From a virus, in the IMG/VR virus record IMGVR_UViG_3300006751_000018, positions 1 to 50,561 of that record: 50,561 bases of DNA; one strand, 5' to 3'. Under the pieces are notes generated by a model. That model saw only the letters and a list, made by a program, of their open reading frames with translations, did no database searches and was not told the origin of the DNA. This document shows, piece by piece, positions 1-50,561 of this stretch. The position numbers and the translations under genes were made by a program. Position 1 is the stretch's first letter; every line of letters begins with the position of its first letter.

Positions 1-1
1 C

Positions 2-289
2 AGCCCACTAGAACTAACAACAAGCCACGGCGTTATCCTTGTGGACACCAGTGCAGGCGCATATCAGGTAAACCTACCAAGCTCAGACTTAGCTGACGGG
101 CAGGTTTGGCACATCAAAGATCAGGATGGAAATGCTTCTGCGAACAATATATCCATCGCGCTTGTAGACACAACAAACGACCGGATTGACGGGTCGACAG
201 CCAACGTCGTCATTAACCAAGACTATGGCTCCGTCACTCTCACCCAATACGAGGTTTCGTCGGGCGTTTACCAATACTTCATCTTGTAG
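2..289 (+). CDS. Tail fibre/decoration-like virion protein, C-terminal part
   Basis: The reading frame is open from base 2 and ends at TAG 287-289, so this is the last 95 residues of a gene that begins outside the window. An in-frame GTG at 41 exists, but the frame is already open upstream and no convincing ribosome site precedes it. The visible part has the pattern 'V-I-L-V-D-T..Y-Q-V-N-L-P', then 'WHIKDQDGNA' and 'I-D-G-S'. That pattern is common at the C-terminal ends of phage tail fibre and decoration proteins, where a short beta domain repeats Leu-Pro and Lys-Asp-x-x-Gly motifs. A similar pattern recurs in the protein at 19022. No enzymatic motif is seen. A virion surface role is inferred from this pattern and the neighbouring genes. 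Confidence 0.6.
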   Translation, partial: SPLELTTSHGVILVDTSAGAYQVNLPSSDLADGQVWHIKDQDGNASANNISIALVDTTNDRIDGSTANVVINQDYGSVTLTQYEVSSGVYQYFIL

Positions 290-297
290 GTGGCACT

Positions 298-774
298 ATG
301 ACCGTAGGACTAGGAATACTTGAACCTATTTTTCACCAGCGCAACTACGCGCCTGGGCTGGGCGCGGGGCGTGACACGTTCAACAACGGCGCGAATCAGA
401 TGCACATTGCGACGGTAGCCATGCCAAAGGATATGACTACTCGCGATTACATTGTGATGATGTGGGCGGGTACAATCCAGACAGACGGTGACGACCCTGG
501 GTACAAGGTAGAGATAGCAGACGAGGCTGGCAATTCACACAGCACGGCCTGGGAGTACAACAAGGGCTCGTCTATGGCATTCCGTGTAGCCGATTGCACA
601 CGATACACAGCCGAAAAAGCAGTTAGCACCGACCTACGCGATTACTGCACAGGCTCGGGCTCTGGTGGTAGCGCAGCCGACGCACACCTTTCTCGGGTGG
701 ACCACTACAACGCAAACACCAGCGAGGGGCTTTCGACGGTATACGGGTTCACCATGTTTCTTCGGAGAGGCTGA
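298..774 (+). CDS. Hypothetical virion-like protein, tandem paralogue 1
   Basis: 158 residues, starting at ATG 298 with AGGTGG a few bases upstream and 8 bp after the previous stop. I do not recognise a named family. It appears to be the first of three tandem related genes (298, 774, 1253). All three share a central segment of the form D/G-[ML]-T-[TA]-[RN]-D-x-I followed by a beta-strand-like stretch, and end with a short aromatic/hydrophobic strand such as 'STVYGFTMFL'. It is rich in Gly, Thr, Ser and Asn, has no signal peptide or membrane segment, and looks like a small beta-rich virion protein. Lying upstream of the lysis genes, a fibre-tip or adsorption accessory role is possible but not shown. 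Confidence 0.6.
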   Translation: MTVGLGILEPIFHQRNYAPGLGAGRDTFNNGANQMHIATVAMPKDMTTRDYIVMMWAGTIQTDGDDPGYKVEIADEAGNSHSTAWEYNKGSSMAFRVADCTRYTAEKAVSTDLRDYCTGSGSGGSAADAHLSRVDHYNANTSEGLSTVYGFTMFLRRG

Positions 775-1253
775 TGACCTACAAGCACCGATATTGCATC
801 CCATTCCTGCAATACAAACGGTCGAATGGGACCACAGACCCTGTCTCTGGTGGTTGGACCAAATCTTGTGGCTCCGACGAGTCCTCGCCAAGCAGCCTGT
901 GGTACTTTGGTTTACCGCTCGGATTAACAACGCGAGACGTGATTCACGTTCGTGTTGGTATTAAAGAGCCGGATGATGTCAACAGAGGGTTCAAACTTTA
1001 CTTTGCCACTGCGAACACTAGCTATTCCGCAGATGATCTGAAAGAAACATACATCCTAAACCCAAGCGATACAGCCAACGAGGCTAAATACCCTGTAATG
1101 CAGATAACGACTCGTGTGAACGCAGACCTTGTTACCGCCAGCGCAAACCACACTGCAATGCGCTCGTGGGTGAGCCCTTCGGAGTCAGGCTCGGGAACGG
1201 TGTACATGCACGGGCTATTGGCCTGGGTAGAAAAAAATGTTGGGGGTCCATAA
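774..1253 (+). CDS. Hypothetical virion-like protein, tandem paralogue 2
   Basis: 159 residues. The ATG at 774 overlaps the previous TGA by one base and is preceded by GGAGAGG. It begins MTYK, as does the next gene, and carries the shared 'L-T-T-R-D-V-I-H-V' segment near residue 50 and a C-terminal 'G-T-V-Y-M-H-G-L-L' strand. The similarity to its neighbours on both sides points to tandem duplication followed by divergence. There are no catalytic motifs, signal peptide or membrane helices. Likely a beta-rich structural or adsorption accessory protein; function not established. Confidence 0.6.
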   Translation: MTYKHRYCIPFLQYKRSNGTTDPVSGGWTKSCGSDESSPSSLWYFGLPLGLTTRDVIHVRVGIKEPDDVNRGFKLYFATANTSYSADDLKETYILNPSDTANEAKYPVMQITTRVNADLVTASANHTAMRSWVSPSESGSGTVYMHGLLAWVEKNVGGP

Positions 1254-1708
1254 TGACGTACAAGCGCGACGACGACGTTATACCACTTTTGTTCTGCAAC
1301 TACTTGGGTCCGAAGCCTAATGTGGTTATACCGTTTCACCTTCCAGAAGATCTGACAGCCAACGACCGGATTCACCTAAACATCCCGTTTAGAAACAACG
1401 CTACCTCTGGAAACATCACGGCGACCGGCCACATCCAGAAAGCAAACGACTCCGACGCAGACTTTGATATCACTGGTACAGGGAATGCGACGGCCTTTAG
1501 TACAGCATGGGAGTCCGACGCTAATGTTACCGTGACGGGCTCAAGCGGGACTTACATGAAGCAGATTGCCCGGTTCGTTTTCTCACCCGACAACGCTGAC
1601 TACCTCACGCACGCGGCGGCGGGAAAGCTATTTGTGTTTACCATCACGGTAGATAGCGGTGCGCTAACAGCACTGAACTCACACGCATATATTCAAAGGT
1701 GCAGATAG
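1253..1708 (+). CDS. Hypothetical virion-like protein, tandem paralogue 3
   Basis: 151 residues if started at ATG 1253, which overlaps the upstream stop and has GGGGG just before it. A longer frame to 1166 is open but would lie inside the previous gene, so 1253 is preferred. The protein starts MTYK like its upstream neighbour, and 'L-T-A-N-D-R-I-H-L' near residue 42 corresponds to the shared core. The rest alternates polar residues in a beta-like pattern ('VTVTGSSGTY'), and an 'AFSTAWESD' segment resembles 'HSTAWEYN' in the first paralogue. No enzyme motif is present. Confidence 0.6.
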   Translation: MTYKRDDDVIPLLFCNYLGPKPNVVIPFHLPEDLTANDRIHLNIPFRNNATSGNITATGHIQKANDSDADFDITGTGNATAFSTAWESDANVTVTGSSGTYMKQIARFVFSPDNADYLTHAAAGKLFVFTITVDSGALTALNSHAYIQRCR

Positions 1709-1710
1709 TC

Positions 1711-1983
1711 ATGCCAACGCTTAATTTAGGCTTAGTCAGCCCAGGATTTTTCAATGATGGCGACCTCGAAATTAACGGAGAGCAGCTAGGCGCATTAGAG
1801 GTTTTAGCGGCTGACTCGGATAACGCACTAGCGGACGCCATAAGCGGCTTTGACAACCTAACAGCCACCGTAAGCGAAACAGGCGAATTGGTGATAGAAT
1901 GGAGTGGAGTGCTTTCGGTAGACGGCCAAGACCCTACCGGAGGCGGGGCCATAAACGACCTTCAGGCAGGGTCTTACGAATAG
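1711..1983 (+). CDS. Small hypothetical protein
   Basis: 90 residues from ATG 1711; a GTG at 1699 in the same frame would overlap the previous gene's end. It is acidic and nearly free of Lys and Arg, with a 'GLVSPGFFNDGDLEINGEQL' start and Gly/Asp-rich beta-like C-terminal half. I do not recognise it. It sits between the three virion-like paralogues and the endolysin, with the next ribosome site (AGGAG 1982-1986) overlapping its stop. It may belong to the upstream structural group. Confidence 0.5.
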   Translation: MPTLNLGLVSPGFFNDGDLEINGEQLGALEVLAADSDNALADAISGFDNLTATVSETGELVIEWSGVLSVDGQDPTGGGAINDLQAGSYE

Positions 1984-1992
1984 GAGTGAAAG

Positions 1993-2958
1993 ATGATCAA
2001 GCGGGGAAGCAAGGGTCGCTTGGTTTCGGAGTTGCAGCTAGGGCTTGCAAGGCTCGGATACCACCCAGGACAGGCCGATGGAATATACGGCGGGCTAACA
2101 GAACAGGCAGTGGCAGAATTCCAGACAAAAGCACACATTTTGTCCGACGGGGTTTTTGGGCCAATAACACGCGAGGCTTTCAACGCATCTTTGAAGGAAG
2201 CTGGCATTGGTGAGCTTAGAGTTGCGATGGAGCAACCAAAGAAGTCGGTCCACGCGGTTCCAGACAAGCTACTAAGATGGGTTCGATGCCCAGCCGACAC
2301 GGTTGAGGGTTATGCGGGATACTCACGAACCACTCTTCGCGAGGGAGGCGTTGCGGATGCTTACAAGCAGCTACACAAAGAGGTGAAGAGTTTGGGCGGG
2401 GTAATCACCTCTGCTGGTGGCAGGCGGTCGCTTTCAAGCAAGGCAAGCCCGTCGCGTTCAAAGTGCAGTATGCACTACCTCGGTAGAGCCTTCGATATGT
2501 CAATTTACTCAGGCATGGTGAAGCCTGAGAAAGACCCATTCATAATAACGAAGGATACGACGGACCCTCGCGGAAGAAAGTGGGTTGTCTGGTGCAGGAC
2601 TGAGAGCATGGATGTTCCCCCAGTTTCACTAGATGCGGTCTACGTGACGAGAGGAAAGAACGCCAAGGGCAGAAAATACACACAAATACACACAAAGCCG
2701 GTGACAGCCCGTGCGTTCAACTTCACAGACCTCTGCGCCAAGCACGGGTTCTACAACATCAGTGCTCGCTCATCATTCTTCAGGGGAGGCAGTTTTGGTG
2801 GCGCAGAGTGGTGGCATTTTCAGTGGGAGGACGGATTGATTCATGGTAAGACCACATTCGGGCAAGAGCTTTTAAAGGTTTACCCAGTCGAGAAGTGCAA
2901 AGAGTTCGTTTATTGGAATGTCGTAAAAGACTTTGTGTTCGGAGAGCATTGGAATTGA
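1993..2958 (+). CDS. Endolysin: peptidoglycan-binding domain plus M15-type peptidase
   Basis: 321 residues, ATG 1993 with AGGAG six bases upstream. Residues about 5-65 form a PG_binding_1-type domain: a repeated Leu/Gly pattern with 'LGYHPGQADGIYG' and 'SDGVFGPITREAF'. Residues about 115-290 look like a zinc D-Ala-D-Ala carboxypeptidase/endopeptidase of the M15 group: H161-x6-D168 in 'MHYLGRAFDMS', and E272-x2-H275 in 'AEWWHFQW'. These are the usual metal ligands (His, Asp, His) and catalytic Glu of M15 enzymes. It should cut peptide cross-links in peptidoglycan to release progeny. No signal peptide is seen, so export presumably depends on one of the holin-like proteins just downstream. It is the first gene of a compact lysis block. 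Confidence 0.85.
   Translation: MIKRGSKGRLVSELQLGLARLGYHPGQADGIYGGLTEQAVAEFQTKAHILSDGVFGPITREAFNASLKEAGIGELRVAMEQPKKSVHAVPDKLLRWVRCPADTVEGYAGYSRTTLREGGVADAYKQLHKEVKSLGGVITSAGGRRSLSSKASPSRSKCSMHYLGRAFDMSIYSGMVKPEKDPFIITKDTTDPRGRKWVVWCRTESMDVPPVSLDAVYVTRGKNAKGRKYTQIHTKPVTARAFNFTDLCAKHGFYNISARSSFFRGGSFGGAEWWHFQWEDGLIHGKTTFGQELLKVYPVEKCKEFVYWNVVKDFVFGEHWN
2955..2957 (+). promoter_or_regulatory. Probable TTG start decided by upstream ribosome site
   Basis: TTG at 2955-2957 lies eight bases after GGAGAG (2941-2946). The alternative ATG at 2967 has only weak purines ahead of it. The TTG also overlaps the endolysin TGA, the same tight coupling used elsewhere in this operon. Confidence 0.45.
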
Positions 2959-3251
2959 GTGAAGACATGCAGCAAATGGTGACGCTTTTCGCGGCTATCG
3001 CGGGAGTGATACTGCCAGCCGTATGGCACCTATCCACCCGTATCCAGAGGATACAGGGGTCACAGGAGACTCACTCACGCACAGTCGAAACAAAGCTGGA
3101 CAACATTGAGGTTGACCTTCGGCACGTTCGGGATGAAATCAAAGCTGCTCGCGAGGGAAGAGCGAATCTTTGGGAGCAATTGAACAGGACACGAACCCGT
3201 GTGACGCGGGTGGAAACAGTTGTAGAAATGAAAAAAGGAGAAGGCGCATGA
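2955..3251 (+). CDS. Holin-like or XhlA-like membrane protein with coiled coil
   Basis: 98 residues if started at TTG 2955, which overlaps the endolysin stop and has GGAGAG (2941-2946) eight bases upstream; ATG 2967 would give 94 residues with a weaker site. The N-terminal ~25 residues hold one hydrophobic segment ('MVTLFAAIAGVILPAVW'). The remainder is a charged, heptad-like helix ending in basic residues. One membrane helix plus a coiled coil resembles small phage holin/haemolysin-XhlA-like proteins, but the topology could also suit an accessory lysis protein. It follows the endolysin and overlaps the next gene by ATGA, so it is probably translationally coupled. Confidence 0.6.
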   Translation: MSEDMQQMVTLFAAIAGVILPAVWHLSTRIQRIQGSQETHSRTVETKLDNIEVDLRHVRDEIKAAREGRANLWEQLNRTRTRVTRVETVVEMKKGEGA

Positions 3252-3688
3252 GCGTAACTATCACAAAGACTAATAACATCTCCGCTGAAGGCGATGTCCC
3301 GACGCTGGAGCAGACTATTCACGTAACCGCTGCGCCGTCGGTGCCTGTTGCGGCTCCGGCAAAGCCAGATGCGAATGACATTGCTTCTATCGCAATTATT
3401 GGTGCGACATGTGCAGTCATTGCCTACGGCTGCACTCAGGTGATTAAGTCGTTCTGCCAAGATCTGTTTCGGGTCCGCAAGATGGAAAAACCTTGGTGGT
3501 ACCTCAGTCTGATAAGATTGCTTTGTATTGTTTTCGGTGGTGTTGCGGGGTTCTACTTGCAGGACTCGTTCGGTCCAGCCGAAGCGCATTTTGCAGTAGC
3601 TACTGGTTGCGGTGCGGGCGTCCTCTCTACATCAATCGTAGCGGTTGTGAAGAAGAAGATTAAAGCGGCTGCACCTTCGGACAAGTAA
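3248..3688 (+). CDS. Putative holin with several membrane segments
   Basis: 146 residues from ATG 3248, overlapping the previous stop (ATGA) and preceded by AAAAGGAGAA. A polar N-terminal ~45 residues is followed by three hydrophobic segments: around 'IASIAIIGATCAVIAYG', 'YLSLIRLLCIVFGGVAGFYL' and 'FAVATGCGAGVLSTSIVAVV'. It ends in a Lys-rich tail. Three membrane helices plus a basic C-terminus next to an endolysin fits a class I-like holin, which would time lysis and let the endolysin cross the inner membrane. The assignment rests on topology and context, not on a recognised family motif. Confidence 0.6.
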   Translation: MSVTITKTNNISAEGDVPTLEQTIHVTAAPSVPVAAPAKPDANDIASIAIIGATCAVIAYGCTQVIKSFCQDLFRVRKMEKPWWYLSLIRLLCIVFGGVAGFYLQDSFGPAEAHFAVATGCGAGVLSTSIVAVVKKKIKAAAPSDK

Positions 3689-4032
3689 TGATACCCAGTT
3701 GGTTAAACAAAGCTTTGGGTGTCCCTATTGTTAAGTGGCTAATCGGGGCGGTTGCGCTCTTACTTGTGATTGTATGGGTGGCACTCAAGCGTATGTGGCT
3801 GCTCCAGCAACGGCTTATTGTGACACAGCAAATTCGCAACGTAGAGAACAGCTACAATCGAGAGCGTGCAAAATTGCGATCAGACCAGCTATCAAAGCTA
3901 AATGCGCTGGCACTGAAGAGGGAGCGGCGGCATATCGAGCTAGAGCGTTCGAGGCGGGTCATTCGGAAGGCGCAAAACGAGGGTGTTGATGCGGTTGCTG
4001 GGATCGTAAACAAGGCTTTTAAGGGGAAATGA
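3688..4032 (+). CDS. Rz-like inner-membrane spanin candidate
   Basis: 114 residues; ATG 3688 overlaps the upstream TAA. One N-terminal membrane helix ('VKWLIGAVALLLVIVWVAL', roughly residues 15-33) is followed by a long, strongly charged helix rich in Arg, Glu, Lys and Gln with coiled-coil character, and a short C-terminal hydrophobic end. This is the architecture of an Rz-type i-spanin, which links the inner membrane to an outer-membrane partner to disrupt the outer membrane after peptidoglycan loss. Its presence suggests a Gram-negative host. A classic Rz1 lipoprotein was not found nested in or beside it. Confidence 0.6.
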   Translation: MIPSWLNKALGVPIVKWLIGAVALLLVIVWVALKRMWLLQQRLIVTQQIRNVENSYNRERAKLRSDQLSKLNALALKRERRHIELERSRRVIRKAQNEGVDAVAGIVNKAFKGK

Positions 4033-4442
4033 TGCGGTCGGTTGCGCTGATGCTTGTTATGGTTCTAGTTGGGCAAACCTCTCTAAAAGCACAGGTTTGC
4101 ACTCAGGCGGTCGGAATCGAGGCTGGCGTCGTAACACCGTGCGACGGTGTGCTTTGGAGCCCTACGCACTCAGTACAGGCTGTGGAGTGCGTGTCTGTAG
4201 ATCTACCGAAGTGTGTTGCAGATGTGGATTACCATAGCGGTCGGTCTGCTACTTGTCGCCAGCACATCTCGAAACTGGAGACATTGTGCGACGGGAAGAT
4301 CGGCCAACTAATCGACATTGCTGAAGATGCTGCGGGCCTGAAGCCGGAGCCGTGGTATAAGAACCCGTGGCTGATGTTGGGATTAGGGGTGGTCATAGGC
4401 GGGGCTTCGGTTTACTATATTGGTACGAACTACGGGAACTAA
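4029..4442 (+). CDS. Secreted Cys-rich protein with C-terminal membrane segment
   Basis: 137 residues; ATG 4029 overlaps the upstream TGA (ATGA). Residues 1-21 look like a Sec signal peptide (hydrophobic 'VALMLVMVLVG' ending 'SLKA'), with probable signal peptidase I cleavage rather than a lipobox, since the residue before C24 is Val. Six cysteines (24, 38, 54, 62, 76, 87) in the mature part suggest disulfides in the periplasm. A second hydrophobic segment ('WLMLGLGVVIGGASVYYIG') lies near the C-terminus. As the last gene of the lysis block it could be the outer partner of the spanin-like protein or a periplasmic lysis/exclusion factor. I do not recognise the family. Confidence 0.55.
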   Translation: MMRSVALMLVMVLVGQTSLKAQVCTQAVGIEAGVVTPCDGVLWSPTHSVQAVECVSVDLPKCVADVDYHSGRSATCRQHISKLETLCDGKIGQLIDIAEDAAGLKPEPWYKNPWLMLGLGVVIGGASVYYIGTNYGN

Positions 4443-4444
4443 GC

Positions 4445-6061
4445 ATGGGTTGGTTAAAAAACATCGTTGCGCCAGACGTTATTGATCTGGAAAAAGCACG
4501 CAAAGCCGAGGTTGTGAACAAGTCAAAGGCTTGGAGCTTCGACCCAAACGAGCTACGGACAGGTCTGTACGGCGGGCCTGAAGTAGCGGAGCACCAAGGT
4601 ACGCTAGGGGTCAATTACAACACACTTATGGTTATGAGCCGGGTGCCCATTATAGGTGCCATTATACAGCTTAGAACAAACCAGTTAGCTGAATTCGCGA
4701 TGCCACAAATGTCGCGCTACGGCCTTGGATTTAAGATCGCGATGCGCGACAAAAAAGCCAAGGCGACGACAGCAGCGGAAAATCAGATTAAGGAAATACA
4801 GACGCTCATACAGACATGTGGTGGCTACAAGTACGAACCCCAAGGTTTCGAGGGTTTCATGCGGAAGATTGTTCGAGATTCGCTCACCTATGATCAAGCG
4901 AACTTCGAGGTTGTTTACAACAAGGCCGGTAAGCCCGGAGCTTTCTGCGCTGTGGATGCGATGACAATCAGAAGAGCTATCCCAAAGGACGCCAAGCGCA
5001 AGGGCGGGGCAGCAGGTCTTGACAGCAACGATAAGGATGCTTTCGTTCAGGTTCTAGGCAATAAGCAGGTAGCTGAATTCGGAAGGCAGGAGATGGCTTG
5101 GGGGATTAGAAGACCCAGGACTTGGATGAGAGTAAACGGCTACGGCTATCCAGAGTTGGAAGAGTCGATGAGGATCATAACAAACCTCTTGAATGCGGCT
5201 GAATACAACTCAAACAACTTCACTCATGGAGTTCACGCGAATTCGATTCTGACAGTGAAGTCTGGGATGTCGAAAGAGGTGTTTGCGGCTTTCAGGCGAC
5301 AGTTTTACGCAATGGTTTCCGGGGTTCGCAATGCGAAGAGAACACCGATTATCCAGCTTGACCCAGAGATGAAGGAAGAAATCTCAAACGTGTCAATGAG
5401 CCAATCGAACAAGGAAATGGAATACTCCAACTGGATGTCTTTCCTCCTTAAAGTCTTGTGTAGCGTGTACGGCCTGGACGCGGCAGAGCTAGGCTTCGTG
5501 TATGGCAACGAAGGGCAGGCGGCTTCACTCTCGCAAAAAGGGCCGGAGGAGCGAATTGTCGCGTCGAAGGAGCGTGGGTTGAGGCCGCTCGTTCGTGCCG
5601 TACAGGGATGGATGAATCAGTGGGTTGTTTACCCGGTAGACGAGGATTTTGAGATTCAATTCGTAGGTTTCGACGCTCACTCTGAATCAGAAAAGGTAGA
5701 GCTAGACACGAAGGCTGTAAAAGCGTTTAAAACCGTAAACGAAATCCGCGCAGAACACGACCTACCGCCACTCGAAGACAGCGTTGCTGACATGGTCTTA
5801 GATCCAACTTACGTGCAGTTTGCAACGGCGGGTGGAGAAGAAGAGGGCGGCGAGGAAGAAGGCGACTACGGGTCATATTTTGATGACTCTAAAGGCGACG
5901 AAGGCGAAGATGACGAGGAAAAGGGAGAAGAGGAAGTGCCCAGTGGCAAGCCGAAGAAGCCAGAGCCTCGAAAAAAAGAAGGCGGCAAAGGCGACTATAG
6001 TGACTCCTTTGAAGAGAAAACAGAAAAAGGGCTCCGAACGGTCACTATCGAGGTGACCTAG
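4445..6061 (+). CDS. Portal protein
   Basis: 538 residues from ATG 4445; an upstream in-frame extension to 4367 would overlap the previous gene and is not favoured. The body has the look of a phage portal of the DUF935/Mu-SPP1-like kind: an N-terminal region with 'VMSRVPIIGAIIQLRTNQLAEF', a segment 'SLTYDQANFEVVYNKAGKP' (the 'Y-x-x-A-x-x-E-x-V' strand common in portals), and later 'QSNKEMEYSNWMSFLLKVLCS...YGLDAAELGF' and 'EIRAEHDLPPLE'. From about residue 460 the tail is very acidic and Gly/Lys-rich, unusual in length and probably disordered. The protein forms the dodecameric DNA channel at one capsid vertex. It is followed immediately by a small gene and the MuF protein, the typical portal-MuF order. 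Confidence 0.85.
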   Translation: MGWLKNIVAPDVIDLEKARKAEVVNKSKAWSFDPNELRTGLYGGPEVAEHQGTLGVNYNTLMVMSRVPIIGAIIQLRTNQLAEFAMPQMSRYGLGFKIAMRDKKAKATTAAENQIKEIQTLIQTCGGYKYEPQGFEGFMRKIVRDSLTYDQANFEVVYNKAGKPGAFCAVDAMTIRRAIPKDAKRKGGAAGLDSNDKDAFVQVLGNKQVAEFGRQEMAWGIRRPRTWMRVNGYGYPELEESMRIITNLLNAAEYNSNNFTHGVHANSILTVKSGMSKEVFAAFRRQFYAMVSGVRNAKRTPIIQLDPEMKEEISNVSMSQSNKEMEYSNWMSFLLKVLCSVYGLDAAELGFVYGNEGQAASLSQKGPEERIVASKERGLRPLVRAVQGWMNQWVVYPVDEDFEIQFVGFDAHSESEKVELDTKAVKAFKTVNEIRAEHDLPPLEDSVADMVLDPTYVQFATAGGEEEGGEEEGDYGSYFDDSKGDEGEDDEEKGEEEVPSGKPKKPEPRKKEGGKGDYSDSFEEKTEKGLRTVTIEVT

Positions 6062-6351
6062 TGAAAGTAATCGTAAAAGAATCCTTTTCAGGAGAGCTTG
6101 ACAGTCGCCACGCGGTAGAAAAATTGGAACAGGCTATAAGCGAGTTCTCAGAACTTGCTGGGTTGGGGGTGGGTAATTCGTTCCAAAAGCACACTTGTGA
6201 TGGCCACGAGGTTTTGGAAAAGGCCGTAAAGACACACGACCACCGAGTGGACGCTGTCGATGAGATGGTTGAGTTAATGCGTAAGGCTTATGAGAAGCGC
6301 ATGAAGGCGATGGTCAAAGACATCGCGAAGCGTGTCAGCGATGGCGTCTAA
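6061..6351 (+). CDS. Small helical hypothetical protein between portal and MuF
   Basis: 96 residues starting with GTG 6061, with GAGGTG (6049-6054) upstream; the start shares a base with the portal stop. The sequence is charged and mostly helical ('VDEMVELMRKAYEKRMKAM') with no membrane segment, and begins with a short strand 'MKVIVKESF'. I do not recognise it. Its place, overlapping both portal and MuF genes, suggests a small head-assembly or packaged accessory protein. Confidence 0.55.
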   Translation: MKVIVKESFSGELDSRHAVEKLEQAISEFSELAGLGVGNSFQKHTCDGHEVLEKAVKTHDHRVDAVDEMVELMRKAYEKRMKAMVKDIAKRVSDGV

Positions 6352-8831
6352 TGTCCTTACCACCAAAAATAGATGACATAGTATCCGCGCACCACGATGG
6401 GTTCCTCTACGATCTTTTTGGAGAAAGCCTCGGTCTTCCACTGGAAAGGGTCGCTGAGTTGCGAAGTATGGGGATACTTCCTGATATCCCGGTACCAATT
6501 TTAGCCCGTGCAGGGCTGGACGTATTGGCTGCTCGCCCGCTCATGATGGCCATGATGATTGGTGCCGCAAAGCAGTCGATGGAACCTGGGAGGCGAAAAC
6601 AGGCAGACCGATGGCCCGCAAAGAAGTGGGCCAAGCAAATCATCAGAGATGCCCCTTCGGTAAGTTCACCACCCCCGACTATCCCCTCGGTGACACCTAT
6701 CGGTGGCGATACGCCTGACCTTCCACCACCACCTCCTCCTCCTCCGACCGGATCGGGAGGTGGTGGGCCTAAACCACCGGACCCACCGGACTTTTTGACC
6801 GACCTACAGAGGCACTCTTGGACGCAAGCAAGGGAGCGTGCAGGATCGTTTGTTCGAGGGCTAGGTAACATTGTCACAGCAGAAGCAGAAACAACGCTTG
6901 CGGAAGTGTGGAACGGAGAGCAAATAGAGCGCGAGACAGACGCAGATAAGCGTGCAGAGGTTGTCGATATCATTCGGGAAGAGACGGCGGCAGCCACCGC
7001 CAACAACACGAAGTGGAGATCTAGTACAGCGCAAAAGCTCGCATCAAACCTTGCACACAGGACTGGTGACTGGAGTCGCAATTGGGAGCGGATAGCGCGA
7101 ACGGAGCTTCAGGGTGCGTACAATGAGGGCAGTGTGTTGGAGGCCATCGAATGGGACGGCCCAGACGCGCTCATAGCCAGAATACCTGAGCCAAGCGCGT
7201 GCGCTGATTGCCGACGTGTACACATGACACGAGATGGCAGGCCACGGGTTTTCAAGGCGAGCGACCTCATAAACAATGGTACAAATGTAGGCCGAAAACG
7301 CGCACAGTGGCAGGCTACTATCTGGCCCGTTCACCCGAATTGTAGATGCGACACGCAACACATCCCCGAGGGAATGGAGTTCGATGATGAGTGGGGGCTT
7401 GTATACAAGGCGTATTCATTCTCGCAGTTAGCGAACCTTGTAAAGGCCAAGGGCTATCTATACAAGGCAGGGCCTTTTATCGGTCCACGCGGTGGCAAGT
7501 GGGCTGACGCGAAGCATACGATAGCCTGGAAGGAAAAACAGACAACAAGGACTAAGGGGCATGAAATAGCAAGACTCCCGCCAGAGGTTCAATCAGAAAT
7601 AGCAGGGGCGGTCACTTTTGTGACCCGCCTTTTTCCAGAATTGCAAGATGTCCGCGTGGTGATTGCAGATCATGATCTTGGCCATTCTCACGCCACTAAG
7701 GACAGTAAAAAAATCAAGCTCAACCCCACAACTTGGCTGGACGTAAATAAGCTAAAACAGCAACGGGATGAGGCGGCAGGGCTGGTGGTAGATGGGTCGA
7801 TCAAGGGCATTATCGTACACGAGTTAGGCCATATACTGGCTGGCCGAATACTCAACGCGCTTGGATCGAAAAAGTACAACGAAATAGCGCAAAAGCACTT
7901 AGGCGTACCGCAAGATGGCTTAGATCCGTGGGGAGAGCCTGTATTCACCACGCTGTCTAACTCTGACATGCCAAGCGCATACGCTATGGATAACAGGAGC
8001 GAGTACGAGGCAGAAGCCTTTTCAGCAGCGGTATTTGGAAAAGCAGAAACGAACCCCAAGTGGGCGGCAGGGGCTGTAAACAAGTCTAAAGCGTATTGGG
8101 CAGACATGCTCCACGCTTATCGAAATCTAAGCAAGTCATTAGCAAAATCCGGTCCCTACATCGGCCCTCGCGGTGGTAAGTGGGCTGACGCCAAGCATAC
8201 AATTGCGTGGAAGGAAAAGTCTAAGAGGCAGCTTAAAAGGGAGGCTTCGGAGAAGAGAAAGAAGGCGCGAGCGAGCGCAGAAGGGCCTGCGGTAGAGGCG
8301 TATAACAAGGCCGTTAAAGACCACAACGAACACGATGACGCTGGGTATGACGCAAACGCTTCGGACATGGTCGATGTCGCGTACGGCGGGTACGCACCGG
8401 CAAAAATAGACGCCATGAAGGTTTGGGCCAAAAAGGTGGGGCTAGAGGTTGGCGAAACTGATTTTTCAGGTGGAGCATCGTATGGCAGCGCGTACATACA
8501 ATTGAAAGTTCCAGGCATCGGCGCGGTGGGAGGATCAGGACGGTTGGACCGGGCCGTTGTTGTGAGAATGTCGGATCACGGAAACATGGCGCGAGTTGGC
8601 GGGCGGCTGCAAACTGACACAAACATAGCGCCTGATTTTGGTTGGACTTTCATGAAAGGGATAGGGCACGCGATTGGTATCTTGCGCGAACGCTTTCAAG
8701 AGCACCTCGACAACGCAGACGACGACGATTATTTCGACCAAGACCCAGATGGCGATGCAGAGCGCAAGCGAATGGAAGAGGCTATGCCACTTCTTGACAA
8801 GCTCGGAAAGCTGTACCGAAAACCCGGTTAA
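6351..8831 (+). CDS. MuF-type head protein fused to zincin metallopeptidase
   Basis: 826 residues. Residues 1-150 are a leader that includes a Pro/Gly-rich stretch (about 121-147). Residues about 240-345 are a MuF/SPP1-gp7-type domain: 'RIARTELQGAYNEG', the 'C-x-x-C' of 'SACADCRRVH', and 'WPVHPNCRCD'. Linker repeat GPFIGPRGGKWADAKHTIAW starts at residue 374. Next comes a zincin-like domain with HELGH at 490-494 and likely third ligand Glu at 553 or 555 ('SEYEAEAFSAAVFG'). A second copy of the linker (from 601) precedes an unrecognised C-terminal domain rich in Gly, Asp and Glu. MuF proteins enter the head and may be injected; MuF-linked peptidases are known in polyvalent phage proteins. The peptidase target is unknown. 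Confidence 0.8.
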   Translation: MSLPPKIDDIVSAHHDGFLYDLFGESLGLPLERVAELRSMGILPDIPVPILARAGLDVLAARPLMMAMMIGAAKQSMEPGRRKQADRWPAKKWAKQIIRDAPSVSSPPPTIPSVTPIGGDTPDLPPPPPPPPTGSGGGGPKPPDPPDFLTDLQRHSWTQARERAGSFVRGLGNIVTAEAETTLAEVWNGEQIERETDADKRAEVVDIIREETAAATANNTKWRSSTAQKLASNLAHRTGDWSRNWERIARTELQGAYNEGSVLEAIEWDGPDALIARIPEPSACADCRRVHMTRDGRPRVFKASDLINNGTNVGRKRAQWQATIWPVHPNCRCDTQHIPEGMEFDDEWGLVYKAYSFSQLANLVKAKGYLYKAGPFIGPRGGKWADAKHTIAWKEKQTTRTKGHEIARLPPEVQSEIAGAVTFVTRLFPELQDVRVVIADHDLGHSHATKDSKKIKLNPTTWLDVNKLKQQRDEAAGLVVDGSIKGIIVHELGHILAGRILNALGSKKYNEIAQKHLGVPQDGLDPWGEPVFTTLSNSDMPSAYAMDNRSEYEAEAFSAAVFGKAETNPKWAAGAVNKSKAYWADMLHAYRNLSKSLAKSGPYIGPRGGKWADAKHTIAWKEKSKRQLKREASEKRKKARASAEGPAVEAYNKAVKDHNEHDDAGYDANASDMVDVAYGGYAPAKIDAMKVWAKKVGLEVGETDFSGGASYGSAYIQLKVPGIGAVGGSGRLDRAVVVRMSDHGNMARVGGRLQTDTNIAPDFGWTFMKGIGHAIGILRERFQEHLDNADDDDYFDQDPDGDAERKRMEEAMPLLDKLGKLYRKPG
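7470..7535 (+). repeat. Linker repeat copy 1 (GPRGGKW type)
   Basis: Encodes residues 374-395 of the MuF-zincin protein, core GPRGGKWADAKHTIAWKE, between the MuF and zincin domains. Two other copies lie at 8151-8216 and 9706-9771. Confidence 0.9.
8151..8216 (+). repeat. Linker repeat copy 2 (GPRGGKW type)
   Basis: Encodes residues 601-622 of the same protein, with the same core GPRGGKWADAKHTIAWKE (Tyr in place of Phe just before it). It separates the zincin from the C-terminal domain. Its last bases (AAGCATACAATTGCGTGGAA) are identical to copy 3. Confidence 0.9.
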
Positions 8832-8842
8832 AAACACACTTG

Positions 8843-8879
8843 TTGAACTGAAAGCCACTCCATAGTAATTTGAACTGAA
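8843..8879 (+). repeat. Pair of TTGAACTGAA direct repeats in intergenic gap
   Basis: TTGAACTGAA occurs at 8843-8852 and again at 8870-8879 within the 64-bp gap between the MuF-zincin gene and the next gene. It could be an operator-like site or chance; no clear promoter is seen around it. Confidence 0.4.
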
Positions 8880-8895
8880 CAACTCGGAGCCCACA

Positions 8896-9645
8896 ATGAA
8901 GACTTTTCAAAGCCTGAACGACATTTACAAGGCTGCAAAGAAGCCAAAGAAGGAAGAGAAGGAACCTGAAGAAGAGGTGTCCGAGGGGCAAATGTCCTTG
9001 TTTGACGGCCTAAAAAAGGCCGCAGACGAAGAAGAGGACGAGGACGAGAAGCGCGACAAGAAGCTGCAACAACGGCTCGACGAAGAGGCGGCTGGTGGCG
9101 AGGAAGAGTATAAGCGGATGAAAGAGGAAGAGGCTGAGAAGTCTTTCTCGGGCCTCGAAGGGATGGACATTGTCAAAAACATGGCCAAGGTCCAGGCCGA
9201 AATGAAGAGCGGGAAGTCCGCGAAAGAAGCTGTTCAGGCCGCATACCCGGATTACACCGAAGAGCAGGTAGAGATCTTTGTGAAGGACATGAAGAAAGGC
9301 TACGGCGTCTATCGTGCCAAGAAGGAAAAGAAGATGATTAAGTCAGACAATGAGAACACACGGCTTGTGGTGAGCCTCACAAAAGGCGCATTGGAAGAGA
9401 GCGTTTCGATCATGCGAGGTGGTCCAAGTCGAGCAGACGTGGCTACAGCGTTGGCTTCATCGATTAAGAAGGGTTTCAACATCCCTGCGGAGTTCCCAGA
9501 GATGATGTTAGACGATCTCGACACATGCTCTAACGTAGCTCGCAAGAGCTTTGCTAATGCGTGCATGATGACCGCATCGGGATACCCAGAATTGCAGGTA
9601 GCTGGCGACATGGTCGGGTACCTTGAAGAGCTTACAGAAGGATAA
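8896..9645 (+). CDS. Acidic head-region protein with clamp-binding-like motif
   Basis: 249 residues, ATG 8896 with CGGAG eight bases upstream. The first 12 residues ('MKTFQSLNDIYK') resemble the short F/S-L-x-K motifs that precede linkers in the flanking proteins. Residues 13-100 are extremely rich in Glu, Lys and Asp and probably disordered. At residues 32-37 is QMSLFD, which fits the bacterial sliding-clamp-binding consensus QL[SD]LF. The second half ('AKEAVQAAYPDYTEEQVEIFV', then a Ser/Ala-rich helical part) looks folded but is not recognised. Its position directly before the 1772-residue protein with a clamp-like domain makes a link to host or phage clamp worth testing. Scaffold-like or packaged internal protein are alternatives. 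Confidence 0.6.
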   Translation: MKTFQSLNDIYKAAKKPKKEEKEPEEEVSEGQMSLFDGLKKAADEEEDEDEKRDKKLQQRLDEEAAGGEEEYKRMKEEEAEKSFSGLEGMDIVKNMAKVQAEMKSGKSAKEAVQAAYPDYTEEQVEIFVKDMKKGYGVYRAKKEKKMIKSDNENTRLVVSLTKGALEESVSIMRGGPSRADVATALASSIKKGFNIPAEFPEMMLDDLDTCSNVARKSFANACMMTASGYPELQVAGDMVGYLEELTEG

Positions 9646-9648
9646 ATT

Positions 9649-12600
9649 ATGGCAGATTTTACGTCGCTAATTCATGGTGGGCTCAACGATCTCCGCAAGG
9701 GGAAGGGTCCGTTTATCGGACCCCGTGGCGGCAAGTGGGCCGATGCCAAGCATACAATTGCGTGGAAAGAGGACGGTGGGAAGTCGGGTGGTAAAAAGTT
9801 CAAGCCGGACCCTGAGTATAAGTTAAGCTCGGAGGGGCATAACAAAAAAGACTACAACCGTGGCCTGAAGGAGGGGATGTCTAGCACGACAATCCCGCAA
9901 ACGTCCGAAAAAGATAAGAAAGACACGAGCTATATGGCTGGCCTGAAACAGGGCTTAATGGTGCAGATTAAGGCAAAAGACCACGCGAAAGCTCGCTATA
10001 AAATGCTGCGAGAAAGAGCAGACCGAGGTGAAAAGGGTGGGATTCCGAAGGGGTCTAGTGTCACCGAGAAAGTCTACATCGAGGCAAACACCGACGCCAT
10101 CATGGAGAACATCCTGTCCGGCATGGAGCCGGACGGAAAGGGTGGCTACAAGGGTGGCTATAGAAAAGCCTCCACCACCTTCTCGGACCTCGCGAAAGGA
10201 AAGCCCACAAAGTATCTCAAGCGTAAACGCGGCAAGGGTGGTCGCTACGAGTACACCTACGCCGAAGACGGTAAACCTAAGAAGAAGAAGGGCCGCTTTG
10301 GGAACCTTCTAAGCACGTTGATGGGTGTCGTTAAGAAGCATCCATACGCGCTGATGGGTGAGTTTAAGTCGATGGTACGCGACTTCGATTTGGATGAGCT
10401 AATTGAGATGCGCTCCGAGATCAAAGACGCACTCGAAGCGAAACCTGAGAAGAAGGCTCCGGGCGAGAAGAAGGCTCCCAAGAAAGAAACCGCCGAAAAG
10501 AAAAAGCCAGCCCCAAAGAAAGGCCCGTCGGAGAAAGATATTCTTCGCCAGATGCTCAAGGCCATCGACAAGATGATCGCCAAGAAGCAGGAGGCGAACT
10601 CGAAGCTAAGTCTGAGGAGCTTGGTCGCGGGCTATCACAAGGGCGACACTGAAGCGATTAAAGAGCTATACAAGAGAGCGCAGGAATTGCTTCCTGGCAT
10701 TCGCATCTCAGACGCTCTTAACGTGGTCGCAACGGCGGCTGAAAACTACGGGAAATTGCCGAAAGAATTTGTGGACGAGATGATTCGGGAGAACCGGGTC
10801 AAGGGCAAGAAGCCACCCGCAGCCGCTACAGAAGAGGCTCCGAAGCCCGCTGCCAAATACGAACGCTCAAAGTGGGCTGATTTTAAGAGCCAAATGGCCT
10901 CGTCTGACGGCGGCGCAAAATTAAACAGGCAATACGCGGAATTCGCGAAAAACGCACTGAAAGCCACGTCAAAGAAAGACCTAAAGCACGCCATCGAACA
11001 GGCGAAGGCAGCGAGTAGAAAGGATGACACGGTGGTCACTAGGACTGGTGTCGGGTATTCGACAGGAATCAAAGGCAAATTAAAGCGATTGCAAGCCCAC
11101 TTGGAAAACAAGCTCAAGCTAGTGTCCAAGTATGGCGAGAGCGGGTTGGCCAAAGAAAGCGAAAAAAAGCAGAAAGAAAAGAAGCCAGTCACTCCGCAAG
11201 TTCCCGCGATGGAGGGCATGGCACCACTTGGAATAGCTCCGAAGCCCGCTGGCGAGGACATTGGCGTAGCCAAAGAGAGAGGCGACAACCGATACAAAAG
11301 CTCTGGCACCACCGACAAGGCCACGAATCACGATGAGATTATCGCCGCTGGCGGGGAATACCTCGGTCAAGGTGTGTACACGGATAAAGGTCCACCCAAG
11401 GCAAAGCGTGGGAAAAAGGGCAAGGTTGAGATCGTCCACCGTGGAGAAAAGAAACTGACCGATGGGACCATCTACGGCAAGGGTGACTGGGCCATCACTA
11501 AGCAACTTGAGTCGAAAAGGGTTACAGTGACAAACATAGCTACCGGGCACTCCATCGGTGGCGAGATGTCCGGGCCACAGGCTTCGTACTTGATGGACCA
11601 AGTCATGGAATTGGAAGCGAGTGGAAAGCTGGACGGGTTCGACCCAGACAATTTGTCCTCATCGTCATCAAAACCAGCGTTTGATGCTCTCAAGAAAGTC
11701 GCAGACGAAGTGCGCGAGGAAGGTAACTCTGGTATGCCTATCTGGAGCCGACGAAACAAGGCGAAACGAGAGGCTAACAGGCGGGCGAAGGTCGAGAAGC
11801 TCACCGAAGCAGCGTCCGTGAAAGGCGTCATCAGCCGCCCACTAGCCCTGGCTGATGTGAAAAGAAAAGAGCACAAGAGCGGAGAGGCCGCTCACAAGCG
11901 GGCAAGAAATTTTCAATCTACAGACGAATTCCGACTAAATCTTCAGCAGTCCATAGTAGACCGTTTCGAGGGCGAGCAGTACATGATTTCAACGGACGGC
12001 CACAGGATGGCGTTGATACCAGTATCGAATGACGTGAAACAAGGGGTGGGCTACGGCGAGGGTTCGCGAGATGCTCTGGGTGGAGGACGTGAATTTCCAA
12101 ACTATAAGCAGGTCATACCGGATGACCGGAAGGCAAATGACACCCACGACTTCGACGCCGAAACACTGCTGGCGCACGCGAAGCTGGGGGCATCGACGCC
12201 GGGTGTCATGGCGGGTTACGTTCATTTATACGCAGACGGTGGTGCCCACAAAGCCCAAGCCAGTCATTCGGCTGTGATATCGCCTGAAGTTGACGAGAGG
12301 GAAAAGGGCATGGCGGGGATCGCTCTTGCGGAGTCCAAGCGCCCTTCCACTGCGGGCGAGCCCACCGGAGGCGACAGCAAGAGCATCTCGGTGAACGCAA
12401 GGTATTTGGTAGACGCCCTTGAGGGCGCAAAAGGCTCAGTGTCCGTGTATTACAAGGACAAAGGTAGCCAGATGATCATTGAAAGAGCCGATGGCGAGAT
12501 ACACGTCATCATGCCTGTGCGTGATGCTATGCCGAAGGACCACCCACACAGGACGGAAGAGTGGGAGGTAAGCCCAGCCAGCAAGTCCTTCACCAACTTC

Positions 12601-14967
12601 TCCGATCTTTTCAAAGCGAAGCCCACCAAGTACAAGACTCGCAAGCGCGGAAAGGACGGAAGGTGGGTTTACACGTATGCTGAGAAGAAGGCACCGAAAT
12701 CGCGGATGGGCGCGTTCTTGAACAAGATTGTCGGCTTTTTCTCTGAGCACCACGACAAAGAGGATAACCTCATAGCGGCAGAAAAGAAGCTCATCTACGA
12801 TCTGGAAACGCCACAGCTTGAGATGCTTAGGGATGCGATAAAGGCCGAACTGGCCGCGATGGAAAAGAAGCCTGTTCCGGGGGCAAAGAAAAAGAAGCCC
12901 TCAAAGAAACGCTCGGGAGCACCCGTAACAGCAGAAAAGAAGGGGCCGTCACGCAAGCAAATTCTTCAGCAACTTCTTGCGAAGATCGATGGAGAGTTGG
13001 CTGCTCGCGCAATCGTGGGCTCCGCACCAACGGAGTCCGAAGACAACTTCGAGACGATGCCTGATGAGGAGTCCATCGGGCACCGTAGAGCCCGAGAAGT
13101 AATGGCCATGACCGTGAGCGATGCTTCACGGCTTGCGAGCGAAGAGCCAGGGACTCCGTTACGAGCCCCACACCACACAACATCGACACAAGGTTTACTC
13201 GGTGAACTTGACCAAGCGCAGGGGGGCATCCTATTTCTCGACCAGATCGAGGACTTCTCCCTTGAGTCGATCAAAAAGCTCGCAGTTGCGATGCGAGACA
13301 ACCCCTATGTGATGATCGGGTACAGAACCACCGGCACCGGCACCGAAACCGACAAGGTGAAGCTGAAGGCCCGCCTCGAAGCCCTGGGTGTTGATGTCAG
13401 CATGTGGGATGCCAATGAGGGCGTATCCGAAGACAACTTCGAGACGATTCAAGAGCACTATAGCGCGAAGAAGCAGCTTCTCAGAGACGTGGACGTTGTT
13501 CGCGCCTCGAAACTTAATGAGCTTAACGTGCCGTCACACTCGGAAATTATGGACCACGCGGTCAATCATTCCCATTATAGGCACGTTAAGCCAGCCTTTA
13601 AGAGTGCCAAGGAGAAAATTGACCGCCTAAATGAAGCTCTTGCGGCGCTAGGTGTAAGAGAGTGGCGGGGTTACAAAATAAAGCCGTTCGCCTCTAGCGA
13701 CTTAGATGACTTAATCGCGATGAGGGATCAGATACGGCGCGATGAAGAAGCCCTAAGCGCGAGGGTGGGCTTGGTTTCGGTAGACCTTCCGTCGAATTCA
13801 ATGATTGGCCGTGAGCATCCCGAGGTAGGGCCACAGATCAGGGAGGAAAGGGAGAAGTTAGAGGAGGTCAAATCGGCTATTGCAGCTTACAACAATGAGG
13901 GCACATCCGAAGACAACTTCGAGACGATGCCTGAAGCAACCACGCCCGTAAGCCAAGCGCATGAAGAGAATCGCCTGGACGCTGAGTTGCGAAGCAACAA
14001 CACCAGCGAGCAGAAGGCCAACGAGAACATCTTCACGTATGCCGAAAATGCCTTGGACCCGGACTCGCTTAAATTCGTCATCGAGTGGTCAGAAAGTGGT
14101 GCTGTAGAAGACGGCCAAGAGTTCGCATCAGTCAATGAGCTTAACGCCAAATTGCAGGAAATATCCGACCACCATAGGGAGCGGTACGGTCTTGGTGGTG
14201 GCTACTTTAAGACAAAGGTCTACGCTGAACTTGAGGGCAATCGGTTCTTTGGCAACCGTCTGGACGTTACATCGGGCGGCGAAGACGTAAATCTGGTAGA
14301 TCACATGACTGCGATTTCTCATTATTACCAGTCCGACAGGGGTCGAGAATATTGGTCGGCGGTTCAGGCTAACCAACGTGACAGGGGTGAAGAGACAGGC
14401 GAGCAGGCGCACGAGCGGGCGCAGTCGTATAAGAACATGGTTCAGCTAGTGCGGGACCATCAAAGAATTGCCAGTGGCTACGACATCGCAGGGGGCGACC
14501 CTCCTCAAGTAAAGTCTAAGAGAGAGTTAGACAAACTATCCGAAACAAGAAGAGCACAGGCCGATGCTTGGGAACAAGCAGAGCGAGAGGCCGAACAAAG
14601 AGCCGCCCAGGATGCTCACGCGGCTCGAACAGCAGGCTGGGAAGCCCCGCAGAGCAGGCGAGAGGTAACCAAGCGCGTTAAGCGAGCTATCGTTCAGGCG
14701 ACTGGTTTGCCAGCGAAGGACGTTAGCGTTCGTGGTTCAACAGGGACCGCCTGGGGGTGGGTACGGATAAGCGGAAAAACGCAAGCAGCGCAAGCGGCTA
14801 TTGATGCGTTTCAGGGAAGGACTTATTGGGGCAACATTTCTCCAGATGACTGGGACAGGGCAACGCTAGAGTTTGAAATTGGTGCGGGCATTCACACTCC
14901 GGGCTCTATCTCGCGAGGCGGCTTCACTAACTTCTCAGACCTGCTCAAATCAATAGGCCGTGCCTAA
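9649..14967 (+). CDS. Giant polyvalent-type multidomain head-region protein
   Basis: 1772 residues. Modules in order: F-T-S-L start and linker GPRGGKW (from residue 20); short helical repeats (about 55-110); basic block A with TTFSDL and KPTKY motifs (175-314); helical and unknown regions; a DnaN-like segment (about 735-958) with TDGHR (782-786), EFPNYKQVIP (815-824) and VIMPVR (953-958); basic block B (980-1120), a duplicate of A; a Mg-chelatase/ComM-like piece with RAPHHT (1172) and a Walker-B-like GGILFLDQ (1192-1199) but no Walker A; then a coiled region; an LPD25-like segment (about 1474-1570, 'FVIEWSES'), an LPD29-like segment (about 1670-1750), and FTNFSDLLK at the C-terminus. Three SEDNFET motifs separate late modules. 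Family names are by recall. Probably packaged and injected; its activity is unknown. Confidence 0.7.
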   Translation: MADFTSLIHGGLNDLRKGKGPFIGPRGGKWADAKHTIAWKEDGGKSGGKKFKPDPEYKLSSEGHNKKDYNRGLKEGMSSTTIPQTSEKDKKDTSYMAGLKQGLMVQIKAKDHAKARYKMLRERADRGEKGGIPKGSSVTEKVYIEANTDAIMENILSGMEPDGKGGYKGGYRKASTTFSDLAKGKPTKYLKRKRGKGGRYEYTYAEDGKPKKKKGRFGNLLSTLMGVVKKHPYALMGEFKSMVRDFDLDELIEMRSEIKDALEAKPEKKAPGEKKAPKKETAEKKKPAPKKGPSEKDILRQMLKAIDKMIAKKQEANSKLSLRSLVAGYHKGDTEAIKELYKRAQELLPGIRISDALNVVATAAENYGKLPKEFVDEMIRENRVKGKKPPAAATEEAPKPAAKYERSKWADFKSQMASSDGGAKLNRQYAEFAKNALKATSKKDLKHAIEQAKAASRKDDTVVTRTGVGYSTGIKGKLKRLQAHLENKLKLVSKYGESGLAKESEKKQKEKKPVTPQVPAMEGMAPLGIAPKPAGEDIGVAKERGDNRYKSSGTTDKATNHDEIIAAGGEYLGQGVYTDKGPPKAKRGKKGKVEIVHRGEKKLTDGTIYGKGDWAITKQLESKRVTVTNIATGHSIGGEMSGPQASYLMDQVMELEASGKLDGFDPDNLSSSSSKPAFDALKKVADEVREEGNSGMPIWSRRNKAKREANRRAKVEKLTEAASVKGVISRPLALADVKRKEHKSGEAAHKRARNFQSTDEFRLNLQQSIVDRFEGEQYMISTDGHRMALIPVSNDVKQGVGYGEGSRDALGGGREFPNYKQVIPDDRKANDTHDFDAETLLAHAKLGASTPGVMAGYVHLYADGGAHKAQASHSAVISPEVDEREKGMAGIALAESKRPSTAGEPTGGDSKSISVNARYLVDALEGAKGSVSVYYKDKGSQMIIERADGEIHVIMPVRDAMPKDHPHRTEEWEVSPASKSFTNFSDLFKAKPTKYKTRKRGKDGRWVYTYAEKKAPKSRMGAFLNKIVGFFSEHHDKEDNLIAAEKKLIYDLETPQLEMLRDAIKAELAAMEKKPVPGAKKKKPSKKRSGAPVTAEKKGPSRKQILQQLLAKIDGELAARAIVGSAPTESEDNFETMPDEESIGHRRAREVMAMTVSDASRLASEEPGTPLRAPHHTTSTQGLLGELDQAQGGILFLDQIEDFSLESIKKLAVAMRDNPYVMIGYRTTGTGTETDKVKLKARLEALGVDVSMWDANEGVSEDNFETIQEHYSAKKQLLRDVDVVRASKLNELNVPSHSEIMDHAVNHSHYRHVKPAFKSAKEKIDRLNEALAALGVREWRGYKIKPFASSDLDDLIAMRDQIRRDEEALSARVGLVSVDLPSNSMIGREHPEVGPQIREEREKLEEVKSAIAAYNNEGTSEDNFETMPEATTPVSQAHEENRLDAELRSNNTSEQKANENIFTYAENALDPDSLKFVIEWSESGAVEDGQEFASVNELNAKLQEISDHHRERYGLGGGYFKTKVYAELEGNRFFGNRLDVTSGGEDVNLVDHMTAISHYYQSDRGREYWSAVQANQRDRGEETGEQAHERAQSYKNMVQLVRDHQRIASGYDIAGGDPPQVKSKRELDKLSETRRAQADAWEQAEREAEQRAAQDAHAARTAGWEAPQSRREVTKRVKRAIVQATGLPAKDVSVRGSTGTAWGWVRISGKTQAAQAAIDAFQGRTYWGNISPDDWDRATLEFEIGAGIHTPGSISRGGFTNFSDLLKSIGRA
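9706..9771 (+). repeat. Linker repeat copy 3 (GPRGGKW type)
   Basis: Encodes residues 20-41 of the 1772-residue protein with core GPRGGKWADAKHTIAWKE, matching the two copies in the MuF-zincin gene. DNA identity to copy 2 is high at the 3' end, pointing to recent spread between the two genes. Confidence 0.9.
10201..10266 (+). repeat. KPTKY basic motif copy A
   Basis: Encodes residues 185-206, pattern KPTKY-x2-RKRGK-x-GR-x2-YTYAE, directly after 'TTFSDLAKG'. It starts a ~140-residue basic block duplicated at 12586-13008. Confidence 0.85.
12619..12684 (+). repeat. KPTKY basic motif copy B
   Basis: Encodes residues 991-1012, pattern KPTKY-x2-RKRGK-x-GR-x2-YTYAE, directly after 'FTNFSDLFKA'. The following ~110 residues also parallel block A: a leucine-rich helix, a Lys/Pro linker, then 'KGPSRKQILQQLLAKID' against 'KGPSEKDILRQMLKAID'. 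Confidence 0.85.
13036..13064 (+). repeat. SEDNFET spacer repeat copy 1
   Basis: A 29-bp sequence encoding SEDNFETMP, identical to 13906-13934. It begins the Mg-chelatase-like module of the giant protein. Confidence 0.9.
13426..13448 (+). repeat. SEDNFET spacer repeat copy 2
   Basis: Shares the first 23 bp of copies 1 and 3 and encodes SEDNFETI. It lies 390 bp after copy 1 and marks the end of the Mg-chelatase-like module. Confidence 0.9.
13906..13934 (+). repeat. SEDNFET spacer repeat copy 3
   Basis: Identical over 29 bp to copy 1; it also shares AATGAGGGC just upstream with copy 2. It lies 480 bp after copy 2 and precedes the LPD25-like module. Confidence 0.9.
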
Positions 14968-15185
14968 TGCAGCCAGCCCAGCCCCCAAAGGATACAGCAA
15001 TTGTGTGCGATTACTGCGGTTTTCGCTTGGGCGTCTGGGTTAAATCACGCCTAAAGATACACGTTCGGAGTCGGCTTTTAGTGGTAAGAAAAAGTGGACA
15101 AGCTGAGTTGAGATGTCACAATTGTAAAAGCGACACTCTACTTCCTCTTTTTCTACCTCTGGAGCAGCCATGTTCATCTGGTTAA
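14967..15185 (+). CDS. Small zinc-ribbon protein, Com-like
   Basis: 72 residues; ATG 14967 overlaps the giant gene's TAA. Two Cys pairs, C14-x2-C17 and C50-x2-C53, form a zinc-ribbon pattern, the second within 'LRCHNCKSDTLLPLF'. The spacing and the short basic strand between the pairs resemble phage Mu Com-like zinc-finger proteins, where Com controls translation of a DNA-modification gene. The resemblance is general, so DNA/RNA binding is a guess. It overlaps the next gene by 16 bp. Confidence 0.6.
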   Translation: MQPAQPPKDTAIVCDYCGFRLGVWVKSRLKIHVRSRLLVVRKSGQAELRCHNCKSDTLLPLFLPLEQPCSSG

Positions 15186-15625
15186 ACGTACTTCTGACTA
15201 TGATGTTCCTTCCGGTTGCGCTGTTGTTTGGTAAAATTAAGCGAGTCGGGCTCTGTAAGGACGCAGTAAACGATCAGGTAAACGAAGCGTTTCCCGTGTC
15301 GAAGTGGACCCCGTATTTAGATCTTGAACCACGAGGCTGGTTTAGGTGTTGGATGGAGAGGAATGGGATCGGTGGTATGGCGTGCCTCGGGTACGTGTTT
15401 ATCCAACAAAGACACGAGTTAATTGTGTTCCATGAGTGCGTGCATGTGATGCAGCAGAGCGCGGTGAGCCCTGCACTGATAGGTCTTACCTACCTTCTGG
15501 ACATAATCGTGTTCCTTCCGTGGCGTGGATGGTTCAAGGAGGGAGAGGCTAAGAGGGTGTCCACGGTAGAGGTCGTAGCGTACCGGGTGACAGGGCAAGA
15601 CGAGTGGTCTTCGGGACAAGATTAA
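15170..15625 (+). CDS. Membrane-associated HExxH protein, putative metallopeptidase
   Basis: 151 residues from ATG 15170, preceded by TGGAGCAGCC and overlapping the upstream gene by 16 bp. A hydrophobic N-terminus ('LLTMMFLPVALLF') suggests a membrane anchor. The motif H88-E-C-V-H92 in 'VFHECVHVMQQS' fits a zincin active site, and E134 in 'STVEVVAY' is a candidate third ligand. Between them is a second hydrophobic stretch ('LIGLTYLLDIIVFLPW'), so the active site may lie close to the membrane. I cannot name the family. This is the second HExxH protein in the head region after the MuF-zincin fusion. Its substrate is unknown. Confidence 0.6.
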   Translation: MFIWLNVLLTMMFLPVALLFGKIKRVGLCKDAVNDQVNEAFPVSKWTPYLDLEPRGWFRCWMERNGIGGMACLGYVFIQQRHELIVFHECVHVMQQSAVSPALIGLTYLLDIIVFLPWRGWFKEGEAKRVSTVEVVAYRVTGQDEWSSGQD

Positions 15626-15629
15626 ATAC

Positions 15630-15658
15630 TTGACACCGATCTTGGCCCGGACAAGAAT
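15630..15658 (+). promoter_or_regulatory. Candidate sigma70-like promoter before prohead protease
   Basis: TTGACA (15630-15635), 17-bp spacer, AAGAAT (15653-15658; four of six to TATAAT), in a 106-bp gap just upstream of the protease-scaffold-capsid genes. The full gap also holds a T-rich run (about 15700-15723). TAAA stands three bases before the -35, as at two other gaps. Confidence 0.5.
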
Positions 15659-15731
15659 GTGCAGAGAGGCCCGTAGTTTAGGGGCGCGAGAATCCGTGTG
15701 GTTTTTGTGCCTTTTTTTGTTTTGGTGATTT

Positions 15732-16490
15732 ATGTACGAGAATAATATCGACGTATTCAGCGCATGGACCCCGTTCGACGTTGTCGAAAAGGGTGAGTCC
15801 GAAAGCAGTCCTAGTGGTCGTATCTCCGGTGTTGTTTCAACTGAGACGGTAGACCAACAGGGCGAGCAGGTTGTACAGAAGGGCCTCGACTGGGACTATT
15901 TCCTGAGCAAGGGTTGGTTCAACTGGGAGCACGCGGCTGGGCCTGAAAATGTTCTAGGGTACCCAGACAAGGTTGAACCCGTAGAAATCAACGGAACCCA
16001 CGCAACTCGCGTAGAGGGCCGTCTCTTGATGAACAAGGCTAAGGCCAAAGAAATTTACAATACGGCGGTAAGTCTACAGAAGTCGGAATCAAACCGACGG
16101 CTTGGATTTTCCATCGAGGGTCAGGTGTTAGAGCGCGAAGGGAAGACGATCAAAAAAGCTCGTATTCTCAATGTTGCGATAACTGCTCACCCGATTCATC
16201 CAGACGCACGTTTGGAGATCCTAGCGCAATCACTCCTCGCCCGCGCCGCCTCTGTCGGCTATCAAACCCCAGCCGGTGAGGGCGGCTCTATAGCACCTTT
16301 GGTCGCACAATCTCTGGAAGGCTCAGTTTCAACTGCCACCTTCGGGGCTCGTGGTCTTGAAGCGTATTTGAAGAGCTTGAAAGAGGAAGACCTGATTGCG
16401 CTGCGTATTCTAAAGAGCTTTCCAACGCTCAATTTTGGAGACGCACATTCCATAGTAACAGACTTTTTACGAAAAAAGGGAGTCCTCTAA
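15732..16490 (+). CDS. HK97-type prohead protease
   Basis: 252 residues. The N-terminal ~160 residues match the HK97/U35 protease pattern: 'GVVSTETVDQQGEQV', 'W-F-N-W-E-H' (His near residue 64, probable catalytic base), 'R-V-E-G-R-L-L', and 'RRLGFSIEG' with the probable nucleophile Ser near residue 124, then 'ITAHPIHPDA'. It would cut scaffold and capsid N-terminal parts during maturation. The C-terminal ~75 residues include GYQTPA at 176-181 and 'PLVAQSLEGS', mirrored in the capsid protein N-terminus. The start ATG 15732 has only a short-spaced GGTGA before it. The next gene overlaps its stop (TAATG). Confidence 0.85.
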   Translation: MYENNIDVFSAWTPFDVVEKGESESSPSGRISGVVSTETVDQQGEQVVQKGLDWDYFLSKGWFNWEHAAGPENVLGYPDKVEPVEINGTHATRVEGRLLMNKAKAKEIYNTAVSLQKSESNRRLGFSIEGQVLEREGKTIKKARILNVAITAHPIHPDARLEILAQSLLARAASVGYQTPAGEGGSIAPLVAQSLEGSVSTATFGARGLEAYLKSLKEEDLIALRILKSFPTLNFGDAHSIVTDFLRKKGVL

Positions 16491-17212
16491 TGAAGAAGGC
16501 AACGCAACTCCGAGAGGAGTTAAACGGCGTGCTTGCGGACGGGGAAGTAGATCGCGTAGTAAAATCCGCGATTGACGCTGGAACAGTCGAGAATGACATC
16601 GACTACAAGCCAGCGGTAGATCCAGAAGCACTCGACGTAGCACTCGAAGCCGTTAAGAAAGCGATGAATATCGCTAAAGAAGAAGTATCAACTGAGCAAG
16701 CACTAGCTCAAGCCGAAGAGATTGAGGAAGAAGTTTCCAAGTCTCTTAGCTTTGACGAAGTCGCTCTCGCAGAAGAAGAGGACTACGTTGATGTAACGGA
16801 CGTTCTCGACACAATCACAAAGGGCGCAGACAGCCTTCTGAGTGAGATTCGCCACGAGCACACAGTGTTGGCAAGCGCAATCACTGAGATGACTGCTGTA
16901 TACCGCGACATCGCTAAGGGCATCAACGCGCTTAGTGGTCGAGTCGGTGACCTAGAGAACGAAACCAAAGAGGTCCAAAAGGGTCTTGCCATTACTCCTG
17001 AACGTAAATCCGTTACAGGCACGTTAGAGGCAGTTCCCCACCCAGGTGACGCTCCAGTGCAGCTTGACCGCGCCGGACTCATCCAGAAGGGCCTGACACT
17101 TCTTGAAACTTCGACTGAGCCAATGAAGCAAGCAGAACTCTCGAAAGCCATTTCGCTTTTGGAGTCTGGTGCTGACATTAACGAAGTCGTAAGCAATTAC
17201 CATCTTAACTAA
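16490..17212 (+). CDS. Scaffold-like head assembly protein
   Basis: 240 residues; ATG 16490 overlaps the protease TAA. The sequence is acidic and mostly helical, with Glu/Ala-rich N-terminal half ('AQAEEIEEEVSKSL'), a coiled-coil-like middle ('INALSGRVGDLENETKEVQK'), and a helical C-terminus. It has no cysteine-rich, membrane or catalytic motifs. Position between protease and major capsid protein, size and composition fit a scaffold, which guides capsid shape and is removed or cut by the protease. A known family was not recognised, so this rests on context and composition. Confidence 0.65.
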   Translation: MKKATQLREELNGVLADGEVDRVVKSAIDAGTVENDIDYKPAVDPEALDVALEAVKKAMNIAKEEVSTEQALAQAEEIEEEVSKSLSFDEVALAEEEDYVDVTDVLDTITKGADSLLSEIRHEHTVLASAITEMTAVYRDIAKGINALSGRVGDLENETKEVQKGLAITPERKSVTGTLEAVPHPGDAPVQLDRAGLIQKGLTLLETSTEPMKQAELSKAISLLESGADINEVVSNYHLN

Positions 17213-17226
17213 GGAGGGCTTTCATT

Positions 17227-18657
17227 ATGCTTTCAATGCCCCAAGCAAACGACCTAGTGTCGGTGAAGGACTTGCATGAGCTTAACAAAGCTCTCCGCAA
17301 GGCCACAGCGGCTGGCTACCAGACACCAGCCAGCCAAACACCAGACGGCAACACCACCTTTAGCCCACTGGTGCCTCAATCTATTGAGGCGACTCTCGCT
17401 TCAAAAACTTTCACTATGGACGAACTCGTTCTGTGGAAAATGCTGCCTAAACGCGCAGTTTCTCAAACCGTTCATGAGTACACCGTTGTAAATGAGCATG
17501 GTGGAGATATGGACCCATTCTTCGTGGAAGGTGGTGGTGGATATGAATCCCTCAGCACTTACGAAAGAAAGAGTCTGCGAATCAAGTACCTCATGGAAAA
17601 GCGAGAGGTTACTGACGTGGCCTCTATGGTCGGAATCATCGGCAATAACGCAAACGCTATTGCTGAAGCCACCGAGCGTGGAACCATCTCTCTTTTGAGC
17701 AAGTTGGAGAAGCAGCTTTTTATCGCTGACTCCAGCATCAACCCACTTGCATTCGATGGTATCGATAAGCAGATGGCTGATGGCGCTCCTAACAATGTCA
17801 GCAACCTTGCTGGTGATGACCTTACTCCAATGAAGTTGCAGGAAATCCTGTCTGGCTCCTATGCCGAGCCAAACTTCGGTAAGCCATCCGTAGTTCTCGT
17901 TGAGCCTCGCGTACACGCGCAGCTTATTGAGCAGGCTACTGCTTATGGTCGCCACGACATGATGGGCACGGGACAGGGAACAATGACCTTCGGTCGTTCC
18001 GACCTCCGCATCTCGGTGCCTTACGGTACTGGTTCCGTACCTGTAGTTGGTTGCCCGTTCTTGTACCCAGAAGGTGCACCGAACGCAGCCGCTGTTGGTA
18101 CTGCACCGACAGCACCTTCTGCTTTCAACACCCCTACCGTTGCAACTCACGCTTCTTCCCTGTTCCTCTCCGGCGATGCCGGAACTTACTACTACCACGC
18201 GGTAGCAGTAGGACAGGGCGGTAAGTCAGCACCGATTGTGTCGGCTGCTATAACAGTAGCTGCTGGTGAGCGAGTATCCGTTGGTATTAACGATGACGCC
18301 CTTGCTACACCAGTAAGCGGCTCCGAGAACACTGCAAGTATCTTGTACTACAAGATTTATCGCAGCACGACCGGCGTCCACGCTGATGCAAAGTGGGCCT
18401 TCAACGTCAAGAAAGCGGATACCAGTAGTGACACCGCATTCAACGATGACAACCTTCACCGCCCTGGCATGTCCAAGGCGTATGCTCTTCAGATGACTCC
18501 AGATGTAATCGAGTGGGTAAAACTTCTCGACTTCATCCGTCGTCCTCTTGCAGAGGTGAAGACCACTAAACCATTCTTGCTCATGCTCTTTGGTGCGCTA
18601 AACATCAAGGTTCCGACCAAGAACTGGCTTATCCGTAACATCAAGACTAATCCTTGA
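17227..18657 (+). CDS. Major capsid protein, HK97-like, with beta insertion
   Basis: 476 residues, with a strong ribosome site (AAGGAGGG) ahead of ATG 17227. Position after protease and scaffold, strong site and codon pattern, and a body with 'YESLSTYERKSLRIKYLMEKREVTD' and 'VVLVEPRVHAQLIEQ' suit an HK97-fold capsid protein. The N-terminal arm carries 'GYQTPA' (30-35) and 'PLVPQSIEATL', paralleling the protease C-terminus. Residues about 311-408 look like a fibronectin-III/Ig-type insertion ('GTYYYHAVAVGQGGKSAP', 'YYKIYRSTTG'), possibly surface exposed. It builds the icosahedral shell. The N-terminal arm may be cut by the protease, but the site is not evident. Confidence 0.85.
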   Translation: MLSMPQANDLVSVKDLHELNKALRKATAAGYQTPASQTPDGNTTFSPLVPQSIEATLASKTFTMDELVLWKMLPKRAVSQTVHEYTVVNEHGGDMDPFFVEGGGGYESLSTYERKSLRIKYLMEKREVTDVASMVGIIGNNANAIAEATERGTISLLSKLEKQLFIADSSINPLAFDGIDKQMADGAPNNVSNLAGDDLTPMKLQEILSGSYAEPNFGKPSVVLVEPRVHAQLIEQATAYGRHDMMGTGQGTMTFGRSDLRISVPYGTGSVPVVGCPFLYPEGAPNAAAVGTAPTAPSAFNTPTVATHASSLFLSGDAGTYYYHAVAVGQGGKSAPIVSAAITVAAGERVSVGINDDALATPVSGSENTASILYYKIYRSTTGVHADAKWAFNVKKADTSSDTAFNDDNLHRPGMSKAYALQMTPDVIEWVKLLDFIRRPLAEVKTTKPFLLMLFGALNIKVPTKNWLIRNIKTNP

Positions 18658-18676
18658 TGTTATAGTACTATGAGTT

Positions 18677-18720
18677 AGCCGCCTCTTCTTAGCGGGGGAG
18701 GCGGCTGCTTGTGTGCTTTT
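18677..18720 (+). terminator. Hairpin terminator candidate after major capsid gene
   Basis: AGCCGCCTC (18677-18685) pairs perfectly with GAGGCGGCT (18698-18706) around a 12-nt loop, just downstream of the capsid stop. The T-run that follows is weak (a short TTTT at 18717-18720), so it may attenuate rather than stop transcription. Confidence 0.65.
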
Positions 18721-18749
18721 AGTGTTAATTAACCTGGGAGGAAGTACCG

Positions 18750-19010
18750 ATGGCGGTAATCTGGAAACATAAAACAATTCGCAACAGCACTGTTGTGGTT
18801 GGCTCTGAAACCTATCAGATTGATGGAGAAGGCGTTTTGTCGCCTGAATTGTCGGAGCCAGCATCAACACGTTTGCTAGGTATTCCCGGCTATTCGTGTT
18901 CGCGAGTGCCCGATGCGAAGCCAAAAGAAAAACCTGCGCCGAAGAAAAATCCAGCAGCCAAAAAGGCTGCCCCAAAGAAAAAAGCGGCTGCAAAGCCTAA
19001 GAAAAAATAA
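18750..19010 (+). CDS. Small protein with histone-like Lys/Ala/Pro tail
   Basis: 86 residues, with GGGAGGAAG before ATG 18750. The first ~50 residues look like a small beta domain ('STVVVGSETYQIDGEG'). From about residue 56 the tail is almost only Lys, Ala and Pro with repeated 'PKK/AAKK', like histone H1 or AlgP-type tails, and likely to bind DNA or acidic surfaces. It is the first gene after the capsid terminator. A role in capsid interior, head-tail joining or DNA condensation is possible; none is shown. Confidence 0.6.
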   Translation: MAVIWKHKTIRNSTVVVGSETYQIDGEGVLSPELSEPASTRLLGIPGYSCSRVPDAKPKEKPAPKKNPAAKKAAPKKKAAAKPKKK

Positions 19011-19021
19011 GGAGAATTCTC

Positions 19022-19552
19022 ATGGCCGATCCTACCGGAACCAACATGACAGCCGCGAAAGCCAAGGCGATTGACGCGACTGACCCTGCCCTCTACGAAT
19101 TACGTCTTTGCGAGCGTGTGCAACAGCTTCGCACAGACCACGAAAACCCAGTTCTCAGCACTGTGTCTGCGCCTGCGAGCACCACAACGACTCTCACAGA
19201 CGCACAGTCTGGCAGCGTGGTGCTTATGGCACCGAACGCAGCCGCAATCGTACTGCCTACGCCATCTGTTGGCCTGAACTACAAAATTGTTCTGACAGGC
19301 AACTACGCCTCGGCTGTATGCACTGTGAAAACAGCGACCACAGACGGTTCGGTGCATTTTGTCGGTGGCTGGACCTCTCCAGACTCTAACCACGGAGCGG
19401 CGTCCAACAACAGCAGCAATGATGCCATCACCTTCGGCGCTGATACAGAGGCGGGTGACAACATCGACCTGACCTGCATTAGTGCCACACAGTGGCTTGT
19501 GACCGGGTTCTCGAACGCGACGACGAACGGAATCACAATCGCTGACGCATAG
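19022..19552 (+). CDS. Decoration/virion surface-like protein
   Basis: 176 residues; AAGGAGAATTCTC precedes ATG 19022. After a short helical N-terminus, residues about 50-176 form a Ser/Thr/Ala-rich beta pattern with 'APNAAAIVLPTPSVGLNYKI' and 'ATQWLVTGFSN', close in style to the protein at the left edge of the window. Such domains occur in capsid decoration and tail surface proteins. Its place directly after the capsid genes favours capsid decoration, though this is inference. Confidence 0.6.
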   Translation: MADPTGTNMTAAKAKAIDATDPALYELRLCERVQQLRTDHENPVLSTVSAPASTTTTLTDAQSGSVVLMAPNAAAIVLPTPSVGLNYKIVLTGNYASAVCTVKTATTDGSVHFVGGWTSPDSNHGAASNNSSNDAITFGADTEAGDNIDLTCISATQWLVTGFSNATTNGITIADA

Positions 19553-19576
19553 TCTTAGTCAATAAGGAGATAGGCG

Positions 19577-20320
19577 GTGGCCATCGCAGATCAAGTTTCA
19601 GTCAGCTTTCTCAAGACCAACTTTTTAGCTGGTGTTGACCTGACATTTGATGATGGCACCGCCTACCCCGACTCTCTTTATCAGCAGAGTATTGATGCAG
19701 CCATTTCTTGGCTAGAAGCAGACCTTGAGGTGGTGTTCGATGATGCCACCTTCACGGAACGCTACGATGCGCGTGATATTGATCGCAACGCATTCTGGTT
19801 AATTCACGTAAATAAGCGTCCGATAAAATCTGTTACGTCGTTAAAGGCACGCTACGGGTCTTTCGACGGGGTAACATTCCCGGTAGATTGGATTCACATA
19901 TCTTCGGAGATAGGTGGCCAGCTTCAGGTCATTCCGGGTCCATCGAGTATGGGTAGTTTTGCGTTTACATCCGGTGTACCGTTGCTTATTGGCGACGTGT
20001 TTATGCCAGTGGAGTACATGCCGTTGTGGTGGGAGATTACTTACACGGCGGGGTTTACCAGTCTTCCAAAAGACCTTATCCATGCGATAGCTCTGAAGGC
20101 AGCCTTACTCCCTCTTGATGTTGCCGGTGACCTCATTGCGGGCGCAGGCATCGCGAACAAGTCGATTTCTGTCGATGGGTTGAGCCAGACAATTGGCACG
20201 ACGGCATCGGCTACGAACGCTGGCTATGGTAGTCGGATTCTTCAATATGAACGGGAGCTTAAAGCACTCTTGCCACAGCTTCGGAAGCGTTATCGCGGCA
20301 AGAACATGATGGTGATCTAA
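19577..20320 (+). CDS. Head-tail connector candidate
   Basis: 247 residues; starts with GTG 19577 after AAGGAGAT. The first part ('Y-Q-Q-S-I-D-A-A-I-S-W-L-E-A-D-L') and the 'W-W-E-I-T-Y-T-A-G-F' segment with following helix 'PKDLIHAIALKAALLPLD' recall head-tail connector/adaptor proteins, where an N-terminal helical repeat and 'Y-T-A-G-[FY]' strand are usual. It starts an overlapping run of four genes ending at the sheath. A gp6-like or adaptor function joining portal to tail is likely but not certain. Confidence 0.6.
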   Translation: MAIADQVSVSFLKTNFLAGVDLTFDDGTAYPDSLYQQSIDAAISWLEADLEVVFDDATFTERYDARDIDRNAFWLIHVNKRPIKSVTSLKARYGSFDGVTFPVDWIHISSEIGGQLQVIPGPSSMGSFAFTSGVPLLIGDVFMPVEYMPLWWEITYTAGFTSLPKDLIHAIALKAALLPLDVAGDLIAGAGIANKSISVDGLSQTIGTTASATNAGYGSRILQYERELKALLPQLRKRYRGKNMMVI

Positions 20321-21522
20321 TGCTTCTGCCGGTAGATACCCCAGCAAAGCTGTCGCCAAGAGTCGATTTCCGACCAGAGGAATTTAAGAAGCTACTGTTC
20401 TCGCACGGTCTACGTTTGAAGTGGGAACAAGCAGCGACTTGCCCCTGCAACATAAAGGTGACCGCAAACGAAGGTGTCGCTGCTTATCTGAAGACAGGCT
20501 TTACTGGAGAGACGCGGGTTGCGTGCCCTGCCTGCAACGGCACAGGTGTTATCTACCACAGTAGCCAAGAGGTTCGCGCTATCGTCACGAGCGCAAGAAC
20601 GAATCCAGAACGCTTTAAACTCTACGGAGAGCACGCTGAAGGCGCGATGGGGCTCACGCTATTACCAGAACACCTTCCGGGCTTCTTAGACCGATTTACG
20701 CTCCTTGATGCCGTCATTGTGTACACGGAGACACGCGAGCGAAAGAAGGCCAAGGCTTCCGCAACCATTACCGTTACATCGGGTTCAGCGCAAACGGTGG
20801 GTGACAAGGTGACGATTAACGTACCTGTTGCAGCCGGTGGCACTGGGTCTGCTATAGACGTACCTTTAGTGGCGAGCAACGGGGTGCCAAGCCTCGAATC
20901 AGCAAACTCCTTTCAGTCCTCAACGGACAAGGTCGAGCAAGCCAGATATATAGCAGCCGCGATCAACAACGCGGTTTCAGGTGTCTTTGCATCTACAGAA
21001 AACCGGCCTGTGGTTACGATACAAGCTACGACATCTGGCACTGCTGGAAACGCTATAACGGTGGTGGCGACACAGTCGAGTAGTTGGATGACGGTTTCGG
21101 GCTCACCACTGAGTGGTGGCGACGATAACGTGATGAAGATGCGGTACCCGATTGTGAAACGAACGCTCGCGCTCACGGGCGGGAGCAAAACTTTTGGAAC
21201 GATGTATCTTCGTAGCGCACTGACCGATAATGTCATGGGTAATATCGCCACGACCGTTTGCGCTGAGGATACGGACTTCAGCGTGAACGGCGATGGTGAC
21301 CTCGATTTTTCGTCGGCAACATCGAAGACCCCAGCGGTAGGAAATATGTTTACGGTTTCGTACTACGCCAATCCGAGATTCATAGTACGTGACCACCCAC
21401 ATAGCCTCCGAGTCTCATACGTGAAGGAAAAAAGCGTATCCGCAACGAAGACGGAGATGCCTGTAAATGTAAATTGCTGGCTCGAATTCAGAGGCGACCC
21501 TGAGAGGTTTAGTGATGGCTGA
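20320..21522 (+). CDS. Neck/virion protein with zinc-knuckle and beta insertion
   Basis: 400 residues; ATG 20320 overlaps the upstream TAA. C41-x-C43 and C69-x2-C72 ('CPACNGTG') look like a zinc-binding knuckle near the N-terminus. Residues about 150-270 are a beta module with 'TSGTAGNAITVVA' and 'LSGGDDN', also seen at 38803 and related to a module found in sheath and other tail proteins. The rest is beta-rich with no enzyme motif. Its position among connector candidates suggests a neck or head-closure role, inferred from context. Confidence 0.55.
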   Translation: MLLPVDTPAKLSPRVDFRPEEFKKLLFSHGLRLKWEQAATCPCNIKVTANEGVAAYLKTGFTGETRVACPACNGTGVIYHSSQEVRAIVTSARTNPERFKLYGEHAEGAMGLTLLPEHLPGFLDRFTLLDAVIVYTETRERKKAKASATITVTSGSAQTVGDKVTINVPVAAGGTGSAIDVPLVASNGVPSLESANSFQSSTDKVEQARYIAAAINNAVSGVFASTENRPVVTIQATTSGTAGNAITVVATQSSSWMTVSGSPLSGGDDNVMKMRYPIVKRTLALTGGSKTFGTMYLRSALTDNVMGNIATTVCAEDTDFSVNGDGDLDFSSATSKTPAVGNMFTVSYYANPRFIVRDHPHSLRVSYVKEKSVSATKTEMPVNVNCWLEFRGDPERFSDG

Positions 21523-22228
21523 GTTACGCGCTGAAACTATCGACCTAAGCAAGGTTGTGCGAGCGAGCAAAAGCCAGAACGCGAAGCTCATTCGGTCTAT
21601 CGCGATTCGGGTTAAGATGGAAATTCTGAAGGAGGCAAGGAATAGCCTCGGTACGACGCTGAATGATTACATTCGCGGCCTCCAGATTGATCACATTTCC
21701 GAAACCAGTGCTCGCATCGTCTTGACTGGCCCGATTGCGAATATGATCGAGCAGGGCTTAGGTAGCGGGGGGATTGGGACAATCGGACCACGGGATATGC
21801 GTGCAGTGCTTCTAAAGCCCGGAACAAGAAGCTTGCGGCATGGTAAAAACGGCATGTACCTGCACGTCCCGTTTACGCACACGAAGGGATCTATCGAGTC
21901 AAAGGGCGGGGCCAGTGCCATGACGGCTGCAAGACGGCTATCCCCGACGCAAACCAGCCAGAGAGGGGCAAGTCGGGTCACGCGGTGGGCTCCGGGCGAA
22001 ACGGGCCGTCTTGGCAATGAGTTTCACAAACACCTAACGGGTATGGTGAGGCTTGAAAAACAGTATGCGGGAGCGACACAAAGCACATACCGGACTTGGC
22101 GTACAATATCCGAGGCGTCAAAGACCGGGTGGATAGCCGCGCCGATTAAAGCTCGCAATTTCTTTGAAAAAATAAACATGCTTGTGCCACAGTTCGTAAA
22201 CGAAGCTCGTGCGAGGATGAATCAATAA
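21515..22228 (+). CDS. HK97 gp10-like tail/neck completion protein candidate
   Basis: 237 residues from ATG 21515 (GTG 21512 also in frame); GAGAGG at 21502-21507 has good spacing to the ATG. The helical N-terminus with 'IRSIAIRVKMEILKEARNSL' and the strand 'SETSARIVLTGPIANMIEQG' resemble HK97 gp10/neck-type proteins that cap or finish the tail. A second half with 'HGKNGMYLHVPFTH' and a basic 'GAREF'-free region is unfamiliar. It overlaps both neighbours. The assignment is moderate. Confidence 0.55.
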   Translation: MAELRAETIDLSKVVRASKSQNAKLIRSIAIRVKMEILKEARNSLGTTLNDYIRGLQIDHISETSARIVLTGPIANMIEQGLGSGGIGTIGPRDMRAVLLKPGTRSLRHGKNGMYLHVPFTHTKGSIESKGGASAMTAARRLSPTQTSQRGASRVTRWAPGETGRLGNEFHKHLTGMVRLEKQYAGATQSTYRTWRTISEASKTGWIAAPIKARNFFEKINMLVPQFVNEARARMNQ

Positions 22229-22890
22229 TGTTGGATAGACACACACTTTTAGTGCTGCAAGCCGGTTGGCAAACCTTGATCGATGACCGGGTGATGTTCC
22301 ACGATCTTTATCCAATCGCATCGGATTCAGAGATCGAAAGCTGGCGAGCGGCCTTCAAAAAGCATCCGGTGGTCTTTAAGGCGGCGTTTGCTCCGGGCGA
22401 AGAAGAGCTACCGCTTTGTGTGGTCCAATTGTCGTCGGAGTCCGTTGAAGTTCAGCCGCTAGGCGGCGTTGGTGGTTGGACACCAAACCAGTCCACAGGC
22501 TCGGTCACGATGTCTAGTGCTGGCGTACCGTCCCACGCTTCTGGCGTTCGAGATTACTTCCACTACGGAATTCGGCAGAACGTGAACATATCATGCTACA
22601 CCGAGCACCCCGATCTTACGCGATCACTACATTACGGGCTTCGTGCGGTTATGTTTGCAGCCCAGGATTGGTTTCTCGGGAGCGGGTATTCAACAATCGA
22701 ATATCAATCGGCCTCTGATCTAACAACAGAGCTAGAGCTTCTTTTTGGGTATGTAAGGCAAATGAGTTGGTCCGCGCTACGTATGGAGCAAATTACGGGC
22801 GTAAGCCGACTCGCACACAGTATTTCAGTTCACATGAATGATATTGTTGTCGCTGGGGTAACTGGTGGTACAATAGCTCTTAACGAATAG
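22228..22890 (+). CDS. Tail terminator/neck protein candidate
   Basis: 220 residues; ATG 22228 overlaps the previous TAA. It has an N-terminal helix, 'PLCVVQLSSESVEVQPLGG' strands, 'RQNVNISCYTEHPDLTRSLHYGLRAVM' and a C-terminal strand pattern. This layout and its place just before the sheath gene fit a tail terminator (gpU/gp15-like), which caps the tube and sheath and binds the head. No diagnostic motif was recognised, so this is positional. Confidence 0.5.
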   Translation: MLDRHTLLVLQAGWQTLIDDRVMFHDLYPIASDSEIESWRAAFKKHPVVFKAAFAPGEEELPLCVVQLSSESVEVQPLGGVGGWTPNQSTGSVTMSSAGVPSHASGVRDYFHYGIRQNVNISCYTEHPDLTRSLHYGLRAVMFAAQDWFLGSGYSTIEYQSASDLTTELELLFGYVRQMSWSALRMEQITGVSRLAHSISVHMNDIVVAGVTGGTIALNE

Positions 22891-22904
22891 TAAGGAGGCA
22901 CGCG

Positions 22905-24920
22905 ATGTCAGCGTCCACATTAACCTTCGGTGGTTTCCAAACACGGCGGCCCGGTACATACGCGCTGGTAGATGCCTCTGCTTTAGGCGGCAAGCAACTA
23001 ACAGTAGGTCGATTGGGAATCGTTGGTGACTTCCCGTTCCTGCAACAAAACACAGCGAAAGAGGTCACTTCACCTCTGGCGATGTCACAGCTTGACTCGA
23101 CGAACGAGGATCTACAAGTCATTACGCGACTTGCGTTCACTCCATCAAACGATGAGCGGGTTCCGGGTGGAGCTACAGCGGTAGTCCTTATGAACGCGGC
23201 TGTCACGACTCAGGCCAGCAAGGCAGTGTCTTCGTCGGGTGCTGAAGACGTACTTCTTTTAAAAAGTCGAATCTGGGGAGCCTCTGGGAACCGTATGCGC
23301 TACGCAATCGCAGCAGGGACCAACGAGGGGAAAAAGCTCACCATTGAACACAATGGAACATCTGAGGTTCACGACAATGTGACCTGGGGAACCATCTTAC
23401 AGGTGAACTACAGCGGTAGCTCGTTTGCGACTGCGACCATGTACGTGGACAACTCGTCGGCTGGAAACGGGTTGGTGATCAACGCTACGCGCTCGCTTGG
23501 AACCTCCACTGGATCGCACGCCTTGGCTACCCCAGCCGACGGAAAGGTGACCATCACATCAAACGCCATCGGTGCAGCCGACGCCAACATAACTGTTGTT
23601 GTCTCGGGAACAGCCTTGGTAGATGGTGTGGCCACAACAGGCCAAACCGAAACAATCGTGTTCAATAACACGAGCGGAACCTCGAAAGAGGGAACTAAGC
23701 ACTTTACGCACATCACAACAATTGCGAACACGCACACGAACATTGCAAACGCTGCGACTGCACAGTTCGACGTTTTCACAGCGAAAGACAGTGGTTCGAC
23801 TAACCAGAGCCATAACTTCGCGAAGATTTCAGACGCAGTTGAGGAACTGACTAGCTACACAGATTTCGCTGCGACATCCGTATCTCCAAGAGTCTCAAGC
23901 TTGAAGATAAGTGAGCTTGATGACTTCGCATCGTCCGGGTCACCAACTTCCATCAAGGCGTCTCTCCAAGATTTGACTGCGGAACTTCACGCAGTCAACG
24001 CTGCTTTCAATAGCAGTGCGCTCGTGTCATCGACTGTTTCCCTTGAGGGAGCGCGCAAGAATGTCGCGAATGTCACAGCAACCTATCTTATTGGTGGGAC
24101 TGCGACAGCACCTACGACTTCAGGCTACCAGACAGCCTTGGAAAACCTAGAAAGCCAGAACGCGCAAGTGCTCGCGGTTCTTTCCGATAACGCGACTGTT
24201 CACGGTTACACAGTCACGCACTGCAAGAAGATGGCGGGCCTCGGTAAATCAGAGCGTAACGCCTGGGTAGGTGCAGCCGCTTCCGAGGCGTTGTCAGCAC
24301 TGAAGACTCGCGCAAAGGCAATAAACTCTCGACACGTCGCTTTGGTCGGCCAAGAGATATATATCGCCAACGCGAAAGGGACTTTAGCCTACTACGCGCC
24401 AATGTATTTAGCATTGCAGCTTGCAGCTATGCAGTGCGGGACACCAGTTGCTACGCCTCTCACACGTAAGCTGCCAGCACTGAGTGGGTTTCGGCAAGCA
24501 GCATCATGGTCGCCTGATAAAAACGCAGAGGAACTTCTCTCTAACGGTATTTGCTTTCTCGTGGATACCGATTTAACGCCACGAGTCGAGCGTTCTATTA
24601 CGACCTACCTCACGGACGACAACGCTATCTTCTCTGAAGTTTCAGCTAATGAGTCTGTAAACACGTCGGTACGTGACTTGCGTGCAGAATTGGACACTTT
24701 CATCGGTTCCGCGTCGGTGGCAGGTACAACTGCGCTAATCAAAGAGTTGGCCGTTTCGAGGCTTAAAAAACAGGTTGAGCTTGGCTATATCAAGGCATTT
24801 AGAAATGTCTCGATTGACGACCTTGGCGATACTTTCCGTATCAACTACGAAGTAGCTGCCACCGAGCCAATCAACTTCATCCTCATCGTCGCACACGTTG
24901 TGCGAATTGCGGCTGCATAA
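22905..24920 (+). CDS. Tail sheath protein
   Basis: 671 residues, TAAGGAGG before ATG 22905. The start 'F-G-G-F-Q-T-R-R-P-G-T-Y' and C-terminal part ('TYLTDDNAIFSEVSANESVNTSVRDLR', then 'TFRINYEVAATEPINFILI') fit contractile tail sheaths: an N-terminal arm, a conserved C-terminal domain and the last strand that links neighbours. Residues about 150-330 are an insertion of beta-rich material, including KHFTHIT (265-271), which recurs in the giant fibre gene. The protein contracts to drive the tube through the envelope. Next gene is the tube. Confidence 0.85.
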   Translation: MSASTLTFGGFQTRRPGTYALVDASALGGKQLTVGRLGIVGDFPFLQQNTAKEVTSPLAMSQLDSTNEDLQVITRLAFTPSNDERVPGGATAVVLMNAAVTTQASKAVSSSGAEDVLLLKSRIWGASGNRMRYAIAAGTNEGKKLTIEHNGTSEVHDNVTWGTILQVNYSGSSFATATMYVDNSSAGNGLVINATRSLGTSTGSHALATPADGKVTITSNAIGAADANITVVVSGTALVDGVATTGQTETIVFNNTSGTSKEGTKHFTHITTIANTHTNIANAATAQFDVFTAKDSGSTNQSHNFAKISDAVEELTSYTDFAATSVSPRVSSLKISELDDFASSGSPTSIKASLQDLTAELHAVNAAFNSSALVSSTVSLEGARKNVANVTATYLIGGTATAPTTSGYQTALENLESQNAQVLAVLSDNATVHGYTVTHCKKMAGLGKSERNAWVGAAASEALSALKTRAKAINSRHVALVGQEIYIANAKGTLAYYAPMYLALQLAAMQCGTPVATPLTRKLPALSGFRQAASWSPDKNAEELLSNGICFLVDTDLTPRVERSITTYLTDDNAIFSEVSANESVNTSVRDLRAELDTFIGSASVAGTTALIKELAVSRLKKQVELGYIKAFRNVSIDDLGDTFRINYEVAATEPINFILIVAHVVRIAAA

Positions 24921-24932
24921 GGAGTATAAAAA

Positions 24933-25403
24933 ATGGCAACTGAATTAGGACGTGTATTCTCGGGTGCTCGCGCAGAGATACACATAAAAGGCTCTCAAGG
25001 CTTAGAACGAGTCGGCTACGCGACTGGGGTGACTGGGACAGAAACGCTCACGCTTCAAGAGGTTGAGGTGCTTGGTCACATCGACCCTATCGAAATCGAG
25101 CCCATCGGGCGAAGGGTTACTGTCACAGCGGACTTTGTTCGTTTCGTTGGCACGAGCCTGAGAAGCAAAGGTTTGTGGCCGAAAGCTGGGGCAGATGCCA
25201 ACTCGGCAGTGTCGGAGGTGATCAATTTTCCAGACCTTGAGTTCATTGTCTTCGATGCAATCAGTGGCCAGAAGATCTTCAAGGTTGAGGGTATCAAGTG
25301 TGAAACAAGGACGTTCCGAGTTGACCGCGCCGGTCTAACTACGACAAACGCAACATTTAGAGGTCTTCGCATGACCGACGAAGGTGATGCGTCTAACGAA
25401 TAA
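24933..25403 (+). CDS. Tail tube protein
   Basis: 156 residues, TAAGGAG before ATG 24933. Directly after the sheath gene and of the usual size for a contractile tail tube. The sequence is beta-rich: 'GLERVGYATGVTGTETLTLQEVEVLGHIDPIEIEPIG' style strands (only a part is quoted here as motif 'GYATGVTGTETLTLQ'), then 'TADFVRF' and a C-terminal 'TTTNATFRGLR'. Tube subunits form the hexameric inner channel for DNA. Identification rests on order, size and beta pattern. Confidence 0.8.
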   Translation: MATELGRVFSGARAEIHIKGSQGLERVGYATGVTGTETLTLQEVEVLGHIDPIEIEPIGRRVTVTADFVRFVGTSLRSKGLWPKAGADANSAVSEVINFPDLEFIVFDAISGQKIFKVEGIKCETRTFRVDRAGLTTTNATFRGLRMTDEGDASNE

Positions 25404-25433
25404 TCGCAATATAAACACACGGGGAGGTAAAGT

Positions 25434-25928
25434 GTGTCTTTAGATGATATTAGGCAACTCGGAGAAACTTCTGAGTCAGAAAAGGTTTACGAGCGTGAAC
25501 ACACGTTCGTTGTTAGGTACAAGTGCCCGGAGGGTCGCCAGTACGAAGCGGCCATTACTTCTAAGATTCTTTCGGGCGATGATCGCAACAAGGTAGCGCG
25601 AATTGCAGCACAGATAGCAGCGTGCCCCTGGGATCAGCTTCCGATGGGTGAGCAAATCCGAATTTATGGCCTTGCCGTGTGCTCTGTCGCACTCGATAGC
25701 CCGCCAGACTGGATAAATAAATTCATTACGGAAGACCCTGCTTTGTTAGGCGGCATCTATGAGGAGGTGGCCCGACATGACACGGGCTGGTTTCGTTCAG
25801 GTGGTGGATCGGGTAGCGAGGACGAGGAAGAGGCCAGAGTTTCAATTTCTTCAGAAGCACCTACCTCAACTCCAGACGAGCGAATGCAGCCCATTAGTTC
25901 CAAACCTATGCTTGGCCGATCTGTATGA
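25434..25928 (+). CDS. Tail assembly chaperone, short form
   Basis: 164 residues; GTG 25434 follows GGGGAGG. A folded N-terminal ~110 residues ('EREHTFVVRYKCPEGRQYEA', 'WDQLPMGEQIRIYGLAVCSV') is followed by an acidic, Ser/Pro-rich tail ('GSGSEDEEEA'). Position between tube and tape measure is that of tail assembly chaperones (gpG-like), which coat the tape measure during tail building. A second frame overlaps its end and extends it (see the next entry), matching the common frameshifted gpG/gpGT design. Confidence 0.65.
   Translation: MSLDDIRQLGETSESEKVYEREHTFVVRYKCPEGRQYEAAITSKILSGDDRNKVARIAAQIAACPWDQLPMGEQIRIYGLAVCSVALDSPPDWINKFITEDPALLGGIYEEVARHDTGWFRSGGGSGSEDEEEARVSISSEAPTSTPDERMQPISSKPMLGRSV
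25762..25767 (+). promoter_or_regulatory. Internal AGGAGG that could start the second chaperone frame
   Basis: AGGAGG lies inside the chaperone gene, nine bases before ATG 25777 in the shifted frame. It may be a chance product of Glu-Glu codons, so its role is uncertain. Confidence 0.35.
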
Positions 25929-26142
25929 GGCTAATTTTCTTCGCATGGAAGATAAGCATTGGAATGAGTTCTTAGCTAGTAGGGCGTCTACCGGAGAAGG
26001 GTTAGTGACCGGCGATCAGGTTTTCGATGAAATGGAGCGTAAGCTCTTCTCGGAGCTTGATGGTGGCGAAGAAGTGGAGACAATTTCCGCAGCTAATGGT
26101 ACAAATGAGGTAGATAAGAAGCCGGAGAAAGAAGATGCCTGA
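25777..26142 (+). CDS. Overlapping second chaperone frame (frameshift extension or separate gene)
   Basis: A frame shifted by +1 (or -2) relative to the chaperone overlaps its last ~150 bp and runs to TGA 26140-26142. It could start on its own at ATG 25777, which has AGGAGG (25762-25767) nine bases upstream. But the residues before ~25920 are Arg-rich and look like the off-frame reading of the upstream tail, while 'LYEANFLRMEDKHWNEFLASR' onward looks truly coding. A ribosomal frameshift near 25902-25928 giving a fused long form therefore seems equally likely. No classic heptamer was identified. It overlaps the tape measure start by 8 bp. Confidence 0.5.
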   Translation: MTRAGFVQVVDRVARTRKRPEFQFLQKHLPQLQTSECSPLVPNLCLADLYEANFLRMEDKHWNEFLASRASTGEGLVTGDQVFDEMERKLFSELDGGEEVETISAANGTNEVDKKPEKEDA

Positions 26143-27805
26143 GCAGCGGCATAGAACTATACTCGACATCCAAGCTGACACGTCTAGCGCAGAGCAGGCG
26201 ATTCAGCGTTTAGAGGATAGGATACGGTCGATGCAGCAGGCGGCTAACATCACATTCGGTGGTGGAGGCGGCGGTGGCGGTGGTGGCGGTGGTGGCCAAA
26301 TCAACGCGGGAGCTTCAGGTACCGGCTCACACAGGCGCGGTCGGTACGGCGGGTCAGATCAAGTAAGGGACAGCCAGGGAAGATTCGTTGGCGAAGGTGG
26401 TGGAAGCGGTGGCGGCAGCATGTTTCAGGGCCTTGGTCGAGGTTTGCTCGGGCTTGGCGCTGTCGGCTTTGCGGGTCAAGTAGGTGGATACTCTGCTGGG
26501 CAAGTCTCCCCAGGATATGGCGGCGTAGCTGCTCGCCAACAGCAGCGTTTAGCGATGGGCCAGACAGCCGGTATGACAGCCGGTGGCGCATTGATGATGA
26601 CAGGCAACCCGGCTCTTATGGCTGGTGGTGCGCTGCTCTCTATCGGTAGCTCGTTCTTCGGGTCACGCTCGCGTGCAGACCTTCAGCGACAGCAGAATCA
26701 GGCTCAAATGCGTCAATCGGTAGCCGAACGAAGCATTAGCATTAACATGGCCATGCGAAGAGCTTCCTTTCAGGGCGCGAACGTGTTTGGAGCAGACGCA
26801 AGCGCGCAGAACGACCCATTTTCAATGTTGCGTACGGGTGCCAATTTGGGCATGGACCCAACACAAGCGGCTGGAATGCTTCAGCAAATCACCACGGCTG
26901 GTGGTGGTGGCTTTAACGGTGACTTCATGGGTCGAAACCCACAGACCTTCGCAACCAACCTCATTCAAAGCCTCGCAGCCGGTGTCAGCGCGGGGGGGAT
27001 GGGGAATTTTGCAGGGCAGTTTAGGGCCGGTGGTGGTTTTCGTATGGGTGGAAACCGAGGGCTCGGCGGTGGCGAGTTGATGATGGGGCTTATACGCAGC
27101 GGGCAAGAGCAAGGTCTTGGCTCCGCTGGTATCGACCAGATGTTATCTTCGTTCACTCGTATCGGGCAGATGATGGAGGAGAAGGGCATGAAAATAGCCC
27201 CAGAATCCATCCTGAGCTTCTCTGAGAGCCTTCGTGGGCACGGGGGCATGAATGGCCCATTCGCGGGCGCACAGGGCATGAGAGCGGCCCAGACGATGAT
27301 ACAAAGCAACCTGGGTGCGCGGGATAAGTTACTTTCTCCCTTCCAGGGGCTAGGCCAAACGATGGCGATGGCGACGGCACTAGATAAAACGGGCGGTAAC
27401 CTTGTGGCCGCAACCGACCTGCTAGAAACGGGTGGCCCCGGATTCGCGGCTAACTCGGTGCTCGGCTTTGGTGGAGAGGATTCGTTTTTGTCGAAGATGG
27501 TTTTCCGGTCTATGGGGTTCGGGGGAGGTCAGGCTGATGTCCTTGCTTCCGGTGGCTTTAGGAACGTGAACACGGCGGGATTAGCAGACCAACTCGACAC
27601 ATCGTTTGCTATGGGCGGGGGAATGGACATTGCAGCACCGGACGCACCGGGGGCCGCCGTAGCCCAGGCATCGAAGACCCTTCGCCAACAACAGATGATT
27701 AGTGGTGGCGAAGCGACGAACATAATTAGGTCATTGGCAAATATGGAGGATGCGTGGGTACGCACGGCATCTTCTCTTGAGAAGTACGTGACCAAGAATT
27801 ACTAA
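26135..27805 (+). CDS. Tape measure protein candidate, glycine-rich
   Basis: 556 residues; ATG 26135, with GGAGAAAG upstream, overlaps the previous stop. It starts with a coiled-coil-like helix ('AEQAIQRLEDRIRSMQQA'), then 13 glycines in a row near residue 42. Hydrophobic Gly/Ala-rich segments follow ('GLLGLGAVGFAGQVGGYSAG', 'MTAGGALMMTGNPALMAGGA'), with a long Met/Gly/Gln-rich helical body. Place after the tail chaperone and a mix of helical and membrane-like segments fit a tape measure, which sets tail length. At 556 residues the tail should be short (about 80 nm at 0.15 nm per residue, a rule of thumb). It also could be an internal tail protein. Confidence 0.65.
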   Translation: MPEQRHRTILDIQADTSSAEQAIQRLEDRIRSMQQAANITFGGGGGGGGGGGGGQINAGASGTGSHRRGRYGGSDQVRDSQGRFVGEGGGSGGGSMFQGLGRGLLGLGAVGFAGQVGGYSAGQVSPGYGGVAARQQQRLAMGQTAGMTAGGALMMTGNPALMAGGALLSIGSSFFGSRSRADLQRQQNQAQMRQSVAERSISINMAMRRASFQGANVFGADASAQNDPFSMLRTGANLGMDPTQAAGMLQQITTAGGGGFNGDFMGRNPQTFATNLIQSLAAGVSAGGMGNFAGQFRAGGGFRMGGNRGLGGGELMMGLIRSGQEQGLGSAGIDQMLSSFTRIGQMMEEKGMKIAPESILSFSESLRGHGGMNGPFAGAQGMRAAQTMIQSNLGARDKLLSPFQGLGQTMAMATALDKTGGNLVAATDLLETGGPGFAANSVLGFGGEDSFLSKMVFRSMGFGGGQADVLASGGFRNVNTAGLADQLDTSFAMGGGMDIAAPDAPGAAVAQASKTLRQQQMISGGEATNIIRSLANMEDAWVRTASSLEKYVTKNY

Positions 27806-30240
27806 TGACCACGAAAACACCAAACGAAGATGTCGGCTTTGCTTCCGCTGGAATTTGCGTCGAATTGCACACTTTCGACAAGAACACGGTCTTGGACCTG
27901 AGTGACGCTGCCAAAGCTGAGGGCCTCAATACCCAACTTTCATCGTGGCTGCTGGCCTCGGATAACAGTGTCCAGGGAATTGATGATGGTTGGCTCAAAG
28001 ATGTGGTGAGAGGTAATAATCTAGGCGACCTGACGGAAAAAACAGGCGGCCAGGTTTCGGAACCGAAGATACCCGACGCATCCGCTTGGCAGGGAGGAGG
28101 TATCCCGCTAGACGTGACCTGCTGGGTGAAAAGCCTCTCTTGGTCACAGTCTACGACGCCACCATACGACACAATATCTGTAGAGCTTGCCTTGCCTGTT
28201 GCAGACGCAGGGTGGCTCGCAAAGCACCTAATGAGCGATGCCCAAGGCGGTTGCGTCGTAGTTCGCCGTCGCGGTGGGTACTCAACCAACACAACAACCG
28301 ATTGGCCAGCCGTGGCGTGGGGTTTTATTGACAACGTAGAGCACGGTGCGAGCGCGGGTCAGAATGGTGAAATCAGAAGTTATGGTGTCCAGATTAAGAC
28401 TATCAGTTGGTTTCAATATCTTCGGTACACGAGGCCGATAGTGGACGTTTTTCAGGCGGCACAGGCGAAGGCAGCGGGCTCTGAAATTGGCGGGTTTAGG
28501 ATTGGGACGCTATTTTCGTTGTCGAGTTGGTACAAAGGTGTAGTTACACCTATGCTCAAAGGCATGACGGGCGTCCGCGTTCACCGGCTGGTAAGATCGC
28601 TCCTGAAAGTTCTGGGCTCTCCACAAATACCAAAGTCACTCACTCCAGGCGCAAATAGTAGCAGGGACAGGGAAATCGGTCGGTCGGTTTACGTGTATCA
28701 ATCGATGGGTGCAGACATGGTGTACAACCATGCTTACACACCGACTGGTGATGTCGGGAAACAGGAGTTGGAAAAATGGGCGGCTGGCGGCGTTAATGCG
28801 ATTCATCCGACAGCAAACGTGTCTGTTCCTGCACCACCACCGGGAGCAAGAGTTGTGTGCCCACCCGGCATCGCAATGCTGAATCTTGGCGACTGGAAAC
28901 AGACATCGTCTGTACATGACATGATTCGTCAGAATTTCGCGCCAGACGACGCGCTCATCGAGATGTTCCCATCGCTTGTTCCGCTCGACCACCATTTAAA
29001 AGAAAACGCTAATTTCGGGAAGGACTGTAAGTATTGGAAAGGCGATAAATCGCTTACACCATTAGGCCGTGGCCTAAATGCGTTCCCGACCCTTATCTAT
29101 CGCTTCATACCGGACGCTGGAGAGACTTACAGTGGAGAGATGGCGCATGTTCTTATCGGAGGCTCGACACGAGAAGGCTCTAAGTTTAGCGAGAATCGAA
29201 TCAAAGTAAATCAGGTTATGAGCTACCGAATTCGTTACGAGGAATCCTCTCGAATGAACGTGTTCGCTGCAATCTTTCCGCTTTCGCCTGAGTCTGAGAT
29301 AAAATTCAAAGGCGGGCTTCCCATTTATCTTAGCTCGTCCATGAAAAGGTTCGGCTGTAGGGCATACGAGCCCAACTACACCTTCATCGGCTTACCGAAG
29401 CAAAAGCGTGAAGACAATCATTACATTACTGGCATGAATGATGCCGAAATTAAGGCAGTTGCAGAGTATATGGTCAAGCACGGAAAGGTTGACCAGTTCG
29501 GTAATGTGACATCTATGATGGACTCCACGACCACTGACCAGATAGCGCGTCTGACTGGCCAATTCGGGACGAGCCAAGATAAAGTCATGGAGAAGATGAC
29601 TGCGTTTTCTAAGTACGCGCAAGCGGCGTTTGAGGTGAAGGAGCGTGTCGAAAGCGGTCAATCGGACGGCATGGCGGCTGCCGACAACATGGAAGGTGCG
29701 CTTTTGCAGGCGAGGGGTTACGCAGATCAGGTACAACAGGCTTTAATCTTCACACTTCTTCGCCAAGTCAATGAATACAGCGCAAAAGTACATTACTGGG
29801 GTCCACTTGTTGGGAATTGCTCTGCGAGCACAGCGTACACACCGGAGCTTCAGGCCGGGATGCACGTAGAGTTGACCCCGTTTCCAGACCAGCTTCACAC
29901 AAAAAAGCGGTATGGGGCAGCGGTCGATCAGGCGTACTCGTCGTTTGACCCGGCAACTGGAAAGCCACAAGCGAAGGGCTTTGATGATTTCACAATTGAC
30001 GGGTACTGCACTGAGGTGACGCATTCAATTTCTGTGGGTGAGTCTGGGGCTGTTAGTAGGCGAACAGATATGTCATTGGCGCGAGCAAGAACATTTCACG
30101 GTTTTCCAGGCCCAGGTTCATCGTTAGACATGGACTTTCGATCTTTTCGTGGAATGAGTGACGAGCAGGCAAGGAAGGTCGCAGACGAGCTACCCAGTGC
30201 GACTGGAAGCGACTGGTCATCCGATTCAGGCGATAGGTAA
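27805..30240 (+). CDS. Baseplate hub protein candidate (gp27/gpD-like)
   Basis: 811 residues; ATG 27805 overlaps the upstream TAA. Early strands such as 'VTCWVKSLSWSQSTTPPYDT' and 'AWGFIDNVEHG', followed by 'KTISWFQYLR', and a C-terminal region with 'LQAGMHVEL' and 'GYCTEVTHSISVGESGAV' then 'DMSLARAR', recall hub proteins of the gp27/Mu gp44/P2 D type that bind tube and spike. A His/Tyr-rich middle is not recognised. It is the first gene after the tape measure, the usual hub place. Call is moderate. Confidence 0.55.
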   Translation: MTTKTPNEDVGFASAGICVELHTFDKNTVLDLSDAAKAEGLNTQLSSWLLASDNSVQGIDDGWLKDVVRGNNLGDLTEKTGGQVSEPKIPDASAWQGGGIPLDVTCWVKSLSWSQSTTPPYDTISVELALPVADAGWLAKHLMSDAQGGCVVVRRRGGYSTNTTTDWPAVAWGFIDNVEHGASAGQNGEIRSYGVQIKTISWFQYLRYTRPIVDVFQAAQAKAAGSEIGGFRIGTLFSLSSWYKGVVTPMLKGMTGVRVHRLVRSLLKVLGSPQIPKSLTPGANSSRDREIGRSVYVYQSMGADMVYNHAYTPTGDVGKQELEKWAAGGVNAIHPTANVSVPAPPPGARVVCPPGIAMLNLGDWKQTSSVHDMIRQNFAPDDALIEMFPSLVPLDHHLKENANFGKDCKYWKGDKSLTPLGRGLNAFPTLIYRFIPDAGETYSGEMAHVLIGGSTREGSKFSENRIKVNQVMSYRIRYEESSRMNVFAAIFPLSPESEIKFKGGLPIYLSSSMKRFGCRAYEPNYTFIGLPKQKREDNHYITGMNDAEIKAVAEYMVKHGKVDQFGNVTSMMDSTTTDQIARLTGQFGTSQDKVMEKMTAFSKYAQAAFEVKERVESGQSDGMAAADNMEGALLQARGYADQVQQALIFTLLRQVNEYSAKVHYWGPLVGNCSASTAYTPELQAGMHVELTPFPDQLHTKKRYGAAVDQAYSSFDPATGKPQAKGFDDFTIDGYCTEVTHSISVGESGAVSRRTDMSLARARTFHGFPGPGSSLDMDFRSFRGMSDEQARKVADELPSATGSDWSSDSGDR

Positions 30241-30246
30241 CGAGAT

Positions 30247-32199
30247 ATGGATTTTGTTCAAAAATGTGGAGGCAGGTTGCCCGCTGGAGGCACCTCAGAC
30301 GTGAACAACGTCGGGTCGATTAGGGAGTTCACAAAGGGCCTTCTTATGTCCTACGGGCCTGCCGCAGACGGCGGGATGGTGGGAGAGGTATTCGATTTAC
30401 ATGGGTGTCATGTGTATACGGAGTGCCAATTTCTTCATCACGGCGGGATGTCCGAAGGCAAGATGAACTGGGACTTTGGTTACGAGCCACCACACCCGGA
30501 TGTTATGGATAGCCTCATGGGTAACAGGCCGATGTCGGGAGAGGCTGGTGGGTCAGAGTGGGATAAGGCCAGTTTTGTGCTTTTAGGCTTCATTAACGAA
30601 GGCTCTACCCGGATGCCGGTCATCATGGGCCAACTACTCAGCTTGAAGCAGCGGGTTCTGATGGCTGCCACGTTTGCCGATGACCAAACTGCAAACCGGG
30701 GCTCGGGGTCGCTTCTTGGTGGCCGTGTTTCAGGGCGTGACCTTGTAAGACAGGCGGGAGGCACGCTATTTCAGATATCATACCAAGGCGGCGTCACGTT
30801 TGACACGAACTGGCTATCTAAGTCGGACATGCTTGCCGACTCTGTTAGCAAGGGACTAGCGGACGCATCAGAGCAGAATGCCCGACCGGGCACGGGATCA
30901 TCTCGCGTATCAACATCCAGCGATGGAGTCTCGCGGGAGTGGTTACCAAAGACGCCATATATCAGATTTATCTGCACGCACACCGAGGAGGGATTGCGTG
31001 GGGAGGTGTCAGTTATCCTTCAGAGGTGGTCTTGGAAAAAAGCAAAAGCAGGCGGTGGATGGGGAACGGAGTACCCGTCCGAAGAAAGAAAAAACGCGAT
31101 ACTGAAGCGTGACTTTCCCATGCTCGGACAGCGGGTATCAACTTTAATGTATGCAGCGTTCAAACATTTTGAGCAGCGTATTTTCCAACTCGAAACCCAG
31201 ATGTTGTGGTGCTGGAATCAGTTCATCACAGTCGAAAAAGAATTTGGTAAACTCGATGGTGCAGTTGTCTTGGGTACGGGGTCTTTTAACGGAACCCTAA
31301 AGACTCCTCTGGCTACGGTGGCTGGAGGCCCCGTCACAACACCCCACTCATATTATTGGGGCAGCAAGGGCCTTTTTGAGCACTCAGACCAGAACTCGAC
31401 GAAAACCGGCAAACATTACATAAGCGGGGCTGCTGGAAATCAGCGCGATGGGTGGGGAAGCAGAATCCCCTACGGCGTGCCAACCACGCCAGAGCACGTA
31501 AAGGCGTATGATGCCAACCACAGTAAGAACTCCTCGTCGCAAGAGGAGGCCGCGATGGCATCGACGGTCAAGATGACTGAAAAAAACACCGCCAAAAGCG
31601 CAAATTTTGTCAGTGAATTAAATGAGCAGCGGGAGAATTGTGCTCGACCACCATCCTACGGAGAGCGTGTCCGGGGTCTGGTTCGGTGGTATCAGGGAGG
31701 CTACAATAGCGCCTGGGTGAATTGGCCTGGGCGGTCTTCTTTGACCATCAAAAATCCAACGTGGGAAAAGGATATATCAGCGTTCAGTAACATCAAAAAC
31801 ATGAATCCCGTCTCAGGCGCGGGCGCGGGCTCAGGCAGGCTCCATCCGGTTACCAGTGTTGCTAATAGCCCCTACAACGAAACATCAACCAATATTCAGA
31901 AAGCTCTGCCAGCGTCGATAGAATTTCACTTTCCCTGCGATGCCAAGATCGCAACTCCATTTTTTAAGAAGCAAGACGTAGGATATGGTCACTACGCACT
32001 AAACAGCCCAGAACAGAATGCGCCGATGATCGCCGCGATGACGTTCTCAGAAACAGCGATGAATCTATTTACCGCTGGCATCCACGTCTCGGGAATGAGC
32101 GTGGATGAAGACAGCCCATCGTTCGGATTCGAGACTGTGATGAACAAAAAAGAAGAATCTGTCACGCAAGATCTACGAAAATTCTTTCACGAGAGTTAA
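30247..32199 (+). CDS. Baseplate spike/OB-fold protein candidate
   Basis: 650 residues from ATG 30247, which is 6 bp after the hub stop. A segment 'FVLLGFINEGSTRMPVIMGQ' near residue 115 has the look of an OB-fold of gpV/gp5-like spike proteins ('V-x-V-x-F...P-V-I-x-G'). The remainder is Gly, Ser and Asn-rich with no lysozyme or peptidase motif seen. Placed after the hub, it may form the puncturing spike or hub collar. Family not certain. Confidence 0.5.
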   Translation: MDFVQKCGGRLPAGGTSDVNNVGSIREFTKGLLMSYGPAADGGMVGEVFDLHGCHVYTECQFLHHGGMSEGKMNWDFGYEPPHPDVMDSLMGNRPMSGEAGGSEWDKASFVLLGFINEGSTRMPVIMGQLLSLKQRVLMAATFADDQTANRGSGSLLGGRVSGRDLVRQAGGTLFQISYQGGVTFDTNWLSKSDMLADSVSKGLADASEQNARPGTGSSRVSTSSDGVSREWLPKTPYIRFICTHTEEGLRGEVSVILQRWSWKKAKAGGGWGTEYPSEERKNAILKRDFPMLGQRVSTLMYAAFKHFEQRIFQLETQMLWCWNQFITVEKEFGKLDGAVVLGTGSFNGTLKTPLATVAGGPVTTPHSYYWGSKGLFEHSDQNSTKTGKHYISGAAGNQRDGWGSRIPYGVPTTPEHVKAYDANHSKNSSSQEEAAMASTVKMTEKNTAKSANFVSELNEQRENCARPPSYGERVRGLVRWYQGGYNSAWVNWPGRSSLTIKNPTWEKDISAFSNIKNMNPVSGAGAGSGRLHPVTSVANSPYNETSTNIQKALPASIEFHFPCDAKIATPFFKKQDVGYGHYALNSPEQNAPMIAAMTFSETAMNLFTAGIHVSGMSVDEDSPSFGFETVMNKKEESVTQDLRKFFHES

Positions 32200-32223
32200 A
32201 ATGTGTGTTTTTGGAGGTAAATT

Positions 32224-34005
32224 ATGGAATTTCTAGGAAGCCTAAATCCGCACGCGACTCCGATTAAATATATAATTGAGTACACAACGAGCGGTGGTGA
32301 CGTGAAATACATACCGCTCCCATACAACCCGATACAGATTCGCTTCAACAAACAATTTGCGACGGTGGTGACCCCGACCCTTGGCCGGCTTCCTGTGGTA
32401 GAGCATTCAGGCCCTCGGTTCATGGAGATTGAGCTTCAGGGTCGCACGGGCCTCAAAGAGCGAAGACAGGTGTTAGACGGGGGGTGGTGGTCACCAAACA
32501 ACATCTTCGACGGTTACGCGGCATTCTCGAAGCTGTACAAGGCTTTGGTGGATTGGGAATCGGAGGCCGCCTCGATTGAAGCCGAACACCATAGTGAAAA
32601 AAAGCCCTTTAGGCTCGCAGCCTCTTCTTTTACTGGGTTAAAGTTCGACGATGCAGACCAGAACCTAACGCGGTCTGGTGGTCGAATGGTTTTACGCGCA
32701 CTTGACGAGCAAATCGAATACCACGTTGAGCCAACCTCGTTCACTTGGTCAAGGCGGGCGTCTGGGCCTCGTTTTGGGTACCAGTACACACTAAACCTTA
32801 AGGGGTACGGCGAAGCAGAGAGGATATCCAAGCCTAGCGTTGTCGAGATGGCGTTTAGTGCGTACGCGGGAGCAACCGCGTTTATCGATACCTACCGGCG
32901 TGGCGTTCAAAATCTGACCGGCATTGTGAGCGACCTCAATGCTTTGGTCCACGGCGCGTCAACTCAGATCAAAAGAACCGCGCTCACTGTCATAAATATG
33001 GGCAACGAGCTTGTGGCTACATCGCGAGCGTTAAAAAACACTCCAGGCAATTTAAGCCTCAACGCGCTGGAGGTATCAAACAGATATAAAGCTCTTATGA
33101 ACGACTTGCAGAACGCATTCGATGACGAGGACGTATACGACGCGGACACTGATCCTCAAACAAACGCAGTAGCCAAATCGAGCGTTCACGACTTCCTGCT
33201 GGCACTAGCCCCAACGATAAATGCCGCGAATTTAACAGCCGCATCAACGCTCCAACTCCACTACCAACCGAACATGCCATACGTGTATTTCCAGTCACAG
33301 TTGGATGTTGAGAAGCAGATGGGGCTAGAGTCGATGGATGGTGCGATACTCAGTGACGAGCGCAATCGATCACATGCAGTCGAGGCTGGTTTTGATGGTG
33401 GCGACTGCGTCTACCATACAGTCGGTGTTGGCGAAAGCCTGTATGAAATTGCTGAAAAGTATTACAACTCCCGACATTCGGTTGGCCTCTTGATGCTGGC
33501 TAATCCGGCCCTTGATGAGATGTACGCCTCGGACGCTGGGACGCCAGGGTATTTAGAGGTCGGTAGCGTGCTTATTGTGCCAAGCCCATCAAATAAAGAG
33601 CAGGGAATCGTTGATCCTAACAACCCACTCGTTCAAGGGCTCTTTGGAATCGACCTAATGCTCGACGAAGACGGTGATCTAAAGATCAAAGGTGATGATA
33701 GCGATGATATCGCGTTGATCCGGGGGCATGAAAATCTTCGACAGGGCCTTCTGAACAAGCTAAAAACATATCGTGGCGACAACAAGGTTTTCCCTGAAAT
33801 CGGCCTACCGATACGTCCTGGCGACCCTTCGTCTACGGAATCTATCGCGATTCTTTTGTCCGAACTGAAGAATCAGATTGTAGGAGATAAGCGGGTTTCC
33901 AGGCTGCAAGACGTACAGATTGTGGACGGTGGCGACCGCCTCGCGGTAAGATGCGATGTGTATCCTGTGGCTGGTGGATTTATACCGGCTGAGATACCGA
34001 TTTAG
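32224..34005 (+). CDS. LysM plus gp25/W-like baseplate fusion protein
   Basis: 593 residues, GGAGGTAAATT before ATG 32224. Residues 1-390 are an N-terminal region not recognised ('IKYIIEYTTSGGDVKYIPLPYNP' style start; possibly tube-initiator/gp53-like). Residues about 397-460 form a LysM domain: 'YHTVGVGESLYEIAEKYY', 'LLMLANPALDE', 'LEVGSVLIVP'. Residues about 475-593 look like a GPW/gp25 wedge domain: 'DIALIRGHENLRQGLLNKL', 'PEIGLPI', and a final strand region. gp25-like proteins trigger sheath contraction in the wedge. LysM domains occur in gp53 and other baseplate proteins. Having all three parts in one chain is unusual. Confidence 0.7.
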   Translation: MEFLGSLNPHATPIKYIIEYTTSGGDVKYIPLPYNPIQIRFNKQFATVVTPTLGRLPVVEHSGPRFMEIELQGRTGLKERRQVLDGGWWSPNNIFDGYAAFSKLYKALVDWESEAASIEAEHHSEKKPFRLAASSFTGLKFDDADQNLTRSGGRMVLRALDEQIEYHVEPTSFTWSRRASGPRFGYQYTLNLKGYGEAERISKPSVVEMAFSAYAGATAFIDTYRRGVQNLTGIVSDLNALVHGASTQIKRTALTVINMGNELVATSRALKNTPGNLSLNALEVSNRYKALMNDLQNAFDDEDVYDADTDPQTNAVAKSSVHDFLLALAPTINAANLTAASTLQLHYQPNMPYVYFQSQLDVEKQMGLESMDGAILSDERNRSHAVEAGFDGGDCVYHTVGVGESLYEIAEKYYNSRHSVGLLMLANPALDEMYASDAGTPGYLEVGSVLIVPSPSNKEQGIVDPNNPLVQGLFGIDLMLDEDGDLKIKGDDSDDIALIRGHENLRQGLLNKLKTYRGDNKVFPEIGLPIRPGDPSSTESIAILLSELKNQIVGDKRVSRLQDVQIVDGGDRLAVRCDVYPVAGGFIPAEIPI

Positions 34006-34013
34006 GGGTTCCA

Positions 34014-35453
34014 ATGCCATTCACACCACGCCTAAGAAATGAAATCTTGCAAGACATGGTCGCTCGCGTCGTTGCGAGGACCGAATTAAATGACCTCAAC
34101 GCAGGCTCGGTGTTGTTACAAATCCTGGGTTCTGTAGCTGAAGAGCTTGAGCATATTGAGCTACGGATGAAGTCGGTTCGTGACAGTTACTTTCTCGAAG
34201 GTGTTTTCGGATCGGAGCTTGATGAGCGCGTTGCTGAACTACCACCGAACGGCGTTATAAGAAAGGGTGCGGTTTCTGCACGCGGGACAGTGACGATTCA
34301 GAGAACAGTATCCGCTGGTGATGCTGGCCTTTCTGTTCCGGTCGGCGGCCTGATTGTGTCCTCGACTTTTAATCCTGGGGTCACCTACACAAACGACGCG
34401 GTAATCAGCTTTGCGACCGATGCAGCGAGCGCAAACGCTAATGTGGTATCGCTAGTCCCAGGCACGTCCAGCAATACAGCGGCAGGCACGATTAACTCGA
34501 TTGACTTGAGCCCGAGCCCCTCGGTGTTTAGCGTTACCAACGCTGCACCAATAGCGGGCGGCCAAACAAGGGAGAGTGACGCATCACTACGCGCTCGCGC
34601 TAAAAAATACCTAAAGTCCCTATCTCGATGCCAGCGGCCCGCGCTGGAGTATAAGGCGATAACTTTTACCGGCAGTAATGGTGACACTTTCAAAAATGCG
34701 ACTGTCTATGAAGATGTCAGCCGACCCGGCTATTGTGAATTGGTTGTGGACGATAAAGGTACCACCGCGAATGGTGTGTCTTTAGGCGCAATTCCTCCAC
34801 AGGTGACAGTCCCATCGACAGGTATTTCGCAGTTATACTTTCAGGCCCCGGCGCAGGACGCGCCAAAAATATTTAAGAAAGCGAGTGGTGCATCGACGTT
34901 TACAGAGCTAGAGCCCGATGTCTACAAGTCGGACTTTACAATCATCGAGGAGCGAGGCGTTGTTTACATCAATAACCCTGAGCTTTTCTCGACTGGCGAT
35001 ACCATAGCCGTCGGAGTTGTTGCTGACACGTCAGCGGACTTGATCGATGCAACGCAATCCGGCTACTACGTTTACGGTGCTTCGATCAAAGAGCTTCAAG
35101 ATCAGTTGGAGGGTGACCTCAATAAAGGCGCGGGCTTTTACGGTTTCCGTGCAGCCGGAACCAGGGTCCGGGTGGTGCCACCGACAGCGCAGTATTTTGA
35201 TGTAGAATTCACAGCAACTTATACGACAGCGTCGGAAGTAGCTCTTTTCGGAGAACAGGCTCAGTTGGCCGTCGTTGACTATGTGAACGAATTGGCCCCA
35301 GGGCAGCCAGCCCTGCTCGCAGAAATGTCGCGCAGAATTATGGATATCTCTGGTGTAACGAACGTGCTCATAAATGAGCCACAGACTGACGTGTATCCTA
35401 AGTCGATGCGTCACAGCCTTCGCGTCGAGAAGGCCAATATTACGGTGGTCTAA
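34014..35453 (+). CDS. Baseplate J/gp6/Mu gp47-like wedge protein
   Basis: 479 residues; ATG 34014 follows GGGGTTCC. It has the baseplate-J pattern: N-terminal helices with 'LNAGSVLLQILGSVAEELE' then 'DSYFLEGVFGSELDERVAE', a 'V-P-G-T-S-S-N' segment, and 'GGQTRESDASLRARAKKYLKSL', the usual 'G-G-x-[DE]-x-E-S-D-x-x-x-R-x-R' sequence of the family. The C-terminal part has 'YVNELAPGQPALLAEMSRRIMDISGV', also typical. It forms the wedge ring that holds the sheath and connects to fibres. Confidence 0.85.
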   Translation: MPFTPRLRNEILQDMVARVVARTELNDLNAGSVLLQILGSVAEELEHIELRMKSVRDSYFLEGVFGSELDERVAELPPNGVIRKGAVSARGTVTIQRTVSAGDAGLSVPVGGLIVSSTFNPGVTYTNDAVISFATDAASANANVVSLVPGTSSNTAAGTINSIDLSPSPSVFSVTNAAPIAGGQTRESDASLRARAKKYLKSLSRCQRPALEYKAITFTGSNGDTFKNATVYEDVSRPGYCELVVDDKGTTANGVSLGAIPPQVTVPSTGISQLYFQAPAQDAPKIFKKASGASTFTELEPDVYKSDFTIIEERGVVYINNPELFSTGDTIAVGVVADTSADLIDATQSGYYVYGASIKELQDQLEGDLNKGAGFYGFRAAGTRVRVVPPTAQYFDVEFTATYTTASEVALFGEQAQLAVVDYVNELAPGQPALLAEMSRRIMDISGVTNVLINEPQTDVYPKSMRHSLRVEKANITVV

Positions 35454-35455
35454 AA

Positions 35456-37579
35456 ATGGATAAAGTAAAGCTACATGACCTAGAACGCTTAGACATCCCA
35501 GATGCTAACGCGCTTCAAGATTTGGTCTACACCTACTGTTCTCGATTCATTGGCCAGATTTTGGGCCAAGGGAATTGGACGCATGACCAGAAGAGCTTCA
35601 ATCGTGGCGGCGTGTTTTCAAAACCGGACCTCACAATTACGCACAACGCAGTTGGCGTAGCTGGGAGCGATGCGTTTAAACGAACGCAGTTGAAGGTGAC
35701 GCTAGGCAGTAAGTTCATGGTTTACCATTACGCGACTGACGACACTGCAATCAGCGTGAGTGCGGATGACCCTCGCGAGGTCGAGGGCCACATCCTATCC
35801 ATTGACCCATCGAACGCGCAGCAGCAGGACAAGTTTGACCTAATCGGCGTACAGGACGCTTTCGATTCGACTGGGCAACACCCTTACGTTTGGGTTCGGC
35901 CTGTAGCATACGATGCTGATACGGCTACCCGAAGAAAGTGGTCTACGACAACTTCTAAGGAAGTAGCTGTCGCGCTAAAAACACGCATTCGCACGGTGGC
36001 TGAGTTCGCCTTCCAGGCTGATGACCCAGGCCCCGAATGGTGTGCGATTGGACGTATTTTGATGCACAAACCGGAAACTGCCGGAACGGGCGCACAAAAA
36101 CCAGAGATTAAATGGTTCCACTGGAGCGACATGGAAGCCTTTGGTGGAGAGATCCCAAAGGGCCTTTTGGGTGAGCTAGGCTTATACTCCAGCACATCGA
36201 CTGGCTACAACATTCAGGGAAAGGATGGTCGAAGAATCGACGGGCTTGTGAACCAATTAACTGAGATCAAGAGGCAGATTGCACGTCTCTACGGGGGCAA
36301 CCCGCATTTTCCAGAGCATGATTACTGGCATCACTGGCGTGCCGGTGTGCTCGACACGGTGCCGCAACCGCAAGGTATAATGAGCCTTACGCGGAGGCAG
36401 CGAGAGCTAAAGGAACTTTGGGGAGCTAACGGGTACGCTATCGAGGAGTTAGTTGATGATGCTCCGACATCTCAGTTTAGCTGGGACAAGTTCATTTCAG
36501 ACAACGGGCTTTCTGACGGGACTTACAATTTCCCGATCAACGTAACCGCTGGCATTCTTCACGACGAAGATGGCGAGCAAGTGTACGATACGCCCGAAGA
36601 GCAGGGAGCCGATGGTGGTTTGAATTTAAGGGTAGAGATTGTTGTGTCGGGTGGAGCACTGGATAGCAGCGTTTTCTTCCTCGGTGCCACCGAAGAGTTC
36701 TCGCCGGGTGCTGGATATGGTTTTATGGCCAACCAACCCGGAAAACCATTCAAGGTAACGTCGAAGGGTTTCACAGCAGAGAGCCTGACTCACCTCGCTT
36801 TTGTAAACTCTGCGTGGTCTGGGACTGCGACCGTCGGAACCGAATTGAAGTCGCTCGACAAGGATGATTTCGACCGGAGAATACAGGCCAACGTAGACGA
36901 GAGTTTAACTGCCTCCACCATGCCAGTCGCAGTGTTCCACGCAGCGCACACGTTAGAAGGTTTCACGGGTGCTGAGTCGGATGGTGAGTGGAACGAAAAA
37001 AGGAACTGGAATTACTCATACCAGCATCGCAATGGTAAAACCGTTCGATTTTGGCGAGTCGCTCGCGGGACATACGTGTTGGACTTTGGTTCCAAGGTGA
37101 ATTGCGTGGTCGCTACGTCCACCCAGTTCAACGGGTCTGCAACCGTGGCCGCGTTGGACCCAAACACAGACCCGTTGAACGGAACGTCGTCCACTGGTGC
37201 GAAGGGTCCGAAAACATGGGTGGTGCAGGGCCAAAATCCACAACAGGCTTCAGGCGCAACCTCGGACCTTTCTGGACCGACCGCGCCCACACGTTACTGG
37301 CTCGTTAGAACGCAGTATTACGCAGGCCACCAAGACTACATTAGCGAGGTTGGCGAGGGCTGGATTAGTGGTCGAGAGGAGCCTATGACCTCCTACGAAA
37401 ACTTGAGCCAAGAGGCGGGTGGGTTTTTTGAAAAACTCGAAAACGTCCACGATGCGTCGTTTAGTTTGGCGGCATGGCTAATTTCCAGCGCAACTGGTGG
37501 TCGAGTGGTCAAGCAACAAAAGACGCTGATTGAAGGTGACCTTGAAGGCAATGGCTTTGGTGGCATCTTAAATGACTAG
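35456..37579 (+). CDS. Baseplate-associated virion protein, unrecognised
   Basis: 707 residues; ATG 35456 is 2 bp after the previous stop. The start 'LERLDIPDANALQDLVYTY' is helical, then beta-rich regions with many Gly, Asp and Thr; 'IDGLVNQLTEIKRQIARLYGG' is a helix that could pack on the wedge. The second half has Gly/Ser beta strands ('GNGFGGILND' at the end). Position after the wedge gene points to a baseplate-to-fibre connector or tail-fibre base. Family unknown. Confidence 0.55.
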   Translation: MDKVKLHDLERLDIPDANALQDLVYTYCSRFIGQILGQGNWTHDQKSFNRGGVFSKPDLTITHNAVGVAGSDAFKRTQLKVTLGSKFMVYHYATDDTAISVSADDPREVEGHILSIDPSNAQQQDKFDLIGVQDAFDSTGQHPYVWVRPVAYDADTATRRKWSTTTSKEVAVALKTRIRTVAEFAFQADDPGPEWCAIGRILMHKPETAGTGAQKPEIKWFHWSDMEAFGGEIPKGLLGELGLYSSTSTGYNIQGKDGRRIDGLVNQLTEIKRQIARLYGGNPHFPEHDYWHHWRAGVLDTVPQPQGIMSLTRRQRELKELWGANGYAIEELVDDAPTSQFSWDKFISDNGLSDGTYNFPINVTAGILHDEDGEQVYDTPEEQGADGGLNLRVEIVVSGGALDSSVFFLGATEEFSPGAGYGFMANQPGKPFKVTSKGFTAESLTHLAFVNSAWSGTATVGTELKSLDKDDFDRRIQANVDESLTASTMPVAVFHAAHTLEGFTGAESDGEWNEKRNWNYSYQHRNGKTVRFWRVARGTYVLDFGSKVNCVVATSTQFNGSATVAALDPNTDPLNGTSSTGAKGPKTWVVQGQNPQQASGATSDLSGPTAPTRYWLVRTQYYAGHQDYISEVGEGWISGREEPMTSYENLSQEAGGFFEKLENVHDASFSLAAWLISSATGGRVVKQQKTLIEGDLEGNGFGGILND

Positions 37580-37591
37580 GAGTAGATAGAG

Positions 37592-38806
37592 ATGGCAGCA
37601 CCGATAGCCACAGCTAAAATTGGAACCTCCAGCGAGGCGACGTATCTTTATTCAGACGTTGTCTCGGGCGGGGGTGTTTCAAGCATAACTTTAACCGGGG
37701 CCGGTACTGCGGACGGTGGGGCTACAATTGCCTCCTACAAGTGGTATATAATTTCTCAGCCACCAAACGGTACTGCGGTTCTTTCATCCGACACAGCGCA
37801 AAACCCGACCATCGGGCCGATTAGCAAGTGGGGTAACTACCGCGTACTTTTGGTGGTGACTGATTCGGCTGGCGTTACTTCTGCCACTGACCCACTTTTA
37901 GCACCGGATAGCGCGTTCGCTACCGTGCGAGTTCGTGGCCCGAACGTCAAGCTTGCTGGGTACCCAGGCGACCCTGCCGCTATTGGGCTGATAAAGCCAG
38001 CGGCTACCGAGCGAAATTGGTACGATGAGTATTGGGAGCTTGTTGAGGCGGTTTCAGATAACGCCAATCGTTGGCCAGTCATTGAGCACACAGACGTTAC
38101 CGCTTGCACAGGCCCCAATTTGGATGAGCTTGTTTCAGGCGATTACACTACTCTGCACAAGCATCAAGGCGATTCGATTGAGGCGTCTACTGCGAGTGCC
38201 CCCGGAACTGTCGTCTTACGCGACACGCCAGCGGATGCGGCTACTCCGAAGGCAGTGAACTACGAGTATTTTGTTTACACCGCGCAGGTTTACGGATCGT
38301 TCTATATCGACCTCCGAAATGGAGTCACCACACCTTTGCCATACTGGATTGCATCTACAGACACTTCCAGCCTAACAGGCGCAGGGCAGGGTGGTGCGTT
38401 CACTCAGGATGGACTCTCTCACGTTGTGGCTCGACCTCACGTAATGTTTACATTGCCGAAGACAGGCGCGAGCGCAAACCTAACGATGGATTTGTGGCAA
38501 GTCACAGTAAATATGGCCGATTCTGGCTTTGATTCAGGTGGTAGCGGAAGCTATCAGTTCAAGGTTGTCGAGGGTAGTGCGGCTGAGTGGGCTGCGAATG
38601 CGCTTATCGACGGCTCGGGAGGATTAGATTCAAAGCACACGATTTCTGGCTCTGTTGGTACAGCCCGTTCACCACTCTCCATCGATAGCTATGTTGGTGG
38701 GTCGGTTCAACTTAGCGATGCACACTTTGGGCTTGTCTGCACGGGTGCTCCGGCCAACATCGGTGGAGGCATGAGCGTAACCATTATATTGAGGCACAGA
38801 GTATGA
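37592..38806 (+). CDS. Tail/adsorption protein with Ig/PKD-like domain
   Basis: 404 residues from ATG 37592. Residues about 28-105 look like a PKD/Ig-type fold: 'ASYKWYIISQPPNGTAVL', 'GNYRVLLVVTDSAGVTSATD'. Such domains are common as surface adhesion modules in phage tail proteins. The rest is beta-rich with a final 'G-G-M-S-V-T-I-I-L-R-H-R-V'. It overlaps the next gene by ATGA. Probably a fibre or baseplate surface protein. Confidence 0.6.
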   Translation: MAAPIATAKIGTSSEATYLYSDVVSGGGVSSITLTGAGTADGGATIASYKWYIISQPPNGTAVLSSDTAQNPTIGPISKWGNYRVLLVVTDSAGVTSATDPLLAPDSAFATVRVRGPNVKLAGYPGDPAAIGLIKPAATERNWYDEYWELVEAVSDNANRWPVIEHTDVTACTGPNLDELVSGDYTTLHKHQGDSIEASTASAPGTVVLRDTPADAATPKAVNYEYFVYTAQVYGSFYIDLRNGVTTPLPYWIASTDTSSLTGAGQGGAFTQDGLSHVVARPHVMFTLPKTGASANLTMDLWQVTVNMADSGFDSGGSGSYQFKVVEGSAAEWAANALIDGSGGLDSKHTISGSVGTARSPLSIDSYVGGSVQLSDAHFGLVCTGAPANIGGGMSVTIILRHRV

Positions 38807-39714
38807 GTCCTACTTTCGATCTACCACTGTTTATCCCTAGTTCGGTCGGGTCTGGTACAGCCCTTAATGCTACCCAGGCGACCGCGAAGATCACAGTTTC
38901 AGGTAACCCTTCGTCGAATCCGACGTTTAAGGTAAATGGTTTAGACACAGAGGTGACGCGAGGCGTCTCGACTACAGCGACAGCGACAGCCATTGCGGCT
39001 GCGCTACTCGCGGCTGGCAACGGCTGCGTGGCTGAATCTGATGGTGCCGTTGTTACCCTCACGTCCTCGGTTCGGGGTCCGGTTGGTAACAACATGAGCT
39101 TAGGTTTGGTGAGTGCTGGAGGCGGGACCATCACGGTGACGGGTTTTAGCGGTGGTGGCGTTATCGGCACGACCTACCTCGACACAGTTTCGCTCGGGAC
39201 GCAGAATAACACTCAAGAATTGGCACAAATCGACGCGCCAGGAATACCGAAAGTGCTCGTAAAGCATGTGACGCACGCTACGATTTCCGCATCCGCATCA
39301 ACTAAAACAGTGACGCTTCTGTCTGCTATCGATCAGAACAACATCGTGATTACGGATGCCTTCGCATACCTAACGCAAAACTTTTCGATTGCGGCTGGGT
39401 CTGCTCCTACGACCACCTTCGAGTTAGGCATCGACAGCGACCCTGATTGGCTAATTACCTCGGTAGACGTTTCGTCATCGGGCTCAATAGGTGACGCATT
39501 CGGGTTTGATGCGACTTACGATGGCGCAGGTTGGGCTTTTCCGACTCGTGTTATCGGAGCGGATTTCGGACCATCAGGCAACAACTTGCTTAAAATAAAA
39601 TTTACGGTTTCGTCGGGCAACACAAGTGCTCTGGATATGGGTAAGCTCATGGTTGTCGTACGTTACTGGGAGTTCCCAACGCTTATCGGTGATAAGGCTG
39701 GCGGTCTTACATAA
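38803..39714 (+). CDS. Virion protein with shared beta module
   Basis: 303 residues; ATG 38803 overlaps the upstream stop. The first ~115 residues hold a module with 'AKITVSGNPSSNPTFKVNG', 'TATAIAAALLAAGNGC', and 'GAVVTLTSSVRGPVGNNMSL', similar in plan to the 'TSGTAGNAITV' module at 20320. The second half is beta-rich and ends in 'GKLMVVVRYWEF', which resembles the C-terminal strand of several small proteins here. It is a tail or fibre component by position. Confidence 0.55.
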   Translation: MSPTFDLPLFIPSSVGSGTALNATQATAKITVSGNPSSNPTFKVNGLDTEVTRGVSTTATATAIAAALLAAGNGCVAESDGAVVTLTSSVRGPVGNNMSLGLVSAGGGTITVTGFSGGGVIGTTYLDTVSLGTQNNTQELAQIDAPGIPKVLVKHVTHATISASASTKTVTLLSAIDQNNIVITDAFAYLTQNFSIAAGSAPTTTFELGIDSDPDWLITSVDVSSSGSIGDAFGFDATYDGAGWAFPTRVIGADFGPSGNNLLKIKFTVSSGNTSALDMGKLMVVVRYWEFPTLIGDKAGGLT

Positions 39715-41141
39715 TGTGGGGTTTTGGATCACCATCAAACAAATTTGGTGAGAACGTAACTCACACCGACACCAATTTGAGTGCAGCCCTCGGCGTTCAG
39801 CTTCGAGAGATTCTCAACGTGAAGTTCGAGCCAGCATCGGTCGATTACGACCGGGCTTTTCTGGAGGCCAACACCGACGGTCACTTCACCGCAGGAAAGG
39901 TGGCTCGCTCAGTTAAGGGTGTAGACGTTCATTTTGAGAAAGAAATCACAGTAACCGCTGGTCAGCAGTCGGTTCAGTACGTAGCCTCCTCTGCTGCAAA
40001 CATGCCGATTTCAGGCCCGCTTTACCTTCGTGCCAACCAGAAGACACAGGTCGCTGGAATCACGATTGGCGTGGTGGTCGTCGGCAAGGATGCGTCCGGC
40101 TCGGCTCAGACTTACACGGATACCACGTTCTGGTCGTCTGCTAATGGTGTTAAAAAGCAAATTGTTGGGCCTGGAACGGCTAACTGGTCTGAAATCACAT
40201 CGGTTACGATAAACCTCTTTACGGGTTTAGGGGGATGGGCGACGTTGTCCGCAAACGCAGTCTTTACGCTCTCTGGAAGGGCGTACACAGGTCCGACATC
40301 AACATACAGTAGCGTAAAAGCTTTCTTCGATGTGCTTCACGCAAAACCCGGCTATACCGTGGCTTATGTGGATTACACTGCCGAAACCAGCCATCCGCTC
40401 ACTGTTTATGGAACACTTTTGGGGCTGGAAGAGTTGGGCTTCATGGGCAATCAACCTATCACGCTCAACTCGACTGGAACAAAATGGAACGAGGCGTCGG
40501 CTCCTGTTCCGATTTACGGCAACATAACGCCTCATTTAGATCACACGACGGTTGGCACATCGACGACCCGGACAGCGCATTCTTGGGGCCTTGGCGACTA
40601 TACTGTTACGGGAACTACGCCCGCCACTTCAGCGATAGCCGCTGCAAACCAAGATTATGGCTTTGGTGACCCGACCGGCGTTAGCGATAGGTCTTTGGTC
40701 GTGCCTGACCTCGGTACAACCTATGTGCCAGACCTTGGTGGTACAGTGTTGAAACTAAAAGGAACATACCCGACCAAAGGTCCATACACGGCCTACCTTT
40801 TCGACGCATCGAACAACAAGTTTGGCCCGCTCTTTTCGGCGTTTCCAGGCAACGCGAACGCGCTCAGTACCAACAAGCCTAGAAAGGTGCTAACACTGTC
40901 GCTTCCCAATCTCCCCGTGGGCTCATACACTCTGAAATTGTATCACGGAACCGCAGACACAGAGATCGTTGCGACCGGAACTATCGTGGTTGTCCGGCGT
41001 CACCGGGTCCACTCTGCATACGCGATGCGTAAGAACTTTCCACCGGACCTGTACAAAGTGGGTGTTCGGCAGATTCAGCGCGAAGAGCTTATTGACGGAT
41101 ACGACGAGTCAAATTCAGTTAAAGATGTGAGCGTTAGCTAA
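39714..41141 (+). CDS. Virion protein, unrecognised
   Basis: 475 residues; ATG 39714 overlaps the upstream TAA. Starts 'MWGFGSPSNKFGENVTHTD', then beta-rich Gly/Thr strands, an Ig-like C-terminal part ('GTYPTKGPYTAYLFDASNNK', 'VGSYTLKLYHGTADTE') and a basic end 'RRHRVHSAYAMRKNF'. No enzyme motif. Lies within the adsorption apparatus, so fibre or collar role is likely. Confidence 0.55.
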   Translation: MWGFGSPSNKFGENVTHTDTNLSAALGVQLREILNVKFEPASVDYDRAFLEANTDGHFTAGKVARSVKGVDVHFEKEITVTAGQQSVQYVASSAANMPISGPLYLRANQKTQVAGITIGVVVVGKDASGSAQTYTDTTFWSSANGVKKQIVGPGTANWSEITSVTINLFTGLGGWATLSANAVFTLSGRAYTGPTSTYSSVKAFFDVLHAKPGYTVAYVDYTAETSHPLTVYGTLLGLEELGFMGNQPITLNSTGTKWNEASAPVPIYGNITPHLDHTTVGTSTTRTAHSWGLGDYTVTGTTPATSAIAAANQDYGFGDPTGVSDRSLVVPDLGTTYVPDLGGTVLKLKGTYPTKGPYTAYLFDASNNKFGPLFSAFPGNANALSTNKPRKVLTLSLPNLPVGSYTLKLYHGTADTEIVATGTIVVVRRHRVHSAYAMRKNFPPDLYKVGVRQIQREELIDGYDESNSVKDVSVS

Positions 41142-41842
41142 TGGCTGGTTCAATCACAATAGCGTCTGCTCAGAACAACTCGATCACAATCAATTTCGGT
41201 GAGTCGATGACATCCGGGGTGTCCAGTATTGATGACTATGTGTTCGCTCCAGCAACCGGCTACAGGCAGGTTTACGCAACAGAGGTCGTGGCTGTTACCG
41301 GAACGCAAACGTACAAGGTGAAGGTGTCACCGGAGTTCGATGTTCCAGGCACATACACTGTCACATGCGCGAACGCGAGGGACGCTGGGAACGCTGCGCT
41401 CTCGACTAACAACAGCACGTACACGCTCGCGGGCCACCTACTTTTTCAGGTACCAGATGGCGAGGTTAATTACGTTGATAGCAGCAGCAATGCTCATAAA
41501 ACCGGCAACTACATCGGGGTGCTAGAGGCTTTAACGCTGGCTTTTGGAGACGCTATCCAGAAGACCGCTGGTAGACCTGTGACACGTTTGCGTAAAGAAT
41601 ACACATTGCAGACAGACAGTGTGATGTTGATCGAGACAACGCTTTCGTTTCCAGACAGCGGCTACGTCTATTTGGGCGGGCAAAAGTTAAAATATGCGTC
41701 TAAAGACACAAATTGTCTATACATGGACAATACAACTATCGCATCGGACCTTGCCGAGGGTAAACTAGCTGTAGAGCCAAGGAAGTCATTTGTTAGCGGT
41801 TCGGAGGTCCATTTAGATGTTAGATCCATACTCCCAGCTTGA
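41141..41842 (+). CDS. Virion protein with N-terminal Ig-like strands
   Basis: 233 residues; ATG 41141 overlaps the upstream TAA. The first ~95 residues show an Ig-like pattern ('SITINFGESMTSG', 'GTYTVTCANARDAGNAAL'), similar to bacterial Big-type domains. The rest ('LQTDSVMLIETTLSFPDSGY', 'YLGGQKLKY') is beta-rich and could anchor the fibre. It overlaps the next gene by 26 bp. Probably the base part of the long fibre. Confidence 0.55.
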   Translation: MAGSITIASAQNNSITINFGESMTSGVSSIDDYVFAPATGYRQVYATEVVAVTGTQTYKVKVSPEFDVPGTYTVTCANARDAGNAALSTNNSTYTLAGHLLFQVPDGEVNYVDSSSNAHKTGNYIGVLEALTLAFGDAIQKTAGRPVTRLRKEYTLQTDSVMLIETTLSFPDSGYVYLGGQKLKYASKDTNCLYMDNTTIASDLAEGKLAVEPRKSFVSGSEVHLDVRSILPA

Positions 41843-44800
41843 AACAGCAAGGCGTGACACAAGCATAACGCATTCTGAGCACTCGGCAGGCTACCCGCTA
41901 TCGTCTTTTGCAAAGATAGCAGATTGGTATGGGTTCCCGCTGCCCAGCGTAAATTGGAACAAGTCCGATTGGCGGGATGCTGTGAACGAAGCGGCATTCG
42001 CGGTACGAGGCCCAATGCCAAGTCTCTTCAAATTCCTTCGCGCAGCGTTGAAATCTCACGACACTGTTTTGGACGTGACTGTGAACACGTCGGCTGCTAC
42101 CTATGGCACTTATGCGCTATACCTTTCGTCTGGTAACTTTACGACATGTCACGTTGGTCGAATCGTTGAAATTACGAAGGCAGACGGAACGGTGCTGCTC
42201 TTTAAGAGTGACCCCACCCAAGACATCTCCTCACACAATACCCGGCTCGACCTGATTAAGTCGCCGTTCGGCAACGCGCAATATCTGGGTGCTAACTTTA
42301 CGGACTCTTCGCAGGCTGTGACGAGTGGCAGCTACAGTGTTCGGTTCATTCCATTTTTGATTCACGAGCGCAGCCCTGGAACAACATACAAACACGTATC
42401 GGACCCACTCGTCTTGGGCGACTACTATAAGCCTTCGGTTTTGGGAGCAAACGCTCACGAATTCGACATCGGGACTTGGGGAGGTCTACATTGCGTCGTG
42501 GAGGTAGAGCTTTTCCCTGAGCTTTTTAGCGTGCTACCTGCGTATCTTCTTGCAGACAATGAGCTTTCGGCATTATCCGTTGGGTACGGCGGGAAAGGTT
42601 ACAACGATGGCGTGATTGTGTTCAAGGGCGGTGGCGGCCAAGGTGCTCATGGAACCTACACAGTGGACTCCAGCGGAACAATTAACTCAGTGACTTTGGT
42701 CGATAAGGGCGCGGGCTACACATCAGCACCGACGCCTATCGTGATGCACTCCAAATTGGCATCGGCACAGGTTGTTTTGCCGGGGTCGAGTTACACCACA
42801 AATACTGGCGGCCCGGATGGTAAAGGGAGCTTGACCTTCACGGGTGGCGGTGGCTCTGGCGCAGTCGGGGAATACACTGTGAACGCTGATGGCGAAATCA
42901 CGTCTGCGACTATCACAGCGCAAGGAAAGAACTACACGTCTATACCAAAAATTGGATTCAGTGACCCAGGCGGCCTTGGCGTAAACGGGTTCGTGACCTG
43001 CAACTTAGAAAAAACAGTCGATATGGGGTCGGGGGCCTTGCGTGCGGTTACGATTAGCGACGGTGGTGGAAATTACGGCAACGCGCAAACATATCCGCTG
43101 ATTTTTAGGGGTGGTGGTGGCTCTGGCGCAGTCGGAACGGTCACGTCGAACTCTGGTGGAGAGATTGCGTCGATATCGACCAGCGCACTGGGAACGGACT
43201 ACAGAACCGCGCCTGAAGTGTATGTCGGGAGTTACGATAAATCGATATCTAGCACAATAACGATCAGCGACGGCGGGAGATGGTTGGACGCGCCAACAAT
43301 TTCGGTGACCGGCACAGGAGTTGGAAACTCGTATAGTGTGCTTTTAGACCGATTTTTAATTAAAAACGGTGGCTCGGGGTATGAGCCCAACAGCGAATTA
43401 AAGTTGAAATTTACAGGTGGCGATCACACTGTCTCGATCACAGGCATTGCCCCTCAAAATTTAGACGACTTCATGGGCCACACCGGAAGTCTTTCTGGCG
43501 AGGCGAATTATCAAGGCACGGTGGCTCTCGTTACGACTTCCGCAGCGCACCAGTTGACTGTTGGTCAGACCGTCCGAATTGTCGTGAACGACCCAAATTC
43601 GGGTAACGCTGGTACAGTCAGTTACTCTGGCTCTCTCGATACAGTCGAGATGAGGGTACTACCGGGCGACGGATTGCGTATCTCTTACCAAGAGGCCCTT
43701 ACTTTTTCAGCTTCGACGAGCGGAACGAACACTACGACTTTGAATATTGGGCACGACGGGCCTGTTCACTTTTGGCTAAGAAAACCTTTGAAAGAGGGTA
43801 CGGTTAAGGTGACGATCAACGGAACCGTCTTAGAGAAATCGACGGACGATGGCGAGGTTTACTCTACCTCTTCGGGGCAAAGCGAAAGCTTCACGCTTGC
43901 TCCGGGCCTCAATCCACAGTCGCTATCCTCCACAAAGCATTTCACGCACATAACGTCTGTAGTGATAGTTCAGACAAGCGCGGATTTATCCGGCGTTGGC
44001 ACCGATTACAATTTCCAGCCAAAAATCTCAGGCACACTGTTTAATGCTGTGAAGTCTGGCTCTAACAATCCATCCGCTAACCTCGGCACGGTCAGCGCAA
44101 CCTTGACCGCAATAAACGCCCTTACCGGATTTACAGCCACGCTGACCGGAGATTCAAAAGAGGCCGGTAGCATTCAGGAGTTGGATGGCCTCGCGCTGCA
44201 ATCTATCAAGAGCACGACTGTCACCATTACGAACAAGAAATCTTCAACCAAAAAGGCGAAGTACACTTCTGGTGTGAATTACACTGTGATGCGGCTGACC
44301 GACAACACAAGCCAGTTCTACATATTTAAGCCGTCATGGCAAAGCCAAGGCACACCATTCAGTAGCGCAGTAACGTACACTGGAAGCGTGTCGACGGTTT
44401 GGAAAAAGCCGACTGTGTACGCCCACACGGACAGCCTTGGAAGGCTGGTTAGGCTCGATGTTCAGGGTCACGGGCACGGATATGTAAAGGCTCCGACGGT
44501 CACGCTTGAATCTGAAGATGTAATTCAAGACCCTCTGAACCAGAGCCCACCCAAAACAGTAACATCCGAGGCAGTCCCTCAAAATCACATTTTAACTCAG
44601 GTATCCGCAGCACCCAAAGAGCCCCTTGAGCCACAGTTTGACATTGTAGACGAGTTGGCAGAGGCAGGTTTAACGTACAAAGATAACGAGTTTCTGAAAA
44701 CTGGGCTTGGTAAAAAGGAAAACCGAGTCAAAATCTTCTTAGACCGGCAGGGCCAAGCAACAATTCAGGCTGGCCAACTCGCCTGGATAAAAAACGTATC

Positions 44801-47800
44801 TCGCTACGACGCTGCGAAAAAAACATTCAAGCGCCATCCAGTGAGTTACCCATTTTTCAAATTTGTCTCGACTGGCCAAAAGGTGCCAAACAAATTTAGT
44901 GACACATCCGAGGCTCTCTACCCGCCAGTAGGAACAGAGGTGCGTATCTCGCAGAACCCATCGCAAGATATTAAAAATCTTACTGGAAGAACAGGCACGG
45001 TCGAAGCGTTCGCAACGGTTGCTGGCGATGAGGACTACAAGTATCTGACACTCATTGAGACTGAATTTGGTGACCAAATTACCTCTCACGAGTTTTTCGA
45101 CGGCGGGACGGCAAGCGTGTCGGTTTCGTGGCGGCATCCAGACACTTTTGGAATTGGCGATTTAAAATCTATCGAGCAGTATGAGTCACCTCACGGCCTA
45201 GTCGATAACTGCTTGTCTTTTGTGCTTAATCCCGACTACCACAAGCTGGCTTCTGTCTCAGGTTGCTTCGCGACATTTGAGTTACCTTACGATAATTCGG
45301 CTGGCGAAACGATGGTGTTCGAGGGTACAACCGCGTGGGGTATGGCTCCTGCCCTCGCCACTATTTATACTGAGGGTCGCGCCTGTGAAATTCTCGCAGA
45401 ACCTCAAGGCCGTGTGTCCTGGGCGGGTGGCGGTGAGAAGGCGGGTATATCGAGAAGCTTGCTCACTGACCCGACCTTGAGTGTTCGGCTATCATCAGAC
45501 ATTCACTTACCTGAAGCCGGTGGATGGGCTTACATCACCGGGCACTCAGTGTCGGGCTTGAATGGTCGAGTGTACGTGTTGCCGACGAGCCGCAGAGATA
45601 CTGTGCGTTTACGGGACTTTAACAAAGATAGCCTGTCGATTACGACTGAAGGCACGGGTGGTTACTTCTACGCGCCCGGTGGGCACGGCCTAAAAGCGCA
45701 CTACAAGATTTCAGACGATGGGAAGGGCCAAATAAGCAGTAGCTCAAAATGGGTTTTGGAAAAAAATGGAGGTACTTTCCGTACCGCACCCTACCTTTTT
45801 CCTGAAAAGCCGTCCGAGCCTCGCGATGACTATCGTGGGCCGTCTATGGGGTGGCCAACAGGTGTAACTACCCTCGCAGACGGGCTCGCGCACACGTATG
45901 CGACCGTCGGATACAGCCACATCACAGGTGGCCTCGCTTTCACTTCTGATGCCTCAGCAACGACGGCTCGCGGTGGTGACCTGCTCTTTCATGGTGGAGG
46001 CGGTAAGCCAGTCGAGATCGAAGAAGTCGTAGCCGGTGGAGGATGGATAGCTGGCATTAAGACGCAGTCCGCGCACGGTCTTTCTACAAACGACTACGTG
46101 CGGATTCGCAATGTCCGAGACGCCAATGGTGAACCCGTCGATATAATTAATCGCAAGGTTAAGGTGACGGTTGTCTCAGCCACTGCATTCATGGTTTTCG
46201 ACGCAACGCTGGGCACAAATACTTTTATTGCCACGGACCTTTCGACTGATGACTTCGTGGGTGGAGCCGTCGATTTGGTAGCAGAGCAAGCGACAGGCAC
46301 GTTTACGATTGGTGACGATGGTTCAGTCTCAGGCGCGACTGTGACGACGGCGGGAGGCTACTATTCCTTTCCACCGGAAATAACTGTGCCCAAAAACTCA
46401 ATTGCTTATAAAAGCACACTTTATAAACTCAGCGCAGATGAAAATGTTGTGGACGACGCAATGTTTGGTTCGGCTAACGCGCCGCTCGCGCCACCACACC
46501 TCACGTCAACGCTCCTTTACGATGCAGCCATCGCTGCAACCGTCGAAAAAGCTGCTTTCTCTGTGACACTGGCGGCTAACGCAGCAGAAAACACAAACAC
46601 GAGCGACTCTTCCACCATTCACGTTACTGAAACTTCCCAAAAAGATGTCAGCGTTTCTTTGAGTTGGAACGATGGTGAGGTAACTCATTTCTGGGGAGCG
46701 AAGGTTCCAGGCGGCTGGCAAGTGACAGGAACACCTTCAATTACGAATGCTGGCTCGAACTACGTTTCTGAAAATAACTTCGGTGGCTTTCAGGGGTTTT
46801 TAAAGGTCGAGGGCGGTGGCAATCAGGTAATTGAGCACGCAAAAATCATGTTCAGAATTAGCAGTGGCACCATTGCGGAGCTTGCTGTTGTCCATCCTGG
46901 CCTCGGTTACACTTCCGCGCCAACGCTTTCGATGCCGGACGGCTCCGAAGGTGCTGGCGCAACTTTTTCAGCATCTATCCAGTCGAACACGATGGCCAAT
47001 ATGGCTGAAAAGATAGCCGACACCATCAACAACGGATGCCTATATCCCGTTTTAGCACTCACAGAGGATAAGGAGCAGGAAGGTTTTGTGTGGCACAACG
47101 GAGCAAACCCGCCGTCATTTAATGGCATCGGCTTTAGCGCGACCGATAGCGTGAGCGGTAGCAGCGGTTTCGGTGAAGTGCTTGTGAAAGTTACGCCCAG
47201 CGGCCCAACGGTCCCGAACGAGGCTAAGATGAGCGTCTTAGGGCCAGGCGGTGCTTTGGCAAAGAACTTCGCGGTAGGCGATAGCTCGACAGGATTCGTT
47301 GGGCTAGGGCACTACGGTCAGTGCATTATAACTCAACCAAATTGGTCACTGGTTAGCCAAGGCACCGACACGTCTCTTAGTAAGGTCATTTTCGACCGAA
47401 CGCACGCTGACGGACTGACAGAATCACATACGCTCTATTTGACTGGCGGTGGTGGCTCGCCGGTCGAGGCAGAGAGCCCGACTAGACCAGCAGGAATGGA
47501 GTTTTCGGCACATCTCCGCGAGGGTGTGATTAGAACCAACTCTGTGACTGGCGAGGTTGAGGAGCTTTTGGGCCACGCGGACGTTCCAAATTCAGGGACG
47601 CCATCAACTAAATACGCATACCCGATTTATTTGCAGTCAGCGTACGACCGCTCGCTAATGGACTACCTGTCCGCGCTCGTGCCTGCTGGAATTCAAGTTG
47701 TAGTAACGCATCGCGACTGTGACTCAGATAGCTACATCTCGCCAGCCGATGTTGTTGACGCGCTCTCGCTTGCGCCAACTGCACACGGTAACCCGTTCGT

Positions 47801-47963
47801 TACCAAGAAGGGGCCACAATTGGTCACCGAGCCTTTCCATGCCGGAGCAAAGTCCGGGCAGGCTAGTCAGGAAGACCATTCCGACGAGAAAGATGACGAA
47901 AATTTAAACCCGGATGTCCCGCCACCTTGGTCCGGTCCAACCCCAGGCGGCCCAGGAATCTAA
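41817..47963 (+). CDS. Giant tail fibre-like protein
   Basis: 2048 residues; ATG 41817 with GGAGG (41804-41808) upstream. The N-terminal ~250 residues look like a baseplate-attachment part. Then come glycine-rich repeats, 'GGGGQGAHGTYTV', 'GGGGSGAVGEYTV', 'GGGGSGAVGTVTS', each followed by 'dG-x-I-x-S-x-T/S' and 'Y-[TR]-[ST]-x-P'; this is the Gly-rich repeat found in many fibres. Residues 707-713 (KHFTHIT) share a module with the sheath. Later domains include 'SAHGLSTNDYVRIRNV' and a 'YTSAPTLSMPDG' repeat. The C-terminus is acidic/Pro-rich. It probably forms a long host-binding fibre. Confidence 0.7.
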   Translation: MLDPYSQLETARRDTSITHSEHSAGYPLSSFAKIADWYGFPLPSVNWNKSDWRDAVNEAAFAVRGPMPSLFKFLRAALKSHDTVLDVTVNTSAATYGTYALYLSSGNFTTCHVGRIVEITKADGTVLLFKSDPTQDISSHNTRLDLIKSPFGNAQYLGANFTDSSQAVTSGSYSVRFIPFLIHERSPGTTYKHVSDPLVLGDYYKPSVLGANAHEFDIGTWGGLHCVVEVELFPELFSVLPAYLLADNELSALSVGYGGKGYNDGVIVFKGGGGQGAHGTYTVDSSGTINSVTLVDKGAGYTSAPTPIVMHSKLASAQVVLPGSSYTTNTGGPDGKGSLTFTGGGGSGAVGEYTVNADGEITSATITAQGKNYTSIPKIGFSDPGGLGVNGFVTCNLEKTVDMGSGALRAVTISDGGGNYGNAQTYPLIFRGGGGSGAVGTVTSNSGGEIASISTSALGTDYRTAPEVYVGSYDKSISSTITISDGGRWLDAPTISVTGTGVGNSYSVLLDRFLIKNGGSGYEPNSELKLKFTGGDHTVSITGIAPQNLDDFMGHTGSLSGEANYQGTVALVTTSAAHQLTVGQTVRIVVNDPNSGNAGTVSYSGSLDTVEMRVLPGDGLRISYQEALTFSASTSGTNTTTLNIGHDGPVHFWLRKPLKEGTVKVTINGTVLEKSTDDGEVYSTSSGQSESFTLAPGLNPQSLSSTKHFTHITSVVIVQTSADLSGVGTDYNFQPKISGTLFNAVKSGSNNPSANLGTVSATLTAINALTGFTATLTGDSKEAGSIQELDGLALQSIKSTTVTITNKKSSTKKAKYTSGVNYTVMRLTDNTSQFYIFKPSWQSQGTPFSSAVTYTGSVSTVWKKPTVYAHTDSLGRLVRLDVQGHGHGYVKAPTVTLESEDVIQDPLNQSPPKTVTSEAVPQNHILTQVSAAPKEPLEPQFDIVDELAEAGLTYKDNEFLKTGLGKKENRVKIFLDRQGQATIQAGQLAWIKNVSRYDAAKKTFKRHPVSYPFFKFVSTGQKVPNKFSDTSEALYPPVGTEVRISQNPSQDIKNLTGRTGTVEAFATVAGDEDYKYLTLIETEFGDQITSHEFFDGGTASVSVSWRHPDTFGIGDLKSIEQYESPHGLVDNCLSFVLNPDYHKLASVSGCFATFELPYDNSAGETMVFEGTTAWGMAPALATIYTEGRACEILAEPQGRVSWAGGGEKAGISRSLLTDPTLSVRLSSDIHLPEAGGWAYITGHSVSGLNGRVYVLPTSRRDTVRLRDFNKDSLSITTEGTGGYFYAPGGHGLKAHYKISDDGKGQISSSSKWVLEKNGGTFRTAPYLFPEKPSEPRDDYRGPSMGWPTGVTTLADGLAHTYATVGYSHITGGLAFTSDASATTARGGDLLFHGGGGKPVEIEEVVAGGGWIAGIKTQSAHGLSTNDYVRIRNVRDANGEPVDIINRKVKVTVVSATAFMVFDATLGTNTFIATDLSTDDFVGGAVDLVAEQATGTFTIGDDGSVSGATVTTAGGYYSFPPEITVPKNSIAYKSTLYKLSADENVVDDAMFGSANAPLAPPHLTSTLLYDAAIAATVEKAAFSVTLAANAAENTNTSDSSTIHVTETSQKDVSVSLSWNDGEVTHFWGAKVPGGWQVTGTPSITNAGSNYVSENNFGGFQGFLKVEGGGNQVIEHAKIMFRISSGTIAELAVVHPGLGYTSAPTLSMPDGSEGAGATFSASIQSNTMANMAEKIADTINNGCLYPVLALTEDKEQEGFVWHNGANPPSFNGIGFSATDSVSGSSGFGEVLVKVTPSGPTVPNEAKMSVLGPGGALAKNFAVGDSSTGFVGLGHYGQCIITQPNWSLVSQGTDTSLSKVIFDRTHADGLTESHTLYLTGGGGSPVEAESPTRPAGMEFSAHLREGVIRTNSVTGEVEELLGHADVPNSGTPSTKYAYPIYLQSAYDRSLMDYLSALVPAGIQVVVTHRDCDSDSYISPADVVDALSLAPTAHGNPFVTKKGPQLVTEPFHAGAKSGQASQEDHSDEKDDENLNPDVPPPWSGPTPGGPGI
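42849..42868 (+). repeat. Fibre glycine repeat, copy 1
   Basis: GGTGGCTCTGGCGCAGTCGG, identical to 43116-43135. It encodes the GGSGAVG core of two neighbouring glycine repeats in the giant fibre protein. Confidence 0.8.
43116..43135 (+). repeat. Fibre glycine repeat, copy 2
   Basis: Identical over 20 bp to 42849-42868, in the next repeat of the fibre, pointing to recent in-gene duplication. Confidence 0.8.
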
Positions 47964-47981
47964 ATTTATTTTCGCTCTACT

Positions 47982-48025
47982 GAGAGCCAATTTGGCCTCG
48001 TGGATAATTATTCTTATTTTTTTTG
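47982..48025 (+). terminator. Weak terminator-like hairpin after giant fibre gene
   Basis: GAG(A)GCC (47982-47988) can pair with GGCCTC (47994-47999) around AATTT, followed by a T-rich stretch (48010-48024). The stem has a bulge and the T-run is not adjacent, so this is only suggestive. Confidence 0.3.
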
Positions 48026-48036
48026 TTGTAAAGGGC

Positions 48037-48066
48037 TTGACAACACCCCCATCGCTGAGGCATAAA
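48037..48066 (+). promoter_or_regulatory. Candidate sigma70-like promoter before amidoligase
   Basis: TTGACA (48037-48042), 18-bp spacer, CATAAA (48061-48066), in the 138-bp gap after the fibre gene. TAAA stands four bases before the -35. Starts ~10 bases later would give a short leader to ATG 48102, which has GGAG upstream. Confidence 0.5.
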
Positions 48067-48101
48067 GGTGAATGTGACGAACTTGAGATGGAGATTTCAA
48101 A

Positions 48102-49151
48102 ATGACTAAGAAACTAAACGTAATGACTGACCTCGCAAACATCTTCTTCGGAGTAGAAGTAGAGATGTCCATGCCTTCCCGTTATTCTGGTACTAGCCTG
48201 TTGGCAGACGGCCTTCGTGAGGCTGGCGTGCTTCGGGCTCAGGGCTCTTCTTGTGCTCACGATACACAGGGTCGTGTCTGGAACATCGTTTCAGATTGCA
48301 GTGTTAGCGGTTCCGTCGGCTTCGGTGGCGAGCTTGTGTGTCCACCTCTTACTGTTGAAGATATCGAAACACTTCAGACTGTGCTTCGCGTGATGCGACG
48401 TGGTGGATGCAAGTCCAGTGCTCGTCTAGGCTGTGGAATTCACATTCACATCGACGGTGCTTACATGACTGGCGCGGACCATACTGTGAATCCGCTTAAC
48501 GGTCGACGCACATCGTCGGTAGGGTCGGACATGCAAGCGGTTATTCGTTTACTTAAGACAGTTCACGCTCACGACGCTCAGATGCAGGCGATGCTTGGTA
48601 ACTCGACTCGTCGTAACTATTGCCGACCCATTTCGGAGTCCTACGTGAAGCGCATGAAAGGCGTTAAGAGCTTCGATCAACTGAAGGTTGCTATCGTCGA
48701 TGATATGAATGGTGGTCGAGGCACTGTCGGTCGACCTTCCGCAAATGACCGAGCACACTTCAATAACGTGCTTCGTCGCGCCGACTATCAGCTTGGCTCA
48801 CGCTACCCAAGCGCCCGCTATGCTGCTTTGAATCTTTGTCCGCTCGCGTCTAAAGGAACTGTCGAGTTTCGACTCTTCAACGGCACTTTGCACGCTGGGA
48901 AGGTTCGCGCTTACATCCTGTGGGCACTCGCAATGGCTCACTTCGCAAAGAACGCTACTCGCGTATCCTCGAAGCAAAAGGCAGTATCCAACAATATGAA
49001 GTACGATTGCCGCACTTGGCTTAACCGTCTCGGAATGATCGGTGACGATTTCAAGACTGCGCGTCTTCACCTCGTGGGCCGTAAGTCGCTTCTGGAGGGT
49101 AACTCCTCTCGCGCTGGACACAACAACAACGAAACTCAATTGGCTGCGTAA
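48102..49151 (+). CDS. Amidoligase (GS-like, Amidoligase_2 family)
   Basis: 349 residues. It shows the Amidoligase_2 pattern: FGVEVEM (16-22), GGELVCPPL (75-83), GIHIHID (112-118), a R-Y-x-A-L-N segment (239-244) and TVEFRLFNGTLHAGK (253-267). These enzymes, of the glutamine synthetase fold, are predicted to use ATP to join a carboxyl to an amine, making peptide-type bonds or tags. Next to it are two gamma-glutamylcyclotransferase-fold genes, the pairing known for such systems. Substrate is unknown; peptidoglycan peptides or protein tags are candidates. Own promoter and downstream hairpin suggest a separate unit. Confidence 0.8.
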   Translation: MTKKLNVMTDLANIFFGVEVEMSMPSRYSGTSLLADGLREAGVLRAQGSSCAHDTQGRVWNIVSDCSVSGSVGFGGELVCPPLTVEDIETLQTVLRVMRRGGCKSSARLGCGIHIHIDGAYMTGADHTVNPLNGRRTSSVGSDMQAVIRLLKTVHAHDAQMQAMLGNSTRRNYCRPISESYVKRMKGVKSFDQLKVAIVDDMNGGRGTVGRPSANDRAHFNNVLRRADYQLGSRYPSARYAALNLCPLASKGTVEFRLFNGTLHAGKVRAYILWALAMAHFAKNATRVSSKQKAVSNNMKYDCRTWLNRLGMIGDDFKTARLHLVGRKSLLEGNSSRAGHNNNETQLAA

Positions 49152-49157
49152 CGTCAC

Positions 49158-49220
49158 ACCCCTGGCTGACCGGCTCGCAGCCTTTACTCCATCCCGGTCA
49201 GCCAGCCCCTCGGGGTTATT
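49158..49220 (+). terminator. Hairpin terminator candidate after amidoligase
   Basis: CTGGCTGACCGG (49162-49173) pairs perfectly over 12 bp with CCGGTCAGCCAG (49194-49205) around a 20-nt loop; ACCCC (49158-49162) and GGGGT (49212-49216) could extend the stem across a bulge. A short TTATT follows. It separates the amidoligase from the cyclotransferase genes. Confidence 0.65.
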
Positions 49221-49229
49221 CTAAAGCTG

Positions 49230-49258
49230 TTGACAGCGTGACCATTATTTGAAACAAA
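49230..49258 (+). promoter_or_regulatory. Weak promoter-like site before cyclotransferase pair
   Basis: TTGACA (49230-49235) with TAAA four bases upstream, as at 48037. The -10 is poor (AACAAA at 49253-49258), and a start there would leave almost no leader before ATG 49266, so this is tentative. Confidence 0.3.
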
Positions 49259-49265
49259 GGACATA

Positions 49266-49862
49266 ATGAAAGATTATCCAAAATACTACTTCGCCTACGG
49301 CTCGAACGTGATGTCCGAGCAAATGGCTAGAAGATGCCCTAGCGCGACGTTCGAGCAGGCTGGCTACTTAGATGGTGCAAAACTCTGCTTTCGCGGTTAC
49401 AGCGGTGGCTGGGGCGGCGCAGTGGCTACTCTGTCCAGGGGCTCGGGGCGCGATGTTGTGCCGGGAGTTCTTTACAGCATGACCACCAAGGACTGGAAGC
49501 TGCTGGATGCTTTCGAGGGTTACCCATGGCAGTACACTGCCATAAACCGGCTGGTTCGCTTACAGAACGGGGCGGTGGTTCGCGCCAGAACATATATCCT
49601 GGCAGACCACACTAAGCTGGTTGCAGAACCGGCCACCGTTTACACACAGCAGATTGAGCGCGGGCTCGCCAGTCGTGGCCTTTGCTTCGACCATGTGTCC
49701 GATGCGGCCATTGAGAGCCATTACGCCCTTAAAGCGCGTGTCAACGAGGTCGGCCAGTTCCAGTTAGAATTTGAAAAGGACCAGCGGTTTTCACGCAAAG
49801 GTGTCCGAAACAATGTTTGGCGAGCCTCTACGGGTCGAGCCATTTTCGCAAAAGGGAGATAG
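49266..49862 (+). CDS. Gamma-glutamylcyclotransferase-like protein
   Basis: 198 residues from ATG 49266, with AAAGGAC upstream. FAYGSN (9-14) is the substrate-binding loop of the GGCT fold, and E84 in 'DAFEGYP' matches the catalytic Glu of the family. GGCT enzymes release 5-oxoproline from gamma-glutamyl-amines. A C-terminal ~60 residues beyond the core is basic and unfamiliar. It sits just after the amidoligase and before a second GGCT-fold gene, so it may undo or trim bonds made by the ligase. This role is inferred from known gene pairing. Confidence 0.8.
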   Translation: MKDYPKYYFAYGSNVMSEQMARRCPSATFEQAGYLDGAKLCFRGYSGGWGGAVATLSRGSGRDVVPGVLYSMTTKDWKLLDAFEGYPWQYTAINRLVRLQNGAVVRARTYILADHTKLVAEPATVYTQQIERGLASRGLCFDHVSDAAIESHYALKARVNEVGQFQLEFEKDQRFSRKGVRNNVWRASTGRAIFAKGR

Positions 49863-49864
49863 AT

Positions 49865-50245
49865 ATGAAGCACAAAGTTTTTGTTTACGGGACGCTCAGG
49901 CGGGGGCTTGGCAATCACGGTTACCTGGCTAATAGCAGACTTGTTGGCGAGGCGACGATCAACGGTTACGAGATGTTCGACTATGGATACTTTCCAGCGG
50001 TCGTCCAGGGTAACGGGGTCATTCACGGGGAAATTTACGAGATAAGCGATAAGACGCTGAAGCAATTGGACACGCTCGAAGGTCATCCCAAGTTTTATCT
50101 TCGGATGGAGGAAAAGACTTGGGCTGGCCAGTTTGTTTGGCTCTACACGATGCAGGCGAGCAAGGTCGAAGGCATGACTCGTGTGACCAGTGGTGACTGG
50201 CTCGAACACAGGCGAACCCGACCAGAAAGTACAGTATTCCATTAA
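49865..50245 (+). CDS. AIG2/GGCT-like protein
   Basis: 126 residues from ATG 49865, which is 2 bp after the previous stop with GGGAGAT upstream; an in-frame extension to 49817 lies inside the previous gene and is not favoured. VFVYGTLRRG (5-14) is the AIG2/GGCT loop, and E72 in 'DTLEGHP' is the likely catalytic Glu. This is a smaller member of the same fold as its neighbour. Two such proteins in a row beside an amidoligase suggests different substrates or steps. Confidence 0.8.
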   Translation: MKHKVFVYGTLRRGLGNHGYLANSRLVGEATINGYEMFDYGYFPAVVQGNGVIHGEIYEISDKTLKQLDTLEGHPKFYLRMEEKTWAGQFVWLYTMQASKVEGMTRVTSGDWLEHRRTRPESTVFH

Positions 50246-50265
50246 TTTGTGATGAGGTGAGAATC

Positions 50266-50561
50266 ATGGGAAGTAGCGTTATGAAATCAAACTCGAACAT
50301 CGTGACTGATGTCGATACCGCAAACCGATGGCTGCAAGCCGCTCAGGGCCGGGGAAACCTAGTCTCGACGGTCGCTGGACTCAGCCACCTACCACCGTTC
50401 AAGGCGCTGGCAATTCAGCGTGTCGAGGTGAATCCCGATCAGGCTGTCGGTGATGTCTACTCGATACCCGGACCCGGCAATAAATTCGGGCTATCAAAAC
50501 ACATTTTGGGCAAGCTCTTCGCGGCGAAGCACGGCTCCATCCTTAAGAGCTACCGCAAAGA
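50266..50561 (+). CDS. Unrecognised protein, 5' part only
   Basis: ATG 50266 with GAGGTGAG upstream; the frame is open for 98 codons to the window edge. Visible residues include 'DTANRWLQAAQGRGNLVS', 'GLSHLPPFKALAIQRVEVNP' and 'VYSIPGPGNKFGLSKHILG'. The 'V-G-D-V-Y-S-I-P-G...L-S-K' run looks like a conserved motif, but I cannot name the family. It follows the cyclotransferase pair and may begin another functional group. Confidence 0.6.
   Translation, partial: MGSSVMKSNSNIVTDVDTANRWLQAAQGRGNLVSTVAGLSHLPPFKALAIQRVEVNPDQAVGDVYSIPGPGNKFGLSKHILGKLFAAKHGSILKSYRK

Follow-up and report, generated by a model that had tools for sequence, protein, structure and literature searches.

Three adjacent genes in the window, the whole 50,561-base stretch of phage DNA analysed here, encode an amidoligase of the glutamine-synthetase fold and two cyclotransferases (GGCT1 and GGCT2) of different types. 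In our preferred reading, to which we assign a probability of about 50%, the three genes form one cassette, with a ligase that makes gamma-glutamyl (or similar) amides and two GGCTs that remove them. Amidoligase–GGCT cassettes occur in many phage genomes, and the linkage in phages has already been published; the dual-GGCT layout is a little-described subtype of these known sets. Judged from its predicted proteins, the window represents a third layout beside the gut and podovirus types, with one GGCT of each type. Together with GGCT–GGCT fusions found in other viruses, this layout makes the question narrower: there are probably two kinds of gamma-glutamyl linkage that the chemistry either makes or encounters.

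Genomic setting of the cassette

The window, a virus record of IMG/VR, is 99.9% identical to positions 24,852-75,412 of a 78,499-base twin contig, IMGVR_UViG_3300025118_000006. This contig repeats its first 208 bases at its other end, but for one mismatch, and so probably represents the whole of a circularly permuted genome of about 78.3 kb. The phage is a myovirus by its recognisable genes, which encode a portal, a head protease, a major head protein, a tail sheath, and a baseplate. Its structural proteins have only distant kin, with the best head and sheath matches at about 25-30% identity to Thermus, Exiguobacterium, Bordetella, and Bacillus phages. In single-sequence scans of viral contigs with each of the three cassette proteins, the twin contig was the sole match.

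The three genes are same-strand ORFs at 48102-50245, as the first-pass annotation had placed them, and they lie directly past the last tail-fibre-like gene. The latter (41817-47963, just 5' of the cassette) encodes a 2048-aa protein with many Gly-rich repeat-like stretches and no domain above the Pfam cut-off. On the 3' side, the twin genome continues with a phrog_13782 protein (function unassigned), an SbcD-like phosphoesterase/nuclease (PF00149), and a protein labelled SbcC-like by sequence inspection only. The cassette lies at the border between the late structural genes and the recombination module, and opens the run of recombination genes. From gene position alone, namely this border and a promoter-like site in front, we infer expression early or in the middle of infection.

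The promoter-like site, TTGACA-N18-CATAAA, is found on the plus strand at 48037..48066, about 35 nt 5' of the amidoligase start. The pattern TTGACA-N16-18-YATAAW, picked after the site had been seen, has this single match in the window when both strands are searched, and a general promoter scan of 47500-50561 returned five other sites against 1.7 expected. As a sequence, the site already noted in the first-pass annotation is a plausible promoter, which by itself shows no regulation. The same annotation had combined it with a strong hairpin into a suggestion of tuned expression. The hairpin is real: it occupies 49162..49205 on the plus strand, in the gap between the amidoligase and GGCT1 genes, with perfect 12-bp arms (49162-49173/49194-49205) and a 20-nt loop that is not terminator-like. 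Its folding z-score is -3.07, and none of 200 shuffled sequences was equally stable. The twin genome contains 15 such inverted repeats of at least 9 bp, where mononucleotide shuffles give 4-10. A role as a conserved control element was rejected, since the corresponding gaps of relatives vary and hold no consistent hairpin, and a search of Rfam with the hairpin gave no match; tuned expression is thus unsupported.

The position of the cassette also bears on its target. It adjoins the tail-fibre-like gene, and the gut-phage cassette lies just 5' of terminase and portal, as might be expected if the phage modified its own virion or packaging proteins. We consider this quite unlikely. In the window, a separate promoter-like site precedes the cassette and recombination genes follow it, a position that makes virion proteins the less likely target, and the podovirus cassette is located among replication genes (PMC5498523).

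The ligase and the two cyclotransferases

The amidoligase gene (48102..49151, plus strand) encodes 349 residues that match PF12224 with E=1.4e-31 (110.7 bits, cut-off 22) and phrog_2443, 'amidoligase enzyme', with 1.5e-55. Residues E19, E21, R58, D65, E77, H114, N244, E255, R257, and H264 are invariant in 54 amidoligases, so that the catalytic and putative metal-site positions checked (E19, E21, E77, H114, E255, and R257) are intact. On the basis of the fold, the conserved acidic and His residues define a putative metal site. The AlphaFold model (pLDDT 83.7, pTM 0.85) was compared with known structures by Foldseek, and every match at E<=0.001 is a ligase of the GS/GCS fold. The matches comprise gamma-glutamylmethylamide synthetase (GmaS), gamma-glutamylcysteine synthetase (GCS), glutamine synthetase (GS), and a predicted glutathione synthase of the same fold; the TM-scores of the significant matches are low, 0.28-0.43 over the query, and the likeness is at the level of fold only. 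Ligases of the GS fold use ATP to join a carboxylate to an amine. To our knowledge no PF12224 member has a demonstrated activity, and the substrate and bond type of the amidoligase are for this reason deduced from the fold.

Between the window and the twin contig, the amidoligase gene differs by eight synonymous and two non-synonymous codons, a pattern that fits a functional protein. Of the 51 differences between the two sequences, ten fall, mostly as synonymous changes, within 93 bases of this gene (48990-49082), suggesting a short recombination tract.

GGCT1 (49266..49862, plus strand, 198 aa) is a PF06094 protein (5.1e-12) of the YGSN type, like human GGCT, with a helical C-terminal extension. 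Human GGCT is matched both by sequence (2.5e-12) and by the structural model (Foldseek E 4.8e-13, rmsd 2.6 Å, 31% identity), and residues Y11, G12, S13, N14, D81, and E84 are invariant in 18 sequences. The YGSN motif, the catalytic Glu (E84), and the fold of human GGCT are therefore all present. GGCT2 (49865..50245, plus strand, 126 aa) is of the YtfP/GGACT type, with a YGTL motif that fits the YG(T/S)L pattern of this group, and matches PF06094 with 1.2e-27 and E. coli YtfP with 2.9e-24. Y8, G9, and the catalytic Glu, E72, are invariant in its phage relatives; E. coli YtfP has no Glu at the position aligned to E72. The start of GGCT2 is likely the ATG at 49865, which has its own Shine-Dalgarno sequence and lies 2 nt past the GGCT1 stop, in preference to the TTG further upstream, at 49817.

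The GGCT tree separates the two proteins with full support (100/100). GGCT2 groups with YtfP and the GGCTs of podoviruses, and GGCT1 with the YGSN-type GGCTs from phages that carry an amidoligase, where its place is unsure because of a long branch. Larger GGCT proteins occur elsewhere, as B. subtilis YkqA (2qik) shows; the N-terminal part of this 285-residue family member, which we take to be a two-domain GGCT protein, aligns with GGCT2, and YkqA also matches the GGCT1 model. Thus, the first-pass annotation's GS-like amidoligase is borne out by profile matches, structure model, and intact catalytic residues, the catalytic Glu that it assigned to each GGCT is found as E84 and E72, and its two distinct GGCT proteins belong to separate subfamilies.

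Cassette layouts in other phages

A gene neighbourhood survey, which the first-pass annotation had proposed, revealed strong amidoligase–GGCT linkage beyond this phage. With an alignment of the amidoligases from the window and five phages as query, 160 loci were collected among viral and genome contigs; almost all belong to gut-type phages or prophages. A GGCT gene lies within 1.5 kb 3' of the amidoligase in 150 of the 156 testable loci, and the same linkage holds when clusters are counted (93 of 97 at 90% identity, 17 of 18 at 70%). In gut Bacillota phages the amidoligase is paired with a YGSN-type GGCT only (17/18 sequence clusters). About ten loci carry two GGCTs, both of the YGSN type wherever checked. 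An apparent clade without GGCT (L020, L049, L078, and L082) was rejected for L082, where the first profile had missed a YtfP-type GGCT; in this locus the YtfP-type GGCT comes after a class II GATase.

Examples of this gut type are the 'Ca. Heliusvirales' phages and prophages of Bacillota, including Terrisporobacter phage TPDSL_ph1 and Faecalibacterium phage Taranis. As in the window, their amidoligase is followed by a YGSN-type GGCT, and their amidoligases are the closest to that of the window in the annotated phage collection, at about 30-38% identity. In contrast to the window, they usually have one GGCT, or two that are both YGSN-type in the loci checked, and lack the YtfP type; many have an extra amidoligase-like pseudoenzyme, and the members inspected also have a DUF4314 gene and a zinc-ribbon gene. 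The extra protein, of ~220-240 aa, is encoded 5' of the amidoligase in about 86 loci of this first survey (about half), for example at L004 3975-4652, L007 3929-4657, and L006 4085-4801. It resembles the centre and C-terminus of the amidoligase, has no N-terminal catalytic part, and may be a pseudo-amidoligase partner. The DUF4314 gene is also 5' of the amidoligase (L004 4636-4857), and the zinc-ribbon-like protein, of ~68 aa, overlaps the end of the GGCT gene (L004 6475-6681, L007 6512-6715).

Since the first alignment was biased towards gut phages, we rejected these relatives as the full picture and ran the survey again starting from GGCT2, and the dual layout then came to light. The query of YtfP-type phage GGCTs yielded 79 further loci, which were then scanned for partner proteins. 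About 32 of them hold a podovirus-type amidoligase, most together with a COOH-NH2 ligase, a GATase, and an ATP-grasp protein, and none of these about 32 holds a YGSN-type GGCT. By contrast, where an amidoligase of the window's broader type (score >150 bits) lies near the YtfP-type GGCT in IMG/VR, a YGSN-type GGCT domain is also present in 17 of 17 loci (L192, L201, L205, L207, L209, L210, L214, L219, L220, L221, L223, L229, L236, L237, L242, L252, and L266), or 16 if the near-identical pair L209/L210 is counted once; here the YtfP type is present by construction and the YGSN type is not. The idea that two GGCTs are unique to the window's phage was accordingly rejected, as two-GGCT loci were found in both surveys.

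The two GGCTs form one polypeptide in six of the 17 loci (L192, L201, L214, L229, L236, and L242), which come from divergent viruses. The YGSN-type domain is first and the YtfP-type second, both pass the Pfam cut-off, and neither has lost its catalytic Glu. One of the six, L192, has its fused gene about 2.4 kb past the ligase. The window has the dual layout, with one PF12224 ligase, one YGSN-type GGCT, and one YtfP-type GGCT, the last two as separate genes with no fusion between them. It shares these three parts with the dual loci (L219-L223, L237, the six fused loci, and others), and its order, amidoligase, YGSN type, YtfP type, is the usual one among them, with departures in L205, L209/L210, L252, and L266.

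Because of the 17 dual loci and the six fusions, the comparison suggests a single pathway for the ligase and the two cyclotransferases. If they were instead independent accessory genes, neighbours by chance, with GGCTs serving a separate purpose, linkage in divergent lineages and GGCT–GGCT fusions past the ligase would be hard to account for, and we regard this as very improbable. In its favour, GGCT proteins are widespread in both phages and cells, and both types can be found together elsewhere: the YtfP-type and YGSN-type genes of Bacillus phage G, gp513 and gp514 (L184 2586-3438), overlap, with no PF12224 match in the two neighbouring proteins tested, and three IMG/VR loci (L258, L261, and L262) have the two types as adjacent genes, with no amidoligase in the searched stretch.

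The gut sequences group together with support (96/87) in the amidoligase tree, and the window is the weakly placed sister of this clade on a long branch (92/92); the dual loci, the fused loci, and the GATase clade sit on an unresolved backbone. Dual cassettes may predate those with a single GGCT, an order that the tree does not prove. With this backbone and the window as a long branch beside the gut clade, a common origin of the dual cassette is unsupported.

The podovirus cassette of RIO-1, LUZ24, and PSA-HP1-like phages (PMC5498523, PMC3890496) has the PF12224 amidoligase and the YtfP-type GGCT in common with the window. It differs in the additional COOH-NH2 ligase (PF14395), class II GATase, and ATP-grasp protein, and in the absence of a YGSN-type GGCT. 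No match to PF14395, PF13522, or PF08443 was found at E<=1 in the 78.5-kb twin genome; for the ATP-grasp this negative is weaker, as the PaP4 ATP-grasp protein itself has no Pfam match. Because the tested podovirus partners, including a RimK-like ATP-grasp, are absent from the twin genome, the window's cassette is no member of that type, although it may work like it.

Iyer et al. 2009 is reportedly the founding analysis of amidoligase–GGCT systems. In the literature searched, whose scope did not include that paper, we found no description of a dual YGSN and YtfP layout or of a GGCT–GGCT fusion beside an amidoligase, which is weak evidence that these are novel, and no assay report for any amidoligase–GGCT cassette. 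That the amidoligase and GGCT genes form a phage cassette, the central proposal of the first-pass annotation, agrees with the profiles, structures, residues, and linkage elsewhere.

Possible chemistry and targets

GGCT-type enzymes act on gamma-glutamyl groups whose alpha-amine is free and release them as 5-oxoproline. In the preferred reading, the GS-fold ligase would use ATP to make a gamma-glutamyl (or similar) amide bond on an amine, and both GGCTs would release such groups as 5-oxoproline. If the ligase attached a Glu to an amine and then extended it by another Glu, its product would hold both kinds of bond, which would explain two types of cyclotransferase. GGCT1 would remove gamma-Glu joined to an alpha-amino acid, for instance the second Glu on a short gamma-Glu chain, and GGCT2 would remove it from a side-chain or polyamine amine, so that together they would trim and then fully erase the ligase product. 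This division follows the substrates of the two families, gamma-glutamyl compounds for GGCT and gamma-glutamylamines for GGACT (PMC4919911). Alternatively, the GGCTs would first remove a gamma-glutamyl linkage already present in the host, and the ligase would then put a new one in its place. Against the preferred reading, two GGCT types are not always needed: judging by their gene content, gut phages have one or two of the YGSN type and podoviruses one of the YtfP type.

An analogous logic is found in the butirosin pathway, where a ligase adds gamma-Glu and the GGCT-fold BtrG removes it. The ligase of this natural-product pathway, BtrJ, is an ATP-grasp enzyme, unlike the window's GS-fold ligase, and the likeness is one of analogy only.

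The cassette would likely act early or in the middle of infection, on a host component. Small molecules are one tentative option: the cassette would attach gamma-glutamyl groups to polyamines, amino acids, or glutathione-type peptides and set these free again, thereby tuning nitrogen, redox, or polyamine pools during infection. The Foldseek matches to gamma-glutamylmethylamide synthetase, gamma-GCS, and GS point this way, as does the closeness of GGCT1 to human GGCT. The substrates of human GGCT and GGACT are small molecules, and a protein or wall target would depart from them, which counts against the preferred reading. GS-like gamma-glutamylpolyamine synthetases exist as well (PMC11841054). 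However, a ligase with two removers of one bond would run a futile cycle unless they were split by time or specificity, and no further pathway gene was found beside the cassette.

Peptidoglycan stem peptides contain a gamma-D-Glu linkage, and remodelling of host peptidoglycan or envelope peptides, leading to superinfection exclusion, would give the preferred reading a named target and not replace it. We hold this possible, though doubtful. For related cassettes, the guess made in print is a cell-envelope peptide: superinfection exclusion was put forward for the seven-gene 'peptidoglycan modification cassette' of RIO1-like podoviruses (PMC5498523), the superinfection/cell-wall hypothesis was taken up again for prophages of C. 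clostridioforme and for OM43 phages, and an amidoligase–GGCT cassette has also been described in LUZ24-like phages (PMC3890496). It is a hypothesis for which we found no test in the literature searched, and a search of the apparently complete twin genome for three members of the seven-gene set, the COOH-NH2 ligase, the GATase, and the RimK-like ATP-grasp, found none of them. Furthermore, since the three proteins have no obvious export signal by eye, a wall target would be a cytoplasmic precursor. The dual and fused GGCT cassettes offer compact proteins for testing the superinfection-exclusion idea.

A more elaborate form of the preferred reading, which we think unlikely, combines these steps into a write-trim-erase system that switches a host function during infection. 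On an amine of a host protein or metabolite, the ligase would build up a short tag of gamma-glutamyl units, GGCT1 would trim Glu-Glu linkages, and GGCT2 would remove the last Glu, with the two erasers, fused in some viruses, working as one machine.

Elsewhere in the phage, differences between the window and the twin contig cluster at 19189-19310 of the window, within an ORF at 19022-19552, and include two compensating one-base indels. The twin genome also carries adjacent Dam-type and MT-A70-type DNA methyltransferase genes (L173 3314-4365).
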